From Anaerostipes caccae L1-92 (GTDB lineage Bacteria > Bacillota > Clostridia > Lachnospirales > Lachnospiraceae), in the NCBI RefSeq assembly GCF_014467075.1, contig NZ_AP023027.1, forward strand, positions 953,001 to 1,017,000: a stretch of DNA of 64,000 bases. The letters run 5' to 3'. The notes beneath the pieces were generated by a model, which worked only from the letters and a program-made list of their open reading frames with translations, searched no databases and was not told the origin of the DNA. Position 1 is the first letter of the stretch. Each line of letters starts with the position of its first letter. This document shows positions 1 to 64,000 of this stretch, one piece after another. Position numbers and translations under genes: made by a program.

Positions 1-2
1 AA

Positions 3-116
3 ATAGAGAAATACCGGGAATCCGGAAAACGTCCGTATCAGAAATTACTGCTGGCAGTCTGCGCAGGGCTTCTGACATTGGCAGTTTCAGCAGTAATGAT
101 CTTTTTACTCCGATAG
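3..116 (+). CDS. C-terminal fragment of a membrane protein (5' end outside window)
   Basis: An open frame enters from the left edge and stops at TAG 114-116. The 37 visible residues are a basic stretch (IEKYRESGKRPYQKL) followed by one hydrophobic helix (LLLAVCAGLLTLAVSAVMIF) and LLR, so the protein ends with a membrane anchor and a very short tail. The family cannot be named from this fragment. No terminator is obvious before the CRISPR-like leader that follows. Confidence 0.45.
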   Translation: MEKYRESGKRPYQKLLLAVCAGLLTLAVSAVMIFLLR

Positions 117-147
117 GGAAGTTTCATGTTTTTTTCAAAAAGAATTG

Positions 148-325
148 TTCGATTTCCCAACCGGTAAATTTAGCGGGTACGAAGAAACCGCATAAAACTG
201 CGGGTTAGAGATTGTTTTTAAAGAAAATTAAAAAAACTGCTGTCGGTTGGGAAAAAATAAGGGAAACGTTGATTTTATCAGGGGAAATGACTATAATGAA
301 AATAAAGAATGGCGGAAATACGTTG
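148..325 (+). promoter_or_regulatory. Leader with promoter of CRISPR-like unit 1
   Basis: AT-rich leader that reads into the repeats at 326. It holds a sigma-A-type promoter: TTGATT 269-274, a 17-nt spacer, and TATAAT 292-297, so transcription should start about 20 nt before the first repeat. Upstream lie an inverted pair, TTTCCCAACC near 153 and GGTTGGGAAA near 245, and a small CCGC/GCGG hairpin. The same elements in the same order occur at 9718-9897 before the second unit, which suggests one functional leader duplicated. The leader assignment is inferred from this pairwise conservation. Confidence 0.7.
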
Positions 326-484
326 GATAAACAATAACAAGAGTTGTATTGAAATGTAGACCGACAGAAAGAAATGCCTCTGGAGATTGATAAACAATAA
401 CAAGAGTTGTATTGAAATACGTCCATGAAGTAATTAAAAATTGGTTTGATTCGGGATAAACAATAACAGGAGTTGTATCAATAT
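326..484 (+). CRISPR. CRISPR-like mini-array 1: three 30-bp repeats, two spacers, no cas genes
   Basis: Repeats lie at 326-355, 389-418 and 455-484. The first two are identical and end with ACAAGAGTTGTATTGAAAT; the third is degenerate at its 3' end (ACAGGAGTTGTATCAATAT), as is usual for a terminal repeat. Spacers are 356-388 (33 nt) and 419-454 (36 nt) and are unrelated to each other. The repeat contains a short palindrome (ACAA-gag-TTGT, extendable to CAAT...ATTG). The ATTGAAAT end resembles class 1 repeats, but the subtype cannot be fixed without cas genes, and none lies in the window. A related unit lies at 9898-10059. Confidence 0.72.
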
Positions 485-622
485 TCAGAGCCATGTAGAT
501 AAAAACAGATTACACTTGTATATTAATTAAAGTTAAAATATTCTTACAGGACACTCGATAGCACATATCATTCGGGGCATGTGCTTTGCATTATAGGGTT
601 TGCAGGAGAGGGGTGTATAACC

Positions 623-949
623 GTGCTGATATTTCTTATATGGCTTCTTATAAGCTGTTCATTTATTATCATTGGCTTATATGCCTTTAACTCAAAGAAG
701 GAAGCTGCCTTTGGTTTCTGGGCAAATGCAGAGGTTTTCCCGGTAAATAATATAAAGTCATACAATCGCGCCATGGGAAAACTATGGTGTACCTTTGGGG
801 CCATTCTGGCTGTTTTAGGTCTGCCGCTTCTGAAAGAACAAAACTCACCATATATTCTGCTTTCAATTTTAGGGGTTATGGCAGAATCCATTGTGGCTAT
901 GGCCGTCTATGTGACAGTGATAGAGAAAAAATATCGAAAGAAGCCCTAA
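623..949 (+). CDS. Small membrane protein, DUF3784-like
   Basis: About 108 residues with three hydrophobic helices: an N-terminal one (LIFLIWLLISCSFIIIGLYAF), a second around YNRAMGKLWCTFGAILAVLG, and a third around ILLSILGVMAESIVAMAVYV, then a basic KKYRKKP tail. The YN-K-LW--FG pattern before the second helix resembles DUF3784 membrane proteins; that family link is tentative and no function is known. GTG 623 is chosen because AGGAGAGGG (604-612) lies 10 nt upstream; the longer ATG frame from 581 has no such site. It stands alone between the CRISPR-like unit and a terminator. Confidence 0.6.
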   Translation: MLIFLIWLLISCSFIIIGLYAFNSKKEAAFGFWANAEVFPVNNIKSYNRAMGKLWCTFGAILAVLGLPLLKEQNSPYILLSILGVMAESIVAMAVYVTVIEKKYRKKP

Positions 950-979
950 ATATTTTTAAGTAAATAGTACAGCTCTGTT

Positions 980-1004
980 AAATCCGGGAATCCCGGATTT
1001 TTTT
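980..1004 (+). terminator. Rho-independent terminator
   Basis: AAATCCGGG and CCCGGATTT form a 9-bp stem with a 3-nt loop, followed by a T run. It ends the small membrane protein gene. Confidence 0.85.
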
Positions 1005-1008
1005 ATAT

Positions 1009-1131
1009 CATAGGAAAGTTCTACGACCTTCCCTATGACATAAAAAACGCTCCGCGGGCTGTACACAGGTGCGTAAGGAAGTTATTTGACTACGTCAAAC
1101 CGCATCTGGTACGCAAAGCTGTCAAGCCTCT
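1009..1131. repeat. Dispersed structured repeat, copy A
   Basis: About 122 bp, roughly 90% identical to 57946-58068 by eye. Hairpin 1 pairs CATAGG with CCTATG. Hairpin 2 is compound: CAGGTGCG (1066-1073) with CGCATCTG (1101-1108) outside, and TTTGAC with GTCAAA inside around a TAC loop. Similarity to the other copy stops near GTCAAGCC. No protein is encoded. Together with the promoter-like TATAAT at 1267-1272 it accounts for the gene-free stretch 950-1318; nothing else is recognisable there. Confidence 0.75.
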
Positions 1132-1318
1132 GTTATGTCTATGTGTGAGGGAATTCTTGAGAAACTTTTTCATTCGAAGACGTCAGCATCGAAACAAACC
1201 GTATTTCTCACAGAGTACATCCATTTCACCCCAAAATAAGGCTGTTTTCTTTTTTTTCTTATGTAGTATAATAGGACTGTAATTATAAGACAAATTTGCG
1301 GAAAGGATGGGACGTGCA

Positions 1319-2290
1319 ATGGGGCTTACCCTTCATTACCGGAAAGAAAAGAGAGGGCTTAGGCTGGTCCGCTGTTATGGAAATGACAGTGTTGTTTCGC
1401 TGCCGGATACTGTGGACGGACAGCCTTTCAAAATATTAGGAGACTATGCATTTTCCCAGTGGAAGAAACAGGAAGAGGAAGATGTAGAAATATATGATGT
1501 AACAAATAATGTATTGCAGGACGATGAAAAGGAACTGCTCTGCGGGAATCTGATTGAAGCAGTGCATCTTCCTGATAAAACAGAGGAATTGGGCAAATAT
1601 GCATTCTACGGATGCAGCAATCTCAAAAAACTGACTTTTTCAGATGCACTGAAAGGTACCGGAACCGGAGTGTTTAACGGGTGCAGGCTCCGCTACGTGG
1701 AGATTTTCTGCAAGAAAGGGAAAAGCACATGCCTGAAAGATATTGTCGGAGAAATCCGATATGAGCTGTATGCCGATCTGCATTACCGCACAGAAGACGG
1801 GACCCAAAAGACAGCTAAGCTGGTCTTTCCCGAATTTTATGAAGAGGCGGTAGAAAATACTCCGGCAAGGATCATTGAGAAATATTTTAACGGGTCGGGC
1901 TATAAGTATCGTCAGTGTTTTCAGAAAAGGGAAGTGGACTATCAGGCCTATGACAGGCTGTTTTCTGTGGCAGAGATAGAAGAACGGCCGGAACTGGTAT
2001 CGGAAATTGCCGTCCGGCGGCTCAGATATCCATATGAACTGAGTGAAAAAGCAAGAAAAGAGTATACAGCATATGTAAAAGACCATGCAAAGAATATAGC
2101 AGAAGGATTTGCCCAACAGCGTGATATGGAAGCACTGCGGTTCTTATCGAAAGAGGGTCTTTGGAATGAGAATGCCATGGAAGCGGCCATTGAGCAGGCA
2201 TCCTCGCAGAAAGACGGAGAAACTATGAGTTTTTTGATGAATGAAAAGCAGCGCCTGTTTCCTCCGAAAAAGAAAATTTTTGAGTTATAG
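1319..2290 (+). CDS. Leucine-rich-repeat (BspA/LRR_5-type) protein, first gene of a vWA/MoxR operon
   Basis: About 323 residues, probably cytoplasmic: no signal peptide or membrane helix. The N-terminal part carries LRR_5/BspA-like units (VVSLPDTVDGQPFKILGDYAF; LIEAVHLPDKTEELGKYAFYGCSNLKKLTF). The C-terminal half is helical and charged, without a recognised domain. BspA-type repeats usually bind proteins, so a recognition or scaffolding role for the following vWA/AAA pair is inference. It is followed after 11 nt by the vWA gene. The start is uncertain: ATG 1307 touches the GGAAAGG site, so ATG 1319 (11 nt from AAGGA) is preferred. Confidence 0.7.
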   Translation: MGLTLHYRKEKRGLRLVRCYGNDSVVSLPDTVDGQPFKILGDYAFSQWKKQEEEDVEIYDVTNNVLQDDEKELLCGNLIEAVHLPDKTEELGKYAFYGCSNLKKLTFSDALKGTGTGVFNGCRLRYVEIFCKKGKSTCLKDIVGEIRYELYADLHYRTEDGTQKTAKLVFPEFYEEAVENTPARIIEKYFNGSGYKYRQCFQKREVDYQAYDRLFSVAEIEERPELVSEIAVRRLRYPYELSEKARKEYTAYVKDHAKNIAEGFAQQRDMEALRFLSKEGLWNENAMEAAIEQASSQKDGETMSFLMNEKQRLFPPKKKIFEL

Positions 2291-2301
2291 TTAGGAGAAA
2301 T

Positions 2302-3621
2302 ATGCAGAAAGAAACAGAAAAAGCAGAGAGGCTTGCCGAAGCCGGAAAGCAGATCCTCATGGCTTCAAGAGATGAACTTTATCTGCACATGAGGTTCATG
2401 GATCTGGCATTGAGCAGCTTTTTTTATACAAGCCATGCAGACGCAGAGAGAATCGCTTCTGACGGCAGAGTGATATACTTCCATCCGGGATATCTGGCGA
2501 AGCTGTATGCACAGGACAGAAGAATGGTGAACCGGATGTATCTCCATTTGGTACTGCACTGTCTTTTTCACCATCTGACCGGGCAGAAAAACAGGGAAAA
2601 AGAATTGTGGGATATCAGCTGTGATATTGCTGTGGAATCCGTGATCGATCAGTGGAAGACCGGAGCGGTTTCTTTATATGGCACTGCGTTCCGCAAAGAT
2701 ATTTATAAACGCCTCAAAAAAGAACTGAAGGTGCTGACGGCGGAAGGCATCTATAAAAGGATCCGGGAATGGGAACTCACAGAAGCGGAAATAAAGCGCA
2801 TTGGGGAAGAGTTTGTCATGGACAGCCACAGCTTCTGGCCGGAGAAAGACCAGCCGAAGATGCAGCAGGAGATTCAGAACCAGTGGCAGGACATCAGTGA
2901 AAAGATGGAACTGGATATGGAGACATTCTCCCAGGAGATGTCTGCGGACGCGGGAGATATGGTACGGCAGATGCAGATCGAAAACAGGGAGAGGTATGAT
3001 TACCGGGAATTTCTGAAAAAATTTGCGGTGCTTAAAGAGGAAATCGGTGTGGACGAGGATTCTTTCGACTATGTGTTCTACACCTACGGGCTTCGTATGT
3101 ACGGAAATATGCCCCTGGTGGAGCCGCAGGAGTGGAAAGAAGTAAAGAAAGTAGAAGAATTTGCGATCGTCATTGATACGTCCATGTCCTGTTCCGGTGA
3201 ACTGGTAAAGAAATTTTTGGAAGAGACCTATGGAATTTTAAAGGAAGAAGAGACATTTCTTCGTAAGGTCAACATCCATATCATTCAGTGTGATGAAAAA
3301 ATCCAGGAAGATAAAAAGATCCGGGATGAAAAAGAACTGAAAGAATATATGGAACATCTGGAGCTCAAAGGGGAAGGCGGCACAGACTTCCGTCCGGCAT
3401 TTGAGTATATAGCAAGACTCATGGAAGAAGGAGAGTTTTACAGCCTGAAGGGAGTTTTGTATTTCACAGACGGGCAGGGGATTTATCCGAAAAAAAAGCC
3501 GCCGTTTGAGACTGCCTTTATTTTCATGGAAGAAGAATACGAGGATGCCCAGGTGCCGCCGTGGGCGATGAAACTGATTGTTTGTGAGGAAGAACTTGAA
3601 GGAGAAGATTATGGACATTAA
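2302..3621 (+). CDS. DUF2201-type putative metallopeptidase/vWA protein
   Basis: 439 residues with two parts. Residues ~20-250 resemble the DUF2201 N-terminal metallopeptidase-like region, but the HExxH site reads HLVLH (82-86), so the catalytic Glu is replaced by Leu; H82, H86, H90/H91 and the following WDISCDIAVE remain. Residues ~285-435 are a von Willebrand A domain with an apparently complete MIDAS: D292-T-S-M-S, GGTDFRP and FTDG. In vWA/MoxR pairs the vWA protein is the partner of the AAA+ ATPase in complex remodelling (family knowledge). The gene overlaps the ATPase gene by 11 bp, indicating coupled translation. RBS TAGGAGA precedes ATG 2302. Confidence 0.85.
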   Translation: MQKETEKAERLAEAGKQILMASRDELYLHMRFMDLALSSFFYTSHADAERIASDGRVIYFHPGYLAKLYAQDRRMVNRMYLHLVLHCLFHHLTGQKNREKELWDISCDIAVESVIDQWKTGAVSLYGTAFRKDIYKRLKKELKVLTAEGIYKRIREWELTEAEIKRIGEEFVMDSHSFWPEKDQPKMQQEIQNQWQDISEKMELDMETFSQEMSADAGDMVRQMQIENRERYDYREFLKKFAVLKEEIGVDEDSFDYVFYTYGLRMYGNMPLVEPQEWKEVKKVEEFAIVIDTSMSCSGELVKKFLEETYGILKEEETFLRKVNIHIIQCDEKIQEDKKIRDEKELKEYMEHLELKGEGGTDFRPAFEYIARLMEEGEFYSLKGVLYFTDGQGIYPKKKPPFETAFIFMEEEYEDAQVPPWAMKLIVCEEELEGEDYGH

Positions 3622-5086
3622 GCGTGCGAAACAGGAAATCAAAGATTCTGTGGAAGCGTATTTAAATAAAAATGAGTACGGGGAATACCGGATACCGGCG
3701 CTCAGACAGAGGCCGGTCCTTTTGATGGGGCCTCCGGGAATCGGAAAGACACAGATCATGGAACAGATTGCAAAGGAATGCGGCATTGGACTGGTGGCTT
3801 ATACGATCACCCATCACACAAGACAAAGTGCCGTAGGGCTTCCGTTCATCAAAGAAAAAACTTACGGCGGTGTCAGCTACTCTGTGACAGAGTATACGAT
3901 GAGCGAGATTATCGCTTCGGTATATGAAAAAATCGAACAGACCGGCCTTCAGGAGGGTATCTTATTTATCGATGAGATCAACTGTGTCTCTGAGACACTT
4001 GCGCCGACGATGCTGCAGTTTCTCCAGTGCAAGACTTTTGGGAATCAGAAGGTGCCGGAGGGATGGGTCATCGTGGCAGCCGGCAATCCTCCGGAGTACA
4101 ATAAGTCTGTCCGTGAGTTTGATGTGGTGACGTTAGACCGGATCAAACTGATCGATGTGGAAGCTGACTATGAGGTCTGGAAAGAATATGCATACAAAGC
4201 CGGAATCCATCCGGCCATTATGGCTTATCTTGAAATTCGCAAACATCATTTTTACAGGATGGAGACGACGGTGGACGGAAAAGCCTTTGTGACTGCCAGA
4301 GGATGGGAGGATTTGTCCGACTTTATGAAGGCATACGAAGGACTTGGAAAGACGGTTGATCGGGATGTAATCTATCAGTATATCCGGCATTTAGGGATTG
4401 CCAAAGAGTTTGCAAATTATTTGGAGCTTTACAGAAAATACAGAAAGGACTATAAGATTGACGAGATCCTTGAGGGTTCTTTCACAGAAGATATGCTGGA
4501 GAAACTGAAATTCGCTCCGTTTGACGAGCGGCTCAGCATTGTCCATCTGCTGAACGGAAAATTAAATGAGTTTTTCATGGAATATGCGAAAACAGATGCC
4601 TATGTAAGCGAACTGTTTTCATGGCTGAAAGACTACATGGAGCATGGGTCCATGGAGGAAACGCTGAAAAAAGCCGAGGCAGAATTCCGGGAGAGAAAGA
4701 AAGCAGAGCAGATATCAAAGGAAGAGGAACATATTTGGAAGAAGGTCATCGGGAGGCTGGAAAATTATCTTGAAGATTTGAAGAGAGAGAAACCGCAGGA
4801 TGAACCGAAAGCGGTTCGGAGCTGGTTTAAAGCAGAGACAGAAAGCAGGGAACAGCTGGTGGAGAAGATTTCAGATGCTCTTCTTTATGCCTTTGATTTT
4901 ATGGAGGCAGCCTTTGGGGACGGACAGGAAATGGTAGTCTTTATCACGGAGCTGAATGTGAATTATTACAGCGTCCGATTTATCAAAGAAAACGGCTGTG
5001 ATCCTTATTATAAATATAATAAAGGCCTGCTTTTTGATGAAAGACAGGAAGGGATTCTTGAGCAGATCAAAGACGCGGTGAGATAA
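3611..5086 (+). CDS. MoxR-type AAA+ ATPase
   Basis: 491 residues. The AAA+ core has Walker A GPPGIGKT (about 40-47), Walker B LFIDEIN near residue 120, and a sensor-1-like GNPPEYN, followed by a lid and a long helical, lysine/glutamate-rich C-terminal region (about 350-491) longer than in minimal MoxR proteins. MoxR ATPases act as chaperones that remodel or activate complexes together with vWA proteins. Start ATG 3611 is chosen because GAAGGAGAA lies just upstream and because it places the gene in an ATG/stop overlap with the vWA gene. The ring substrate is unknown; the LRR and vWA neighbours are the likely partners. Confidence 0.88.
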   Translation: MDIKRAKQEIKDSVEAYLNKNEYGEYRIPALRQRPVLLMGPPGIGKTQIMEQIAKECGIGLVAYTITHHTRQSAVGLPFIKEKTYGGVSYSVTEYTMSEIIASVYEKIEQTGLQEGILFIDEINCVSETLAPTMLQFLQCKTFGNQKVPEGWVIVAAGNPPEYNKSVREFDVVTLDRIKLIDVEADYEVWKEYAYKAGIHPAIMAYLEIRKHHFYRMETTVDGKAFVTARGWEDLSDFMKAYEGLGKTVDRDVIYQYIRHLGIAKEFANYLELYRKYRKDYKIDEILEGSFTEDMLEKLKFAPFDERLSIVHLLNGKLNEFFMEYAKTDAYVSELFSWLKDYMEHGSMEETLKKAEAEFRERKKAEQISKEEEHIWKKVIGRLENYLEDLKREKPQDEPKAVRSWFKAETESREQLVEKISDALLYAFDFMEAAFGDGQEMVVFITELNVNYYSVRFIKENGCDPYYKYNKGLLFDERQEGILEQIKDAVR

Positions 5087-5202
5087 GGATTTTAGATTTA
5101 CAAAGAGCTGAAAGCAAGTTAAACTAGAGATATAAAGAGATGGAAGACCAACCGGGAAAGCGCAGGACAGATCAGCAGTTATGCAGAGGAAAGGAGCCTT
5201 TT

Positions 5203-5589
5203 ATGAACAAAGATCTAAAGTATGAGAATTATCTGACACAGCCGAATCCACTTCCTTTTGAGGAAGCAATGGAGATTTATGAGGCGATCCTTCAGAATTC
5301 GCCGGAGGATGACGAGGAGTTTGAAGAATTTTGGGAACTGGCTCTGAGTGCAATGACGGTCTATGCGGATCTCAGGGCAAATTGGAAGCAGATCAGGAAA
5401 GGCCAGCGGGATAATGACGGAAGGACGAGAAAGCATGACAATGTCATACACACGCTGAATCTGTTAAGCGGTATGATGGAGCAGAGAGGGCTGGACGTTT
5501 CATGGAGGAAGCAGCTCGGTGACCAGAGAAAACGGATTGGCGATTTTGCCTGCTATATAGCGATGCTTTACGGCTTATCTGCGCGCTAG
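5203..5589 (+). CDS. Hypothetical acidic small protein in the vWA/MoxR operon
   Basis: 128 residues, no signal peptide, no membrane helix, predicted mostly helical and acidic (for example NSPEDDEEFEEFWELA). No family is recognised. ATG 5203 (MNKDLKYENYL) follows an AAAGGAGCC site with good spacing; the longer frame from 5140 has no RBS and its extra residues look non-coding. It lies about 115 nt after the MoxR gene and 14 nt before the macrodomain gene, so it is probably co-transcribed with at least the latter. Confidence 0.65.
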   Translation: MNKDLKYENYLTQPNPLPFEEAMEIYEAILQNSPEDDEEFEEFWELALSAMTVYADLRANWKQIRKGQRDNDGRTRKHDNVIHTLNLLSGMMEQRGLDVSWRKQLGDQRKRIGDFACYIAMLYGLSAR

Positions 5590-5603
5590 AAAGGAAATGT
5601 AAC

Positions 5604-6107
5604 ATGGAAATAAAGATAACCCTGGGTGATATCACAAAGGTTCCGGCAGATGCCATCGTCAATGCTGCCAATCCGACGCTTTTGGGCGGAGGGGGTGTGG
5701 ACGGTGCCATCCATGCGGCGGCCGGACCCGAACTTTTGGCAGAGTGCCGCACCCTGGGCGGATGTGATACCGGAGATGCGAAGATTACGAAAGCGTACAG
5801 ACTTCCTGCACAATATGTGATTCACACGCCCGGACCGGTGTGGAGAGACGGGGATGACTGTGAGGAAGAACTTTTAGCTGACTGCTACAAAAGCTGTCTT
5901 AAGCTGGCCGCAGAGCATGGATGCAGGCATGTGACCTTTCCGTCCATCAGCACGGGCCTGTTCCGGTTTCCGCTCTCAAAGGCTGCGCCGATTGCGGTGA
6001 GGACCATAAAAGAATTCTGCAAAAACAAAGATATTTTTGACTGCATTGAATTCGTCTGTTTCGACGAAAAGACAAAAAAAGCATATGAAACTGCGCTGGA
6101 GGATTAA
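5604..6107 (+). CDS. Macrodomain protein, O-acetyl-ADP-ribose deacetylase-like (YmdB type)
   Basis: 167 residues covering one macrodomain. The ADP-ribose pocket motifs are present: GDIT near the start, NAANPTLLGGGGVDGAIHAA (about 20-39), and STGLFRFPL in the C-terminal half. Such proteins bind ADP-ribose and many hydrolyse O-acetyl-ADP-ribose or mono-ADP-ribose from protein targets in the cytoplasm. RBS GAAAGGAAATG precedes ATG 5604. It closes the vWA/MoxR run; whether it functionally belongs to it (for instance to remove ADP-ribose from a target) is speculation. Its stop overlaps the convergent Crp/Fnr gene by 4 bp. Confidence 0.9.
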   Translation: MEIKITLGDITKVPADAIVNAANPTLLGGGGVDGAIHAAAGPELLAECRTLGGCDTGDAKITKAYRLPAQYVIHTPGPVWRDGDDCEEELLADCYKSCLKLAAEHGCRHVTFPSISTGLFRFPLSKAAPIAVRTIKEFCKNKDIFDCIEFVCFDEKTKKAYETALED

Positions 6108-6769
6108 ACACCGGCAGTATGTTCCGGGAGAAGGCGGACCATTCTTTTTTCAGAGGAAAGGATGCCGTCTTCTTTCATTTTTTTCAGCTCCCGCATCATT
6201 GCACTCCGGTCTACGGACAGATAATCCGCCAAATCTGACATGGTAAACGGGATATGAAAAGAACTGGATTTCTGCCGCAGGGATTCCTGCATGAAATAAC
6301 AATATAGCTTTTCACGGATGGTGCGCTTGCTCAAAACCTCGACTCTCTGGCTGAGACTCATAGTTTTTTGAGATATCAGCCAGGTGACATTCTGGATCAG
6401 CCGGATATGGCAGGCACAGGCATTAGTGCAGGGCTTCATGAGAGACTCATAATCGATCATGAGTACCCTGCATTCGGTATCACACTTCAGGTGAATATCT
6501 TCATACTCTTCAGAATGAAAAGCCAGAATTTCACCAAATACACTGTTTGTCTCCAGCTTCTCTAAAATGGTCCGGCTTCCGTTGAATTCATAGCGCAGCA
6601 CGGAAGCAGTGCCGGAGAGAAGAACGCCCATGACAGGTTTTTGGGAAGAAAAATGATGGATCATTTCACCGGAAGAAAACAGTTTTTCCTCAGAGTGAAA
6701 ACAGTTCAGCATTTTCAGGCAGTCCTTGGATGTGATATCTGTGAACAGCGGATTTTCATTGTACTGCAT
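6104..6769 (-). CDS. Crp/Fnr-family transcriptional regulator
   Basis: 221 residues: N-terminal cyclic-nucleotide-binding-like beta-roll (about 15-120, with GVLLSGTASVLRYEFNG and FGEI) and a C-terminal winged helix (about 150-215, FTMSDLADYLSVDRSAMMREL as recognition helix region). There are three Cys at C108, C112 and C114 (CTNACAC; approximate numbering), but no classical N-terminal Fnr four-Cys set, so any redox or metal sensing is unproven. It is transcribed away from the rubredoxin gene; the palindrome TGTTGCA-AA-TGCAACA 35 bp upstream of its start is a candidate operator for autoregulation. Confidence 0.88.
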   Translation of the reverse strand: MQYNENPLFTDITSKDCLKMLNCFHSEEKLFSSGEMIHHFSSQKPVMGVLLSGTASVLRYEFNGSRTILEKLETNSVFGEILAFHSEEYEDIHLKCDTECRVLMIDYESLMKPCTNACACHIRLIQNVTWLISQKTMSLSQRVEVLSKRTIREKLYCYFMQESLRQKSSSFHIPFTMSDLADYLSVDRSAMMRELKKMKEDGILSSEKRMVRLLPEHTAGV

Positions 6770-6804
6770 AAAAAAACCTCCTTTTTTTTAATATGGCATA
6801 TAAA

Positions 6805-6820
6805 TGTTGCAAATGCAACA
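6805..6820. promoter_or_regulatory. Candidate Crp/Fnr operator palindrome
   Basis: TGTTGCA-AA-TGCAACA is a perfect 7+7 palindrome with a 2-nt centre, 36 nt upstream of the divergently read Crp/Fnr gene. Length and symmetry fit a Crp/Fnr dimer site; binding is inferred. Confidence 0.5.
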
Positions 6821-6879
6821 GAAAAAATCATGGGCAGCATGGTATACTTACGTCACAGATGAAAGATAATATGATACCA

Positions 6880-7049
6880 GGGTCAAAAGGGTATGCGTTT
6901 CATGCTTGTATGAAAAAGCAGGGCTTTGGGACCCATAAAACATGAGAAAGCAGCCCGATTAGGGCGGATTTCGAATGTTTTTAGGATTGTGGGAGCACAA
7001 AGTGCGGAACAATCCGCAGGTATCTGGGGGTCAAAATACCTTTTGACCC
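6880..7049. repeat. Palindromic intergenic element with GGGTCAAAA ends
   Basis: GGGTCAAAA occurs at 6880-6888 and again at 7028-7036, the second one paired through TACC to TTTTGACCC (7041-7049) as a perfect 9-bp hairpin. GGTAT/ATACC pairs accompany both. The bases between show no convincing gene. Together with the Crp/Fnr palindrome this is all that can be seen in the 6770-7092 gap; it may be a small palindromic repeat element or a regulatory region for rubredoxin. Confidence 0.45.
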
Positions 7050-7092
7050 TTACATCACAATATGAATAAGTTAATAGATGGAGGTAACAACA

Positions 7093-7251
7093 ATGAAAAA
7101 ATATCTTTGCGAACCATGCGGCTATGAATACGATCCGGCAGAAGGTGATCCGAGTCAGGGAATCGAACCGGGAACAGCTTTTGAGGATCTTCCGGAAGAT
7201 TGGGTCTGCCCGATCTGCGGTCTTGGAAAAGACGTATTTGTAGAAGCATAA
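7093..7251 (+). CDS. Rubredoxin
   Basis: 52 residues, the standard size for rubredoxin. The two iron-binding knuckles are complete: C6-E-P-C9-G-Y and C39-P-I-C42-G, with the conserved YDPAEGDP and PEDWVCP segments. It is a cytoplasmic one-electron carrier with a single Fe(Cys)4 site, in anaerobes usually serving oxygen or superoxide detoxification. GGAGGTAAC precedes ATG 7093. No reductase or rubrerythrin gene is adjacent. A terminator follows at once, so it is monocistronic. Confidence 0.96.
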
Positions 7252-7289
7252 ATTTTTCTTTAGCATAGTATTCATTATAACCGGAGTTG

Positions 7290-7323
7290 AAAACGTCCCG
7301 CAGATTTTTGTGGGACGTTTTTC
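7290..7323 (+). terminator. Rho-independent terminator after rubredoxin
   Basis: AAACGTCCC pairs with GGGACGTTT, followed by T residues. Confidence 0.85.
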
Positions 7324-7358
7324 CGTTCAGAAGCTTTCTTCTGCTTTTCAGGCCCCTA

Positions 7359-7386
7359 TTGTCCTGCTGAAAAAATGTGATATAAT
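7359..7386 (+). promoter_or_regulatory. Promoter of the ybaK-carbonic anhydrase-fluC operon
   Basis: TTGTCC (7359-7364), 16-nt spacer, TATAAT (7381-7386), 42 nt before the first start codon. Confidence 0.65.
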
Positions 7387-7427
7387 AGACAGCAACATAC
7401 ATTCTATGAATGTTGGGAGGAAGGAAC

Positions 7428-7919
7428 ATGGCAAAAAAAGAGCCGAAGACCAATGCGATGAGGATTTTGGAGAAAGAAAAAATCAGGTTTGAGATCCACC
7501 GCTATGAATGTGAAGAATTTACTGACGGAGTGGCTATTGCGGATATGCTTGGACAGCCCTATGATAAGGTGTTTAAAACGCTGGTCACGGAGGGAAAGAG
7601 CAGCCAGTATTTTGTGTTTGTCATTCCGATTGCCGAGGAGCTGGATTTGAAAAAGGCAGCCAAAGCCGTGGGCGAAAAATCAGTGGAAATGATTCATGTA
7701 AAGGATATAAACAAAGTCACAGGCTACATAAGAGGCGGCTGCACCGCTATAGGAATGAAAAAGGACTACCGCACTGTGGTGGATGAGAGTGTGAAGAATC
7801 TGGAGACACTCATCGTCAGCGGCGGAAAGCGGGGAACACAGGTGGAACTTAATCCCGCGGATTATTTGAGAGCCTGTAAGGGAAGCACGGCGGATCTGGT
7901 AAAAGATAAGAGAGGATAA
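7428..7919 (+). CDS. ybaK: Cys-tRNA(Pro)/Cys-tRNA(Cys) deacylase, YbaK/EbsC family
   Basis: 163 residues forming a single YbaK/aminoacyl-tRNA deacylase domain. Family-typical pieces are visible: KTNAMRILEKEKI at the start, VFKTLVTEG with the conserved Lys, GYIRGGCTAIG in the second half, and VSGGKRGTQVELNPADYL at the C-terminus. YbaK proteins hydrolyse Cys wrongly attached to tRNA-Pro, in trans to prolyl-tRNA synthetase. ATG 7428 follows GGGAGGAAGG; the in-frame ATG 7410 lies upstream of that site. It is the first gene of a tight operon with carbonic anhydrase (4 nt gap). Confidence 0.92.
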   Translation: MAKKEPKTNAMRILEKEKIRFEIHRYECEEFTDGVAIADMLGQPYDKVFKTLVTEGKSSQYFVFVIPIAEELDLKKAAKAVGEKSVEMIHVKDINKVTGYIRGGCTAIGMKKDYRTVVDESVKNLETLIVSGGKRGTQVELNPADYLRACKGSTADLVKDKRG

Positions 7920-7923
7920 AAAA

Positions 7924-8481
7924 ATGATTGAAGATATTTTGGAATATAACAAGGTGTTTGTGAAAAATAAAATGTATGAACAGTACAAGACAAGCAAATA
8001 TCCGGACAAGAAGATTGCGATCTTAACCTGTATGGATACCAGGCTTACGGAACTGCTTCCGGCAGCCCTTGGCTTAAAAAACGGGGACGTAAAAATCATT
8101 AAAAATGCGGGAGGAGTTACCAGTCATCTGTTTGGAAGTGTGGTGAGAAGTCTTTTGATCGCAATATATGAACTTGGCATTGAAGAGATCATGGTCATCG
8201 GTCATACGGACTGCGGTGTCGGCCACATGGACAGCGACAGCATGATCCGGCACATGATCGACCGGGGGATAGAAGAAGACAAGATTAATTTCATCCGGCA
8301 CTGTGGGATTGACTTTGATTCCTGGCTGGCAGGATTTGACTGTGTCTCTGACTCTGTCAATGAAACTGTGGAACTTTTAAGCACCCATCCGCTGATTCCG
8401 GATGACATTAAGATATTCGGGTATGTGATGAATACGGATACCGGAGAGCTTATGACAACGGAAGAATTCAAAGGAGAATAA
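7924..8481 (+). CDS. Beta-class carbonic anhydrase
   Basis: 185 residues. All zinc ligands and the catalytic dyad of beta-carbonic anhydrases are visible: C36-x-D38-x-R40 in LTCMDTRL and H94-x-x-C97 in GHTDCG. It interconverts CO2 and bicarbonate in the cytoplasm, supplying bicarbonate for carboxylations. The sequence fits the shorter, YvdA-like group rather than the longer plant-type proteins. It lies between ybaK and fluC with 4- and 3-nt gaps. Confidence 0.95.
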   Translation: MIEDILEYNKVFVKNKMYEQYKTSKYPDKKIAILTCMDTRLTELLPAALGLKNGDVKIIKNAGGVTSHLFGSVVRSLLIAIYELGIEEIMVIGHTDCGVGHMDSDSMIRHMIDRGIEEDKINFIRHCGIDFDSWLAGFDCVSDSVNETVELLSTHPLIPDDIKIFGYVMNTDTGELMTTEEFKGE

Positions 8482-8484
8482 TAC

Positions 8485-8850
8485 ATGATTCAGTGTGTAT
8501 TTGTAGGGATGGGAGGATTTCTCGGCGCAGTCTTCCGCTATCTTCTCGGGCTGATCCCGGTTTCAGCGCAGTTAAGAATTCCAGTGATCACTTTGGGGAT
8601 CAATGTGCTGGGAGCCTTTGTGATCGGCATGATCGCCGGGTGGACCGGCAGGATACCGGCCCAAAATCCTAATCTGATCCTGTTTTTAAAGACGGGATTA
8701 TGCGGAGGATTTACTACATTTTCTACGTTTGCTCTTGAGACAGGGACCCTTGTCTCAGAGGGAAGAGTGAGTGAAGGTATCTTATATGTGGTGCTGAGTG
8801 TGCTGTTTTCCGTCCTTGCAGTTTTTGCCGGACGGGCCGTAACAGGATGA
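8485..8850 (+). CDS. crcB: Fluoride ion channel FluC/CrcB
   Basis: 121 residues with four membrane helices, the usual length for one Fluc subunit. GGFLGAVFRYLLG in helix 1, GINVLGAFVIG in helix 2 and the channel signature GGFTTFSTFALE in helix 3 are all present. FluC works as an antiparallel dimer; some Firmicutes encode two different subunits side by side, but only one is here, so it should form a homodimer. No fluoride riboswitch is recognisable; the gene sits inside the ybaK-carbonic anhydrase operon, so constitutive expression is likely. Confidence 0.93.
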   Translation: MIQCVFVGMGGFLGAVFRYLLGLIPVSAQLRIPVITLGINVLGAFVIGMIAGWTGRIPAQNPNLILFLKTGLCGGFTTFSTFALETGTLVSEGRVSEGILYVVLSVLFSVLAVFAGRAVTG

Positions 8851-8892
8851 GAACCTAAAATTTGCGTATACTATCCCAAAGGAGGGATGGTT

Positions 8893-9276
8893 ATGTCCAG
8901 AAATAAAAAGTTTATTCTTGGAGGCATTCTGTTTACGGCTGTGGTGGGCAGCCTTTGGCATTTTATCTATGACTGGATTGGAAGACCGGACTTTTTCTGG
9001 TGGCTGTTTCCGGTCAGTGAGAAGGTAGAAGAGCATTATAAGCTTTTGATTTATCCGAATCTGATATACGGCATTCTGATGTTTCGGTTTATGTACAGGC
9101 ATATCAGATATTACTGGCTCCGCCTGGCCGTGGGGACCGGGTTGGGCTGCGTGGCTATCAGAGGATTGTTTGACGCATATACCGCCGTGTTAAAGAAAGA
9201 TATGCTGATTATGGATTTATTCATATTTGCCGTCAGTGTATTGATTTCTTATACATTCTTCTTAAAAAGGAGTTAA
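8893..9276 (+). CDS. DUF6512-like integral membrane protein
   Basis: 127 residues with four hydrophobic helices and an aromatic-rich segment (WHFIYDWIGRPDFFWWLFPV) that resembles DUF6512 membrane proteins of gut Firmicutes; function unknown. ATG 8893 is preferred because GGAGGG (8881-8886) directly abuts ATG 8887 but is 6 nt from 8893. It follows fluC by about 40 nt and probably belongs to the same transcription unit. Confidence 0.75.
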   Translation: MSRNKKFILGGILFTAVVGSLWHFIYDWIGRPDFFWWLFPVSEKVEEHYKLLIYPNLIYGILMFRFMYRHIRYYWLRLAVGTGLGCVAIRGLFDAYTAVLKKDMLIMDLFIFAVSVLISYTFFLKRS

Positions 9277-9291
9277 AGGAGGTGCCTGCTT

Positions 9292-9495
9292 ATGAAACTG
9301 TATTATTGTGACCTGAAGCAGGGAACAGAGACATTCATTGCCGAAGCGCAAGGAGATAAAGAAATATGGAACGCCATGGAACGCTGGCTGACGGAACATG
9401 GTTTTGGGCTGATTTATGTGATTCATCACATTGAAAAACAAAAGATTTATTACGAATTTGGAAAGGAACACTGCTTTTTTGTGGTTGTGACATAA
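9292..9495 (+). CDS. Hypothetical small protein (67 aa)
   Basis: 67 residues, no membrane helix (MKLYYCDLKQGTETFIAEAQ ...). No family recognised. Real-gene evidence is a strong RBS, AAGGAGGT, ending 8 nt before ATG 9292, and its tight placement between the DUF6512-like gene and the DUF4250 gene. Confidence 0.6.
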   Translation: MKLYYCDLKQGTETFIAEAQGDKEIWNAMERWLTEHGFGLIYVIHHIEKQKIYYEFGKEHCFFVVVT

Positions 9496-9511
9496 GTGAG
9501 GAGGAAAAGAA

Positions 9512-9685
9512 ATGCTGCCGAATGATCCGGTGATACTGTTAAGCTACATCAATACACAGCTGAGGGACTATTATGACAGTTTCGAGGAACTGTGCAAGAG
9601 TCTGTGTGTGGACTCAGGAGAGATCAGCACAAAACTTTCGGGTATCGGTTATGAATATCATCCTGAGACAAATCAATTCAGATAA
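9512..9685 (+). CDS. DUF4250 domain protein
   Basis: 57 residues beginning MLPNDPVILLSYINTQLRDY and ending IGYEYHPETNQF, which matches DUF4250 along its whole length. These small soluble proteins are common in Clostridia and have no assigned function. GAGGAGG lies 8-10 nt before ATG 9512. It is the last gene of the run that starts with ybaK; the second CRISPR-like leader begins some 30 nt after its stop. Confidence 0.85.
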   Translation: MLPNDPVILLSYINTQLRDYYDSFEELCKSLCVDSGEISTKLSGIGYEYHPETNQFR

Positions 9686-9717
9686 TGGAGAATAAGGGCT
9701 GCCGGATGGCGGCTTTT

Positions 9718-9897
9718 ATTGGTTTTCCCAACCTCAAAAAGAGACGAAATGCCGGGAGACCGCTTAAAATGGCGGTTGGAAGCCGATTTGAAAGAAAATG
9801 CCGGAAAAACAGAAACGGTTGGGAAAAATTCAGAGAAACGTTGAATTTATCAGGGAAAATGACTATAATGGATATAAGGAATGGCGGAAATACGTTG
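9718..9897 (+). promoter_or_regulatory. Leader with promoter of CRISPR-like unit 2
   Basis: Counterpart of 148-325. It has TTTTCCCAACC near 9723 and GGTTGGGAAA near 9818, an ACCGC/GCGGT hairpin, and the promoter TTGAAT (9841-9846), 17-nt spacer, TATAAT (9864-9869). The last ~60 nt before the repeat (ATGGCGGAAATACGTTG and flanks) are almost identical in both leaders, the strongest conservation being next to the first repeat, as in CRISPR leaders. Confidence 0.7.
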
Positions 9898-10059
9898 GAT
9901 AAATAAAAACAAGAGTTGTATTGAAATATGGAAGACTTACAAAATAAAAGATTTGATAACATGATAAATAAAAACAAGAGTTGTATTGAAATTCCGCCTT
10001 AATGTTGCTATAGATAACCTCTGTATTTCGATTAATAAAAACAAGAGTTGTACTAGACC
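9898..10059 (+). CRISPR. CRISPR-like mini-array 2: three 30-bp repeats, two spacers, no cas genes
   Basis: Repeats at 9898-9927, 9963-9992 and 10030-10059. The first two are identical; they share ACAAGAGTTGTATTGAAAT with unit 1 and differ from it only in the AT-rich 5' part. The third is degenerate at its 3' end (TTGTACTAGACC). Spacers are 9928-9962 (35 nt) and 9993-10029 (37 nt), unlike each other and unlike the spacers of unit 1. The gene-free stretch 9686-10166 is filled by the leader, this array and a terminator. Confidence 0.72.
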
Positions 10060-10088
10060 TTTATTTACAACAAATACAAATCATGAAA

Positions 10089-10129
10089 AGGCATTGAGCT
10101 TCTTTAATTTCACAAGAAACTCAATGCCT
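10089..10129. terminator. Terminator hairpin downstream of the VOC gene
   Basis: AGGCATTGAG (10089-10098) pairs with CTCAATGCCT (10120-10129), with the stem extended by CTTCTT/AAGAAA. On the minus strand it is followed by TTTTC, so it probably ends the VOC gene; on the plus strand it also closes the CRISPR-like unit. Confidence 0.6.
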
Positions 10130-10166
10130 AAATTTTTACTTTTTTATATCCGTCGATTCAAATCAT

Positions 10167-10622
10167 TTATAAAAACTGCTCAACAAACCCAACCGGAAGC
10201 ATCGTTCGCTCTGCAGTTTCTTCTGCTGAGAGCCCCTGTGACAAGAAACGTTTTGCAACGCTCTCCATGCTCTCTGCTGTCTCTACGATATATTTGTCAT
10301 AATCGTAAAACCGCATAACACGCTGGCCCCATGGATATTCTTTGATGCCATGGAGAAATTCAATCCCTTCCAGAGCTTTCAGCTTATCTTCCCAGGCGTC
10401 CAAGTCTTCCACTTCAAAATAAAGCTGAAAATTATCAGGTTTCTCCTGGGGCTCCAGTTTCACTCCGACCAATTCTTCGTAGTTGGACTGCAGAGACAGG
10501 CCGTTTTGAAAAGAAACATGAACCCCCAGATCCATCTCTACCGTTTGTTCCATTACCTTCTCATAAAAATTTTTGGACCTTTCCATATCAGATACCGAAA
10601 TCAACGTACCGCCGTATATCAT
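10167..10622 (-). CDS. VOC-family (glyoxalase/dioxygenase-like) protein
   Basis: 151 residues. The vicinal-oxygen-chelate fold is suggested by GTLISVSDMERSKNFYEKVM at the start (first beta-alpha unit), LYFEVEDLDAWEDKL in the middle, and RVMRFYDYDKYIVETAES at the end with the conserved Glu. About 35 residues after this core form a helical tail (LSAEETAERTMLPVGFVEQFL) seen in a subset of VOC proteins. Substrate unknown. The AraC-type gene lies 38 nt upstream on the same strand, so the two may be one transcript. Confidence 0.82.
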   Translation of the reverse strand: MIYGGTLISVSDMERSKNFYEKVMEQTVEMDLGVHVSFQNGLSLQSNYEELVGVKLEPQEKPDNFQLYFEVEDLDAWEDKLKALEGIEFLHGIKEYPWGQRVMRFYDYDKYIVETAESMESVAKRFLSQGLSAEETAERTMLPVGFVEQFL

Positions 10623-10660
10623 ATTTTCTGCTCCTTTCTGCTTTGTACCTACATTATAGA

Positions 10661-11494
10661 TCAGAATTTAGCAATCTCGCTGTAAAAATCGGACATCTCA
10701 CGGCGGTATTCCTGTGGAGAAATTCCGCATACAGATTTAAAATCGTGGATAAAGTGAGGCAGATCATAAAATCCGGATAAATTGCAGGCATTGGTGATGC
10801 TGTTTTGAGGATTATGCAGGAGCCGGACTGCCGTATTTATGCGCACCAGGCGGGAAAAAGTCTTCGCGTTCATTCCGATACACCGAGAAAATATCCGGTT
10901 TAAATGCCGCTGGCTGTAATAGACAGTATCCGACAACTCTTTTACAGAGAGACTGCCCATGTTCTGAATAATGTTCTGAACAGAAAAATGCAGTTCGGGG
11001 GACAGAGAAGCTTTTATGTTTGTCAGCAGCAGGCTGTCGATGTTCCTGATCATTTCATATGCACTGCGGGCTTTTTCGATGCTTTCAATGATCCGTTTAT
11101 CTAACCCGAAACTTAGGTCAGAAGGAGAGAAAGCACGATCAGAAAGCTCCTTTTGCGGAACACCTGTAAATGCGTATAAACCGGCCGGCTGGAACTCAAT
11201 AATAAATAACATTTCTGCCTGATTTGCCTGCTCACCGACGCTACAGGCCGCCGTGGCCGGACCAAACAAGCGGCTGCTCATTCCGGTTTCATTACAGGAA
11301 CATACCAGAGTTGCGCACCCGTGGGGGATGACGGTGTAATGATTTGAGATCATGTCACTGCCGGGGAAGGTGACAGTGTAATTAGAAATCCAATCCCGCA
11401 GTGCCGGATGAGGAAGGAGATACATATAATCCTCTCCTTTTTCCAGAACACGATGGGGTTCGCGGTAAAATCTCAGGTCATCTTTCGTGATCAT
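10661..11494 (-). CDS. AraC-family transcriptional regulator
   Basis: 277 residues. The C-terminal ~100 residues hold two helix-turn-helix motifs of the AraC type (LSVKELSDTVYYSQRHLNRIF and NACNLSGFYDLPHFIHDFKSV, then GISPQEYRR). The N-terminal ~150 residues resemble the DUF6597 sensor domain (LLPHPALRDWISNYTVTF; IPHGCATLVCSC). The ligand is unknown. It is upstream of the VOC gene and diverges from the ABC/FtsX exporter genes, either of which could be its target. Confidence 0.88.
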   Translation of the reverse strand: MITKDDLRFYREPHRVLEKGEDYMYLLPHPALRDWISNYTVTFPGSDMISNHYTVIPHGCATLVCSCNETGMSSRLFGPATAACSVGEQANQAEMLFIIEFQPAGLYAFTGVPQKELSDRAFSPSDLSFGLDKRIIESIEKARSAYEMIRNIDSLLLTNIKASLSPELHFSVQNIIQNMGSLSVKELSDTVYYSQRHLNRIFSRCIGMNAKTFSRLVRINTAVRLLHNPQNSITNACNLSGFYDLPHFIHDFKSVCGISPQEYRREMSDFYSEIAKF

Positions 11495-11675
11495 AAGCTG
11501 CCAGTCCTTTCAAAATTTATATACCAGACATTCGTTTTATAACCTTATCATAACATATCAAATGATGAAATCTAATGGAAATCATTTTTGTCTGACCGCG
11601 GCAGAGCATATAGGTATTATTTTCTGCGAAAATATGTTAAAATTTATGTATCTCGGATAGCGGAGGGAACTGCAT

Positions 11676-12380
11676 ATGGATGATTTTATTCGGTTGGAAG
11701 AAGTGAGGAAAATATATCAGACGGGACAGGTCGTTACCAAGGCCGTGGATGGGATTAATTTTACCATCAGTGAGGGAGAATTTGTCGTCATCATAGGAGC
11801 CAGCGGCGCCGGAAAGACCACAATTTTGAACATTCTGGGAGGAATGGATACCGTTACTTCCGGTTCTGTTTTTGTAGATGGAAATGATATCGCAAAGTAT
11901 TCAAGAAGACAGCTGACCCAGTACCGGAGAAATGACATCGGATTTGTATTTCAGTTTTACAATCTGGTGCCCAACCTGACGGCGCTGGAAAATGTGGAGC
12001 TGGCCCTTCAGATCAGTAAAAATCCGCTGGATGCGGAACAGATTCTTTCGGATGTGGGGCTTTCTGAGCGCCTCTCTAATTTCCCTGCCCAGCTTTCCGG
12101 AGGAGAACAGCAGAGGGTTTCCATTGCCAGGGCCCTTGCCAAGAATCCAAAGCTTCTGCTCTGCGATGAGCCGACCGGGGCTCTGGACTATAAGACAGGA
12201 AAATCGATTCTAAAACTTTTGCAGGATACTTGCCGTGAGAGAAATAAAACTGTGATTGTCATCACTCACAATCTTGCGATCGCCCCGATTGCAGACCGTG
12301 TGATCGAGATCAAGAGCGGAAAAGTACATGATATGCGGATCAATCAGGAGCCTAAATCAGTAGAGACGATAGAATGGTAG
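11676..12380 (+). CDS. ABC transporter ATP-binding protein (MacB/LolD-like)
   Basis: 234 residues, the usual size. Walker [10 protein letters not shown] (about 38-46), Q-loop [15 protein letters not shown], signature [19 protein letters not shown], Walker [14 protein letters not shown]-loop VITHN. The FQFYNL-V--L-A-ENV pattern is that of ATPases paired with FtsX-type permeases of the MacB group, which drive mechanotransmission rather than classical import. It ends directly before the large permease. Confidence 0.95.
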
Positions 12381-12389
12381 GTGGACCAT

Positions 12390-15300
12390 ATGAAGAAAGC
12401 GCTTCATAAAGACAATTTCATGATGGTCCGAAAGACACTGCCGAGATTTTTGTCGATCTTTTTTATTGTTGCATTGGGAGTAGCGTTTTTTTCCGGAGTC
12501 CGGGTTACAGAACCCGATATGAAGTTAACCGCAGATGCCCAGTTTGACGAGAGCAGGCTTATGGATTTAAGAGTCCTTGGCACCATGGGTATCACAGAGA
12601 AAGATGTAAAGGCGGTCAGAGAAATTTCCGGGATTTCCGTGGCGGAACCAAGCTACTCTGTGGACACGATCTGTAAATTGAATGACACAGAAAAAGTCTT
12701 AAAAGTCATGGCGGCGACCGACCGGCTCAACCAGATCAAAGTCACAGAGGGCAGGATGCCGAAGACGAACGGAGAGTGCCTGGTGGATTCTTATCTGATG
12801 GACCATTCGGATATCAAAGTCGGCGATACGATTACAGTGTCTTCGGGAACGGATGATGACATTGGGGAGACATTAAAAGAATCCTCACTGAAAGTAGTCG
12901 GAGTGGGAAGTTCCTCCTATTATCTTTCCAGAGACAGGGGAACGGCAACTATAGGAAATGGGCAGATCAGCGGTTTTGCTGTGGTGCCGAAAGAAAATTT
13001 TAAATTGGATGTCTGCACGGATTTGTATATCACTGTGAAAGGGGCGGCAGGGAAGACTGCATATACGGACGACTATGATGATATCGTAGAAAAAGCAGAA
13101 AAAAAGATTAAGAATATTTCCGACAGCCGCTGTGAGATTAGACAAAGAGAAATAAAGGACGAGGCTGAAAAGGAAGTAAAAAAGGCTGAGAATCAATATA
13201 AAAAAGAAAAGAAAAAAGCGGATAAGAAACTCGCAGAAGCAGAGCAGAAACTCAAAGATGCCAAAAAGGAAATAAACGCCGGACAAAAAGAGATTGCTTC
13301 CCGGAAACATAAGATATCCCAGGGCGGGAAAGAGATACAAAAGGGATGGCAGAGTTACAGAGACGGCAGGAAGCAGCTTTCTAAGGCAGAGAAAGATATT
13401 AAAAGCAATGAGAAAAAGCTTGTGAAAGCAGAAAAGGAACTTGCCAAAGCGAAAGAACAGTTAAAACAGCAGATACAGCAGGCAGAAGCTATGGGACAGA
13501 TTCCTCCACAGATGCAGCAGAAATTTGAACAGGCAGAGAAGGAACTTTTAAGACAGGAGGCAGTTTTGAAAGCCTCTAAAAAGGAGCTGGCCAAAGGGAA
13601 AAAGGAACTTCAGGCAAGCAAACGAAAGTTAAATAGTTCTGCCTCTCTGCTGAGGAAGAAGGAAAAAGAACTTAAGAACGGAGAACTTAAAATTTACGAG
13701 GCTGAGAAAAAGCTTTCAGATGCCCGAAAGGAGCTCAAAAAGGGAGAAAAAGAATATAGATCTTCTAAGAAGAAGGCGGACCGCAAGTTTGCCAAGGCAA
13801 AGAAGAAGATCGATGATGCCCGGAAAGAGATAGATGATATAAAGATGCCCAAATGGTATGTGCTGGACCGGAACAAGATTCAGTCTTACGTGGAATACGG
13901 AGGGGACACCGAAAGAATCGGGGCGATCGGAGAAGTATTTCCGGTGATTTTCTTCCTGGTAGCCGCACTGGTGAGTCTGACGACCATGACCAGGATGGTG
14001 GAGGAGCAGAGAACCCAGATCGGAATTTTAAAGGCTTTGGGGTACACAGGCTTCGATGTGGCAAAGAAGTATGGACTGTACGCCCTGCTCGCCACAGCAG
14101 GGGGAAGTATCATTGGTGTGCTTGTGGGAGAGACAATCCTTCCCAAGATCATCATCGAGGCGTATTCTATGATGTATACGGGAATCGGTCCGGTAAAACA
14201 TCCGTTTGAGACCAGGTTTGCACTGACAGCCTCCGCGGCCTCTGTGTGTATCACGCTTGGAGCCACCATGTTTGCCTGTTATAAAGAACTGAGGGAAAAA
14301 CCGGCGCAGCTGATGCGCCCTGAGGCACCGAAGGAGGGCAAACGGATCCTGCTTGAGCGGATCGGAATTCTGTGGAGGCATTTAAACTTTACGTGGAAGT
14401 CCACCCTGAGAAACCTGTTCCGGTATAAAAAGCGGTTTTTTATGACCATATTCGGAATCGGCGGGTGTATGGCGCTGCTGCTCGTCGGTTTTGGGTTGAA
14501 AGATTCTATTTTTGCCATATCAAAAAATCAGTATCAAAACATTATGACTTATGATGCATCGGTCACACTAGAAGACGATCTGTCTGCAAAAAAGGAGCAG
14601 GAAATTGCATCTTGGATACAAAAACAGCATACAATACCAAGCAGCACCAAAATCCGCAGCGTCTCAGTAGATTTGGAGTTTGATGGGGACAGCAAGTCGG
14701 CTTCTCTGTTTGTTCCGGAAGATGCCAAAGGACTTTCATCTTATATCCGGTTTAAGGACCGGATATCCGGGGAGAAATACCGGCTCTCTGACAACGGCAT
14801 TATTCTCACGGAAAAAGTGTGCAGCCTGCTGGGCATCAAAATCGGAGATACTGTCATCATCAAAGAAGGAGAGACAAAGACTGTCCGGGCGAAAGTGGAG
14901 CATATTACAGAAAATTATATGCATCACAATATCTATATGTCCAAAGATCTATACCAAAAGCTTTATGGAGAGGAGCCGGAGTACAATCAAATTCTTTTAA
15001 AAGACAAAGACAGATCCGAAAAAACAGAGACAGATCTTGGAAAAGGTCTGCTGAAGCAGGAGGGGGTGGCATCTGTTTCCTTTATCTCTGATTTTGAGAA
15101 AGAGATGAACGATATGCTGAACAATCTGAATATTGTTGTGTTTGTCTTAATTGTATCTGCCGGACTCCTGGCTTTTGTAGTATTATATAATCTGAACAAC
15201 ATTAATATCGCTGAGAGGAAGGCGGAACTCGCAACCCTTAAAGTTTTGGGTTTTTATGACCTGGAGACCGCAGCCTATGTTTATCGGGAAAATATCCTGC

Positions 15301-15527
15301 TCACTGTCATAGGCACAGCCGTGGGAGCGGGTTTGGGCATCCTCCTCCACCGATATGTGATTTTAACTGCGGAGGTAGATCTGATCATGTTTGGAAGACA
15401 GATCCTGCCGCCCAGTTATTTATACAGTGTTCTGCTCACCATAGGGTTTGCGGCGCTGATTAATTTCATGATGTTTTTCCAGCTTCGGAAAATCAGCATG
15501 GTGGAATCTTTAAAGAGCACAGAGTGA
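12390..15527 (+). CDS. Large FtsX-type ABC permease with extracytoplasmic coiled coil
   Basis: 1045 residues. An N-terminal membrane helix (FLSIFFIVALGVAFFSGV) is followed by a MacB-like external domain, then ~250 residues (about 233-485) of almost pure Lys/Glu/Ala coiled coil with repeated KEL/AEK units, then the first FtsX core (PVIFFLVAALVSLTTMTRMVEEQRTQIG ...), a second external region, and the second FtsX core near the C-terminus. Such permeases with a MacB-type ATPase export or extract peptides or lipids across the envelope. ATG 12390 follows TAGGTGG; GTG 12381 is too close to that site. Substrate unknown. Confidence 0.92.
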   Translation: MKKALHKDNFMMVRKTLPRFLSIFFIVALGVAFFSGVRVTEPDMKLTADAQFDESRLMDLRVLGTMGITEKDVKAVREISGISVAEPSYSVDTICKLNDTEKVLKVMAATDRLNQIKVTEGRMPKTNGECLVDSYLMDHSDIKVGDTITVSSGTDDDIGETLKESSLKVVGVGSSSYYLSRDRGTATIGNGQISGFAVVPKENFKLDVCTDLYITVKGAAGKTAYTDDYDDIVEKAEKKIKNISDSRCEIRQREIKDEAEKEVKKAENQYKKEKKKADKKLAEAEQKLKDAKKEINAGQKEIASRKHKISQGGKEIQKGWQSYRDGRKQLSKAEKDIKSNEKKLVKAEKELAKAKEQLKQQIQQAEAMGQIPPQMQQKFEQAEKELLRQEAVLKASKKELAKGKKELQASKRKLNSSASLLRKKEKELKNGELKIYEAEKKLSDARKELKKGEKEYRSSKKKADRKFAKAKKKIDDARKEIDDIKMPKWYVLDRNKIQSYVEYGGDTERIGAIGEVFPVIFFLVAALVSLTTMTRMVEEQRTQIGILKALGYTGFDVAKKYGLYALLATAGGSIIGVLVGETILPKIIIEAYSMMYTGIGPVKHPFETRFALTASAASVCITLGATMFACYKELREKPAQLMRPEAPKEGKRILLERIGILWRHLNFTWKSTLRNLFRYKKRFFMTIFGIGGCMALLLVGFGLKDSIFAISKNQYQNIMTYDASVTLEDDLSAKKEQEIASWIQKQHTIPSSTKIRSVSVDLEFDGDSKSASLFVPEDAKGLSSYIRFKDRISGEKYRLSDNGIILTEKVCSLLGIKIGDTVIIKEGETKTVRAKVEHITENYMHHNIYMSKDLYQKLYGEEPEYNQILLKDKDRSEKTETDLGKGLLKQEGVASVSFISDFEKEMNDMLNNLNIVVFVLIVSAGLLAFVVLYNLNNINIAERKAELATLKVLGFYDLETAAYVYRENILLTVIGTAVGAGLGILLHRYVILTAEVDLIMFGRQILPPSYLYSVLLTIGFAALINFMMFFQLRKISMVESLKSTE

Positions 15528-15556
15528 CACCCCAAAGGTAGGAAGGGAGATTGACT

Positions 15557-16870
15557 ATGAAAGGATTAACAATGAAGGACTTGATTTTTTATCACATTTT
15601 TCCGCTGGGAGCTTTTGTGGATGATGAGACAGAACATGGGATATTGGAAGTAAAGGAATGGATACCTCATATCAAAGGGTTGGGAGCCAATGCCATTTAT
15701 TTTTCACCGGTTTTTGAGTCCAGCAGCCACGGATACGATACGAAAGATTATAAGGTGATCGACCAAAGGCTTGGAACGAACGAAGATTTTAAAGAAGTAT
15801 GCAATGCACTGCATGAAGAAGGAATCAAAGTTATTTTAGACGGTGTATTCAATCATGTGGGCCGAGAATTCTGGGCATTTCAGGACGTTTTGGAAAAGAG
15901 GCAGGATTCTGAATATAAGGATTGGTTCTATATCAATTTTGACGGAAACAGCAACTATGGTGACGGATTCTGGTATGAGGGGTGGGAAGGCCATTTTGAA
16001 CTGGTAAAATTAAATCTGGATAACCCCGCAGTCAGAGACCACCTTCTGGATGCAGTGGGTATGTGGATGGAGGAGTTCGGGATTGACGGTATCCGTCTGG
16101 ATGTAGCCTATATGCTGAACCGGACATTTATGAAGAATCTTGTGGATTTTGCCAGAGACAGAAATCCGGAGATGGTCTTTATAGGAGAAATGCTGCACGG
16201 GGATTACAGCACTCTGGTCAATCACCATATGCTTGATTCTGCCACAAATTATGAATGTTATAAGGGACTGTACTCCAGTTTTAATACCCACAACATGCAC
16301 GAGATCGGTTATTCTCTGAACCGGCAGTTTGGCCCGGAACCATGGACACTTTATCAGGGACTCCCTCTGTACAGTTTTGTGGATAACCACGATGTGATGA
16401 GGATTGCCACCCAGCTTACGGATGAAAAACATCTGCCTCTGATCAATGCACTCATGTTTGCCATGCCGGGGGTACCGTCCGTCTACTACGGAAGTGAGTG
16501 GGGAATCGAGGGATTTAAAGAACCCGGCAGTGACGACGCACTTCGTCCGAGAGTAAAACCTGAGGATCTGAAGCGGGGAGAACTCTATCAATACATCGCA
16601 AAGCTTTCAGAAGTGAGGAAACACAGTCAGGCGCTGAAAGACGGCGGTTACAGAGAAATACGCACGGAACAGGATATCATCGCCTTTGAGAGAGAAGCGG
16701 GAGAAGAGAGAATGATTTTTGCCTTAAATGCGGGATCGGAGGAATATACCCTGCATTTTGACGCCAGAGCGGGAAAAGGCACGGATCTTCTGACCGGAGA
16801 AGAGAAGGATTTTGGGGGAGGGCTTTTGATTCCTCCGTATCAGGCCATGATTATTCAACCTGAGCGTTAG
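15557..16870 (+). CDS. GH13 family alpha-glucanase/maltogenic glycosidase
   Basis: 437 residues, cytoplasmic (no signal peptide). The (beta/alpha)8 barrel motifs of GH13 are clear: DGVFNHVG (region I), GIRLDVA with nucleophile D182 (region II), FIGEML with acid/base E211 (region III), and FVDNHDV with D279 (region IV). The short C-terminal beta domain ends the protein; the N-terminal starch-binding domain of neopullulanases is absent. Likely role: hydrolysis of imported maltodextrins; exact specificity is open. ATG 15557 is 7 nt after GGGAGA. It follows the ABC permease by 29 nt. Confidence 0.9.
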   Translation: MKGLTMKDLIFYHIFPLGAFVDDETEHGILEVKEWIPHIKGLGANAIYFSPVFESSSHGYDTKDYKVIDQRLGTNEDFKEVCNALHEEGIKVILDGVFNHVGREFWAFQDVLEKRQDSEYKDWFYINFDGNSNYGDGFWYEGWEGHFELVKLNLDNPAVRDHLLDAVGMWMEEFGIDGIRLDVAYMLNRTFMKNLVDFARDRNPEMVFIGEMLHGDYSTLVNHHMLDSATNYECYKGLYSSFNTHNMHEIGYSLNRQFGPEPWTLYQGLPLYSFVDNHDVMRIATQLTDEKHLPLINALMFAMPGVPSVYYGSEWGIEGFKEPGSDDALRPRVKPEDLKRGELYQYIAKLSEVRKHSQALKDGGYREIRTEQDIIAFEREAGEERMIFALNAGSEEYTLHFDARAGKGTDLLTGEEKDFGGGLLIPPYQAMIIQPER

Positions 16871-16876
16871 GCTTTC

Positions 16877-16905
16877 TTGACTTTTTGTGCAAAAACATAT
16901 AAAAT
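16877..16905 (+). promoter_or_regulatory. Promoter of rny
   Basis: TTGACT (16877-16882), 17-nt spacer, TAAAAT (16900-16905). A 15-16-nt inverted repeat straddles the -10 element (see next entry). Confidence 0.7.
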
Positions 16906-16930
16906 TATAGAAGTGTTTTATGCACAAAAA
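16882..16930. promoter_or_regulatory. Inverted repeat around the rny -10 box and transcript start
   Basis: TTTTTGTGCAAAAAC (16882-16896) is nearly perfectly complementary to GTTTTATGCACAAAAA (16915-16930). The -10 box and the expected start lie between the arms, so this is better explained as an operator than as a terminator; function inferred only. Confidence 0.5.
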
Positions 16931-16950
16931 ATTGAATAAGGAGGAGGCCT

Positions 16951-18498
16951 GTGGTATATATAATTATTGCCATTATCGCAACTCTGGTCATTGTTGCGCC
17001 AATTTCCGCCTATGTTGCCAATCAAAGAAGCAAGAAGGCTATGGAAGTAACCATTGGAAACGCAGAGAGCAAAGCCAGAGATATTATAGATGAAGCCATA
17101 AAAGCAGCGGATGCGAAGAAACGCGAAGCTTCACTTGAGATCAAGGAAGAAACTATAAAAGCGAGACATGACTTTGAAAAGGAAACAAAGGAACGCAGGG
17201 GTGAACTGCAGAAGTACGAAAAGCGCGTACTCAACAAGGAAGAAACTGTTGACAAGAAAGCAGAGATGCTGGAGCGCAGGGAACAGTCTCTGACTGCCAA
17301 AGAAAAGAATTTTGAGGCAGACAAGGCAAAAGTGCAGGAGCTCAAGTCCAAACACTTACAGGAATTAGAAAGAATTTCTGGGCTGACCTCTGATCAGGCA
17401 AAAGAACAACTATTATCAGCAGTGAAGGAAGACGTAAAGCACGAGACAGCGATGCTCGTAAAAGAGATGGAATCCAGAGCAAAGGAAGATGCGAGAAAGA
17501 GAGCCAAGGAGTATGTGGTCACAGCCATTCAGAAGTGTGCCGTAGACCATGTGGCCGAGACGACGATCTCTCTTGTACAGCTTCCAAACGACGAGATGAA
17601 AGGACGCATCATCGGCCGGGAGGGCAGGAATATCCGTGCCCTTGAGAATATGACAGGAGTAGAATTGATCATCGATGATACCCCGGAAGCAGTCGTATTG
17701 TCAAGTTTTAATCCGGTCAGGAGAGAGATTGCAAGGATTGCTCTTGAAAAGCTGATCGTGGACGGAAGAATTCATCCGGCCAGGATCGAAGAGATGGTGG
17801 AAAAAGCCACAAAAGAAGTGGAGACGAAGATGCGGGAAGACGGGGAGGCTGCAACTCTGGAACTTGGAGTTCACGGTATCCATCCGGAACTGGTCCGTCT
17901 GCTGGGCAAGATGAAATACCGCACCAGCTATGGACAGAACGCACTGAAGCACTCTATGGAGGTGGCACAGCTTTCAGGGCTGCTGGCATCTGAGATCGGA
18001 GTCGATGTCAGGATGGCAAAACGCGCTGGGCTGCTCCATGACATTGGAAAAGCTATCGACCACGAAGTGGAAGGTTCCCACGTAGAACTTGGAGTGAACT
18101 TGTGCAAGAAGTACAAGGAACATCCGATTGTAATCAATGCAGTGGAATCCCATCATGGGGATGCAGAACCAGATACATTAATCGCTTGTCTTGTTCAGGC
18201 GGCAGATGCGATTTCCGCAGCGAGACCGGGAGCGAGAAGCGAAACACTGGAAAGCTATACGACGAGACTGAAACAGCTGGAAGAGATCGCAGATTCCTTC
18301 CAGGGTGTTGATAAAACTTTTGCGATACAGGCAGGTCGGGAGATTCGTGTAATGGTAGTTCCAGAACAAATCAGTGACGACGACATGATTTTACTGGCCA
18401 GGGATATTTCAAAACAGGTGGAAGATAACCTGGATTACCCGGGACAGATTAAAGTCAATATTATCCGTGAGTCACGGGTTGTGGACTACGCGAAATAA
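16951..18498 (+). CDS. rny: Ribonuclease Y
   Basis: 515 residues, the standard length. N-terminal membrane anchor ([21 protein letters not shown]), a long coiled coil (about 25-195), a KH RNA-binding domain ([15 protein letters not shown]), and an HD domain (NALKHSMEV and LLHDIGKA carrying the metal-binding HD) followed by the conserved C-terminal domain. RNase Y is the membrane-bound endonuclease that starts bulk mRNA decay in many Firmicutes. GTG 16951 follows AAGGAGGAG. Single-gene unit: own promoter and a strong terminator. Confidence 0.97.
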
Positions 18499-18511
18499 TC
18501 AATGGAAAGTG

Positions 18512-18549
18512 AGACAGCAGATGAATTCATTCATCTGCTGTCTTTTTTT
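18512..18549 (+). terminator. Rho-independent terminator after rny
   Basis: AGACAGCAGATGAA pairs with TTCATCTGCTGTCT, followed by seven T. Confidence 0.93.
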
Positions 18550-18598
18550 GATGAGAAAAATCCTTCACACATATTTAAACCGCAAAAAACATGCAGAT

Positions 18599-18627
18599 AA
18601 CCGCATTTTCGTACGAAAAATGCGGTT
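18599..18627. promoter_or_regulatory. Palindrome upstream of the hexitol operon promoter
   Basis: AACCGCATTTT ... AAAATGCGGTT around a CGTACG centre: an almost perfect 29-bp palindrome about 40 bp upstream of the -35 box. Several further ATGCA/TGCAG motifs follow up to the start codon. Candidate operator for the DeoR-type regulator encoded in the operon; not proven. Confidence 0.5.
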
Positions 18628-18666
18628 AATTTATTATAAAAACGCATATAACTGCAATAAATAGCC

Positions 18667-18695
18667 TTGACAATGCAAAAATATGCTGGTATTAT
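18667..18695 (+). promoter_or_regulatory. Promoter of the hexitol operon
   Basis: Consensus TTGACA (18667-18672), 17-nt spacer, TATTAT (18690-18695). Confidence 0.85.
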
Positions 18696-18780
18696 AAAGG
18701 AACAGCAAACAAAACAGGCAAACAGATGCATAAAATGCAGATGAAAGCGCAAAAAAATGCAGAAAGAAAGGAAAACAAGT

Positions 18781-19581
18781 ATGGAAAAGTGGATGGACTT
18801 AAGCGGGAAAGTCATGATCGTCACAGGCGGAAGCCAGGGGATCGGTGAACATGTAGTAAAAACACTGAGAAATAACGGTGCCGCAGTTGTGGTTGCGGAC
18901 TTGAGAAACAATGAGACGTTTGAAAAGGATGAGAACATCTTTTTTGTTGAGTGCAACGTTGCCGACAAGAAAAGTGTGGATTCGATGATGGAACAGGTAA
19001 TAAAGAAATATGGAAAAATTGATGGCCTTCTGAACAATGCAGGAGTCAGCCGTCCGAGACTGCTGGTTGATTTTTACGGAAAACGTCCGGAATATGAACT
19101 TTCAGAAGAAGACTTTGATTTTATGGTCAATGTCAATCAAAAAGGAGTATTCCTGTGCTCACAGGCTGCTGCACGTTACATGATAAAACAGAAATCCGGA
19201 GTGATCGTGAATATGTCATCTGAGGCGGGGATGCAGGGCTCCAAAGGCCAGAGCTGCTATTCAGGCACAAAAGGAGCAGTCCTTTCTTACACAATGTCAT
19301 GGGCGAAGGAGCTGGGCCCCTATAATATCCGCGTTGTCGGTGTGGCACCGTCGATCAATGAGAGAACTCCTATGAATAACGACGCAGCATTTGAAGCGCT
19401 TGCGTATACAAGAGGACAGGATAAGAACAATGTTTCATCCGATTATGAAAAAGTTATTCCGATGGGAAGACCGGGGAAATTAGATGAAGTTGCCGACTTG
19501 ATCTGCTACCTGATGTCCGACCGTGCAAGCTACATATCCGGAACTACTGTAAATATCAGCGGGGCAAAGTCTACACGTTAA
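18781..19581 (+). CDS. Short-chain dehydrogenase, sorbitol-6-phosphate 2-dehydrogenase-like
   Basis: 266 residues. Classical SDR: cofactor site TGGSQGIG (15-22), NNAG near residue 87, catalytic Ser in NMSSEAG, and Y160-SGT-K164. Length and context fit SorD-type sorbitol-6-phosphate dehydrogenases, which convert sorbitol-6-phosphate to fructose-6-phosphate with NAD. Substrate assignment rests on the adjacent hexitol PTS genes; homology alone would also allow another sugar-alcohol phosphate. ATG 18781 follows GAAAGG; the frame opens further upstream at 18757 without an RBS. Confidence 0.82.
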   Translation: MEKWMDLSGKVMIVTGGSQGIGEHVVKTLRNNGAAVVVADLRNNETFEKDENIFFVECNVADKKSVDSMMEQVIKKYGKIDGLLNNAGVSRPRLLVDFYGKRPEYELSEEDFDFMVNVNQKGVFLCSQAAARYMIKQKSGVIVNMSSEAGMQGSKGQSCYSGTKGAVLSYTMSWAKELGPYNIRVVGVAPSINERTPMNNDAAFEALAYTRGQDKNNVSSDYEKVIPMGRPGKLDEVADLICYLMSDRASYISGTTVNISGAKSTR

Positions 19582-19632
19582 AAAGTATTTCAATAGTAAA
19601 AAGTCAAAGTATGAGAACCGGAGGTGTAAGAT

Positions 19633-21489
19633 ATGGAAACAAAAGCAGGGGCACTGGACAGAATCCGTAAATTCGGCGGGCATATGAGCGGGATGGTCAT
19701 GCCGAATCTGGGTGCATTTGTGGGCTGGGGACTGCTGGCAGCATTGTTCATACCGACAGGGTGGATTCCCAATGAAAAATTAAATGAGATGGTAGGACCC
19801 ATATTAAATTATCTGCTGCCGCTTCTGATCGGCTATACGGCAGGCTATAATATCCATGGACAGCGGGGAGGTGTTATCGGTGCATTTACTACCATGGGAG
19901 TGATTGTAGGTTCTGATATCACTATGTTCAGCGGAGCCATGATCATGGGCCCGTTTTCTTCATGGCTTCTAAAGAAGTTTGACCATGCCGTGGAGGGGAA
20001 AATCAAACCCGGATTTGAAATGCTCATCAATAATTTCAGCCTTGGAATCCTTGGATTTGCTTTGGCTATCCTCGGTTATCTGATCATCGGGCCGGTGGTA
20101 AATGCGATTATCGCTTTTTTGACGGCAGGAATCAACTTCCTGATCGCGAAGAAACTGATTCCGCTTTTGGCTGTATTTATGTGCCCGGCCCAGGTGTTGT
20201 TTTTGAACAATGCAGTAAACCATGGAATTATCTCACCGATTGCATTCGCTCAGGCTCAGGAGGCCGGTAAATCCCTGATGTTCCTGCTCGATTCTAACTG
20301 TGGTCCGCTGCTTGGCACCTTATGCTCTATTGCTGTTTTTGGAAAGGGAAAAGCAAAAGAGACAGCTCCCATGGCGATGTTTATTGCGGGAATCGCCGGT
20401 ATCGGGGAAGTGTATTTTCCTTTTATTCTGGCAAATCCGATCATGATTTTTGCTACAATGGGCGGTCTTGCAACCTCCCTTCTGCTCCTGGTCGTGCTGG
20501 GCGGCGGTCTGGTCGGCATGCCGTCTCCGGGCAGTCTGATCAATATAGCCCTTATGACACCAAAGGATGCTGCGGTGGCAAATGTTCTGGCAATCGGAGC
20601 GGGATTTGCGGTGGCGCTGCTGATCGGTTCTTTTATTCTGAAGACCATAGGCTCTCCGGAGGAAGAGGCAGATCTTGCCGTAGCCGGTATCGATATGGGA
20701 ACAAAGACGGCAAAACCGGAAGCGGCCTTAAAGAAACATAAGCCTTCCTCAGGAGGTGCCATCCGTTATATCATCGTGGCCTGTGATTCAGGAATGGGCT
20801 CCAGCGCCATGGGAGCATCGGTTTTAAAGAATCGTCTCCAGAAAGAAGGATATAAAGATATTAAGGTAAAGAATTCATCGGCCAGCCGGATTGATCCTGA
20901 TGCGGACATGATTATCACGCTGGAAGGGCTGATTGAGAGGGCAAAACTGAGTGTAGACAATACAGGCAGGGAATTTCTGGCGATCAACAACTTTCTGAAA
21001 GAAGCTGATTACGACCGGGCTTTGGAAGTGATTGAAGACAGAAACGGCAAAGAAAAAGCAAAACCTATTTTATCAGAAGAAAACATTGCGTTAAATGTGA
21101 AGGTAAAGGATAAAGAAGAGGCCATTCGGTATGCCGGAAAAATTTTGGTGGAAAACGCGTATACGACTCCGAAGTATATTGAACATATGATGGAGAGGGA
21201 GAGGAGATTCTCTGTGTATATCGGAAACCATCTGGCGATTCCTCATGGGATAGAGTCATCAGATTCGGAAATATATACTTCAGGCCTGTCTGTAGTACAG
21301 ATTCCGGAAGGCGTTGACTTTGGTGATGGAAATATTGCATACGTTGTCATAGGTATCGCCGGGAAAGACGGCACTCATCTGAATATGCTCAGCAACATAG
21401 CGCTGATCTGTGCTGAGGAAGAGAATATTGAAAAGATGAGGCATGCTGAAAATAAACAAGAGATTATGGAACTATTAAAGAATATTTAA
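19633..21489 (+). CDS. mtlA: PTS mannitol-type permease, fused IICBA
   Basis: 618 residues with the E. coli MtlA domain order. IIC (1 to ~345, multiple membrane helices, GGHMSGMVMPNLGAFVGWG near the start), IIB (~375-470) with phospho-Cys C384 in VACDSGMGSSAMGAS, and IIA (~475-618) with phospho-His H538 in LAIPHGIES. It imports and phosphorylates a hexitol at the cell membrane using phosphate from HPr. Fusion of all three domains means no separate IIA gene is needed, and none is present. The partner dehydrogenases leave it open whether mannitol, sorbitol or both are substrates. Confidence 0.95.
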   Translation: METKAGALDRIRKFGGHMSGMVMPNLGAFVGWGLLAALFIPTGWIPNEKLNEMVGPILNYLLPLLIGYTAGYNIHGQRGGVIGAFTTMGVIVGSDITMFSGAMIMGPFSSWLLKKFDHAVEGKIKPGFEMLINNFSLGILGFALAILGYLIIGPVVNAIIAFLTAGINFLIAKKLIPLLAVFMCPAQVLFLNNAVNHGIISPIAFAQAQEAGKSLMFLLDSNCGPLLGTLCSIAVFGKGKAKETAPMAMFIAGIAGIGEVYFPFILANPIMIFATMGGLATSLLLLVVLGGGLVGMPSPGSLINIALMTPKDAAVANVLAIGAGFAVALLIGSFILKTIGSPEEEADLAVAGIDMGTKTAKPEAALKKHKPSSGGAIRYIIVACDSGMGSSAMGASVLKNRLQKEGYKDIKVKNSSASRIDPDADMIITLEGLIERAKLSVDNTGREFLAINNFLKEADYDRALEVIEDRNGKEKAKPILSEENIALNVKVKDKEEAIRYAGKILVENAYTTPKYIEHMMERERRFSVYIGNHLAIPHGIESSDSEIYTSGLSVVQIPEGVDFGDGNIAYVVIGIAGKDGTHLNMLSNIALICAEEENIEKMRHAENKQEIMELLKNI

Positions 21490-21578
21490 TGTCCGCTTTT
21501 GCTTTCCCTTTTCCGGCGGATTCGTTATAATAATATTAATCTAATCAACAGAATGTATGTGTAGGAGAAGGTAAAGCG

Positions 21579-22286
21579 ATGAAGATGTTAAAAGCAGAGA
21601 GGCAGGATAAGATCCTGGAGATTCTGTCCCTCGAAAATAAAATTATTGCCAGCGAATTAAGTGTGAGGCTTGAAGTTTCTGAGGATACGATCCGCAGAGA
21701 TATTAAAGAATTAGACCAGAGAGGTCTTTTGAAAAAGGTGCACAGCGGAGCCGTAAAAAACGGACCTTTGAAGGAAGATTTTGATGCAAGGATTGATCTG
21801 AATCTGGAAGAAAAGATTCGTCTGGCCAAAAAGGGCGCAGAATTGATCAAACCCGGATCTGTGATTTTGATCGATGACGGAACAACTAACTATCAGGTGA
21901 TCAAGCAGCTGGATAAACACATGCGCTGTACGGTTATTACGAACAGTATTCCGATTATCCTTCTTTTAAGAGATTATCCAAACATCGATGTGATCACGCT
22001 GGGCGGGAATCTGTATAAATCTTCCATGGCTACCTATGGCTATGAGGTCATCAAACAGCTGGAGCTGCTTCATCCGGATTTGTATTTTATGGGGATTTAC
22101 TGTATGAGCAGTGAAGTGGGCATCAGTCATTCATCCATGGAAGAATGCCAGCTGAAACAGAAGATGCTCTCTGTCTCTTATCAGACTGCGGCACTTGTGA
22201 CCAAGGAAAAGATCGGATCTGTGTCAAATTATGTCATATGCAAGACAGGTGACATTACATATTTGATCACAGATTCTGATCAGTAA
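21579..22286 (+). CDS. DeoR-family transcriptional regulator of the hexitol operon
   Basis: 235 residues. N-terminal winged helix with the DeoR signature (IASELSVRLEVSEDTIRRDI, GLLKKVHSGAV), then the sugar-phosphate-sensing domain (LIDDGTTNYQVIKQL; VITLGG). DeoR proteins usually repress until a phosphosugar binds. Its place between mtlA and the mtlD-like gene suggests it controls this operon, replacing the PRD-type MtlR found in Bacillus. ATG 21579 is preceded by AGGAGAAGG. Confidence 0.93.
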   Translation: MKMLKAERQDKILEILSLENKIIASELSVRLEVSEDTIRRDIKELDQRGLLKKVHSGAVKNGPLKEDFDARIDLNLEEKIRLAKKGAELIKPGSVILIDDGTTNYQVIKQLDKHMRCTVITNSIPIILLLRDYPNIDVITLGGNLYKSSMATYGYEVIKQLELLHPDLYFMGIYCMSSEVGISHSSMEECQLKQKMLSVSYQTAALVTKEKIGSVSNYVICKTGDITYLITDSDQ

Positions 22287-22330
22287 ATATAGAGCTGTTT
22301 TTCAGACAAAACACAGATCAGGAGGGAAAA

Positions 22331-23470
22331 ATGAAGAATGTATTGATTGTGGGAGCAGGACGGTTAGGAAAAGGGTTTGTAGGCGAAACTTTTGACAATG
22401 CGGGATGGAATCTTACATTCCTGGATAAGGACCCGAGAGTTACAGAAGAATTACGAAAACACGGTTGTTATTATGTGAAGGTACACCGGGTGGATGAAAT
22501 ACAAAACCGTACGGTTAAAAATTTTAAAGCATATACTTGTGATGAAGAATACTCATGTATGGAGGCTTTCTTGGAGACGGATGTGATCGTACTTCCGCTT
22601 TATCCGGAAGACTTTGAAGAGGCAGCAGGTTATTTGACGAAGTGCTTTGAAGAATTTTACAGGGTGCATCCGGACCGCAGACTGACTATGATCTGTATTA
22701 CAAATAAAAATTATCTGATCCCGGGAATTACGGAGGCATTCAGAAAAGATTTGTCCGAAGATGCAAAGGAGTGGTTCGATCAGAATGTAGTGATCCGGGA
22801 CTCTATTATCCGCAGGAGTACAGATGCCAAGAGTAATTATGATGTCCATATTGATACGGTTGCAGTAAATTCACTTTTGATCCAGCAGCCGGTCAATAAC
22901 GATTTCAGTGATGTGGAATGGATGGAACTTACGGACAAGATTGAGATGCTCAAAGACATTAAAGTCACCGCAGTCAATGGTCCCCATGCAACACTGGCCT
23001 ATATGGGATATTTAAAGGGGTACAGTACGATTCCGGAATCTGAGGCTGATCCTGAGATCGCGGAAGTTGTGGAAGGAGTAGTAGAGGAGATTACGGCAGC
23101 CGTCATGAAGGAATATCCGATTACACCGGAGGAGCTGCACAATCTCGTTTATTTTGCACCGGCTAAGGGTGTGCTTCCGGATTCTATCTACCGGGTAGGA
23201 TATGATCCGATCCGTAAATTATCAAAAGGAGACCGTCTGACAGGAGCCGCCGAGCTGTGTCTGAAACACGGCGTCAGTTTTGATTCGATCGCCAAAGCCA
23301 TGGCGGCCGGATTCCAATATGCGGAGCCCAGGGACGCAAACGCACAGAAACTTCAGCAGGAGATTAAAAACATTGGAATTGAACAGGCCGTATCTGAATA
23401 TACTGGTCTGGACGCAGACAGCCCGATTGCAAAACGTGTCATCGAATATTATCATCAGTCTGCAAGATAG
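22331..23470 (+). CDS. mtlD: Mannitol-1-phosphate 5-dehydrogenase family protein
   Basis: 379 residues, the usual MtlD length. N-terminal Rossmann domain (VLIVGAGRLGKGFVGETF) and C-terminal helical domain with the family pattern VNGPHATLAYMGYLKG, in which N and H correspond to catalytic residues of polyol dehydrogenases. It would oxidise mannitol-1-phosphate to fructose-6-phosphate. The sequence looks distant from enterobacterial MtlD, so the gene symbol is by family and context. RBS CAGGAGGG precedes ATG 22331; 44 nt after the regulator gene. Confidence 0.85.
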   Translation: MKNVLIVGAGRLGKGFVGETFDNAGWNLTFLDKDPRVTEELRKHGCYYVKVHRVDEIQNRTVKNFKAYTCDEEYSCMEAFLETDVIVLPLYPEDFEEAAGYLTKCFEEFYRVHPDRRLTMICITNKNYLIPGITEAFRKDLSEDAKEWFDQNVVIRDSIIRRSTDAKSNYDVHIDTVAVNSLLIQQPVNNDFSDVEWMELTDKIEMLKDIKVTAVNGPHATLAYMGYLKGYSTIPESEADPEIAEVVEGVVEEITAAVMKEYPITPEELHNLVYFAPAKGVLPDSIYRVGYDPIRKLSKGDRLTGAAELCLKHGVSFDSIAKAMAAGFQYAEPRDANAQKLQQEIKNIGIEQAVSEYTGLDADSPIAKRVIEYYHQSAR

Positions 23471-23485
23471 AAGGCGGAGGAGCAT

Positions 23486-24013
23486 ATGGACGGATATAAA
23501 AAGATCAGACAGAATCTCGTACATCAGGGAAAAGTAGTGGGGTTTTATGAAGATGTCATTACACTGCCCAATGGCAATACTGTCACCTGGGACCTGGTAA
23601 AGCATCCGGGAGCCGCAGCAATTATTCCGGTCACGGAGGAAGGGAATATCCTGCTGGTCCGTCAATATAGAAATGCCCTGGACGCCATGACTTATGAGAT
23701 ACCGGCCGGAGGTATTGAGCGGGGGGAGAGCGGATACGACTGTGTAAAAAGGGAGATCGAGGAAGAGACAGGGTGCAGGGCAGAAAAGATTGAACCTCTG
23801 ATCACGATTGTAACCGCCATTGGCTTCTGCGATGAAAAAATTCCAATCTTTGTAGGGACCGGGCTTCATAAGACAGAGCAGAATCTGGACGAAGACGAGT
23901 TTATCGATGTATATGAATTTTCGCCTGAGAAAGTGAAGGACATGATCTTAAAAGAAGAGATTGTGGATGCCAAGACGATTTCCGGAATCATGACATATTT
24001 GAGTACGCTGTGA
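23486..24013 (+). CDS. NUDIX hydrolase, ADP-ribose pyrophosphatase-like
   Basis: 175 residues. The Nudix box is complete (GGIERGES, then REIEEETG), and the upstream AIIPVTEEGNILLVRQYR is typical of the NudF/ADP-ribose pyrophosphatase group, which splits ADP-ribose to AMP and ribose-5-phosphate. RBS GGCGGAGG; it starts 15 nt after the mtlD-like stop, so it may be the last gene of that operon. A terminator follows. Confidence 0.9.
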   Translation: MDGYKKIRQNLVHQGKVVGFYEDVITLPNGNTVTWDLVKHPGAAAIIPVTEEGNILLVRQYRNALDAMTYEIPAGGIERGESGYDCVKREIEEETGCRAEKIEPLITIVTAIGFCDEKIPIFVGTGLHKTEQNLDEDEFIDVYEFSPEKVKDMILKEEIVDAKTISGIMTYLSTL

Positions 24014-24040
24014 GGATGAAATACCGGGTGTCATAAAGAA

Positions 24041-24077
24041 AAAAGGTAGCACATATAATTTTATGTGCTACCTTTTT
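24041..24077 (+). terminator. Rho-independent terminator closing the hexitol/NUDIX unit
   Basis: AAAGGTAGCACAT pairs with ATGTGCTACCTTT, followed by T residues. Confidence 0.92.
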
Positions 24078-24115
24078 ATATCCGCGGAGCAAATGATATC
24101 TGGGAGGGAATTTAG

Positions 24116-24679
24116 ATGGAGCGGAAAAAATTTTTCATCGGTGTGTTCGTGCTGACTGGCCTTGTGCTGGGAAGCCTTTTTACAAATGCAGTGTATAAGG
24201 ATTATCTGGAGTATGGGGGACAGATGGATTCCCTTGTCCTCAGCGGGAAAGGACTTTACATATCAGGCAGCAGCCTTCTGCCCTATATTTTATTTAAGAG
24301 GGGAAAGCAGTACGGCATTTTATTTCTGATCGGTTTTATTTTGAAGCCGGTGGTGCTTTTATACGGCGGACTTTTCTGTCTTTCTTTTTTTCTGGGTTCG
24401 ATCCTGTCTCTGCAGGTGATGAATTTAGGGATCGCAGGCCTGCTGATTGTGATACTGAGCCTGTTTCCGCACTATATCTGTTACGGCGGTTCCATGTATC
24501 TTCTGTATCAGCGAAATGTAAGAGATGAAAAAAAAGAAGAAATAACCTTTGATACAGGTCATTCCTTCTTAAAAAAATTTTCCATTCATCTGGAACTGAT
24601 ACTGCTGGTGCTGGGATGCTTTTTAGAGAGCTATGTCAATCCCGGAATCTTAAACATGTTCAGCCATCTTATAAAGTAA
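24116..24679 (+). CDS. SpoIIM-like integral membrane protein
   Basis: 187 residues with about five hydrophobic helices. The segment VMNLGIAGLLIVILSLFPHYICYGGSMY resembles the conserved region of SpoIIM/DUF95 proteins, and the size is that of stage II sporulation protein M, which acts with SpoIID/SpoIIP in forespore engulfment. The match is by pattern only, so the family is moderately sure and the role is not. GGGAGGG precedes ATG 24116. Its 3' end overlaps the convergent DAHP synthase gene by 30 bp. Confidence 0.62.
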   Translation: MERKKFFIGVFVLTGLVLGSLFTNAVYKDYLEYGGQMDSLVLSGKGLYISGSSLLPYILFKRGKQYGILFLIGFILKPVVLLYGGLFCLSFFLGSILSLQVMNLGIAGLLIVILSLFPHYICYGGSMYLLYQRNVRDEKKEEITFDTGHSFLKKFSIHLELILLVLGCFLESYVNPGILNMFSHLIK

Positions 24680-25678
24680 TTCCTCTGTCTTTTCCCATCC
24701 AAGGCAGGGGTCTGTGATGGATTGGCCGTACACGCCGTTTCCGATCGGCTGGCTGCCGTCTTCGATATAGCTTTCGATCATGATGCCTTTGACGAGAGAA
24801 TTGATCTCGGGGAGAAAGCTTCGGCTGTGGAGGACTTCCTGGACAATCCTTGGCTGCTGATCCCACTGTTTTCCTGAGTTGGAGTGGTTGGCATCCACAA
24901 TGACGGCCGGGTTCGCAAGGCCGAATTTTTCATACATGTAAGCAACTCTTGCCAGATCTTCATAGTGGTAATTCGGTACATTGTTGCCGTGTTTGTTGAC
25001 GGAGCCGCGGAGAATCGCATGGGTCAGAGGATTTCCGTCTGTATTTACTTCATAGCCGTTGGCGATGAAATTGTGGGAACTTTGTCCGGCGACGATAGAA
25101 TTCATCATCACGGTGAGATCGCCTCCGGTTGGGTTTTTCATTCCTGCGGGAATGTCGAAACCGCTGACGGTCAGACGGTGCTGCTGATTTTCCACGGAAC
25201 GGGCGCCTACGGCTACATAGGACAAAATGTCTTCCATGTAGGGCCAGTTTCCGGGATAAAGCATCTCATCAGCCGCAGGCATATGGAATGCTTCCAGAGC
25301 GTCGATGTGGAGTTTTCTCACGGAACGGAGACCTGCGGCCATATCCGGAGCTTTCTCAGGGTCCGGCTGGTGGACCATTCCCTTGTATCCGGCGCCGTTT
25401 GTTCTCGGTTTATTTGTATAGATCCTTGGGATCATCAGAAGCTTGTCGGAAACCTTTTCCTGAACGCCGGCCAGGCGTCCCAGATAGTCCATCACCGCTG
25501 TCTCGTTGTCGGCAGAGCAGGGACCAATGATCACGATGAATTTTTCGGACTCCCCGGTGAAGACCTTTTTGATTTCTTCATCTCTTGCCTTTTTTATCTG
25601 CCTTGCCTCTCCGCTCAAAGGAAATTCCTGCTGGAGTTCCTCAGGAGACGGCATTTTATTGATTCTATGCATACCCAT
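24650..25678 (-). CDS. 3-deoxy-7-phosphoheptulonate (DAHP) synthase, type I
   Basis: 342 residues, full length for the AroF/G/H type. Conserved motifs include IGPCSADN, PRTNGAGYKGM (PEP/metal region), GARSVENQQHR, MKNPTGGD, and DANHSNSGKQ with a metal-binding His. It condenses PEP and erythrose-4-phosphate, the first step of aromatic amino-acid synthesis. No ACT or other regulatory domain is attached, but AroF/G/H enzymes bind aromatic amino acids within the barrel. Monocistronic by layout. Confidence 0.96.
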   Translation of the reverse strand: MGMHRINKMPSPEELQQEFPLSGEARQIKKARDEEIKKVFTGESEKFIVIIGPCSADNETAVMDYLGRLAGVQEKVSDKLLMIPRIYTNKPRTNGAGYKGMVHQPDPEKAPDMAAGLRSVRKLHIDALEAFHMPAADEMLYPGNWPYMEDILSYVAVGARSVENQQHRLTVSGFDIPAGMKNPTGGDLTVMMNSIVAGQSSHNFIANGYEVNTDGNPLTHAILRGSVNKHGNNVPNYHYEDLARVAYMYEKFGLANPAVIVDANHSNSGKQWDQQPRIVQEVLHSRSFLPEINSLVKGIMIESYIEDGSQPIGNGVYGQSITDPCLGWEKTEELLYKMAEHV

Positions 25679-25816
25679 AATCTTATCTCTCCTTTATTTC
25701 TCAATCTGTATGTAGACGGCTCATAAAGCCGATTGTTATAAGTTTACCAAATGTTCACAGTGCTGTAAAGAAGGAAAGGCAAAACGGTGTGTACCCGAAA
25801 AAATCCTGAAGATGCC

Positions 25817-25845
25817 TTTACAAACGGGAAAAATTTGTCTATAAT
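25817..25845 (+). promoter_or_regulatory. Promoter of the FMN riboswitch-ribU transcript
   Basis: TTTACA (25817-25822), 17-nt spacer, TATAAT (25840-25845), about 45 nt before the aptamer. Confidence 0.75.
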
Positions 25846-25891
25846 AAACATAGTATAAAATTGCATATCGAAGTAGAGAATAATGATTCTC

Positions 25892-26040
25892 CAACTTCAG
25901 GGCAGAGTGAGACGTTTTAAAGCGTCAATTCTCGACTGGCGGTGATCCTTTTTTATAGAGCAGAAGGCAAGTCCGCGAACCGAAAGGCCGATTGAGTGTG
26001 AATCTCAAACCAACAGTATAGTCTGGATGAAAGAAGTAAC
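25892..26040 (+). ncRNA. FMN riboswitch (RFN element)
   Basis: The RFN consensus is clear: CTTCAGGGCAGAGTGAGA, then CTGGCGGTGATCC, AGTCCGCGAACC, and the closing AGTCTGGATGAAAGAAGT whose GAAGT pairs with ACTTC at the 5' end (P1). It binds FMN and represses the downstream gene. A terminator hairpin directly after it is the expression platform. The gene-free interval 25679-26167 is accounted for by promoter, aptamer and terminator. Confidence 0.96.
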
Positions 26041-26071
26041 CATGGACGGTATTTTTGTATCGTTCAGCACA

Positions 26072-26107
26072 GCCCTGTCTTTGGTGACAAGGGCATTTTT
26101 TATTTTG
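26072..26107 (+). terminator. Riboswitch-controlled terminator
   Basis: GCCCTGTC pairs with GACAAGGGC (one bulged A), followed by TTTTTTATTTT, between the FMN aptamer and the ribU RBS: transcription attenuation when FMN is bound. Confidence 0.85.
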
Positions 26108-26167
26108 CAGGGTTGGATCAGACATCCCCCTCAGAATAAAAGAATTGTTAAATGGAGGAGAAAGAAA

Positions 26168-26776
26168 ATGATGAATGAAACAGCAGCAGTGAGTAAAGTA
26201 AATGTAAGAAAGATCACAGTGACCGCCATGCTTGGAGCGCTGGCCGCAATTCTGATGTTTTTTGAATTCAGCGTGCCGTTTATCATGCCGGGGTTCATTA
26301 AGATGGACTTTTCAGAACTTCCCGCTCTGATCGCCGCATTTTCCATGGGGCCGGTATCAGGCATCGCAGTGTGCTTTATTAAAAATATTGTAAATCTTCT
26401 GCACACTACGTCCGGCGGGGTAGGGGAGATTTCCAACTTCATTCTTGGAGTCTGTTTTGTACTTCCGGCAGGTCTGATCTACAAGAGAAACAAATCACAG
26501 AAAGGAGCACTGATCGGTGCCCTGACAGGTGCTGTCATAATGGCAGTGGTGAGTGTGTTTTCCAACTATTTTATCGTCTATCCGGTCTATGAAAACTTCA
26601 TGCCGATGGAAGCAATTATCGGAGCTTACCAGGCGATCAACCACAATGTCAGAAACTTATGGGATGCATTGATCTGGTTTAACATGCCGTTTACCTTCGT
26701 AAAAGGAATGTTCAGCGTTGTAATTACATTTTTGGTATATAAGAGGATATCTCCGATCTTAAAAGGAAAACATTAA
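26168..26776 (+). CDS. ribU: Riboflavin ECF transporter S component RibU
   Basis: About 202 residues with six hydrophobic segments, as expected for an ECF S component. The AMLGALAAILMFFEF start, FIKMDFSELPALIAAFSMGP and the loop after KNIVNLLHTTSGGVGE are family hallmarks. It binds riboflavin and works with the shared ECF ATPase/T module, encoded elsewhere. ATG 26168 follows GGAGGAG; an open frame reaches back to 26027 but that part is riboswitch and terminator. Confidence 0.95.
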   Translation: MMNETAAVSKVNVRKITVTAMLGALAAILMFFEFSVPFIMPGFIKMDFSELPALIAAFSMGPVSGIAVCFIKNIVNLLHTTSGGVGEISNFILGVCFVLPAGLIYKRNKSQKGALIGALTGAVIMAVVSVFSNYFIVYPVYENFMPMEAIIGAYQAINHNVRNLWDALIWFNMPFTFVKGMFSVVITFLVYKRISPILKGKH

Positions 26777-26804
26777 GATTTAAGACAATTATCACAGAAT
26801 ATAA

Positions 26805-26841
26805 TAAAACGTCAATCCGAACTTAAGGATTGACGTTTTTT
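26805..26841. terminator. Terminator after ribU
   Basis: AAAACGTCAATCC pairs with GGATTGACGTTTT followed by T residues. It lies between convergent genes; A residues on the other side could make it bidirectional. Confidence 0.9.
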
Positions 26842-26850
26842 GATGAATGT

Positions 26851-27240
26851 TTAATTTAATTTTTGTTTTGCATTATCTAAAAATGAATCTGCGGCCACGA
26901 TATAGCGCTCGTGTGTGCCGATGCCGATCCGGCCTTTATTGTCCATAATTTCCGCCTGAAACTCTAATTTCTTCCGGTTGATCTCTGTCAGGTGACACTG
27001 GCAGGTGACTTGGCACCCTACGGGAGTGGCAGACACATGGGAAATGTTTAAATTGGTGCCGACTGTGGTCATGCCCTCATCCAGCTTTCCCTCTAATAAT
27101 TTTACGGCAGCTCTTTCTACCAGGAGTGTCATGGCAGGTGTGGCATACACAGGAAGGCTTCCGCTCCCCCAGTGGGCGGCAGTCAGTTCGTCAGTAACCT
27201 CTTCTGACAGGGTGATCTTGTCTCCAATTTCAATCTTCAT
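26851..27240 (-). CDS. Hotdog-fold thioesterase, fluoroacetyl-CoA thioesterase (FlK)-like
   Basis: 129 residues, one hotdog domain. The catalytic triad spacing of FlK is preserved: T34 (ATPAM), E42 (LVERAA) and H68 (ISHVSATP), i.e. T-8-E-26-H, the same distances as T42/E50/H76 of FlK. Such proteins hydrolyse acyl-CoA thioesters. In gut Clostridia they are annotated only as thioesterase family proteins; nothing nearby suggests fluoroacetate metabolism, so the natural substrate is open. Monocistronic on the minus strand. Confidence 0.85.
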   Translation of the reverse strand: MKIEIGDKITLSEEVTDELTAAHWGSGSLPVYATPAMTLLVERAAVKLLEGKLDEGMTTVGTNLNISHVSATPVGCQVTCQCHLTEINRKKLEFQAEIMDNKGRIGIGTHERYIVAADSFLDNAKQKLN

Positions 27241-27488
27241 AAGTTGTCCTCTCTTGATTTATTCCGTATCGTTTTAGGATAGGTAACATTTCATACACTT
27301 AGTATAGCAAAATAAGATAAAAATGCTATAGTTTTTTAAGAATTTATTGTAATCTGTGTATGTCTGAAGACGGTTCATACAGTGTGAGGCTGTAAAAGTC
27401 CAGAAAAGGCTATGGTGTAAAGCCGGTAAATACGTTAAAATAGTTTTTGACGGATATAATATTAAAATTAAGGTGAGGAGGAATCTTA

Positions 27489-28094
27489 TTGAAATTATAC
27501 ATGATGAGGCATGGAGAAACTTCATGGAATAAAATACGCAGAATTCAGGGACAGTCGGACATTGATTTGAATGAGGCAGGCAGAGAGGCGGCCAGGCTCA
27601 CGAGTGAGGCTCTGAAAGATTTCAGATTCGACGCAGCCTATACGAGTCCGCTCAGCAGGGCCAGGGAGACAGGAGAGATCGTACTTGCGGGAAGAGATAT
27701 CCCGCTCATCGAGGACGAACGCCTGAAAGAGGCCAATTTTGGACCGTATGAAGGGGCCGATCTGAATGAATTATACGAAAAAAAAGAACCCATTCTGGAC
27801 TTTTTTGACCGTCCGCATAAGATGACGCTGATCGAGGGTGCGGAAACCCCGGCACAGGTCGTAGAGCGGTCGAAAATATTTCTGGAGGAATTTATTCTCC
27901 CGATGGAAAAAGAAGCAGAGAGTGTGATCTTATTTACACATGGGGCGTTTATTCACGGAATGCTGACAAACATGTATAAGAGAGATGTGAGAGACTTTTG
28001 GAAGGGGCCCAAGCTGAAGAATTGTTCCATTAGTACGGCAGAAGTAAAAGACGGCCGTTTCTGTGTGCTCAGTGAGGCAGAGGTCCTGTATTAA
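27489..28094 (+). CDS. Histidine phosphatase family protein (PhoE/GpmB-like)
   Basis: 201 residues. The phosphatase signature R7-H8-G9-E10 starts the protein, E82-type acid lies in LKEANFGPYEG, and the second His is in LFTHGAFIHGML. Such enzymes act as phosphomonoesterases on small substrates in the cytoplasm; mutases of glycolysis are longer. The start is TTG 27489, supported by GAGGAGGA 8 nt upstream and by homology beginning exactly there. Confidence 0.92.
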   Translation: MKLYMMRHGETSWNKIRRIQGQSDIDLNEAGREAARLTSEALKDFRFDAAYTSPLSRARETGEIVLAGRDIPLIEDERLKEANFGPYEGADLNELYEKKEPILDFFDRPHKMTLIEGAETPAQVVERSKIFLEEFILPMEKEAESVILFTHGAFIHGMLTNMYKRDVRDFWKGPKLKNCSISTAEVKDGRFCVLSEAEVLY

Positions 28095-28130
28095 AATTCA
28101 GAAAGAGAAAGAAGCTAAAGGAGACATACG

Positions 28131-28562
28131 ATGACGAAATATGAGTTTTTAAAGGAACTCCGGGAAGCGCTGGAGGGACAGGTGCCGATGAGTGAAATTG
28201 AGGATTCCATTTCCTATTACAGAGATTACTTCAGCCGCCAGGAGGCAGATGGAAGAAGCGAGCAGGAGATCTTGGAAGAACTCGGCAGCCCAAGGCTGAT
28301 TGCAAAATCCATTATCGAGACAAAGGGCGGGGAGCAGATCTATTATGAAGATACCTATGAAGAGCAGGTGAATGAAGAGGAAGGTTCTCCGAAAGTTTTT
28401 GTGTTTGATTCTTTTCTGACGAAGATTGGGTGTCTGGCAGCAGTGATCATTGTCATCATACTGATTGGAAGTATGTTCGCCGTAGCGCTGCGGTTTATCG
28501 GACCGATCATTATGATCCTCCTTCTTATTTATCTGATCAAAAATGTTTTCGGAAAGAGGTAA
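28131..28562 (+). CDS. DUF1700 family membrane protein
   Basis: 143 residues. The first ~70 are the DUF1700 helical domain (MTKYEFLKELREAL, SYYRDYFSR, LGSPRLIAKSII), then an acidic linker, then two hydrophobic helices close to the C-terminus. DUF1700 genes often accompany PadR-type regulators, but none is here; function unknown. RBS AAAGGAGA precedes ATG 28131, and the next gene follows after 9 nt. Confidence 0.88.
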   Translation: MTKYEFLKELREALEGQVPMSEIEDSISYYRDYFSRQEADGRSEQEILEELGSPRLIAKSIIETKGGEQIYYEDTYEEQVNEEEGSPKVFVFDSFLTKIGCLAAVIIVIILIGSMFAVALRFIGPIIMILLLIYLIKNVFGKR

Positions 28563-28571
28563 GGGCAGAAA

Positions 28572-29711
28572 ATGAATATCATTCAGGAAGTAAACCAGGC
28601 CAGAGAGCAGATCGTAAAGTACAGGCAGGATCTTCACCGATGTCCGGAGACGGCTTTTGAAGAATATGAGACTACAGCCTATATCAAGCGGCAGCTGGAT
28701 GCCATGGGGATATCCTATAAGCCGCTGTATCCCACCGGCATTGTGGCGGAGATCGGGAAGGGCAGGGAAGCTGCTGCACTAAGGGCCGATATTGATGCAT
28801 TAAAAGTAGAAGAGGAGACAGGATGTTCTTTTGGGTCAGAACATCAGGGATATATGCATGCCTGCGGACATGACGGGCATGCAGCCATTCTTTTGGGCAC
28901 AGCCGGTATTCTGAAAAAGCATGAAAAGGAATTATCAAAAAAAGTATTTCTTGTTTTCCAGCCGGCGGAGGAGACTGCCCAGGGAGCAAAACTGGTTCTG
29001 GAGTCAGGGCTTTTAGAAGACGTAAAAGAAATATTCGGACTCCATATTTTTTCCGGAATCGAAGCCGGGAAGATTTCACTGGAGGCGGGGCCGAGAATGG
29101 CTGCCACGGACTGGTTTTCTATAGACATCAGAGGAAAATCCGGTCATGCCGGAAAACCGCATCTTTGTACAGATGCATCGGTAATCGCTGCGGCCACAGT
29201 CATGAACCTTCAGACGATCGTGAGCAGAAATACCGATCCTCTGGACTCGGCTGTAGTTACCGTGGGAAAGATGATCTCAGGTACAGCCAGGAATGTCATA
29301 TCCGGCTCTGCCAGAATCGAGGGAACAGTCCGGACATTTTCGGAAGAGACTGAAAAAATGGTGAAGGAACGGGTCATCGAAATCGCCGTGGGAACAGCCG
29401 GTCAGCTGGGAGGAGAAGCGGCCGTAGATTATCCGCCGTCCAGCCATCCGCCTCTGGTCAACGGGAAACCGACGGTGGAGAGAGCCATGCGGGGAGCAGG
29501 AAAGATTTTTTCCGAGAAAGATTTTGTGCATGTGCCTCCGATGATGCTCGGAGAAGATTATTCCAACTATTTAAAGACGATTCCGGGAGCGTTTGCATTT
29601 GTGGGCGGGGGTAAAGATCAGTTTCCCAATCACCACAGCAGATTTGATATGGATGAAAAAGCACTGGAAAGCGGAGTGAAACTGATGCTTGCTTATGTCA
29701 TGGAAGAGTAG
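28572..29711 (+). CDS. M20-family amidohydrolase (hippurate/IAA-amino-acid hydrolase type)
   Basis: 379 residues. Metal-binding motifs HACGHDGHAAILLG and QPAEETAQGA are present, along with the lid/dimerisation domain (GKSGHAGKPH) and a C-terminal GEDYSNYL and NHHSRFDMDE. M20D enzymes remove acyl groups from N-acyl amino acids or act on related amides in the cytoplasm. Substrate not predictable. Co-directional and 9 nt after the DUF1700 gene. Confidence 0.93.
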   Translation: MNIIQEVNQAREQIVKYRQDLHRCPETAFEEYETTAYIKRQLDAMGISYKPLYPTGIVAEIGKGREAAALRADIDALKVEEETGCSFGSEHQGYMHACGHDGHAAILLGTAGILKKHEKELSKKVFLVFQPAEETAQGAKLVLESGLLEDVKEIFGLHIFSGIEAGKISLEAGPRMAATDWFSIDIRGKSGHAGKPHLCTDASVIAAATVMNLQTIVSRNTDPLDSAVVTVGKMISGTARNVISGSARIEGTVRTFSEETEKMVKERVIEIAVGTAGQLGGEAAVDYPPSSHPPLVNGKPTVERAMRGAGKIFSEKDFVHVPPMMLGEDYSNYLKTIPGAFAFVGGGKDQFPNHHSRFDMDEKALESGVKLMLAYVMEE

Positions 29712-29865
29712 GCGGTTTGCAGGGATGAGCGGTACAAAAAACGGCAGAATGTACAGTATTTCGTGCTAGACCGCAATTCACAAGTATGCTATAATCATAG
29801 CCAAAGAAAAAATAGGCCTCATTTACGGCCTTGCAGATTATAAACCAGGGAAAAGGCGGGTAATT

Positions 29866-31353
29866 ATGAATTTAGTTTATCGTAGTACAAGAAACAGGGA
29901 AGAGACGGCATCTGCTTCTGAAGCGATCCTTAAGGGACTGACGAATGACGGAGGACTTTTTGTGCCGGATTCTATTCCAAAGCTTCAGGTTTCGGTAGAA
30001 GATTTGAAAGAAATGACTTATCAGGACATTGCGTATGCGGTTATGAAGGAATTTCTCACAGATTTTACAGAGGAAGAGTTAAAGACCTGTATTGCCAATG
30101 CTTATGATAGTAAGTTTGACACAGAGGAGATCGCCCCGATCGTAAAAGCAGGGGACGTATACTATCTTGAGCTGTTCCACGGCTCCACCATCGCATTCAA
30201 GGATATGGCTCTCTCCATTCTCCCGCATCTTTTAGTTACTTCCGCAAAGAAGAATCATGTGGAAAATGAAATTGTGATCCTGACAGCCACTTCCGGAGAT
30301 ACGGGCAAAGCTGCTCTGGCCGGTTTTGCAGACGTGCCGGGAACGAAAATCATTGTCTTTTACCCGAAATCCGGGGTCAGCCCGATTCAGGAAAAGCAAA
30401 TGCTGACTCAGAAGGGTGAAAACACTTACGTTATCGGCATCAAAGGTAATTTTGACGATGCCCAGACCGGAGTGAAAAAGATGTTCTCCAACAAGGAACT
30501 GGCCGCAGTGATGGATGGGAACGGATATCAGTTTTCATCTGCAAACTCAATCAACATCGGACGTCTGGTTCCTCAGATCGTATATTACGTAAAAGCCTAC
30601 GCGGATCTGGTGAAAAATGGTGCAGTAAAGGCAGGAGATCCGATGAATGTCGTAGTGCCTACCGGAAACTTTGGAAATATTCTGGCAGCGTTTTATGCAA
30701 AACAGATGGGAATTCCGATCGGAAAGTTTGTCTGTGCGTCCAATGAGAATAAAGTTTTGTTTGATTTCTTCCAGACCGGAGAATATGACAGAAAGCGTGA
30801 GTTTGTTGTGACATCATCTCCTTCTATGGACATTTTGATTTCCAGCAATCTGGAGCGTTTGATTTACAGAATTACAGGAAATGATGCCGAACAGTGTGCG
30901 AAGTTTATGAATGCCCTGACAGAAGACGGTGCATATGAGATCACACAGGAGATGAGAGACCAGCTCACAGAGTTCTTCGGGGCCTATGCCACAGAAGAAG
31001 AGACTATGGAGAAGATCAGACAGGTCTATGAGTCAGAACATTATGTACTGGATACCCATACGGCAGTGGCATCCGTGGCATATGACAAATATGTGAAAGA
31101 CAGCGGTGATAAGACACCGGCAGTCATAGCCTCCACCGCAAGCCCGTATAAGTTTACCAGAAGCGTAATGAATGCCATCGATCCAAAATATGATGTAAAG
31201 TCTGATTTTGAACTAGTGGATGAGTTACATAGAATTTCCGGTGTGGCTGTTCCGAATGCCATCGAGGAGATCAGGACGGCTCCGATCCTCCACGACACAG
31301 TCTGTGAGACGGCGGCTATGGAAGAAGAAGTGAAAAAAATCCTGAATATTTAA
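29866..31353 (+). CDS. thrC: Threonine synthase
   Basis: 495 residues, the long (yeast/E. coli-like) form. N-terminal LVYRSTRNREETASASEAIL, the PLP-lysine motif HGSTIAFKDMALS, and the phosphate-binding VVPTGNFGNILAAFYAK are present. It converts O-phosphohomoserine to threonine using PLP. No hom or thrB genes flank it. A TATAAT near 29793 may be its -10 box, but the -35 is weak. A strong terminator follows. Confidence 0.96.
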   Translation: MNLVYRSTRNREETASASEAILKGLTNDGGLFVPDSIPKLQVSVEDLKEMTYQDIAYAVMKEFLTDFTEEELKTCIANAYDSKFDTEEIAPIVKAGDVYYLELFHGSTIAFKDMALSILPHLLVTSAKKNHVENEIVILTATSGDTGKAALAGFADVPGTKIIVFYPKSGVSPIQEKQMLTQKGENTYVIGIKGNFDDAQTGVKKMFSNKELAAVMDGNGYQFSSANSINIGRLVPQIVYYVKAYADLVKNGAVKAGDPMNVVVPTGNFGNILAAFYAKQMGIPIGKFVCASNENKVLFDFFQTGEYDRKREFVVTSSPSMDILISSNLERLIYRITGNDAEQCAKFMNALTEDGAYEITQEMRDQLTEFFGAYATEEETMEKIRQVYESEHYVLDTHTAVASVAYDKYVKDSGDKTPAVIASTASPYKFTRSVMNAIDPKYDVKSDFELVDELHRISGVAVPNAIEEIRTAPILHDTVCETAAMEEEVKKILNI

Positions 31354-31366
31354 GATAAAGATGATT

Positions 31367-31403
31367 AAAATACGGCAGAGTTAAATTCTCTGCCGTATTT
31401 TTT
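31367..31403 (+). terminator. Terminator after thrC
   Basis: AAAATACGGCAGAG pairs with CTCTGCCGTATTTT plus T run. Confidence 0.93.
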
Positions 31404-31451
31404 GTCACAAAAAAGTATTTTTGTAGTCTAATACAGCAGGAGGTAAAATTT

Positions 31452-32303
31452 ATGGATAAGATAACAAATCAACAACTTGAACTGCTTATCGGCAAAGCCG
31501 TAGACGGAGACAAAAAATCTCTGGAAACAGTGATCATGAGCGTACAGGACCTGATCTTCAATCTTTCTCTCAGGATGCTTGGGACTTTTGCGGATGCAGA
31601 GGATGCGTCACAGGACATCATAGTGAAAGTCATCACCCACTTGTCATCGTTCAGAAAAGAGAGTGCTTTTTCTACATGGGTCTACAGGATAGCGGTAAAT
31701 CATTTGAAAGATTACAAAAAACATATGTTTGCCAACAGTCCTCTGAGCCTGGAGTTTTACGGGGATGATATTGAAAATGCTCAGATCCGCGATATTCCTG
31801 ATCTGACACAGAATGTGGAGAAATCTATTTTAGAAGAGGAACTGAAAATGTCATGTACCAATGTGCTGCTGCAGTGTCTCGACAGCGAGAGCAGATGTAT
31901 TTTTATTCTGGGGACAATGTTTAAACTGGACAGCCGTATCGCAGGTGATATCCTTGGCCTGACACCGGAAGCATACCGAAAGAGACTTTCCAGGATACGC
32001 AGCAAAGTGGCAGATTTCCTCGATCACTACTGCGGCGAATTTGGACGGGGGACATGCAGGTGCAGAGACAGGCTCAACTATGCCATAAAGAATCACCGTC
32101 TGGACCCGGGCAGGCTTCAATATACGGCGGCAGATGAAATTTCAGAGCAGACAATGTTTCATGTAAAGGATGCTATGGAAGATATTGACGACTTGTCAAT
32201 GAAGTTTTCTTTCTGCAAATCCTATGGATCACCGGAGAAAATGAAACAGTTTATCAGGGAGTTTCTGGATTCTGCTTCGTTTTCTGTCGTGAAAGAATCG
32301 TGA
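31452..32303 (+). CDS. Sigma-70 family (ECF-like) RNA polymerase sigma factor with Cys-containing C-terminal extension
   Basis: 283 residues. Region 2 (about 25-95, LSLRMLGTFADAEDASQDIIVKVI and FSTWVYRIAVNHLKDYKK) and region 4 (about 130-195, LDSRIAGDILGLTPEAYRKRLSRIR) are clear. After them come about 90 extra residues with CGEFGRGTCRC, a Cys cluster that could bind metal. No anti-sigma gene is adjacent, so this extension may regulate activity; that is inference. DUF2461 follows after 13 nt. Confidence 0.9.
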   Translation: MDKITNQQLELLIGKAVDGDKKSLETVIMSVQDLIFNLSLRMLGTFADAEDASQDIIVKVITHLSSFRKESAFSTWVYRIAVNHLKDYKKHMFANSPLSLEFYGDDIENAQIRDIPDLTQNVEKSILEEELKMSCTNVLLQCLDSESRCIFILGTMFKLDSRIAGDILGLTPEAYRKRLSRIRSKVADFLDHYCGEFGRGTCRCRDRLNYAIKNHRLDPGRLQYTAADEISEQTMFHVKDAMEDIDDLSMKFSFCKSYGSPEKMKQFIREFLDSASFSVVKES

Positions 32304-32316
32304 GGAGGTATTAGAT

Positions 32317-33000
32317 ATGAATATGGAACTGATTTTAAATTATTTATCGGAACTCAGCCGGAATAATAACCGGGAGTGGTATCATGAGCATAAAGAAGAG
32401 TACCGAGAGGCCAATGCTGAATTTGAGTCGCTTATTCAGGAGCTGATTTTGAGAATCGGGGAAAATGACAGCAGCATCCTTGGGAATATTCCTAAAAAAC
32501 TCACATTCAAACTGGTCAGGGACACTAGGTTCAGCCGTGATAAGTCTCCGTATAATCCCTGTTTCCGCGCTCACATTTCATTAAGAGGCAAACTGCCGGT
32601 TCCTGTCGGATATTATATTATGATCCGGCCGGGGGATCAGTCTTTTTTAGGCGGAGGTTTATTTGCGGATATGTTTAAAGACGCTACAAGGATGGTGAGG
32701 GATTATCTCTCAAAACATCCTGAGGAGTGGGAACAAATCATCGGGTCTGATGAGTTTCAGAGCTGTTTTGCTGTAAAGGGCACGGCGCTGAAAAATGTGC
32801 CTGCAGGCTATGATAAGGATCATCCGCAGGCCGAATATCTGAAGAATAAAAGCTGGTATCTGGAATATTTCATAAAAGACGAGGAACTCCTGAATGAGGA
32901 ACAATTTTTGGACAGAGCAGTGGACGTTTTTCGTAAGATGAAACCGTTTAATGATTATCTGAACAAAGCTTTGGAAGGCTTTGAAATGCCCAAGAGATAA
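32317..33000 (+). CDS. DUF2461 family protein
   Basis: 227 residues matching DUF2461/TIGR02453 throughout: NLLSELSRNNNREWYHEHK-type start, FKLVRDTRFSRDKSPYNPCF, and YIMIRPGDQSFLGGGLF. Soluble and widespread, without an established function. RBS GAGGAGG before ATG 32317; likely co-transcribed with the sigma factor gene. Confidence 0.9.
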   Translation: MNMELILNYLSELSRNNNREWYHEHKEEYREANAEFESLIQELILRIGENDSSILGNIPKKLTFKLVRDTRFSRDKSPYNPCFRAHISLRGKLPVPVGYYIMIRPGDQSFLGGGLFADMFKDATRMVRDYLSKHPEEWEQIIGSDEFQSCFAVKGTALKNVPAGYDKDHPQAEYLKNKSWYLEYFIKDEELLNEEQFLDRAVDVFRKMKPFNDYLNKALEGFEMPKR

Positions 33001-33009
33001 AATTACAAT

Positions 33010-33041
33010 GGGTGGGCACGCTTCGCGTGTTAAGGTATACC
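33010..33041. repeat. Palindromic repeat, family 2, partial copy
   Basis: GGGTGGGCACGCTTCGCGTG and the following GTTAAGGTATACC repeat the right part of 33052-33100 with one difference. CACGC-TTC-GCGTG is a perfect hairpin. Confidence 0.7.
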
Positions 33042-33051
33042 CACAGGGCCT

Positions 33052-33100
33052 CCCGTATTTTATACCCTACGGGTGGACACGCTTCGCGTGTTAAGGTATA
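33052..33100. repeat. Palindromic repeat, family 2, full copy
   Basis: CCCGTA/TACGGG hairpin, then ACACGC-TTC-GCGTGT hairpin, bracketed by ATACC and GGTAT. A diverged copy lies at 62253-62302. It sits in tandem with a partial copy between the DUF2461 and coiled-coil genes, with no reading frame of its own. Confidence 0.75.
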
Positions 33101-33134
33101 ATTTAAGAAAAAGTATGTGAGGAGACGGTGAATT

Positions 33135-33425
33135 ATGCCAAAGGATTTATTTGATAAGATCGAGCAGACCATAACGACTACTGGGAAAGCGGCGGCGAAA
33201 AAAGCAAGGGAAGTAGCGGATACGGCAAAGATTAAAAATGACATCCGAGTTGCAAAGCGTGAATTAAATGATTTGTATGAGCAGGTTGGACGGCAGTATT
33301 TTGAGTCTCATATGGATTATCCGGAAGCGGAATATATTGATCTGTTTAATCTGATCGAAAAGATCCGGGGAGATATCAAAGTCATGGAAGCAGACCTTGA
33401 GATGGTCAGAGAAGAAGAATCGTAA
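33135..33425 (+). CDS. Small coiled-coil protein (96 aa)
   Basis: 96 residues, highly charged and helical: an N-terminal amphipathic stretch (MPKDLFDKIEQTITTTGKAA) and a C-terminal coiled coil (IEKIRGDIKVMEADLEMVREE). The pattern resembles the N-terminal part of small proteins that end in a zinc ribbon, but no ribbon is present here. No family assigned. RBS TGAGGAGA precedes ATG 33135 and a terminator follows. Confidence 0.7.
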   Translation: MPKDLFDKIEQTITTTGKAAAKKAREVADTAKIKNDIRVAKRELNDLYEQVGRQYFESHMDYPEAEYIDLFNLIEKIRGDIKVMEADLEMVREEES

Positions 33426-33446
33426 TAGTGTGATTAGTAAAATATA

Positions 33447-33482
33447 AAAGCCGGCAGGATTAAACTTCCTGCTGGCTTTTTA
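33447..33482. terminator. Terminator between convergent genes
   Basis: AAAAGCC-GCAGGA pairs with TCCTGC-GGCTTTT, with T on both strands, so it can end both the coiled-coil gene and the convergent ABC permease gene. Confidence 0.88.
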
Positions 33483-33493
33483 GTATAGTGTGA

Positions 33494-34276
33494 TCAGAGA
33501 TTTGTTTTTCTTTCCATGAGATATCTTGTCAGGAAGAAGCAGACGAAAATCTCTATGATGCTGCCGATGATCATCATAGGCATCAGATAGTAGCAGAATT
33601 CCTCAAGTCCGGTAAAATTCATGAAGTTCGGGAAGATGGACGAGAAGATGTTGGTCACAAGTGAAAGCGCCGCAGTTGCAAGGAAATAAGTTCCTATGGA
33701 TGCTCCCAGACGATGATTCGGCAAAAGACCTCCGATAGTAATACAAAGGTAAATAAACAATGGTGATGATATGGCATTCAATATCAATGCAGACAAAGTC
33801 TCGGTGATAAATAAAAATCTGATTCCCGGGTCAATCTTGTTAAATTCCTGGAATGAAAGGGACAGCACATGACAGAAATCAGTCCAGTACGGTGTACCTG
33901 CCAGAAAGATAAAAATAGAGAACATGAATGCGACGGAGGAGATAACAAACCAGAAGATACTGATCAGAAGTTTGTTCAGGATCTGGAGGTTGACGGAAAC
34001 AGGAAGCGTAAAGCTTAAGTATCCCTCATCGGTATAAAAGTTCTTATAAAACCGGTAAAAAGATATAATAAAGCACATGAGGAACAGAGCGATCACGGCC
34101 ACCACATAAATGGTTACAATAAAAATGCTGAAAGTCATGCGCAGCGGATCATTGCCGAACCCGATCATCATCATAAACAGTTTAAATAACAGTGTGATCC
34201 CGCCGAATGTTGCGAGCAGAGGCACAAAATACCGGGCGGTGGCTTTCAATTCATATTTCAGTAGTTTTCCTAGCAT
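33494..34276 (-). CDS. ABC transporter permease of a YtrA-type system
   Basis: 260 residues with six hydrophobic segments; begins MLGKLLKYELKATARYFVPL, the usual opening of ABC-2-like permeases in GntR/YtrA-linked exporters. No catalytic motif. It overlaps the upstream ATPase gene by 7 bp, so the two are translationally coupled. Such systems typically respond to envelope stress or antimicrobial peptides; the substrate here is unknown. Confidence 0.87.
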   Translation of the reverse strand: MLGKLLKYELKATARYFVPLLATFGGITLLFKLFMMMIGFGNDPLRMTFSIFIVTIYVVAVIALFLMCFIISFYRFYKNFYTDEGYLSFTLPVSVNLQILNKLLISIFWFVISSVAFMFSIFIFLAGTPYWTDFCHVLSLSFQEFNKIDPGIRFLFITETLSALILNAISSPLFIYLCITIGGLLPNHRLGASIGTYFLATAALSLVTNIFSSIFPNFMNFTGLEEFCYYLMPMMIIGSIIEIFVCFFLTRYLMERKTNL

Positions 34277-34968
34277 TTGAATACCTCCCTGAATAACTGG
34301 TCCACAGATTTTTGTTTCTCTTCCCGGATCTGGTCGACGGTTGCAGACAGAGTGATCTTTCCGTTCTGCAAAAACAGGACGTCGTCCAGGACGGTTTCGA
34401 TGTCACTGATCAGATGGGTGGAAATGATCAGGCTGGCATCCGGATTGTAGTTTGAAATAATCGTTTTCAAAATATAATCACGGGCAGCAGGATCTACACC
34501 GGCAATCGGCTCATCCAGAAGATATAATTTTGCATTCCGGCTCATGACTAAGATGAGCTGTACTTTTTCTTTTGTTCCCTTAGACAATGTTTTCAGGCGC
34601 TTATTTTCGTCAATACCAAGATCCTTCAGCATATAGAGCGCCTTTTCTTTGTTGAAGTCTTTATAAAAATCATCAAAGTAGGTAAATACTTCATGGATTT
34701 TCATCCACTCCGGAAGATACATTCGGTCCGGGAGATAGGAAATGTGTTCCCGGGAATGGATGCCCAGGGGCTGACTGTCAAACAGGATCTCTCCTTCGGT
34801 TGCTGTCAGCAGGCCGTTGATCAGCTTGATCAGTGTGCTCTTGCCGCTTCCGTTGGGGCCTAAAAGACCAATAATACGTCCGGAGGGAATTTTTAAGTTG
34901 AGTCTGTCTAAGGCTAAAAAACCTGAGTAGACCTTAGAAAGATTATTACATTCAAGAATATAATTCAT
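34270..34968 (-). CDS. ABC transporter ATP-binding protein of a YtrA-type system
   Basis: 232 residues. Walker A GPNGSGKST, signature LSKGTKEKVQLILVMSR (a K replaces the usual GGQ, common in this subgroup), Walker B LYLLDEPIAGVD, H-loop STHLI. ATG 34968 (MNYILECNNLSK) is favoured, with GAGAGG 7 nt upstream; the frame opens at 34983. Pairs with the following permease gene and the preceding GntR gene. Confidence 0.93.
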   Translation of the reverse strand: MNYILECNNLSKVYSGFLALDRLNLKIPSGRIIGLLGPNGSGKSTLIKLINGLLTATEGEILFDSQPLGIHSREHISYLPDRMYLPEWMKIHEVFTYFDDFYKDFNKEKALYMLKDLGIDENKRLKTLSKGTKEKVQLILVMSRNAKLYLLDEPIAGVDPAARDYILKTIISNYNPDASLIISTHLISDIETVLDDVLFLQNGKITLSATVDQIREEKQKSVDQLFREVFKC

Positions 34969-34985
34969 ATACATACCTCTCATTG

Positions 34986-35333
34986 CTATCTTATTAGTTT
35001 GATAATGTCTTCTTTTTTCAGACCATATCGTTCCATCTTCTTCAGGAACTCCGCAATTTCCTTTTCGGCAATCGAAGCCTGCAGTGACTGGATCAGCTGC
35101 TCATCTTCGGTGACAAAGCGTCCGCTGGTCCTCTGGGAATAGAGCAGGCCGCTGCGCTCCAGTTCGGACAGTGCTTTCTGCATTGTATTCGGATTCACAG
35201 AAGCACAGGCCGCCAGATCCCGGACGGAAGGCAGCTTTCCTCCGAGAGGATAAACACCGGAAAGGATGTCGCCTTGAATATGTTCCATCAGCTGAAGATA
35301 AATCGGCCGGTCATCAGATAATTCCCATGCCAT
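34986..35333 (-). CDS. GntR-family transcriptional regulator (YtrA subfamily)
   Basis: 115 residues: one winged-helix domain (PIYLQLMEHIQGDILSGVY, LPSVRDLAACASVNPNTMQKAL) with a short C-terminal helix, the length of YtrA-type regulators that have no ligand domain of the FadR kind. First gene of the three-gene ABC operon. The inverted repeat at 35350-35371 just upstream is its likely autoregulatory operator. Confidence 0.94.
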   Translation of the reverse strand: MAWELSDDRPIYLQLMEHIQGDILSGVYPLGGKLPSVRDLAACASVNPNTMQKALSELERSGLLYSQRTSGRFVTEDEQLIQSLQASIAEKEIAEFLKKMERYGLKKEDIIKLIR

Positions 35334-35349
35334 AATAAACCTCGCTTTC

Positions 35350-35371
35350 TTGTATTAAGTATCTAGTACAA
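35350..35371. promoter_or_regulatory. Candidate YtrA-type GntR operator
   Basis: TTGTATTA and TAGTACAA face each other across 6 nt, matching the inverted TGTACTA...TAGTACA form bound by YtrA-like regulators. It lies 17 nt upstream of the GntR start codon. Confidence 0.65.
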
Positions 35372-35417
35372 TGGTATAATAGACCGGAAAAAAAGTCAAT
35401 TAGTTTTTAAAAATAAA

Positions 35418-35446
35418 TTGACTGGTACTGGAAAAATATGTATAAT
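35418..35446 (+). promoter_or_regulatory. Promoter of the PP2C-kinase-Ig operon
   Basis: TTGACT (35418-35423), 17-nt spacer, TATAAT (35441-35446). Confidence 0.8.
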
Positions 35447-35483
35447 AAGATTAATAAATGGAAATAAAAGGAGGATTTACATT

Positions 35484-36233
35484 ATGTTTCAAATTGTAGA
35501 TATGACAGATATGGGCAATGGCCGGGATTCCAATCAAGATTCTTATCTCCTGAAAGAAGAGGAGATCTGCGGACAGCAGATACTGATGGCGGTTATGTGC
35601 GACGGTATGGGAGGACTCAGCAGAGGAGAGATCGCAAGCGGTTATATTGTAGGTTCGCTGGACCGATGGTTTACCCACACACTCCCGGTCCTCCTCAAAC
35701 AAAAGATGAAGATTATGAGGATTCAAAAGGAACTGGTGGCTGCCATCAAGAAGATCAATCACCGGCTGATCCTTTTGAGCCGGGAATACGGGGACACCAT
35801 GGGGAGTACTCTGACGCTTCTTTTTGCGGCAGACCGCCGTTTTTTTGTTCTGAACATCGGTGACTCCAGAGCCTACTGGTTTGACCGGGAACAGAAGTAT
35901 GTCACCAGGGATCATACCCTGGTCCAGGAAGAAGTCAGCCGCGGACTGCTGACCATAGAGGAAGCGAGGACAGATGCCAGAAAACATATTCTGATGCAGT
36001 GTATTGGCGTTACAAAGGAGATCACCATTGACTGTTACAACGGGAAACTTAAGCCGGGGATGGAATTTCTGCTCTGTACAGACGGGTTCTACGGCATGCT
36101 CAGGGAGGAGGAGATTTACGAAGTGGAAGCATCCAAAGATGAGATGAAACGATGGGTGAGAGAGTGCTTTGACAAAGTAAAAGAAAGAGGGGAACTGGAC
36201 AACTTATCATGCATTGTCGTAAAAGTTTCCTGA
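35484..36233 (+). CDS. PP2C-family protein serine/threonine phosphatase
   Basis: 249 residues with all metal-binding motifs of PPM phosphatases: GRDSNQDS, CDGMGGL, GDTMGSTLT, NIGDSRAYWF, LCTDGFYG and DNLSCIVV. Soluble; it removes phosphate from Ser/Thr using Mn/Mg. ATG 35484 follows AAAGGAGGA; the frame extends upstream to 35418, but that overlaps the promoter. It is 1 nt from the kinase gene, so kinase and phosphatase form a matched pair. Confidence 0.94.
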   Translation: MFQIVDMTDMGNGRDSNQDSYLLKEEEICGQQILMAVMCDGMGGLSRGEIASGYIVGSLDRWFTHTLPVLLKQKMKIMRIQKELVAAIKKINHRLILLSREYGDTMGSTLTLLFAADRRFFVLNIGDSRAYWFDREQKYVTRDHTLVQEEVSRGLLTIEEARTDARKHILMQCIGVTKEITIDCYNGKLKPGMEFLLCTDGFYGMLREEEIYEVEASKDEMKRWVRECFDKVKERGELDNLSCIVVKVS

Positions 36234-36234
36234 C

Positions 36235-38025
36235 ATGGACAGAGATTGTGCAGGAAACTGTATACTTTTAAAGCAGTTGGGGAGGGGAGGACAGGGAGAG
36301 ATCTATTTAGCCTGGGATGAAGAGAAATCAAGCTACACAGCGGTTAAAAGGTTTGAAAGCCGGCTCTTGGAAGGGATCAGGGAAGCGCGGATACTGGAGT
36401 CATTATGTCATCCGGGGATACCGAAGTATCTTGGACGGAGATTGGAAGACGGACACTTAGATCTTTTCATGGAATATATTCCGGGCATCTCAGTAAAAGA
36501 GTATATCAGGCTTCATGAGAAGATCCCCGAACGCCGGACAGCTGTATGGGGCATACAGCTGCTGGATATTTTAGACTATCTTCATAGGAGATCTCCGCCG
36601 GTGATCCACTGCGATATTAAACCATCCAATCTGATAATCACGAGGAGAGGCAGGCTCTTTCTGATCGACTATGGCACGGCAGTTCTGGGGAAGGACGGGA
36701 ATCAAAAGCTGGGGACCTGCGGATATGCTGCACCGGAGCAGATGGACGGACTCGGATATGCAGATGAACAGAGTGATATTTACAGTTTTGGCATGACCCT
36801 ATATCACATGGCCACAGGGCATCACCCTGGTAAAAAACCATGGGAAGATGATAAAAACTATGGGTTTTCCAGGGGATTTGCGAGAGTATTGAAAAAGTGT
36901 ATACAAACGGACAAGGAAGACCGTTATCAGACAGTATCAGAAGTGAGACGCGGGCTTAAGAGAGTTTTAAGAAAGCGGGCCGCTGTCTGGGCTGGGGCAG
37001 CAGTTTCTTTGATTCTTGCGGCAGGCGTTTGCTGGAAGTCCGGATACAAAAAAGAGCAGCCTGCATATGCTGTGCTGCTAGCTAAAGCAGAAAAAGAACG
37101 GTCAAAGGCGGGGAGCAGATTTTCGATGAAAGCAGTTCGGTATTATGAGCTGGCGGTGGATCGGGAACCGGATCAGGCAGCGGCATATGAGCGGCTGCTG
37201 AGATACTATCAGTCTGCAGGGAGAGAAAAAGAAGGCCTTACAGTTCTGGCAGAGTATGTGGAGTCTAAAGATTTTGACGCTGTGGGGAAGGACAAACTTT
37301 TATTCAGAATGGGTCTTTTATATCTCCAGGGAAAAGAGGGAAAGGGAGGATTCCCGCCGGACCCGGTTTTGGCATACCGGTATCTGGCGATGCAGGAGCA
37401 TCCCACAGACACCCAAAAAGATTGTACAGAACTTGCGGGGATTTTATCAGGAAAGAACTGTCAGGGAGACAGGCTGTGGAGAATTCTGGACCGGTGCGGG
37501 CAAAAAACAGAAGATTTTCAGCAGGCTTACCTTTTATTTCAGATTTGCCGGCAAAAGGAGCAGGAATTAAAGAAGTACGGAGATGCTGAGAAAAAGCAGG
37601 AGGAACTGGCGGATCTCATGGAAAAACTGTCTGAGAACAATGATGAAAAGAGGACTGCACTGTACGAAAAAGCGGCATTTTATGAGCGTATGATAGACAG
37701 CCGCGGTCTTGAGCCATGGATAGAGGCCGCGGATCGGTACACAGATATGCTGGACCGGGAGAAGGAAAAGGCAGAGTTGCAGCTGAAAAAGGCCGGACTG
37801 CTCGCCGTATATGGCAGAAAAAAGAGTGCGGAGGAAGTGCACCGGGCAGTGATCAGACAGTATTCAGGATGGCCTGAGGGATATATAGCATATGGTTTTT
37901 ATCTTGCAAAAGCAGGAAAGAGGGATATGGCACAGGATATGTACCGCAGGGCAAAGGGACTCGGTGCAGGAGAGGGTACGGAACTTCAGAAACTAGGGGC
38001 TGTTTTGGGGGAGGGAAATGATTAG
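36235..38025 (+). CDS. Membrane Ser/Thr protein kinase with C-terminal TPR-like region
   Basis: 596 residues. Kinase domain 10-245: G-loop LGRGGQG (15-21), K38, HCDIKPSN (125-132, HRD Arg replaced by Cys), DYG in place of DFG (145-147), APE (166-168). One membrane helix at about 248-266, then ~330 residues of helical TPR-like repeats, predicted outside the cell. PASTA repeats, usual in PknB/PrkC, are absent. There is no obvious RBS, so translation is probably coupled to the phosphatase stop 1 nt upstream. Ligand and substrates unknown. Confidence 0.9.
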   Translation: MDRDCAGNCILLKQLGRGGQGEIYLAWDEEKSSYTAVKRFESRLLEGIREARILESLCHPGIPKYLGRRLEDGHLDLFMEYIPGISVKEYIRLHEKIPERRTAVWGIQLLDILDYLHRRSPPVIHCDIKPSNLIITRRGRLFLIDYGTAVLGKDGNQKLGTCGYAAPEQMDGLGYADEQSDIYSFGMTLYHMATGHHPGKKPWEDDKNYGFSRGFARVLKKCIQTDKEDRYQTVSEVRRGLKRVLRKRAAVWAGAAVSLILAAGVCWKSGYKKEQPAYAVLLAKAEKERSKAGSRFSMKAVRYYELAVDREPDQAAAYERLLRYYQSAGREKEGLTVLAEYVESKDFDAVGKDKLLFRMGLLYLQGKEGKGGFPPDPVLAYRYLAMQEHPTDTQKDCTELAGILSGKNCQGDRLWRILDRCGQKTEDFQQAYLLFQICRQKEQELKKYGDAEKKQEELADLMEKLSENNDEKRTALYEKAAFYERMIDSRGLEPWIEAADRYTDMLDREKEKAELQLKKAGLLAVYGRKKSAEEVHRAVIRQYSGWPEGYIAYGFYLAKAGKRDMAQDMYRRAKGLGAGEGTELQKLGAVLGEGND

Positions 38026-40122
38026 ATGCTGAATCGAAAAAAGATAGCAGGACTGTTTATGATCGTGTTTGCTGCGGCGGGATACACGGTTTTTGGCGGA
38101 GAAAAAGAGGAATCTCTTTTGAGGGCGGAGTTCGCGGATGGAAAGCAGGAAACTTATACAGCAAAGGAGCGGGAACTAAAAATTACTCTGCTGAAGGAAG
38201 GAGCAGACAGGGACAAAGTAATCTGCCGCGCCGAAGGGAACGATGGTAAAGAAAAGTGGGATGCAGGAAATATAACTTGGCTGTCAGAAAAAGAGGGCAG
38301 GGTTATCTTTCGGAGGGAGGGCTGGTACAGAGTCAGTGTGGAATATGATGGTGAATCCAGTATGCTTCAGGAATTTTGTCTGGAAACAACAAAACCGGAG
38401 GAGCCGGAGGCGGATACGGGTTCCTATATGCAGGGCAAATGGACAAACCGCCCTGTGCATATAAATTTGTCTCAGGGAAGCTCTTTTTCAGGACGATCCG
38501 GCTTTGAATACCTGGAATCAGAACAGGGAGAGTGGAAAGCAGCTGAGGGAGACAGTATTACAGTTAAGACAAACGGGATGCACAGATACAAAGTGCGCGC
38601 GGTTTCCAAGGCAGGGAACCGGAGTGCCGCTGCCAATGTCTTTGTGAAGTTCTGGGATAAACAGCCGGGGAAACCAAAGGTAAACTGCCCCGGCTCCGCG
38701 GATGGAGAGTGGCACAAAAAAGAGGTGAGGATCTGTGCAGAGAAAAGGAAGAAAAAGGGTCCCAGACTAAAAACCTTTATCACAGCAAAGGATTTGGATA
38801 CGGGGAGGAAAAAAACTATTGAAGAAAACAGTCTTTTGCTTTCTGAAGAAGGGAAATACCAGATCCGAGTGGTTCAGAAGGATGAGGCAGGAAATATCTC
38901 AAAGCAAGAATGGAAAAAGAATATTTATATAGACGGCAGTAAGCCTCGTATCAGCCTGGAAGGAAAAACGGTGAATCGATATGAGAAGGATGGCTGCAAA
39001 CTCAAGGTGACCATAAAAGATTCCTATCTGGATGCAGAGAGCATACGGTGGCAGACTACGGGGAAAGTTGTGAATCAAACAGTAAAAGAAGGAGTGCTGA
39101 AAGCAGATATATATTTTGAAAAAGAAGGGGAGCAAAAGCTGTCAGTCTCATGCCGGGATCAGGCCGGAAATTCCGCAGAGGCTTCTGTTGGGCATTTTTT
39201 CATAGATAAAACGAAACCAAAACTTAAAGTCACAGGGATCAGTTCTCTCGGAATCTATAACTCTGCGCCGGAGGCCAAAGTGATCTGTACGGATGATACT
39301 CCCACGGAAGTTTCCCTGTATTTAAACGGAAAATTATTAAAGAGAGAGAATGTAAAGCCGGGAGATAACAAGAAATCAGCATACCCGGTGCTGTCAGAAG
39401 ACGGATACTATTGTGCTGAAATTCGGGCCAGAGACGGTGCCGGAAATAAGGCATCAGAAAAAGTTTTCTTTACGGTCAGCTGCAAGGGGACACAGATTGC
39501 ACCGGCCGGAAATACCGTGTATAAAAGCGGTTCAAAGAAGGATCAGGGATCATTTGGATTCCGGATGAAAAATGTAGTGCCTTCTTATGTGACAGAATTT
39601 ATTGTGAATGGCCGGACCGTACCTTATGAGAGAGAGGGAGATTATATCTATGTAAGTAATAAATATTTAAAGAACGGTTCAAACAAGGTGAAAGTGAAGA
39701 CAAAGGATATGACCGGCCATGTCAGTACACTGGAGAAGCCGCTGGATTTTTACTATGATGCGGAACCTCCCGTGATCCTCATATCCGGGGTCAGAAACGG
39801 AAATACTTATCGGGAGAAAAAACTGATCCAGGTAAAAGTTCAGGATGACCTGGACCGGATAACCGGTTTATGGATGGACGGCAGGAAGATAAGGTTTTCA
39901 GACGGACAAACGGTGATCCGGTGCGGCACTGACGGAAAACACAGGCTAAAGGCTGAGGCTGTGGGAAGGTCGGGGCTTAAGTCCGACCGAACAGTGGAGT
40001 TTCAGATCAGTACGAAACAGAGAGGACAATCAAAACGTCCATTTGGGTTTGTGATTTCCGGGATCTATTTCTTCACTGCGGTTTATCTCATATTTTTCTT
40101 TTTCCGAAGCCGAAAATCATAA
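38026..40122 (+). CDS. Surface protein with Ig-like repeats, anchored by a C-terminal membrane helix
   Basis: 698 residues. N-terminal signal peptide or anchor (KKIAGLFMIVFAAAGYTVFG), several bacterial Ig-like domains marked by recurrent YKVRAVSKAGNRS, IRVVQKDEAGNIS, SVSCRDQAGNSA, EIRARDGAGNKAS units, and a C-terminal helix (VISGIYFFTAVYLIFFFF) with RSRKS inside. No enzymatic motif. The D-AGN repeats are typical of Big_3-like domains of cell-surface proteins. It starts right after the kinase stop and may sense or be controlled by the kinase; that link is inferred from position. Confidence 0.85.
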   Translation: MLNRKKIAGLFMIVFAAAGYTVFGGEKEESLLRAEFADGKQETYTAKERELKITLLKEGADRDKVICRAEGNDGKEKWDAGNITWLSEKEGRVIFRREGWYRVSVEYDGESSMLQEFCLETTKPEEPEADTGSYMQGKWTNRPVHINLSQGSSFSGRSGFEYLESEQGEWKAAEGDSITVKTNGMHRYKVRAVSKAGNRSAAANVFVKFWDKQPGKPKVNCPGSADGEWHKKEVRICAEKRKKKGPRLKTFITAKDLDTGRKKTIEENSLLLSEEGKYQIRVVQKDEAGNISKQEWKKNIYIDGSKPRISLEGKTVNRYEKDGCKLKVTIKDSYLDAESIRWQTTGKVVNQTVKEGVLKADIYFEKEGEQKLSVSCRDQAGNSAEASVGHFFIDKTKPKLKVTGISSLGIYNSAPEAKVICTDDTPTEVSLYLNGKLLKRENVKPGDNKKSAYPVLSEDGYYCAEIRARDGAGNKASEKVFFTVSCKGTQIAPAGNTVYKSGSKKDQGSFGFRMKNVVPSYVTEFIVNGRTVPYEREGDYIYVSNKYLKNGSNKVKVKTKDMTGHVSTLEKPLDFYYDAEPPVILISGVRNGNTYREKKLIQVKVQDDLDRITGLWMDGRKIRFSDGQTVIRCGTDGKHRLKAEAVGRSGLKSDRTVEFQISTKQRGQSKRPFGFVISGIYFFTAVYLIFFFFRSRKS

Positions 40123-40130
40123 GAAACAAG

Positions 40131-40159
40131 TTAAAATCTTCTTTATTCTGTGTTATAAT
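40131..40159 (+). promoter_or_regulatory. Promoter of the S1-domain protein gene
   Basis: TATAAT (40154-40159) with a weak TTAAAA -35 box at 17-nt spacing. Confidence 0.5.
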
Positions 40160-40198
40160 GAGGCTTAATGCAGAGGTTTCGTGAAAGGAGATTTAAAA

Positions 40199-41110
40199 AT
40201 GGCAGAAGAAATGAAAGAAACAATGGAACAGTATGAGAATGAATTGGAAGCATCCTTCCGTAAGATGGATGAGGGAGATATAGTTGAGGGTGATGTCCTG
40301 AGCGTCAGCGACGAAGAGGCAGTCATCGATTTAAAATATTATGCTCAGGGTATCCTGAAAGCTTCTGAATACAGTGATGATCCAAATGTTACTTTGACAG
40401 AAGCTCTTAATGAGGGAGACCGGGTAAAGGCCAAGGTTATTTCTGTAGATGACGGTGAGGGGAATATTGTGCTGTCTAAAAGGGAAGCCAATCAGGTTCT
40501 GGCCTGGGACCGCCTCCAGAAGCTTATGGAAGAGGAGACGGTTCTCAGTCTCACTGTGGGCGGAGTTGTCAACGGAGGAGTGATTGTATATGTAGAAGGA
40601 ATCCGTGGGTTTATCCCGGCTTCCCAGCTTTCCTTAAACTATGTGGAAGACCTGAACACATGGCTCAAAAAAGAAGTGGAGGCCAAGATCATTACCGTAG
40701 ATGAGAGCAGGAACAAACTTGTACTCTCAGCCAAAGAAGTGGAAAAGGCAAAAGCTCAGGAAGAGCTGAACCACAAGATGGCGATGATGCGTCCCGGCAT
40801 GGTGCTGGAAGGCACTGTCGAAAATATCATGCCGTATGGTGCGTTTGTGGATCTTGGCGATGGACTCAGCGGATTGATCCATATATCACAGTTCAGCGAA
40901 AAAAGAATAAAAAGCCCGAAAGAAATGGTAGAAGAAGGACAGAAGGTCAAAGTAAAAGTTTTAAAAATTGCCGACAACAAGATCAGTCTCAGCATGAAGG
41001 CACTGGAGGAATCCAGAGAAGCTGAAAAAGTCGAGACCGGGATCGAATATAAAGAAGAGGAAAAGGCACAGACCAGCCTTGGAGACTTACTGGCAAATCT
41101 TAAGTTATAA
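40199..41110 (+). CDS. S1 RNA-binding domain protein, RpsA-like
   Basis: 303 residues with three to four S1 domains: GDIVEGDVLSVSDEEAVIDL, LSLTVGGVVNGGVIVYVEGIRGFIPASQLS, and GMVLEGTVENIMPYGAFVDL with GLIHISQFS. Short S1 proteins of this kind are annotated as ribosomal protein S1 homologues in Clostridia and may bind mRNA on the ribosome; whether it is a true ribosomal protein is uncertain. ATG 40199 follows GAAAGGAGA; the longer GTG frame from 40181 overlaps that RBS. Confidence 0.88.
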   Translation: MAEEMKETMEQYENELEASFRKMDEGDIVEGDVLSVSDEEAVIDLKYYAQGILKASEYSDDPNVTLTEALNEGDRVKAKVISVDDGEGNIVLSKREANQVLAWDRLQKLMEEETVLSLTVGGVVNGGVIVYVEGIRGFIPASQLSLNYVEDLNTWLKKEVEAKIITVDESRNKLVLSAKEVEKAKAQEELNHKMAMMRPGMVLEGTVENIMPYGAFVDLGDGLSGLIHISQFSEKRIKSPKEMVEEGQKVKVKVLKIADNKISLSMKALEESREAEKVETGIEYKEEEKAQTSLGDLLANLKL

Positions 41111-41128
41111 TCAGAGAGGAATCAAAAG

Positions 41129-42226
41129 ATGGCAGGTTCAAGCATTGGCACATTATTCAGAATTACAACGTGGGGGGAGACCCATGGAGAGGGGCTTGGA
41201 GTCGTCGTAGATGGATGCCCGGCCGGACTTCCTATTTCAAAAGAGGATATTCAGCAGTATTTAAACCGCAGAAAACCGGGACAGTCAAAATATACGACAC
41301 CCCGGAAAGAGGATGATCAGGCAGAGATCCTGTCCGGAGTTTTTGAAGGAAAAACAACCGGAACTCCCATTTCTATGGCAGTCTATAACAAGAACCAGAG
41401 ATCCAGAGATTACAGCCAGATCAGAGATGTTTACCGGCCCGGACATGCGGATTATACTTATGATGCCAAATACGGAATCAGGGATTACAGAGGCGGGGGA
41501 AGGTCTTCCGGCAGAGAGACCATCGGCCGTGTGGCTGCCGGAGCAGTGGCTGTCAAGCTGTTAAAGGAACTTGGAATTACGGTAACGGCATATGCAAAAG
41601 AGATTGGCGGCATTACGGCAGACGAGAAGCGATTTGACCTGGAAGAGATTTTTCGGAATCCGTTTTACATGCCCGACAGAGAAGCAGCACTGAAAGTGCA
41701 GGAATATGCGGACCGCATGATGAGAGAACAGGATTCTATGGGCGGGATTATCGAGTGCACCGTACAAGGGTTAAAGCCTGGCATTGGTGATCCGGTGTTT
41801 GAAAAGCTGGATGCCAATCTGGCCAAGGCGGTGCTTTCGATCGGTGCCGTAAAGGGATTTGAGATTGGTGATGGTTTTGCGGCTGCTTCCTCCTGCGGAT
41901 CACAGAATAATGACGCTTATGAATATCGGGAAGGCGGATTTGTAAAAAAGACAAATCACTCAGGAGGAGTTCTGGGAGGCATCAGTGACGGCAGCCCTCT
42001 CGTGTTCCGGGCAGCAGTCAAGCCGACTCCGTCTATCGCCAAGGTTCAGTCCACAGCAGGAAAAGACGGGAAAGATTTCGACCTTTCCATCGGGGGAAGA
42101 CATGATCCGATGATTGTTCCGAGAGCTGTGGTAGTGGTTGAATCCATGGCGGCGGTCACGATTGCAGACGGGCTGCTTATGAATCTGAGTGCCAGTATGG
42201 ACTCTGTAAAAAAAATATACGGGTAA
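41129..42226 (+). CDS. aroC: Chorismate synthase
   Basis: 365 residues, full length. Signatures present: ITTWGETHGEGLGVVVDGCPAG near the start, the FMN-site RPGHADYTYDAKYGIRDYRGGGRSS, and the C-terminal GGRHDPMIVPRAVVVVE. It converts EPSP to chorismate, the last step of the shikimate pathway, and needs reduced FMN. It follows the S1 gene by 18 nt and precedes tgt by 10 nt. Confidence 0.97.
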   Translation: MAGSSIGTLFRITTWGETHGEGLGVVVDGCPAGLPISKEDIQQYLNRRKPGQSKYTTPRKEDDQAEILSGVFEGKTTGTPISMAVYNKNQRSRDYSQIRDVYRPGHADYTYDAKYGIRDYRGGGRSSGRETIGRVAAGAVAVKLLKELGITVTAYAKEIGGITADEKRFDLEEIFRNPFYMPDREAALKVQEYADRMMREQDSMGGIIECTVQGLKPGIGDPVFEKLDANLAKAVLSIGAVKGFEIGDGFAAASSCGSQNNDAYEYREGGFVKKTNHSGGVLGGISDGSPLVFRAAVKPTPSIAKVQSTAGKDGKDFDLSIGGRHDPMIVPRAVVVVESMAAVTIADGLLMNLSASMDSVKKIYG

Positions 42227-42236
42227 TGGTGAATAT

Positions 42237-43364
42237 ATGTATCAGTTAATAAAAAAAGACGGTAAAGCAAAAAGAGGGCGGTTTACAACTGTCCATGGGA
42301 CGATAGAGACCCCGGTTTTTATGAACGTGGGGACAGTGGCTGCGATTAAGGGTGCGGTGAGCACAGATGACTTAAAAGAGATCAGAACCCAGGTGGAGCT
42401 TTCCAACACCTATCATCTCCATGTGAGGCCGGGGGACCGGCTGATCAAGGAATTCGGGGGCCTTCATAAGTTTATGAACTGGGACCGCCCGATCCTTACA
42501 GATTCGGGGGGATTTCAGGTCTTTTCCCTGGCCAAGCTGCGTAAGATAAAGGAGGAAGGTGTTTCTTTTTCTTCCCATATCGACGGGCGAAAGATTTTTA
42601 TGGGACCTGAGGAGAGTATGCAGATCCAGTCTAATCTGGGATCTACTATCGCTATGGCTTTTGACGAGTGTCCGCCCCATCCTGCGGAGAGAAAGTACAT
42701 GCAGGATTCTGTGGACCGTACGACCAGATGGCTATACCGCTGTAAAAAAGAGATGGACCGTCTGAACCGTCTGCCGGATACGGTGAATCCGCATCAGATG
42801 CTGTTTGGAATCAATCAGGGGGGAACTTATGAGGACATCCGTATCTCTCATGCAAAAGAGATTTCCAGGCTTGACCTTGACGGCTATGCACTGGGAGGTC
42901 TGGCGGTAGGGGAATCCCACGCAGAGATGTACCGTATTTTGGATGAAACCGTCCCGTATCTTCCGGAAGCAAAACCTACTTATCTGATGGGAGTAGGCAC
43001 TCCCGCCAATATTTTGGAAGCGGTGGACCGGGGAGTAGACTTTTTTGACTGTGTTTACCCGACAAGAAACGGCAGGCATGGACATGTCTATACCAACCAC
43101 GGCAAGATGAACTTGTTCAATAAAAAGTATGAGCTGGATCACAGGCCTATAGAAGAAGGCTGCCAGTGTCCGGCGTGCAGAAGTTACAGCAGGGCTTATA
43201 TCAGACATCTGCTCAAGGCAAAAGAAATGCTGGGTATGAGACTGTGTGTCTTGCATAACTTATATTTTTATAATACAATGATGGAAGAGATCCGGGATGC
43301 CATTGAACAGGGGCAGTACAGAGAGTACAAAGAGAGAAAGCTTTCCGGTATGGAAAATAAGTGA
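42237..43364 (+). CDS. tgt: tRNA-guanine transglycosylase
   Basis: 375 residues. Catalytic and binding motifs: LTDSGGFQVFSL with the general Asp, FDECPPHPA, GGLAVGES, DCVYPTRNGRHGHVYT, and the zinc site CQCPACRSYSRAYIRHL. The enzyme exchanges G34 for preQ1 in queuosine tRNAs. Adjacent to yajC, the classic tgt-yajC-secDF order, though secDF is about 4 kb further on here. Confidence 0.97.
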   Translation: MYQLIKKDGKAKRGRFTTVHGTIETPVFMNVGTVAAIKGAVSTDDLKEIRTQVELSNTYHLHVRPGDRLIKEFGGLHKFMNWDRPILTDSGGFQVFSLAKLRKIKEEGVSFSSHIDGRKIFMGPEESMQIQSNLGSTIAMAFDECPPHPAERKYMQDSVDRTTRWLYRCKKEMDRLNRLPDTVNPHQMLFGINQGGTYEDIRISHAKEISRLDLDGYALGGLAVGESHAEMYRILDETVPYLPEAKPTYLMGVGTPANILEAVDRGVDFFDCVYPTRNGRHGHVYTNHGKMNLFNKKYELDHRPIEEGCQCPACRSYSRAYIRHLLKAKEMLGMRLCVLHNLYFYNTMMEEIRDAIEQGQYREYKERKLSGMENK

Positions 43365-43423
43365 TCAGGATTCAAGAAATTGAATTTGATATATTATTAT
43401 TTTAAATGGAGGAAAAAGAACAA

Positions 43424-43717
43424 ATGCAATCACAATTTAGTATGATTCTGTGGCTCATTATTGTGTTCGGAGGTATGTATTTCTTACTGATCCGTCCGCA
43501 AAAGAAAAAAGACCAGCAGATGAAGGAATTAGCAGCTTCTCTGGAAGTTGGGGACAGTGTACTTACCATCAGTGGTTTCTATGGTGTGGTCGTGGATGTC
43601 GTAGATGACAAAACGATCGTTGTAGAATTCGGAAATGACAAACATTGCCGTATTCCTATGGAACGTGCTGCTATTTCTCAGGTTGAGAAACCGAATCAGG
43701 GAACAAAAGAAGATTAA
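43424..43717 (+). CDS. yajC: Preprotein translocase subunit YajC
   Basis: 97 residues: one membrane helix near the N-terminus (FSMILWLIIVFGGMYFLLIRPQKKK) followed by the conserved LEVGDSVLTISGFYGVVVDV domain and a charged tail. YajC associates with SecDF at the Sec channel. ATG 43424 is favoured; ATG 43406 lies within the GGAGG site. Confidence 0.95.
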   Translation: MQSQFSMILWLIIVFGGMYFLLIRPQKKKDQQMKELAASLEVGDSVLTISGFYGVVVDVVDDKTIVVEFGNDKHCRIPMERAAISQVEKPNQGTKED

Positions 43718-43725
43718 TATTGGGG

Positions 43726-43752
43726 GACGGCGCTTTTTTGCGCCGTCTTTTC
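43726..43752 (+). terminator. Terminator after yajC
   Basis: GACGGCGC-TTTTTT-GCGCCGTC followed by TTTT. Confidence 0.9.
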
Positions 43753-43828
43753 TGTACCAAAGAGGACGGCTTTAAGAAGGAATGACTCAAAAGACATTGG
43801 TTATGAAATGCATCCAGGAGGATTGATC

Positions 43829-44959
43829 ATGGACAGGACATCGTTTCCCTACTATTATGATATCGTTGGCAGCTTTTTGCGCACAGAGACATTGAAAGCT
43901 GCTAAAAGACAGTACAAACAAGGTGATATGAGTGCCGTAAGATTAAAGAGAATTGAAAATCAGGCGGTCAGGGAACTGGTCAGAAAACAGAAGGAAGCGG
44001 GGCTTAAGGCGGTTACCGACGGAGAACTGCGCAGAAGATGGTGGCATCTGGATTTTCTCTGGTATTTGAACGGAATCGAGAGAAAGAAATATAAACGGAG
44101 ACCGGACATTTTCAGGGAAGAAGAGACGGAGCCGGAGACGCTCGCAGTCTGCGGCAGGATCAGCTTCGGCAATCATCCGTTTTTAAACCATTTCCGGTTT
44201 CTAAAGTCAATTTCCGGGGATGCGGCGGCTAAGATGACGATTCCGTCACCGGCGATGCTCCATTTAATCTGCTGTGTACATCCTGAGTCATACCAGCCAA
44301 TTCCAATTTACAGGAATGAGAAAGTTTTGTTTGAAGATATCATCAGGAGTTACCAGAAAGCTCTGAGGGCTTTTTACAATGCAGGCTGCAGATACCTTCA
44401 GTTTGACGATGTCTCATGGGGAGAATTTTGTTCCTGGGAACGGAGGGAGGTTTACCGAAGCAGGGGGATTGACACAGAGAAACTGTCAGAGCGATATGTC
44501 TGGCTGATCAATCAGGTGCTGAGGGTAAAACCGGAGGATATGACGGTGACGCTTCATGTCTGCCGGGGAAATTTTTATTCTGCCCGTATGATATCAGGAA
44601 GCTATGAGGCAGTGGCAGAGCAGTTATTCGGTCATTGTCTTGTGGACGGATTTTTTCTGGAATATAATGACAGCGGACAGTCAGGGGATTTCAGGCCGCT
44701 CAGATACATAAAGAATCAAAAGGTTGCACTTGGATTAATATCTGTCAGGTCTCCTGTGATGGAAAAGGATGATGTAATTCAAAAGAAAATTCTGCAGGCA
44801 TCGTCTTATGTTCCGCTGACTCAGCTTTGCTTAAGTCCGCAGTGCGGGTTTGCATCAGAAGAACAGCAGAGGTTTTTGACAGATGAACAGCAGTGGGAAA
44901 AGATCAGGAATATGAAGAGAATTGCGGAGGAAGTATGGAAGATACCGGCAGGGGCTTAA
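43829..44959 (+). CDS. MetE C-terminal-like (YxjG/YxjH-type) methyltransferase
   Basis: 376 residues, half the length of MetE, corresponding to its catalytic half. The N-terminal FPYYYDIVGSFLRT, GLKAVTDGELRR and YLQFDD motifs, and the zinc-binding HVCRGN, match the UROD/MetE-like group that transfers methyl groups to homocysteine or related thiols. Methyl donor unknown. ATG 43829 follows CCAGGAGG. No S-box riboswitch is visible in the short upstream region. Confidence 0.88.
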   Translation: MDRTSFPYYYDIVGSFLRTETLKAAKRQYKQGDMSAVRLKRIENQAVRELVRKQKEAGLKAVTDGELRRRWWHLDFLWYLNGIERKKYKRRPDIFREEETEPETLAVCGRISFGNHPFLNHFRFLKSISGDAAAKMTIPSPAMLHLICCVHPESYQPIPIYRNEKVLFEDIIRSYQKALRAFYNAGCRYLQFDDVSWGEFCSWERREVYRSRGIDTEKLSERYVWLINQVLRVKPEDMTVTLHVCRGNFYSARMISGSYEAVAEQLFGHCLVDGFFLEYNDSGQSGDFRPLRYIKNQKVALGLISVRSPVMEKDDVIQKKILQASSYVPLTQLCLSPQCGFASEEQQRFLTDEQQWEKIRNMKRIAEEVWKIPAGA

Positions 44960-44982
44960 AGCCCGCTGCCGGCGGTAAAAGA

Positions 44983-45345
44983 TTATGCCAGGGCTCCGCC
45001 CAGGGTTCCTCCGGCTGCGCACAGAAGCATTGCGGTGATGCGCTCTCCGCTCATCAGTGCCTGGTTTTGATCCAGGAGAAGGGAGATCAGAAAGAGTACG
45101 GCAAAGTACAGAAGGCCCACGGCCAGGCCCCAGAGAAATTTTCTCTTTCCCATTCGTTTGCCGATGATAAACCCTGCAAATACAGACGCAGCCACATAGG
45201 TAAAGGTTACGCCAAGGTTTGCGACTTTTGTGCTGACTTCGGTCTGATACATAATAAAAGCCAGAATACATAGAATAATTCCTGTCAATATGTAGGAGAA
45301 GATTAAGCTTTTTAAGATTGAAATACCGATATTTTTATTTTCCAT
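44983..45345 (-). CDS. TIGR04086 family membrane protein
   Basis: 120 residues with four hydrophobic helices, matching the TIGR04086 membrane protein family, which in Clostridia is often found near yajC and the SCIFF genes; function unknown. Motifs: SLIFSYILTGIILCILAF and AASVFAGFIIGKRMGKRKFL. It is transcribed against its neighbours. Confidence 0.88.
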   Translation of the reverse strand: MENKNIGISILKSLIFSYILTGIILCILAFIMYQTEVSTKVANLGVTFTYVAASVFAGFIIGKRMGKRKFLWGLAVGLLYFAVLFLISLLLDQNQALMSGERITAMLLCAAGGTLGGALA

Positions 45346-45418
45346 GGGATGCCTCCTTTTAGTAAGATTTTATGCAGGAGAGGGTCATTCTATGACACAT
45401 AGGGAGAAAGGACAGACG

Positions 45419-46252
45419 ATGATTGACTTACATTTGCACTCGGATGCCTCGGACGGTACACTGAAACCGGAAGAGGTGCTGCGTGCAGCAAAAGAAAAGG
45501 GACTTTATGCGTTCGCACTCACTGATCACGATACAGTCGCAGGAATTCCGCCGATCCTTCATTCGGGAGAACTTACAGGCATTCATTTTATGCCGGGAAT
45601 TGAGCTTTCATGTGAGGCGGAAAAACACGAGATTCACATACTGGGCTATCATATTGATATCTGTAATCAGAACTTACTAAACACACTGGAGGGTCTGCGG
45701 AGAGGAAGAAGGCAGAGAAATCTTTCTATGATTGAAAAGTTTCGTGAGGACGGGATACCAATGACGCTTGAAAAACTTCTGCACGGCAACGAACAGACCG
45801 TGATCACCAGGGCACATTTTGCAAGAGTGCTGATCGAGGAAGGATACTGTGCCAATAAGGAGCAGGCATTTAAAAAGTATGTAGGAGACGGATGCAGATA
45901 TTATATTCCGAAGCCTTATTTTGCGCCCGCGGATGCGGTCAGGCTGATCAAAGATGCAGGAGGTACTGCGGTACTGGCGCATCCGTTCCAATATCATCTT
46001 TCCAACGCGGAGTTAGAGGAGCTGATCAGGGAGCTGATCTCTTTCGGGCTGGGGGGAATTGAAGTCTATCACTCATCCCATCATCACGGACAGACGGTGA
46101 AACTCAGGCAGTGGTGCAGGAAATATGGGATGCTGGCCACAGGAGGCTCGGACTTTCACGGCAGCAATAAACCGGACATTGAGATCGGGACGGGACGGGG
46201 CAGTTTAAAGGTCCCGGATCACCTCTACGATGAACTGAAGAACTTATTGTAA
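45419..46252 (+). CDS. PHP-domain phosphoesterase (RNase AM/TrpH-like)
   Basis: 277 residues. Metal-binding motifs of the PHP fold: DLHLHSDASDGTL, LTDHDTVAG, HPFQYH, and a C-terminal GGSDFHG. Relatives remove 5' nucleotides from RNA or hydrolyse 3',5'-bisnucleotides. ATG 45419 is where family similarity begins, with GAAAGG upstream; ATG 45392 (after GGAGAGGG) is an alternative that adds nine residues. Confidence 0.9.
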   Translation: MIDLHLHSDASDGTLKPEEVLRAAKEKGLYAFALTDHDTVAGIPPILHSGELTGIHFMPGIELSCEAEKHEIHILGYHIDICNQNLLNTLEGLRRGRRQRNLSMIEKFREDGIPMTLEKLLHGNEQTVITRAHFARVLIEEGYCANKEQAFKKYVGDGCRYYIPKPYFAPADAVRLIKDAGGTAVLAHPFQYHLSNAELEELIRELISFGLGGIEVYHSSHHHGQTVKLRQWCRKYGMLATGGSDFHGSNKPDIEIGTGRGSLKVPDHLYDELKNLL

Positions 46253-46275
46253 TTCCGAAATGAATATGATATAAT
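46247..46275 (+). promoter_or_regulatory. Promoter of the SCIFF operon
   Basis: TTGTAA (46247-46252, overlapping the PHP stop), 17-nt spacer, TATAAT (46270-46275). Confidence 0.75.
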
Positions 46276-46327
46276 GGGCAAGTTAAAAAGGGAATAAGAG
46301 AGATTCATATTGAAGGAGGAACTTGGC

Positions 46328-46471
46328 ATGAAGCACATTAAGACTCTAACGAATAAAACATTGCAGAACACAGTAAAGAAAGGCGGATGCGGTGAGTGCC
46401 AGACATCCTGTCAGTCAGCATGCAAGACATCCTGCACCGTAGGAAACCAGAGCTGCGAACACAGCAAATAA
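46328..46471 (+). CDS. scfA: SCIFF ribosomally made peptide precursor (six Cys in forty-five residues)
   Basis: 47 residues. The conserved leader MKHIKTLTNKTLQ is followed by six Cys (C21, C24, C28, C32, C36, C43) in the pattern GGCGECQTSCQSACKTSCT. This is the TIGR03973 SCIFF peptide, nearly universal in Clostridia; its maturase installs thioether (sactionine-type) links from Cys. GAAGGAGGA precedes ATG 46328. Followed by a hairpin and then the maturase gene. The biological role of SCIFF is not established. Confidence 0.97.
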   Translation: MKHIKTLTNKTLQNTVKKGGCGECQTSCQSACKTSCTVGNQSCEHSK

Positions 46472-46498
46472 CCCACGGCGGGAAAGAGCAGAAGAATG

Positions 46499-46530
46499 AG
46501 AGGCGGTTCCTTTTTGAACCGTCTCTTTTC
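46499..46530 (+). terminator. Hairpin between scfA and its maturase
   Basis: GAGAGGCGGTTC pairs with GAACCGTCTC, followed by TTTTC. A partial terminator here would let the peptide be made in excess over the enzyme. Confidence 0.8.
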
Positions 46531-46560
46531 GTTAAGGACAGATAAAGGAGAAGAAGCAGC

Positions 46561-47922
46561 GTGGTTTATCAATACAAAAATAATGGATATAATATGGTGC
46601 TGGATGTGGAAAGCGGATCAGTCCACGTCGTGGATGATCTGAGCTATGACGTCATCGGACTTTACGGCACCCGCACTTTAAAGGAAATACAAGAAGAGCT
46701 TTCCGGATACGAAGCCGGGGAGATCGAGGAAGTCTATGAGGAAATCAGGCGTCTGGAGAGCGAAGGAGCACTCTTTACAAAGGACGAGTATGAGGATTAC
46801 ATAACGGAGTTCAAAAGGCGTCCAACCGTGGTCAAAGCACTCTGCCTGCATATCGCTCATGACTGTAACTTAGCGTGCAGATACTGTTTTGCTGAAGAAG
46901 GAGAATATCACGGAGATCGTTCGATGATGAGTTTCGAAGTAGGAAAACAGGCATTGGATTTCCTCGTTGAAAACTCAGGCAGCAGGAGAAACCTGGAAGT
47001 GGATTTCTTTGGAGGAGAGCCGCTGATGAACTTTGAGGTCGTAAAGCAGCTGGTGGCTTACGGCAGGTCTCTGGAGGAGAAGCACAGTAAAAAGTTCAGG
47101 TTTACTCTGACGACCAACGGCGTCCTTCTGGATGACGAAGTGATGGAGTTTGCAAACCGTGAGATGGCCAACGTGGTCCTCAGTATTGACGGGCGGAAAG
47201 AGGTCCATGATAAGATGAGGCCTACAAGAAACGGCAAGGGCAGCTACGATCTGATCATTGATAAATTTAAAAAATTTGCAGAGATGCGAAACGGAAAAAG
47301 TTATTATGTGAGAGGCACTTTCACCCATGACAACCTGGATTTTTCAAAAGATGTACTGCATCTGGCGGACGAAGGATTTGACCAGATTTCCGTGGAACCT
47401 GTGGTAGGACCCGAAGAAGAGCGGTACACGATCAAAGAAGCCGATCTTCCGAAGATCATGGAAGAATATGATCTTCTGGCAAAAGAAATCATCCGGAGGG
47501 AGAAGGAAGGAAAGGGCTTTACGTTCTTCCACTTTATGATCGATCTGACCGGAGGTCCCTGTGTGGCAAAACGCCTTTCAGGGTGCGGTTCGGGAACCGA
47601 ATATCTCGCGGTGACGCCATGGGGAGATCTGTATCCGTGTCATCAGTTCGTGGGGGAAGATGAGTTCTGTGTAGGAAATGTGTTTGACGGAGTCACCCGC
47701 GGTGATATTGTCTCTGAGTTTAAGAAGACCAGTGTTTACTCGAAAGAAGACTGCCGGGAGTGCTTCGCCAGATTTTACTGCAGCGGGGGATGCAGTGCGA
47801 ACTCTCATAAACTGAATGGTACGATCAACGGTACCTATGAAGTGGGCTGTCAGCTGGAGAGAAAGCGAGTGGAGTGTGCACTGATGATAAAGGCCGCATT
47901 GGCTGATCAGAGTGAAGAATAA
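46561..47922 (+). CDS. scfB: Radical SAM SCIFF maturase with SPASM domain
   Basis: 453 residues. An N-terminal RiPP-recognition-like region, radical SAM cluster motif CNLACRYC near residue 103, and a C-terminal SPASM domain with GGPC, CGSG, YPCHQF, ECFARFYCSGGC and CQLE cysteines that bind auxiliary FeS clusters (TIGR03974). It forms thioether crosslinks in the SCIFF peptide. The start is GTG 46561 with AAGGAGAAG upstream. It is followed by secDF after 15 nt. Confidence 0.97.
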   Translation: MVYQYKNNGYNMVLDVESGSVHVVDDLSYDVIGLYGTRTLKEIQEELSGYEAGEIEEVYEEIRRLESEGALFTKDEYEDYITEFKRRPTVVKALCLHIAHDCNLACRYCFAEEGEYHGDRSMMSFEVGKQALDFLVENSGSRRNLEVDFFGGEPLMNFEVVKQLVAYGRSLEEKHSKKFRFTLTTNGVLLDDEVMEFANREMANVVLSIDGRKEVHDKMRPTRNGKGSYDLIIDKFKKFAEMRNGKSYYVRGTFTHDNLDFSKDVLHLADEGFDQISVEPVVGPEEERYTIKEADLPKIMEEYDLLAKEIIRREKEGKGFTFFHFMIDLTGGPCVAKRLSGCGSGTEYLAVTPWGDLYPCHQFVGEDEFCVGNVFDGVTRGDIVSEFKKTSVYSKEDCRECFARFYCSGGCSANSHKLNGTINGTYEVGCQLERKRVECALMIKAALADQSEE

Positions 47923-47937
47923 AGGAGCAGAAAACTT

Positions 47938-50199
47938 ATGAAGACGAACAAAAATAAGAAGGGAAGATACGCTGCCGGGATAATCCTGCTGGCCGCATTG
48001 TGTGCGTTTGGAATTTTTATCACCGCAAAAGGGCTTGGGAAAAATAAGATCGGCCGTGCAGAAAACATCGAACTGGGTCTGGATCTGGCCGGAGGAGTCA
48101 GCATTACCTATGAAGTGGACGGCAAAAATGTATCTGATAAAAACATTGACGATACGGTATACAAGCTTCAGAAACGTGTGGAAGGGTACAGTACAGAATC
48201 TGAAGTCTACCGCCAGGGTAAAAACAGAATCAACATCGAGATCCCGGGTGTGACAGACGCCAATAAGATCCTGGATGAACTGGGACAGCCGGGAACTCTG
48301 GCATTCATGGTCCAGGACGGCAAATCCATGAAGACGGTCCTGACAGGAAATAACGTCAAATCCGCAAAAGCTCAGACAACTGAGGGAGACAATGGGGCCA
48401 AGGACTATGTCGTAGCCCTGGAGTTTGACAAAAAAGGAACTAAGGCATTTGCAGATGCCACAAAGAAGAATGTGGGCAAACCCATCTATATTATATATGA
48501 CAACCAGATCATCAGCGCACCGAATGTGCAGACCGTCATTACCAAAGGGGAATGCAGCATAACAGGAATGGAGAGTTATGAAGCGGCCGAAAATCTGGCA
48601 TCTTCTATCCGTATTGGATCACTTCCGGTAAAATTAAAGGAACTGCGCTCCAATGTGGTTTCCGCCAAATTAGGAGTGGATGCTATTCAGACAAGTGTCA
48701 AAGCCGGCGCCATCGGATTTGCACTCGTCTGTATCCTGATGATCGCCCTGTATTATCTTCCGGGAGTGATCGCATGTCTTGCGCTGGCCATTTATGTGCT
48801 TATGACGCTGCTGGCGCTGAATGGATTCAATGTGACGCTGACCCTTCCGGGATTGGCCGGTATCATACTCGGTATCGGTATGGCTGTGGATGCCAATGTC
48901 ATCATTTATTCCAGAATTAAGGAAGAAGTGGCGCTTGGCAAAAATGTGGGAACTGCGATTAAGTCAGGATTCCATAAGGCCGCATCGGCTATTATCGACG
49001 GAAACGTAACGACTCTGATTGCCGTGGCAGTCCTCTGGTTTAAGGGGACCGGAACGGTCAAGGGATTTGCTCAGACACTGGGTATGAGTGTCCTGATTTC
49101 AATGTTTACAGCTCTGGTCATCAGCAGATTTTTAGTTACCGCCGCATACAAGTTTGGCCTTAGGAGTCCGAAACTCTATGGAAAAGCGAGAGCTTTAAAA
49201 GAACGGGATTTCATCGGAGTCAGCAGACGGTGCATGGCGGCAGCGCTGCTTGTGATCGTTGTGGGTCTGGCGTTCCTTCCGATCAACAAGTCAAAGATCG
49301 GAGCACCGCTTAATTTTGATCTGGAATTTTCCGGAGGAACCTCTTCTACGATCACATTTGATAAGAGTGTGAAAGTAGATGACAGTCTCGAGAAGAAGGT
49401 CGTATCCGCTTACGAAAAAGTAAGCAAATCCACTTCAGTCCAGGGACAGAAAGTAAAAGCAAATAATCAGATGGTGATCAAGTCTGTGGAGCTGAACTTA
49501 AGCCAGCGGAAGCAGATCGAGAGCACCATGAAAAAAGATTTTAAGGCGAAATCCGTTGCCACTGAAAATATAAGTTCTACTATCAGCAATGAAATGCAGA
49601 GGGATGCGATCGTCTCCGTGGTGATCGCAAGTATCTGTATGCTGATCTATATCGCCATCCGGTTTAAGGATGTGAAATTTGGAGCCAGTGCCATCATTGC
49701 ACTGCTGAATGACGTGCTTATCGTCTTTGCAGCATACTCAATCGGAAGGCTCTCCGTCGGAGGAACCTTTATCGCATGTATGCTTACGATCATCGGATAC
49801 TCTATCAACTCTACCATCGTCATATTTGACCGTATCCGGGAGAATATGCAGGAGGCGGACAATACACAGCTGAAAGGCATTGTGAATAAGAGTATCATCC
49901 AGACGCTGACCAGATCCATCAACACGTCGCTCACTACGTTTATTATGGTGTTTGTGCTGTTTATTATGGGAGTGTCATCCATCCGCCAGTTTGCCCTGAC
50001 TCTTATGGTCGGCGTTGTGTGCGGAGCATTTTCTTCCGTGTGTATCACGGGACCGCTCTGGTACTTTATGAAGACAGGATTTAAGAAACAGCCGGCGGCA
50101 GCTGCCATAGAAGAAAAAACAGATGTGCAGAACGGACAGGAGACTGCGTCACCAAAGCCTAAGAAAAAGAAGAAGAAAAAGAAAAAAGGAATCCGATAG
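47938..50199 (+). CDS. secDF: Fused SecD-SecF protein translocase subunit
   Basis: 753 residues; SecD (about 1-415) and SecF (about 420-725) in one chain. SecD part: ELGLDLAGGVSITYEV, P1 domain, six helices with GIILGIGMAVDANVIIYSRI. SecF part: FDLEFSGGTSSTITFD, VGGTFIACMLTIIGYSINSTIVIFDRIREN. It uses the proton motive force to help export through SecYEG. C-terminal lysine-rich tail. RBS AAGGAGC before ATG 47938. Confidence 0.97.
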   Translation: MKTNKNKKGRYAAGIILLAALCAFGIFITAKGLGKNKIGRAENIELGLDLAGGVSITYEVDGKNVSDKNIDDTVYKLQKRVEGYSTESEVYRQGKNRINIEIPGVTDANKILDELGQPGTLAFMVQDGKSMKTVLTGNNVKSAKAQTTEGDNGAKDYVVALEFDKKGTKAFADATKKNVGKPIYIIYDNQIISAPNVQTVITKGECSITGMESYEAAENLASSIRIGSLPVKLKELRSNVVSAKLGVDAIQTSVKAGAIGFALVCILMIALYYLPGVIACLALAIYVLMTLLALNGFNVTLTLPGLAGIILGIGMAVDANVIIYSRIKEEVALGKNVGTAIKSGFHKAASAIIDGNVTTLIAVAVLWFKGTGTVKGFAQTLGMSVLISMFTALVISRFLVTAAYKFGLRSPKLYGKARALKERDFIGVSRRCMAAALLVIVVGLAFLPINKSKIGAPLNFDLEFSGGTSSTITFDKSVKVDDSLEKKVVSAYEKVSKSTSVQGQKVKANNQMVIKSVELNLSQRKQIESTMKKDFKAKSVATENISSTISNEMQRDAIVSVVIASICMLIYIAIRFKDVKFGASAIIALLNDVLIVFAAYSIGRLSVGGTFIACMLTIIGYSINSTIVIFDRIRENMQEADNTQLKGIVNKSIIQTLTRSINTSLTTFIMVFVLFIMGVSSIRQFALTLMVGVVCGAFSSVCITGPLWYFMKTGFKKQPAAAAIEEKTDVQNGQETASPKPKKKKKKKKKGIR

Positions 50200-50207
50200 A
50201 ACATTTG

Positions 50208-50245
50208 AAAACTGTGATCAGACAAGAAGTTTGATTGCAGTTTTC
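50208..50245 (+). terminator. Probable terminator after secDF
   Basis: GAAAACTG-TG-ATCA pairs with TTGAT-TG-CAGTTTTC, followed by a short T/A tail. Moderately convincing. Confidence 0.5.
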
Positions 50246-50277
50246 TTACATCACGAGAAGGGGACAAAAAGTTACTT

Positions 50278-52002
50278 ATGGAAAAATGGTTTATCAGCAA
50301 GAAGAAAGCAGACTTTGTCCGGATCGGAGAGAAGTTCGGCATCGATCCGGTCATAGCCAGGCTGATCCGGAACCGGGATATCACGGGAGAGGAGGAGATA
50401 CGCAGGTATTTATCCGGGACGCTTTCGGATATTTCTGATCCGTTCATGATGAAGGATGCAGAGGAAGCGTGCAGACTGCTTCATCAGGCGGTCCGCGGGG
50501 GCACAAAAATCAGGATCATCTCTGACTACGATGTGGACGGGGTGATATCCAATTATATCTTGTGGAAAAGTCTCAGCGATCTCGGAGGGATTGTGGATTT
50601 TACCATTCCCGACCGCATCCAGGACGGCTACGGAATGAATTCGGAGATGGCTGTGAACGCCAAAGAAGACGGAGTCGGGCTGATCATCACCTGCGACAAT
50701 GGGATTGCCGCTTTTGATCCAGTAAAAAAGGCAAAAGATCTGGGCATGGAAGTCATTGTCACGGACCATCATGAGGTTCCGTATCAAATGGAGGAAGGGA
50801 AAAAGAGGGAGAGGCTGCCTCTGGCGGATGCGGTCGTGAATCCGAAACAGGAATCGTGCGCATACCCCTATAAACAGCTCTGCGGGGCCGGGGTGGCGTT
50901 TCAGCTCATGAGAGCGCTTTATCAAATGGAGGGCAGAGAGGATAAGGACCTGGAACCGCTGCTCTGTTTTTTGGCCATCGCCACAGTCTGTGATGTGGTC
51001 GACCTTACGGAGGAAAATCGTATTTTCGTGAGAGAAGGGCTGAAGCGCATCGATATTACGGAAAATACCGGTCTGAGGGCGCTTTTAAGGGCACATAATC
51101 TGGAAGAGGCTCCGGTCAATTCTTATCATTTAGGTTTTGTTATCGGCCCGTGCATCAACGCCAGCGGAAGGTTGGAATCGGCGGAAAAGGTTTTAAGGCT
51201 GTTTCTGGAAAAGGATATGGTTACCGCAGAAGAGACGGCTCAGGAATTAAAAGAACTTAATGACCAGAGAAAAGGAATGACCAACGAGGGAGTCAAAGAA
51301 GCGCTGGATCAGATAGAACAAAATGGCTACGGGGAAGACAAGGTCCTCGTGATCTATCTTCCGGACTGCCATGAGAGCATCGCGGGGATCATTGCCGGGA
51401 GAATTAAAGACAAAGTACACAGGCCGGTTTTTGTACTGACCAAAGGAAGAGAAGGGATCAAAGGTTCCGGTCGTTCCATAGAGAATTATCACATGTTTGA
51501 AGCTATGAACGGGGTAAGGGATGTATTTTCCAGATTCGGGGGACACGCCATGGCTGCGGGGTGCTCTCTGTCAGACGAGTCGAAAGTAGAGGAGTTCCGC
51601 AGACGGATCAATGGCTGCTGTGACCTTAAAGAGGATGATTTCATAAAAAAGGTATCGATCGATGTGGATATGCCGATTGACTATATTTCTGCGGAACTGG
51701 TGCGCCAGATGGCAGTGCTGGAGCCGTTTGGGAAGGAAAATAAAAGGCCTTTGTTCGCCCACAGAAAACTTTTCATTGAAAGAATCCAGGTATTCGGCGA
51801 TAATAGAAATGTAATCCGGCTGTCGCTTTTAAGTGACAGGGGAACAAGAATGACGGGCATGATCTTTGAAGAGGAAGATATATTCCGTGAAAAGATGGGA
51901 GAGGGAAAGCAGTACATCACTTGCACCTACTATCCGGATATTAACGTATACAGGGGAAATGAGAGCCTGCAGATACGGATACAGCATTACTTTTTTACAT
52001 AG
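50278..52002 (+). CDS. recJ: Single-stranded-DNA-specific exonuclease RecJ
   Basis: 574 residues. DHH-family motifs: ISDYDVDGV, GLIITCDNGI, VTDHHEVP; DHHA1 part with GSGRSIENYHMFEAM and FGGHAMAAGCSL; C-terminal OB fold. RecJ degrades ssDNA 5'-to-3' in recombination and mismatch repair. RBS AAGGGG lies about 14 nt upstream of ATG 50278, slightly far, so the precise start is less certain. Confidence 0.95.
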   Translation: MEKWFISKKKADFVRIGEKFGIDPVIARLIRNRDITGEEEIRRYLSGTLSDISDPFMMKDAEEACRLLHQAVRGGTKIRIISDYDVDGVISNYILWKSLSDLGGIVDFTIPDRIQDGYGMNSEMAVNAKEDGVGLIITCDNGIAAFDPVKKAKDLGMEVIVTDHHEVPYQMEEGKKRERLPLADAVVNPKQESCAYPYKQLCGAGVAFQLMRALYQMEGREDKDLEPLLCFLAIATVCDVVDLTEENRIFVREGLKRIDITENTGLRALLRAHNLEEAPVNSYHLGFVIGPCINASGRLESAEKVLRLFLEKDMVTAEETAQELKELNDQRKGMTNEGVKEALDQIEQNGYGEDKVLVIYLPDCHESIAGIIAGRIKDKVHRPVFVLTKGREGIKGSGRSIENYHMFEAMNGVRDVFSRFGGHAMAAGCSLSDESKVEEFRRRINGCCDLKEDDFIKKVSIDVDMPIDYISAELVRQMAVLEPFGKENKRPLFAHRKLFIERIQVFGDNRNVIRLSLLSDRGTRMTGMIFEEEDIFREKMGEGKQYITCTYYPDINVYRGNESLQIRIQHYFFT

Positions 52003-52013
52003 GGAGGACAGTT

Positions 52014-52841
52014 ATGAGCCAGATTAAGTTGGTAACCATGGATTTAGACGGAACTTTGCTGAATGACCAGAAGCAGATTTCGGAGCATACGAGGGAAGTG
52101 CTCGAAGAAGCAGCCAGAAGAGGCGTACATATTGTGCCGGCCACAGGACGGATCTATAAAGCAATCCCTGATTTTATCAGAAATTTAGAGGGAGTCCGGT
52201 ATGCCGTCTGCTGCAATGGGGCGACGATCTATGACGCTCTGGAAGATAAGATCATATACAAGAACCACATTCCGAAGGAGACAGCCTTGTCTCTGCTCAG
52301 GAAACTCACAGAATATAATTGTACCAGAGATATTTACAGAAACGGCCAGGGCTATATGGAAGGGAAATTTTATAACCATTTAGAAGATTTTGATATTAAG
52401 GGCCAGCAGAAAGACCTTATTTTAAGGACCAGACAGGAGGTCGGTGATCTGGAGGCCTATGTGGAAGAAAACAGTGACGGCATTGAAAAGATCAGTGCCT
52501 TCTTCGGTGACCTTGAGGAGAGAAAACGTGTCATGAAGGAACTGAGCGATCTGGAAATTGCCAGCGTTTCAACTGCATTGTTTAACAATGTAGAGATCAC
52601 CCAGCTGGGATGTGACAAAGGAGACGGGATCACACAGTTAGCCAAACATCTCTCCATACCGATCGAGGAGACGATGGCGTGCGGAGATGCGGCCAATGAC
52701 ACATTTATGATCCGGGCAGCGGGATTCGGTGTAGTGATGGAAAATGGAATGGACGAACTGAAAGATATCGCAGATTTTGTTACAAAATCCAATGAGGAAG
52801 ACGGAGTCGCCTATGCCATCGAGCGGTTCGTGCTGAACTAG
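52014..52841 (+). CDS. Cof-type HAD-superfamily phosphatase
   Basis: 275 residues. Motif I MDLDGTLLND with catalytic Asp, motif II ATGR, motif IV GDAANDTFMI, and a C2 cap domain between them. Cof/YbjI-type enzymes dephosphorylate sugar phosphates or cofactors; specificity unknown. RBS AGGGAGGAC before ATG 52014; about 11 nt after recJ. Confidence 0.93.
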   Translation: MSQIKLVTMDLDGTLLNDQKQISEHTREVLEEAARRGVHIVPATGRIYKAIPDFIRNLEGVRYAVCCNGATIYDALEDKIIYKNHIPKETALSLLRKLTEYNCTRDIYRNGQGYMEGKFYNHLEDFDIKGQQKDLILRTRQEVGDLEAYVEENSDGIEKISAFFGDLEERKRVMKELSDLEIASVSTALFNNVEITQLGCDKGDGITQLAKHLSIPIEETMACGDAANDTFMIRAAGFGVVMENGMDELKDIADFVTKSNEEDGVAYAIERFVLN

Positions 52842-52857
52842 AGGGGAACGGAAAATC

Positions 52858-53994
52858 ATGAAGCTTTTGCATATGGCTGACCTGCATTTGGGCAAGACGG
52901 TCAATGGAATGAATTTCATAGAAGATCAGAGACATGTGCTGGCACAGGTGCTGGGACTGATGGAGAAGGAGCCCGTTGACGGGCTCCTTTTGGCAGGAGA
53001 TATTTATGACCGGAGCATCCCTCCGGCAGAGGCTGTGACCTTGCTTGACTGGTTTCTGACAGGTACGGCAGAGCTTATGGTGCCTGTTTTTTTAGCGGCG
53101 GGAAATCACGATTCGGGCGAGAGGCTGGAGTTTGGACAGAAACTTTTCGGGCAGCAGAATATTTACGTGGAAGGGACATTAAGAGAAGAATTCCCTGCCA
53201 TCAGACTGGAAGATGAATACGGGCCGGTCTGCCTGCATCTGCTTCCGTATTTTAAGCCTGCTGAGGCAAGGGCATTGTTTCCTGAAGACGAGATCCGCAC
53301 GCATGAAGATGCCATGCGCTCTGTCCTCGCACGTCATCCTGTGGACAGAACAGAGCGGAATGTGCTGGTCACCCATCAGTTTGTCACTGGGACAGAACCC
53401 GTCACACAGTCCGACTCGGAACTGTTGCTGAGTGTGGGAGGGACAGAACAGATTTCTTATACTGTCTTTGAAGACTATGACTATACTGCGCTTGGGCACA
53501 TTCACGGCCCTCAAAAAGCGGGAAGAGAGACTGTAAGATACAGCGGTTCCCTTCTTAAGTACTCTTTTTCTGAAGAATTTCACAAGAAATCTGTGACACT
53601 GGTTGAGCTGAAAGAAAAAGGCAGCATAATAGTTACGGTTTACCCGCTTAAGCCCAGACATGATATGCGCCGGATCAAAGGAAAACTTGAAGATCTTTTA
53701 GATCCGCAGGTGGTTGAAGCTGCAGACTGTGAAGACTATATCAGCGCCGTGCTGACGGACGAGGAGGAACTTGCAGATCCTATGGAGAAGCTCCGTGCCT
53801 CTTATCCGAATATTATGGAACTGAACCTGGAGAAGAGACAGAGGTCCGGCGGTGATGAGGTGTACGCCGACGTCCGTGAAAAGACACCGCTGGAACTGGG
53901 GGAATCGTTTCTTGAGCTGACCTGCGGTGAGGCAGAAGAAAAGAGGATGGAATTTCTTAAAAAACTTCTGGAGGAAGGAGGCTTGAATATATGA
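52858..53994 (+). CDS. sbcD: Exonuclease SbcD subunit (Mre11-like)
   Basis: 378 residues. Metallophosphoesterase motifs: MADLHLGK, GDIYDR, AAGNHDSG, VTHQF, GHIHGP. With SbcC it cleaves DNA hairpins and ends. RBS GGGGAACGG. The last 4 bases (ATGA) overlap the sbcC start, giving coupled synthesis of both subunits. Confidence 0.96.
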   Translation: MKLLHMADLHLGKTVNGMNFIEDQRHVLAQVLGLMEKEPVDGLLLAGDIYDRSIPPAEAVTLLDWFLTGTAELMVPVFLAAGNHDSGERLEFGQKLFGQQNIYVEGTLREEFPAIRLEDEYGPVCLHLLPYFKPAEARALFPEDEIRTHEDAMRSVLARHPVDRTERNVLVTHQFVTGTEPVTQSDSELLLSVGGTEQISYTVFEDYDYTALGHIHGPQKAGRETVRYSGSLLKYSFSEEFHKKSVTLVELKEKGSIIVTVYPLKPRHDMRRIKGKLEDLLDPQVVEAADCEDYISAVLTDEEELADPMEKLRASYPNIMELNLEKRQRSGGDEVYADVREKTPLELGESFLELTCGEAEEKRMEFLKKLLEEGGLNI

Positions 53995-56522
53995 AGCCAT
54001 TATTTCTTGAGATCAGCGCATGGGGCCCCTATGCGGGCAAAAATCAGATTGATTTTTCCAAATTCCAGGGTGGACTGTTTTTGATCACCGGGCCTACGGG
54101 CTCCGGGAAAACTACGATATTTGACGCGCTGACCTATGCTCTCTACGGGGAAGTCAGCGGAAGCGTCCGCACGAAGGAAAGCCTCAGGAGCGATTTCGCT
54201 TCACAGAAGGAAGATACCTATGTGATTCTTGAATTTACACACAGGAATGAAAAGTACCGGGTAGAGCGCCATCCGAAATACAGGAGAGCCAAAAGAAAAG
54301 GTTCGGGAACGACGGTAAAAAAAGAGGATGCCGTGCTGACTCTGCCCGATGGAACTGTAAAAGCCGGAACGTCCAAAGTCAACGAGGAGCTGTCCCGTAT
54401 TCTCTCCATCGACTATGACCAGTTCCGCCAGATCTCCATGCTGGCACAGGGGGAATTTCAAAGGCTGCTCACAGCAAAGTCCAGTGACCGGGCGGAAGTA
54501 TTCCGCTCTATTTTTCATACGCAGATCTATAAAAAAATCCAGGGTCTTGCAGGCGAGAAGGCGAGAGCCCTGCTTAGCGAAATACGTGAGATCACAAATC
54601 AGATGGAAGAGGCAGCTAAACTGTCGGGAGAAGATCCGGCATATGAAGAAATGAGAGAAAAGAAAGATTTTTCGGCGGTGATCACTTTTCTTGAGGACGA
54701 TTATAAGGAAAAGAAACAGCTGGCATCCGAGGCTTTCTTAAACAGCAGGAATAAGAGAGAAGAGTTTGATTCGAAGAAACAGATTTTTGAACAGGCAAAG
54801 AAATTATCCGCAGAGACAGAAACTTTGGCTTCAAAGATCTGCAGTCTGGAAGAGGAATTAGGAGAGCTTAAACAAAAACGAGAGAATATCCGAAAGAAGA
54901 AGCAGGATCTTTACAGTCTAAGAGATGTGATGGATCATAAAAAGGAACGTCTCGGCGTTTTAAAGGAGATCAATGAACAGCTGGAACGATTGGGACAGCT
55001 GGAAACCGAATATGAAGAAGCCAGCCAGGAAGAATCACGGCAAATCAGGAGAACCCGAATGGCAGTTTACCAGGAATGGCTGGAAGCAGAGGGGGAGGCA
55101 AAGGCTTCCTCTGAGAAATTTAAGTGTTTCTCAGAAGAATTTGAGCAGGCTGAATGTGAGTACCGAAGGGCAGATGACTTAAGAAAAGAGGAACAGGACA
55201 TCTATATGGAGATGCAGTCCGCTTATTATGCGTGCAGCATTGGCATTTTGGCAAAAGATCTAAGGGAAGGAAAACCATGTCCTGTCTGCGGTTCCACGAT
55301 ACACCCAAAGCCCGCCGGGATTCCTTCAGAAGCTCCGGACAGGGAGCAGCTGGAGGCACAGAAAGACCGGGCAGAAAAGGCAGAAGAGCTTTTCCGCAAA
55401 TGGTATGAAAAAATGCTGAAATTGAAAGAACAGAAGAATACGGCACAGACCGAATGGAAAAGAAAACAGGAAGAGCTCGGAGAAGAACCTGAATATGAGG
55501 GGATTACGAGAGAGGAAGCCTGTTCAGCGGAGAAATTCTCCAGACAGAAGGAAGAAAACTGTCTGGCGGATATCAGAGAACAGCGGATGAAGGCAGAAGG
55601 CCGGATGAGAGCGTTTAGAGAACAGCTGGAATCGTGGGGCAGAGCGGAGGAACTAAAGGAGGAGCATCTCGCTCTTTCAAAAGAACTGGAAGAATATGAT
55701 TCAGAGAATGACCGGCTGACGGCGGAGAATATCGAGTTGGAAACGGCTCTTTCCAAGACGCGGACTCTTCTGGAGGAACGCCGTGGAGAGTTTGAGGAAA
55801 GGAAGAAACAACGCGCTGAACTTGAACAGGAGAAGGTTTCAAGCGGTGATCTGGAAAATTTGGAAGGAGAGATCAAAAAAACAGAGGAGGAAAGAGAACA
55901 GCTCGCTGTGCTTGTGCATCAGAGACAGAGGGCACTTTGCTCTTTAAAAGAGAAGCAGAAAAAGAAAGAAAAGCTTGAAGAGAGTTACGGTATTGTTGGA
56001 GATGTGGACCGGCTTCTGAGCGGAAATAATGCGCTTCGTCTGACCTTTGAGCAGTTTATTCTCATTACATATTTCCGGGATATTTTAAAGGCCGCAAATA
56101 TCAGGTTTGTGAAAATGACCGGAGGCCGGTATGAGATGTTTCGGAGTGAGACAGTCACGGATGCCAGAAAAAAAGATAACCTGGAAATAGAAGTGATGGA
56201 TTATTATACCGGAAAGCGCAGGTCTGTAAAAACTCTCTCAGGAGGCGAGTCCTTTAAGGCGGCACTGTGCCTGGCGTTAGGACTTTCGGATATTGTCAGG
56301 AACAGCGCCGGAGGCATTCAGATCGAAGTTTTGTTTGTAGATGAGGGATTCGGTTCCCTGGACAGTGAATCCTTAGAACAAGCGGTTTCCTGTCTCCAGG
56401 AGCTCTCCGGAAAAAACAGGATGATCGGCATTATTTCCCATGTTCCGGAGCTGTCTGAGCGGATTGAAGAAAAAATCACGGTTCGTAAGAAAAATATGGG
56501 GAGTAGCATTGAGAAATTGTGA
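53991..56522 (+). CDS. sbcC: Exonuclease SbcC subunit (Rad50-like SMC ATPase)
   Basis: 843 residues, shorter than E. coli SbcC (~1048). Walker A GPTGSGKTT near residue 35, a long Glu/Lys coiled coil, the zinc hook CPVCGS at about residue 430, and the C-terminal signature TLSGGESFKAALCLALGLSD with Walker B VLFVDEGFGSLD. ATPase of the SbcCD nuclease that opens DNA palindromes. The shorter coiled-coil arms are common in Clostridia. Confidence 0.96.
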   Translation: MKPLFLEISAWGPYAGKNQIDFSKFQGGLFLITGPTGSGKTTIFDALTYALYGEVSGSVRTKESLRSDFASQKEDTYVILEFTHRNEKYRVERHPKYRRAKRKGSGTTVKKEDAVLTLPDGTVKAGTSKVNEELSRILSIDYDQFRQISMLAQGEFQRLLTAKSSDRAEVFRSIFHTQIYKKIQGLAGEKARALLSEIREITNQMEEAAKLSGEDPAYEEMREKKDFSAVITFLEDDYKEKKQLASEAFLNSRNKREEFDSKKQIFEQAKKLSAETETLASKICSLEEELGELKQKRENIRKKKQDLYSLRDVMDHKKERLGVLKEINEQLERLGQLETEYEEASQEESRQIRRTRMAVYQEWLEAEGEAKASSEKFKCFSEEFEQAECEYRRADDLRKEEQDIYMEMQSAYYACSIGILAKDLREGKPCPVCGSTIHPKPAGIPSEAPDREQLEAQKDRAEKAEELFRKWYEKMLKLKEQKNTAQTEWKRKQEELGEEPEYEGITREEACSAEKFSRQKEENCLADIREQRMKAEGRMRAFREQLESWGRAEELKEEHLALSKELEEYDSENDRLTAENIELETALSKTRTLLEERRGEFEERKKQRAELEQEKVSSGDLENLEGEIKKTEEEREQLAVLVHQRQRALCSLKEKQKKKEKLEESYGIVGDVDRLLSGNNALRLTFEQFILITYFRDILKAANIRFVKMTGGRYEMFRSETVTDARKKDNLEIEVMDYYTGKRRSVKTLSGGESFKAALCLALGLSDIVRNSAGGIQIEVLFVDEGFGSLDSESLEQAVSCLQELSGKNRMIGIISHVPELSERIEEKITVRKKNMGSSIEKL

Positions 56523-56587
56523 GAAAAGGATTATAATGAACTTTGGGGGATGGAGAATAAATGAGTGAGCTAAGGAGTGAATACAGA

Positions 56588-57880
56588 ATGAACAGGCACA
56601 TGAAATCCATCTGCTCTGCTGTACTATGCGGCTGCCTTGTAGTGGGCAGCAACACGTTTGCATACGGTGAAGAAGCGGCAGCAACGGCAAAGACAACAGA
56701 ACAGAGCTCAGCAACAGAGCAGACAACAGCGTCCGAGAGTACATCGACAACGGCTGCACAGACCGAAGCCACGACCACGGCACAGCCGCAGGAGACGACG
56801 AAACAGGAGTCGACAACGGCGCATAAGGACCAGAAAACGACAGAAAAAAAGGACCAGACATCCAAGGCTTCAAAGAAAAAAGCAAAAAAGATCAAACAGA
56901 AAAACAAAGTCAAGAAGCTGAAAAAGAACAAGAATCTTAAGGAAGAAAAGGTAGTCTCCAACATTATCCCTAAGATCTATAATGACACGCGTCTCAGCAT
57001 GAAGGATCAGAAGGAAACCATCGCAGGTTTTACCTATTTTAATCAGGGAGATTCCGCCTGGAACCAGAATGGCTACTGCATCAAGAGCAGCGGCTGCGGA
57101 CCTACTGCCATGGCAGTCTGTATTACCTCGCTGACCGGCAAATGGGTAACCCCGCTTGATACGACCATCTGGGCATACGAGCATGGTTATTACAGCAATG
57201 CAGGTTCCGCCCATGAAGTCGTGCCTGCACTGGCAAAAAATTATCAGCTGGGATGCAGTGGACTCGGGACAGATTATAAGAAGATCAGGGATGCGCTTAA
57301 AAAGAAGCATCCGGTAGTCGGCCTCATGGGACCCGGTTATTTTACCAAAGGAGGACATTTTATAGCTTTGGTGGCGATCGATGACAAAGATCAGGTGACA
57401 GTTGCAGACGTGGGAAGCAGACAGCGCAGTACATACAAGTACCATTTAAAAGATGTGATCGAGCAGTCTAAATCCGCATCCGCAGGCGGCCCGTTCTGGG
57501 AGATTTATAAACCCGGAGAGAAAGAAAAAGCTGCAATGAAGGCAAAGAAAACCAAAGCAGATGCAGCTAAGCTGAAGGCACAGCTGCAGAAACAGCACCG
57601 CTATAATGACTTAAAGGCAGTCCTGTCTCAGAATCAGAGCGTTGTTGTTCCGCTGAAAAAGGGAACCATTGTGACGGAAGAAAGCTTTGTAACTCTGCTG
57701 GATATTGATTCTAAAGATCATGTGTCTGTAGAATTAAAAGAACAGGAAATCAAAGATTACTCTTTAAAGACGGTTGTGGATGAGCTGCAGACAAAGGCGA
57801 TCAGCCAGACCTTCTGGGAGATGACCCATCCGATGGAAAAGAGCCAGGGACCTACGCTCTCTGATTTCTTGAAAAATTAA
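56588..57880 (+). CDS. Secreted C39-like cysteine peptidase with Thr/Glu-rich linker
   Basis: 430 residues. Signal peptide (SICSAVLCGCLVVGSNTFAYG), a ~60-residue Thr/Ser/Gln/Glu-rich linker, a Lys-rich segment, then a papain-like C39_2 domain: GDSAWNQNGYC, catalytic Cys in SSGCGPTAMAV, His in KGGHFIAL and VADVGSR. A ~120-residue C-terminal region follows. Likely exported and attached to or near the cell wall; target unknown. ATG 56588 follows AAGGAG at 10 nt; ATG 56561 behind GGAGA is an alternative adding nine residues. Confidence 0.87.
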   Translation: MNRHMKSICSAVLCGCLVVGSNTFAYGEEAAATAKTTEQSSATEQTTASESTSTTAAQTEATTTAQPQETTKQESTTAHKDQKTTEKKDQTSKASKKKAKKIKQKNKVKKLKKNKNLKEEKVVSNIIPKIYNDTRLSMKDQKETIAGFTYFNQGDSAWNQNGYCIKSSGCGPTAMAVCITSLTGKWVTPLDTTIWAYEHGYYSNAGSAHEVVPALAKNYQLGCSGLGTDYKKIRDALKKKHPVVGLMGPGYFTKGGHFIALVAIDDKDQVTVADVGSRQRSTYKYHLKDVIEQSKSASAGGPFWEIYKPGEKEKAAMKAKKTKADAAKLKAQLQKQHRYNDLKAVLSQNQSVVVPLKKGTIVTEESFVTLLDIDSKDHVSVELKEQEIKDYSLKTVVDELQTKAISQTFWEMTHPMEKSQGPTLSDFLKN

Positions 57881-57896
57881 ACAGAACAGTCAGCAA

Positions 57897-57938
57897 AACA
57901 GTCTGAACCGCTGAAAGACGCGGTCAGGCTGTTTTTTT
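57897..57938 (+). terminator. Terminator after the C39-like gene
   Basis: AACAGTCTGAACCGC pairs with GCGGTCAGGCTGTT (one mismatch), followed by T residues. Confidence 0.88.
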
Positions 57939-57945
57939 GTTATTT

Positions 57946-58068
57946 CATAGGAAAGTTCTGCGACCTTCCCTATGAAATAACAAACGCTCCGCGGGTTGTA
58001 CACAGATGCGTAAGGAATATATTTGACTACGTCAAATCGCATCTGGCACGCAAAGTTGTCAAGCCCCT
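57946..58068. repeat. Dispersed structured repeat, copy B
   Basis: Roughly 90% identical to 1009-1131. Hairpin 1 is longer here, GTTATTTCATAGG (57939-57951) against CCTATGAAATAAC (57969-57981). Hairpin 2 pairs CAGATGCG (58003-58010) with CGCATCTG (58038-58045) and ATTTGAC with GTCAAAT around TAC. The A-to-G change in copy A's outer stem keeps pairing as G-U, evidence for a selected structure. Confidence 0.75.
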
Positions 58069-58111
58069 CAAAGATTGAGGGGTTGGGGAGTTGAAGTAGG
58101 CTTGCCTACTT
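58064..58111. repeat. Two tight hairpins after repeat copy B
   Basis: CCCCTCAA-AGA-TTGAGGGG (58065-58083) and AAGTAGGC-TT-GCCTACTT (58094-58111), both perfect, sit between repeat copy B and the tRNA promoter and have no counterpart after copy A. Copy B and these hairpins, with the flanking terminator and promoter, fill the gap 57881-58216. Confidence 0.6.
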
Positions 58112-58168
58112 TGTTCTTGAAAGAAATCGTGAATCTGGAAACTTTTTTAAAAACTTTTCAAAAAGTTG

Positions 58169-58197
58169 TTGACATTTTTCGCATTATTTTATATACT
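58169..58197 (+). promoter_or_regulatory. Promoter of the tRNA-Val/tRNA-Met unit
   Basis: Consensus TTGACA (58169-58174), 17-nt spacer, TATACT (58192-58197), 20 nt before tRNA-Val. Confidence 0.88.
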
Positions 58198-58216
58198 AAT
58201 TTTTGTCGCGAGACAA

Positions 58217-58289
58217 GGGATCATAGCTCAGCTGGGAGAGCATCTGCCTTACAAGCAGAGGGTCATAGGTTCGAGCCCTATTGGTCCCA
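58217..58289 (+). tRNA. tRNA-Val (anticodon TAC)
   Basis: 73 nt cloverleaf: GGGATCA acceptor pairing with TGGTCCC (one wobble), AGCTCAGCTGGGAGAG D arm, anticodon stem TCTGC/GCAGA with loop CTTACAA (anticodon TAC), and T arm GGTTCGAGCC. CCA is not encoded. Confidence 0.97.
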
Positions 58290-58316
58290 TTCTTTATGCG
58301 GAATGCATAAAGATAT

Positions 58317-58390
58317 GGCGATGTAGCTCAGTTGGCTAGAGCATACGGTTCATACCCGTAGTGTCAGCAGTTCGAATCTGCTCATCGCTA
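58317..58390 (+). tRNA. tRNA-Met (anticodon CAT)
   Basis: 74 nt cloverleaf: GGCGATG acceptor pairing with CATCGCT, AGCTCAGTTGGCTAGAG D arm, anticodon stem TACGG/CCGTA with loop TTCATAC (CAT), T arm CAGTTCGAATCTG. The paired first acceptor position argues against initiator tRNA; elongator Met is most likely, a TilS-modified Ile tRNA is the alternative. Confidence 0.93.
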
Positions 58391-58392
58391 TG

Positions 58393-58428
58393 AAAAGGCA
58401 TGTTTTTTAAGGACATGCCTTTTTTTTG
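58393..58428 (+). terminator. Terminator of the tRNA unit
   Basis: AAAAGGCATGT pairs with ACATGCCTTTT, followed by T run. Confidence 0.93.
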
Positions 58429-58512
58429 TATCTTGCGCGGAATTATATTATAATAAAGAAAATGAGATATTCTATATAGATGACAGAAAAATGTGAAAGT
58501 GAGGCATGGGAT

Positions 58513-59067
58513 ATGAGAGTTGGAATGGGATATGATGTGCATAAGCTGGCAGAAGGCCGCCCTTTAATTTTAGGAGGTGTGCATGTTCCATACGAAAAAG
58601 GACTGTTAGGCCATTCAGATGCAGATGTGCTTCTGCATGCCATCTGTGACGCACTGCTTGGAGCCGCGGCTCTGGGGGATATCGGCCGGCATTTTCCGGA
58701 TACAGACCCAGAATATAAAGGTGCAGACAGCATGGAACTGTTAAAGAAGGTCAGGGAACTGGTGGAGAAAGAGTGTTATCTGATTGAAAATGTAGATGCC
58801 ACTGTGATCGCACAGAAGCCAAAGCTGGCGCCCTATATCGAAGAGATGAGAGAGAAGATCGCGGAGACACTCGGAGTCGGAAGAAAACAGATCAACGTAA
58901 AGGCAACCACGGAAGAACATCTGGGATTTACCGGGGAAGGACTTGGGATCAGCGCCCAGGCAGTCTGCATGCTGACCACCGTAGATAATTATATCTATGA
59001 AGACGTCTTAAGGCCCGGCGCACAGACCGGATGTCAGGGATGCCAGGGATGCCGGAAAGGGGAATAG
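58513..59067 (+). CDS. ispF: 2-C-methyl-D-erythritol 2,4-cyclodiphosphate synthase
   Basis: 184 residues. IspF motifs: GMGYDVH with metal ligands D8 and H10, [18 protein letters not shown] with H42, [10 protein letters not shown], and [14 protein letters not shown]. It makes the cyclodiphosphate in the MEP isoprenoid pathway. IspF proteins are normally ~155-160 residues; here about 25 residues follow the core, ending in CQGCQGC. ATG 58513 is chosen because family similarity starts there ([10 protein letters not shown]) with GTGAGG upstream. The GNAT gene starts at the next base after its stop. Confidence 0.95.
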
Positions 59068-60135
59068 ATGGAACTTGTTTATGACGACAAAAGCCACAGG
59101 GATCTGATTTTTCAGATGTATCAGGATATTTTTAAGGACCCTGAAAAGTTTGCAGAATATTATTTTGACGTAATCTATCCTAAAAATCAGGTGCTCATGG
59201 CATGGGAGGGCAGCCGGCTGAAAGGGATGATTCATCTGAATCCGTATCGTATGAAAATTTCAGATAAGGAGTTTGACGCCCATTATATCGTTGCTGTGGC
59301 CACAAGGAAAGAAATGCGGAGACAAGGCATCATGCGAAAAATGCTTCACAGAGTTCTCAATGATATGGCAGAGCGCAATGAGCCGTTCACATATCTGATT
59401 CCTGCCGATAAGGCTTACTATGAACCCTTTGACTTTGTATTTGTGATGGACTGGACAGAGACAAAGATCACAGGGGAAGAGGGTGAGGCTACAGGCTCCC
59501 TGGAACCGTTTCGGGAAGATGATACGCAGGAAGTTCTCCGGTTCTTAAACCGGCAGATCCGTTCATATGATATTTATACGGTGTTAAACCCGGATTATTT
59601 AAAACAGGCGGCAAAGGAAGCAAAAAGCCAGGACGGAGACCTGATGGTGTTTAGAGAACACGGTGAGATAGCCGGAGTCTTTGCATACGGAAAAGAAAAC
59701 GATACCATATATGTACGGCTGGGATTCGGGACAGAGGAAAAAAGATTTTTAGAGATGATCAGCCGCACATTTCCCGGCAGTAAAATCGAGATATCGGCGG
59801 GCTGTGTGAAACGGGGAAAAAAGGTGCCGAAGATCATGTTCAGGATTACATCTCTTGAGGCGCTGTGCCGCTGCCTGAGAAGCAGAAAAAAAATAGAATT
59901 TGTTCTTACCGTGACGGACCCTGTGATCGGGAAGAATAACGGAACTTTCCTATTTTCCGCCTCAAAAGACGGGACAGAAATCCGTCCTTCATCCAAAAAA
60001 GCCGAGGGTGAACTGTCGATCGGAGATTTTTCGAAAGCAGTATTTGGATACGGCGGGGAGGATGTATTGGAGAGGCATCCGTTTCTGAGAGAACTGATAC
60101 CATTGGACGCCGTATATATTACCGAGGAGGTATGA
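59068..60135 (+). CDS. GNAT-family N-acetyltransferase (Eis-like)
   Basis: 355 residues. N-terminal GNAT domain with acetyl-CoA motif ATRKEMRRQGIMRKML, a second GNAT-like middle part, and a C-terminal sterol-carrier-like domain (LSIGDFSKAVFGYGGEDVL), the three-part layout of Eis-type acetyltransferases. Substrate unknown; relatives acetylate amines including some aminoglycosides, but the sequence does not show which. Stop overlaps the next gene region by a few bases. Confidence 0.87.
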   Translation: MELVYDDKSHRDLIFQMYQDIFKDPEKFAEYYFDVIYPKNQVLMAWEGSRLKGMIHLNPYRMKISDKEFDAHYIVAVATRKEMRRQGIMRKMLHRVLNDMAERNEPFTYLIPADKAYYEPFDFVFVMDWTETKITGEEGEATGSLEPFREDDTQEVLRFLNRQIRSYDIYTVLNPDYLKQAAKEAKSQDGDLMVFREHGEIAGVFAYGKENDTIYVRLGFGTEEKRFLEMISRTFPGSKIEISAGCVKRGKKVPKIMFRITSLEALCRCLRSRKKIEFVLTVTDPVIGKNNGTFLFSASKDGTEIRPSSKKAEGELSIGDFSKAVFGYGGEDVLERHPFLRELIPLDAVYITEEV

Positions 60136-60137
60136 CT

Positions 60138-61739
60138 ATGAAATTAATGTTTATCGGAGCAGACCATGAAGTAACGGGCAGCTGTCATTACGTGGAGGCG
60201 TGCGGGAAGCGTTTTTTGGTTGACTATGGAATGGAGCAGGGAAAGAATGTTTATGAGAATGCGGAACTTCCGGTAAATCCGTCAGAAATTGATTTTGTGC
60301 TGCTGACCCATGCCCATATTGATCATTCGGGACTGCTTCCGCTGTTATATGCCAATGGCTTCAGGGGCAGTGTCATTGCCACAAAAGCCACCAAAGATCT
60401 CTGTGATATCATGCTCCGTGACAGCGCCCACATTCAGGAGTTTGAGGCGGAGTGGAAGAACCGGAAGGCCAGACGGTCAGGGAAGCCGGAAGAGCCTCCT
60501 CTGTATACGATGGATGACGCGGTAAGTGTTATGGAGCAGTTCAAGGGCTGTCAGTATAACGAGAAATTAGAAGTGAGCCGGGGTATCAGCGTACGTTTTA
60601 CAGATATAGGACATCTGCTCGGTTCAGCCAGCATTGAGGTATGGCTCACTGAGGCGGACACCCAGAAAAAGATTGTCTTCTCCGGTGATATCGGAAATAA
60701 TAATCAGCCTCTGATCAAAGACCCCCATTATACGGAGAGTGCAGATTATGTGGTGATGGAATCTACCTACGGAGACCGTTTTCATGAGAGTCATCCCGAT
60801 TATGTCGGAGAACTTGCCGGTTTGATTCAAAAGACCTTTGACCGGGGCGGAAATGTGGTGATCCCGTCATTTGCGGTGGGAAGGACCCAGGAGCTTCTGT
60901 ACTATATCCGCCAGATCAAAGAGGAGCGCAGGGTGAAGAACCACGGGGATTTTGCCGTGTATGTAGACAGTCCTCTTGCAGTGGAGGCCACCAACGTTTT
61001 TCAGGAAAACATACATGACACATTTGATGAGGATGCCATGGCGCTGATCAATCAGGGCATCAATCCGATCACTTTCTCCAATCTGAAATTATCCATCACA
61101 AGCAATGATTCCAAGGCGATCAATTTTGATGAAGAACGGAAGGTGATCATCTCCGCTTCCGGAATGTGTGAGGCGGGAAGGATACGGCATCATTTAAAGC
61201 ATAATCTGTGGAAGCCTGAAAATACGATTGTGTTTGTCGGATACCAGGCTTACGGCACGTTGGGCCGTGCTCTTGTGGAAGGGGCAAAAGAAGTCCGGCT
61301 GTTCGGTGAGACCATCAAAGTGGAAGCCGATGTGGTGCGCCTGGAAGGAATGAGCGGACATGCGGACAAAAAAGGACTCTCTGTGTGGGCGGAGGCTTTT
61401 AAAGACCAGCCTGAAAAATTTTTCATCGTTCACGGAGAGGATGAGACCTGTGACAGCTTTGCCCAATACCTGGAAAGTGAATGCGGCAGGAAGGCAGAAG
61501 CACCGTACAGCGGGGATATTTTTGATCTGGCTGCAGGAGAGTGGGAGCTCAGGGTTGCGCCGAAGAAAGTGCCGGAAAGCAGGAAGGGCACGAGAAGAGC
61601 CAATGCTGTATTTGCAAGGCTGCTGGCTGCAGGCGAGCGCTTGATGTCTGTTATACGGAAAAGTGAGGGCGGGGCCAACAAGGATCTGGCCAGATTTGCG
61701 GATCAGATCAATGCTCTCTGTGACAAATGGGAGCGATGA
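60138..61739 (+). CDS. MBL-fold/beta-CASP ribonuclease-like protein
   Basis: 533 residues. Metallo-beta-lactamase motifs HAHIDHSG, SGDIG, and beta-CASP motifs STYGDRFHE, SASGMCEAGRIRHHLK, GYQAYGTLGRAL, GMSGHADKKGL, HGE. The domain matches the YSH1/RNA-specificity exonuclease group; cytoplasmic. The ~90 C-terminal residues are outside the core. ATG 60138 is 8 nt after GAGGAGG; ATG 60132 is too close. Confidence 0.93.
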   Translation: MKLMFIGADHEVTGSCHYVEACGKRFLVDYGMEQGKNVYENAELPVNPSEIDFVLLTHAHIDHSGLLPLLYANGFRGSVIATKATKDLCDIMLRDSAHIQEFEAEWKNRKARRSGKPEEPPLYTMDDAVSVMEQFKGCQYNEKLEVSRGISVRFTDIGHLLGSASIEVWLTEADTQKKIVFSGDIGNNNQPLIKDPHYTESADYVVMESTYGDRFHESHPDYVGELAGLIQKTFDRGGNVVIPSFAVGRTQELLYYIRQIKEERRVKNHGDFAVYVDSPLAVEATNVFQENIHDTFDEDAMALINQGINPITFSNLKLSITSNDSKAINFDEERKVIISASGMCEAGRIRHHLKHNLWKPENTIVFVGYQAYGTLGRALVEGAKEVRLFGETIKVEADVVRLEGMSGHADKKGLSVWAEAFKDQPEKFFIVHGEDETCDSFAQYLESECGRKAEAPYSGDIFDLAAGEWELRVAPKKVPESRKGTRRANAVFARLLAAGERLMSVIRKSEGGANKDLARFADQINALCDKWER

Positions 61740-61780
61740 AAGTATAAGAGCATTAGATGTGATCATGAAGGAGGAAACAG

Positions 61781-61978
61781 ATGAAGGTTTTAAAGTCCGA
61801 GGAGATGCTGTGCGACCACTGTGTGGATCGGATCAAGATCGGTCTTATGGACGCGGGCATTGAAGCGGAAGTTGAACTGAGTGATAAAAGCATCATCCTT
61901 CCGGAAGATGATGATACACTGATCGAAAAAGCAAAAGAAGTTTTGGGGGATCTGGGATATTTTGCACAGGAAATGTAA
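61781..61978 (+). CDS. Heavy-metal-associated (HMA) domain protein, copper chaperone-like
   Basis: 65 residues forming one ferredoxin-like HMA fold with the metal site CDHC (C11-x-x-C14) after the MKVLKSEEML strand. Such proteins bind Cu(I) or Zn(II). No P-type ATPase gene adjoins it, and the usual MxCxxC start is MLCDHC, which still fits. GAAGGAGG precedes ATG 61781. Confidence 0.85.
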   Translation: MKVLKSEEMLCDHCVDRIKIGLMDAGIEAEVELSDKSIILPEDDDTLIEKAKEVLGDLGYFAQEM

Positions 61979-62050
61979 AATACCCGGATGATCCGGGAAC
62001 TGTCCATAGAGACGTGCAATTTTCAGGCAATCGTGATACAATCATTGAGT

Positions 62051-62114
62051 ATGACATTTTCCACATGATTTCCGTCCGGCTCTTAGAATGCCTCACTCCA
62101 ATCATGTGGAAAAT
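62051..62114. repeat. Long inverted repeat (15-bp arms)
   Basis: ATTTTCCACATGATT (62056-62070) and AATCATGTGGAAAAT (62100-62114) are perfectly complementary across a 29-nt loop. The left part ATGACATTTTCCACA recurs as a direct repeat at 62233-62247. Confidence 0.8.
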
Positions 62115-62171
62115 GGACGTGATATCTACTGGATAAGTATCCATCAAACAAATGGAATTGTCCAACGATAG

Positions 62172-62229
62172 TTTTTTAGCACTATTGGAGGAATGCATTT
62201 CAAAGCGTGACGGAAATAGTGCTAAAAAA
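62172..62229. repeat. Long inverted repeat (14-bp arms)
   Basis: TTTTTTAGCACTAT (62172-62185) and ATAGTGCTAAAAAA (62216-62229) are perfectly complementary across 30 nt. With the previous repeat and the family 2 copy it accounts for the gap 61979-62335. Confidence 0.8.
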
Positions 62230-62252
62230 TTCATGACATTTTCCACAGAGCA

Positions 62253-62302
62253 TACCGTATTTTATACCCTTCGGGTGTGCACGCTTTGTGTGATAAGGTA
62301 TT
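62253..62302. repeat. Palindromic repeat, family 2, diverged copy
   Basis: CCGTATTTTATACCC, then a GGGTG-CACGC-TTTG-TGTG hairpin and AAGGTATTA, matching 33052-33100 with several substitutions, some paired across stems. It ends about 25 nt before the next gene's RBS. Confidence 0.7.
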
Positions 62303-62335
62303 ACATTTTTAAAAACATAGGAGTAACGATGAAGA

Positions 62336-63064
62336 ATGAGAGAGACTATAAACTCCGCCGTGAGGATTAATAAATTTTTAAGTCAGGCAGGCCTGTGTTC
62401 CAGAAGGCAGGCTGATTTTTATGTAGAGCAGGGCAAAGTGACGGTTGACGGAAAAACAGCCGAGCCGGGGACAAAGGTTTGTGAGGGGCAGGAAGTCTGT
62501 TTTAATGGAAAGCCGGTCCGGATGGATACTCAGACAGTATATCTTGCATACAATAAACCGAAAGGTATCGTTTGTACATCAAGCAAAGAGGAAGCCAACA
62601 ATATTATTGACGCTGTCGGTTATCCCTCTAGAATCTATCCTGTGGGCCGCTTGGACAAAGATTCCCAGGGACTGATCCTGCTGACCAATGACGGGGAAGC
62701 CGCCAATGAGATCATGAAAGCCAGGAATTATCATGAAAAGGAATATGAGGTAACGGTCAATAAAAGGATCACCAACGATTTTATCCAGGGGATGAGAAAC
62801 GGAGTGCCCCTTTCAGAGCTTGACACAGTGACGAGAAAATGTACTGTGAAGAAAGAGGGGCCCGATAGTTTCCGAATTATTCTCACTCAGGGGTTAAACC
62901 GGCAGATCCGCAGAATGTGTGAATATTTTGGATACAGGGTTACCAAACTAAGAAGAGTCCGGGTCATGAATATCAGGCTCGGCAATTTGAAAGAAGGATC
63001 CTACCGGAAGCTTACGCCGGAGGAAATAAAAATGTTAAAAGAGGAACTGATCCGTGAAAGATAA
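62336..63064 (+). CDS. 23S rRNA pseudouridine synthase, RluB/RluF (RsuA) family
   Basis: 242 residues. N-terminal S4 RNA-binding domain (RINKFLSQAGLCSRRQADFYV), then the catalytic core with GRLDKDSQGLILLTNDG (Asp nucleophile), and the C-terminal RQIRRMCEYFGYRVTKL signature. It isomerises a uridine in 23S rRNA. The start is uncertain: ATG 62336 lies in frame but AGGAG (62319-62323) is better spaced for ATG 62329 of a 13-codon frame that ends at 62370, and GTG 62360 gives the family-typical MRINKFL start. Confidence 0.92.
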   Translation: MRETINSAVRINKFLSQAGLCSRRQADFYVEQGKVTVDGKTAEPGTKVCEGQEVCFNGKPVRMDTQTVYLAYNKPKGIVCTSSKEEANNIIDAVGYPSRIYPVGRLDKDSQGLILLTNDGEAANEIMKARNYHEKEYEVTVNKRITNDFIQGMRNGVPLSELDTVTRKCTVKKEGPDSFRIILTQGLNRQIRRMCEYFGYRVTKLRRVRVMNIRLGNLKEGSYRKLTPEEIKMLKEELIRER

Positions 63065-64000
63065 GTTTGACCGAATGAAAGAGCTGATCCATATCCTGAG
63101 CGAGGCATCCAAAGCCTATTATCAGGAAAATAGAGAGCTCATGAGTAATTTTGAATATGACAAGCTTTATGATGAACTTTTGGAGCTGGAGAAAGAGACA
63201 GATACGGTGCTGGCCGACAGCCCTTCGATTCATGTGGGATATGAACTTCTAACTTCTCTGGAAAAAGAACCCCACTCATCCCCGATGCTTTCTCTGGACA
63301 AGACAAAAGAGGTGGGACAGCTGGAAGAATGGCTGGGAGACCAAAAGGGCCTTTTGTCATGGAAACTGGACGGGCTTACCATTGTTCTTACGTACCAGGA
63401 AGGCGTTCTTTTAAAAGCCGTGACCCGGGGGAACGGGGAAGTGGGCGAAGTCGTCACGAACAATGCAAAGGTATTTGTAAATCTGCCCAAAAAGATCGCG
63501 TATAAAGGAACCCTTGTAATCCGGGGAGAAGCCGTGATTCATTATTCTGATTTTCGGCGGATGAACGAAGAGATGGAAGACCTGGACAGCAGATATAAAA
63601 ACCCGAGGAATCTTTGCAGCGGTTCTGTCAGGCAGCTGAACAATGAAGTGACAGCCAAACGAAACGTCCGCTTTTATGGTTTTTCCGTGGCAGATGTTCC
63701 GGATGTGGATTTTCATAATTCTGTAGAGGAGAAATTCATCTGGGCAAGATCTCTTGGCTTTGATATCGTGGATTACGTGGCGGTGACGAAAGATACGGTG
63801 GCAGAGGAAGTGGAGCGCTTCTCACAGGCCATCGAGAACAATGATCAGCCTTCCGACGGCCTGGTGCTGATCTATGATGATATTGCATACGGCAGGAGTC
63901 TTGGAACGACAGCCAAATTTCCGAGGGATTCCATCGCTTTTAAGTGGGCGGATGAGATCGCGGAGACGACACTGAAAGAGATCGAATGGAGTCCCTCAAG
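63054..64000 (+). CDS. ligA: NAD-dependent DNA ligase LigA (N-terminal part, runs off the window)
   Basis: The visible 315 residues hold domain Ia (EYDKLYDELLELEKETD; DSPSIHVGYEL), the adenylation site WKLDGLTIVLTY with the catalytic Lys of KxDG, GNGEVGEVVTNNAK, NPRNLCSGSVRQL, and DQPSDGLVLIYDD. The enzyme seals nicks using NAD. GTG 63054 is preferred: GAGGA ends 8 nt upstream, and the gene overlaps the previous stop by 11 bp; ATG 63075 is an alternative. The 3' end (OB, zinc, HhH, BRCT parts) lies beyond 64000. Confidence 0.95.
   Translation, partial: MKDKFDRMKELIHILSEASKAYYQENRELMSNFEYDKLYDELLELEKETDTVLADSPSIHVGYELLTSLEKEPHSSPMLSLDKTKEVGQLEEWLGDQKGLLSWKLDGLTIVLTYQEGVLLKAVTRGNGEVGEVVTNNAKVFVNLPKKIAYKGTLVIRGEAVIHYSDFRRMNEEMEDLDSRYKNPRNLCSGSVRQLNNEVTAKRNVRFYGFSVADVPDVDFHNSVEEKFIWARSLGFDIVDYVAVTKDTVAEEVERFSQAIENNDQPSDGLVLIYDDIAYGRSLGTTAKFPRDSIAFKWADEIAETTLKEIEWSPS

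Follow-up and report, generated by a model that had tools for sequence, protein, structure and literature searches.

Two small CRISPR arrays of Anaerostipes caccae as very probable members of a dispersed, leader-driven type I-B family at inherited sites

Introduction

The stretch of DNA analyzed here (the window, 64,000 nucleotides, G000:C1:953001-1017000, from a genome of one contig and 3,590,719 bases, 3.59 Mb) carries two very small repeat units, which raises the question of whether they are adaptive CRISPR arrays, leftovers of such arrays or a family of fixed RNA genes. A sequence-only reading had described two tiny paralogous units and had considered their arrangement unusual, suggesting either duplication of leader plus repeat or a family of stand-alone crRNA units scattered on the chromosome. 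The question bears on what leads some bacteria to keep a single long array and others to keep many small arrays. In this study, the same sites were followed in three species, together with recent copies of units, an apparent deletion scar and a phage within an array.

Results

Anatomy of the Two Window Arrays

Positions 9898-10059 of the window are a CRISPR array of three repeats and two spacers, and a paralogue of the array at 326-484. Both arrays consist of 30-nt near-identical direct repeats and unique spacers of 33-37 nt, with a leader at the first repeat and a degenerate terminal repeat. The features of the two units are as follows.

153..254, plus strand: inverted pair of unit 1 (arms 153-162 and 245-254)
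269..297, plus strand: promoter-like pair in the leader of unit 1 (TTGATT 269-274, 17 nt, TATAAT 292-297)
308..325, plus strand: 3' end of the leader of unit 1
326..484, plus strand: array of unit 1 (repeats 326-355, 389-418 and 455-484, the last terminal and degenerate)
356-388 (33 nt) and 419-454 (36 nt), plus strand: spacers of unit 1
9724..9733, plus strand: left arm of the inverted pair of unit 2, TTTCCCAACC, at the left edge of the unit
9817..9826, plus strand: right arm of the inverted pair of unit 2, GGTTGGGAAA
9841..9869, plus strand: promoter-like pair in the leader of unit 2 (TTGAAT 9841-9846, 17 nt, TATAAT 9864-9869)
9880..9897, plus strand: 3' end of the leader of unit 2, AATGGCGGAAATACGTTG, abutting repeat 1
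9898..9927, plus strand: repeat 1 of unit 2, GATAAATAAAAACAAGAGTTGTATTGAAAT
9928..9962, plus strand: spacer 1 of unit 2, 35 nt, no target found
9963..9992, plus strand: repeat 2 of unit 2
9993..10029, plus strand: spacer 2 of unit 2, 37 nt, no target found
10030..10059, plus strand: terminal repeat of unit 2, degenerate

The earlier description of two units about 9.6 kb apart, each with three 30-nt repeats and two spacers, was accurate, the distance between the arrays being 9572 bases. Within each array repeat 1 equals repeat 2, and between the arrays these repeats differ at positions 7 and 10 only, so that their 3' 20 nt are identical, in agreement with the near-identical 3' half of the repeat noted before. 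The third repeat of unit 2 has 7 mismatches to the reference repeat used and has lost its 3' end. The leaders of the two units can be aligned over 117 nt at 90% identity, a stretch that includes part of the array. The Rfam model CRISPR-DR3 recognized two repeats of the 326-484 array on the minus strand (41.9 bits versus the curated 41 bits, E 0.073) and made no call for the 9898 array. Elsewhere in the window Rfam placed a Clostridiales-1 RNA at 6872-7025 and an FMN riboswitch at 25889-26042, and a terminator-like hairpin, GGCATTGAG...CTCAATGCC, was read from the sequence at 10090-10128, directly after the 9898 array.

A Common Leader Module

In all 23 leaders examined (9 from A. caccae, G000, and 7 from each of two relatives, G005 and G006), the best promoter-like pair within 100 nt before repeat 1 resembled TTGANN-N17-TATAAT. 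The pair begins 57-58 nt before repeat 1 and has a perfect TATAAT in 21 of the 23; in the window arrays it takes the form of a sigma-70-type promoter, TTGAWT-N17-TATAAT. Upstream of the promoter, the arms TTTCCCAACC and GGTTGGGAAA show few changes between leaders and the stretch between them is divergent. In the window, the pattern TTTCCCAACC-N60..90-GGTTGGGAAA was found at two places, one for each array; 100 shuffles yielded no instance. This inverted pair is a putative protein-binding or adaptation element, and the leader 3' end AATGGCGGAAATACGTTG is likely to represent a candidate adaptation motif.

A search of genome contigs with the exact leader pattern, from which records of the own genome were possibly excluded, returned A. 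hominis BG01 only, in three stretches. Leader matches were present in at least 4 of 397 genomes of the family, own included, a lower bound because two candidates were scored per genome. A literature search on leader motifs yielded no paper.

Ten Arrays and a Probable Type I-B cas Operon

A leader-plus-repeat search, combined with scanning the retrieved stretches for repeats, revealed ten arrays genome-wide, with the leader in place in nine and displaced in one. They lie as follows (number of repeats).

953 kb (3), 963 kb (3), 1067 kb (2), 1078 kb (9), 1609 kb (3)
2180 kb (2), 2632 kb (13), 2642 kb (7), 2705 kb (4), 2962 kb (4)

By this count, which excludes a further decayed repeat-like piece downstream of the 1078, 2180 and 2642 arrays, the ten arrays hold 40 spacers. 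The 2962 kb array has no leader beside it; its leader stands at 3057 kb. The proposed family of scattered leader-plus-repeat units is thus real, and it is doubtful that they stand alone, as two of them flank a probable type I-B cas operon.

This operon, 1.7 Mb from the window arrays, comprises cas2, 1, 4, 3, 5, 7, 8 and 6 at 2.633-2.641 Mb, between the 2632 and 2642 arrays, and its genes have open frames. NCBIfam models placed Cas1, 2, 3, 4, 5 and 6 above the cut-offs and named Cas1 and Cas5 as type I-B; the putative cas7 fell below the cut-offs and the putative cas8 had no family match, and these two names are based on size and operon position. Repeats 1 and 2 of the 2642 array, which adjoins the operon, match the repeat of the 9898 array letter for letter, and the 2632 array has a different repeat core. 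Cas1 occurs twice in the genome, and a second cas locus, at about 0.37 Mb, could conceivably serve the window arrays. Other repeat-like stretches, visible as repeated peptide patterns in ORFs, flank that second locus on both sides (G000:360000-379000).

Inherited Sites With Changing Spacers

Eleven genomes of the genus, counting the own one, were searched, and three of them (G000, G005 and G006) contained leader-plus-repeat units; G005 resembles A. caccae in having both units and a matching cas operon. Judged by flanking DNA, both window sites are orthologous in the three genomes, and the number of repeats varies: 3 in A. caccae, 12 in G005 and 3 in G006 at the 953 site, and 3, 16 and 8, respectively, at the 963 site. 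No 18-mer was common to any of the 130 spacers in the 24 units of the three species. Spacers have therefore turned over between lineages, here between species. The sequence-only reading had held that base-for-base conservation of spacers would argue for a fixed RNA gene; the spacers proved unlike across species at both orthologous sites, which indicates adaptive arrays at inherited sites instead of fixed RNA genes. The species comparison, made on sequence, thus supports sites that persist while their spacer content turns over. In G005, a 7.5-kb segment with inverted ends GGTCCTATGTCAAGATTTAGTACAAGTTAA (G005:C6 43906-51447) breaks into the end of the array orthologous to that at 9898, and the ORFs of this composite-transposon-like insertion resemble, by eye, transposase and sugar-uptake genes.

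Spacer Targets

The 130 spacers of the three species were compared with a ~95-kb prophage-bearing insertion of the A. caccae chromosome, allowing at most 8 mismatches. Seven matched, with 0, 1, 2, 4, 5, 7 and 8 mismatches, and none of the 130 reversed spacers used as a control came within the limit (best, 9 mismatches). TC stood at -3/-2 of the target in six of the seven matches from which this motif was itself derived, the 5' flanks being TCA (three), TCC (two), TCG (one) and CTA (one). Two of the matching spacers (0 and 7 mismatches) come from the positional counterpart of window array 1 in G005, and one (4 mismatches) comes from the positional counterpart of window array 2 in G006. Of the 40 own spacers, a single one matches the resident prophage within this limit. 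It is the spacer nearest the leader in the 2632 array, and its 2 mismatches and CTA flank would be compatible with a self-target that has escaped.

A mobile-element origin is thus seen for 7 of the 130 spacers of the family, and the four window spacers were without a match. One exact 22-24-mer from each of these four found nothing in IMG/VR, where a piece of a G005 spacer, used as a comparison query, matched one contig. Against 50,697 phage records, array 1 gave 19 weak matches (best E 0.5 among the 15 listed) and array 2 gave 25 (best E 0.01 among the 15 listed), with no convincing target among these.

A Prophage Within Repeat 1

The leader of the 2962 array is separated from its spacers by ~95 kb with prophage genes (G000:C1:2962002-3057148), inserted in repeat 1 at a site that is uninterrupted in G005 and G006. 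Both borders of the insertion lie inside the repeat and have a short common core, ATAAACAA, and an integrase gene occupies the leader-side edge (L130:14083-15387), with a CI-like repressor and an anti-repressor nearby; an endolysin and a Rha-like regulator are found toward the other end. In G005, where the array at this site is intact, the spacer closest to the leader matches, with one mismatch, the prophage that split the site in A. caccae.

The same integrase, 100% identical over 434 residues, is present in IMGVR_UViG_2835226800_000003, with the leader of the 2642 unit next to it. Repeat 1 of that unit is broken at the same point, within about 4 nt, the leader-side border being the one seen. 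The host flank of this contig is 98.5% identical to the A. caccae chromosome over 2915 nt, and we therefore regard the contig as coming from another strain of this species. Three other relatives of the integrase (90-95%) were located at the ends of contigs. A search of IMG/VR with the leader-side att junction returned one contig, the one already known, and the array-side junction gave 0 matches. Within the genus, integrase matches occurred in 8 of 11 genomes, with at most 52% identity outside the own genome.

Taken jointly, these observations allow the tentative reading, somewhat short of an even chance, that an Anaerostipes temperate phage lineage attaches at the junction of leader and first repeat and so severs the leader, with redundant arrays as a counter-measure. 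If this were true, many dispersed units would also be many attB sites for the phage, and lysogeny would cut the leader of one unit from its spacers, a small loss where there are many self-promoted small arrays.

Birth, Loss and Decay of Units

The leaders of the 1078 and 2180 units of A. caccae are 99% identical and those of the 1038 and 923 units of G006 are 96% identical, and one member of each pair occupies the 1078 site. The suggested duplication of leader plus repeat is well supported for these two pairs; the window pair predates the species, since G005 and G006 also have units at both of its sites. The 2180 unit lies within 1.1-1.3 kb that is absent from G006 and G005, and other DNA (8-9 kb) occupies the place of the 2705 unit in the two relatives. 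The 2642 unit is absent from G005, where about 29 nt resembling the end of a leader are left (by eye), which we read as a deletion scar. Copies of a dispersed palindromic element (~190-320 nt), which is numerous in G000, G005 and G006, were also observed near several units; one copy was found in the window, at 62048-62241.

The genome of G006 (one contig, 100% complete) contains seven units, all with the promoter-like pair, and one of them (G006:261778) is an empty unit with a leader, a single repeat and no spacer. A search of this genome gave no Cas1 match, four Cas3-model matches that all fell below the cut-off, and no match to the cas8b of A. caccae; the latter had a 37% match in G002, a genome without units. 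Because G006 keeps seven units without detected cas1, cas3 or A. caccae cas8b, the presence of units does not prove function. Over 21 of the 24 units (the three arrays with fewer than 3 repeats being excluded), deviating non-terminal repeats were more frequent in G006 than in the two cas-bearing genomes (6 of 27 versus 7 of 100, Fisher p 0.03). The first repeat was unlike the second in 3 of 6 arrays of G006 versus 1 of 15 (p 0.053), and this single case is the array that the prophage interrupts.

Discussion

Considering all the above results, we propose that the window features are very likely CRISPR arrays of a dispersed, leader-driven type I-B system whose sites are inherited. In this model, the module of upstream inverted pair, sigma-70-type promoter, leader end and mostly short array, of which there are ten copies, would be transcribed from the leader of each copy. 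Cas6 would process the transcript, with the 2.63-Mb operon as its most likely source, and the resulting crRNAs would direct Cascade/Cas3 against phage DNA bearing a 5'-TCN PAM, as the seven matches suggest. New spacers would enter beside each leader, and sites could thus be inherited while their content turns over. The window arrays would be low-content members of the ten-array set, in which copies of the unit may occasionally be made and lost and the first repeat may serve as an integration point for a temperate phage, leaving an array cut off from its leader.

The idea that these units are a fixed family of small-RNA genes merely resembling CRISPR draws on their tiny size, the equal count in both and their own promoters, but it is highly improbable given that orthologous sites hold other spacers in other numbers, with no 18-mer in common, and that spacers of the family match phage DNA. 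A closer rival, unlikely in our estimate, regards the window arrays as relics that were formerly adaptive, have since fallen silent and persist by chance as remnants of a larger set. That each has two spacers, where the corresponding G005 sites have 11 and 15, would agree with this, as would G006, in which units outlive cas genes and repeats drift. However, the first two repeats are identical within each window array, neither the promoter-like pair nor the leader end is damaged, and cas genes with open frames are present, all of which favor the adaptive arrays proposed here.

As for how units spread, they might travel as cargo of the short palindromic dispersed repeats, in the manner of MITEs, rather than by rare recombination. 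The insertion carrying the 2180 unit is flanked by inverted copies, 73% alike, of the dispersed element, and the flanks of the 1078 and 2180 units are alike on both sides. As these two units alone suggest an array carried by a MITE, we retain it as a rival only and consider it improbable. Palindromic elements are common in all three genomes among the matches listed, and the lone copy found in the window is far from the array pair. Moreover, the 923 and 1038 units of G006 are alike for only ~10 nt upstream of the TTTCCCAACC arm, and the 2705 unit stands instead at the place of other DNA in both relatives. With the sites traceable in three related species, and with recent copies, a scar and a phage in view, the birth, filling, loss and phage capture of units become directly testable in gut commensals.

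A search of the literature on Anaerostipes and CRISPR, by titles and abstract openings, gave nothing pointing to these arrays. Precedents exist in other organisms. According to the available part of the report on Clostridioides difficile 630, this strain expresses 12 type I-B cassettes with similar repeats, two of them cas-associated, with start sites and leaders for all 12 and five in prophage regions (PMC3649979). Prophage integration into CRISPR repeats is credited to S. pyogenes in the text seen of two citing articles (Varble et al., 2021, cited in PMC9379143 and PMC10359306), and viruses of the Sulfolobales carry mini-CRISPR arrays with one or two spacers, a leader and no adjoining cas genes, as stated in the accessible portion of that paper (PMC6858448). 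In view of the C. difficile and S. pyogenes precedents, the window arrays are ordinary in kind; the paralogy seen in the sequence-only reading stands, and the arrangement it called unusual has a parallel in strain 630, as far as the available text of that report goes (PMC3649979).

The interest lies in the cross-species comparison and in the phage at repeat 1. Like C. difficile 630 as described in that text, A. caccae has dispersed, very probably type I-B arrays with their own leaders, few of them beside cas genes; there five cassettes lie within prophage regions, whereas here a prophage lies within an array (PMC3649979). The present analysis goes beyond that comparison in tracing orthologous sites across species and in G006, with units but no detected cas1, cas3 or A. 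caccae cas8b. The few spacers, the leader and the lack of cas genes beside the window units recall the Sulfolobales mini-arrays, which, in the portion of that paper at hand, are carried on viruses, whereas the window units are chromosomal and occupy sites common to related species (PMC6858448). As in S. pyogenes, on the citing articles' account, a temperate phage has inserted in CRISPR repeats (Varble et al., 2021); in contrast, the host here has a probable type I-B system with many dispersed arrays, and one integrase is found beside two different units in two strains, with repeat 1 broken in both.
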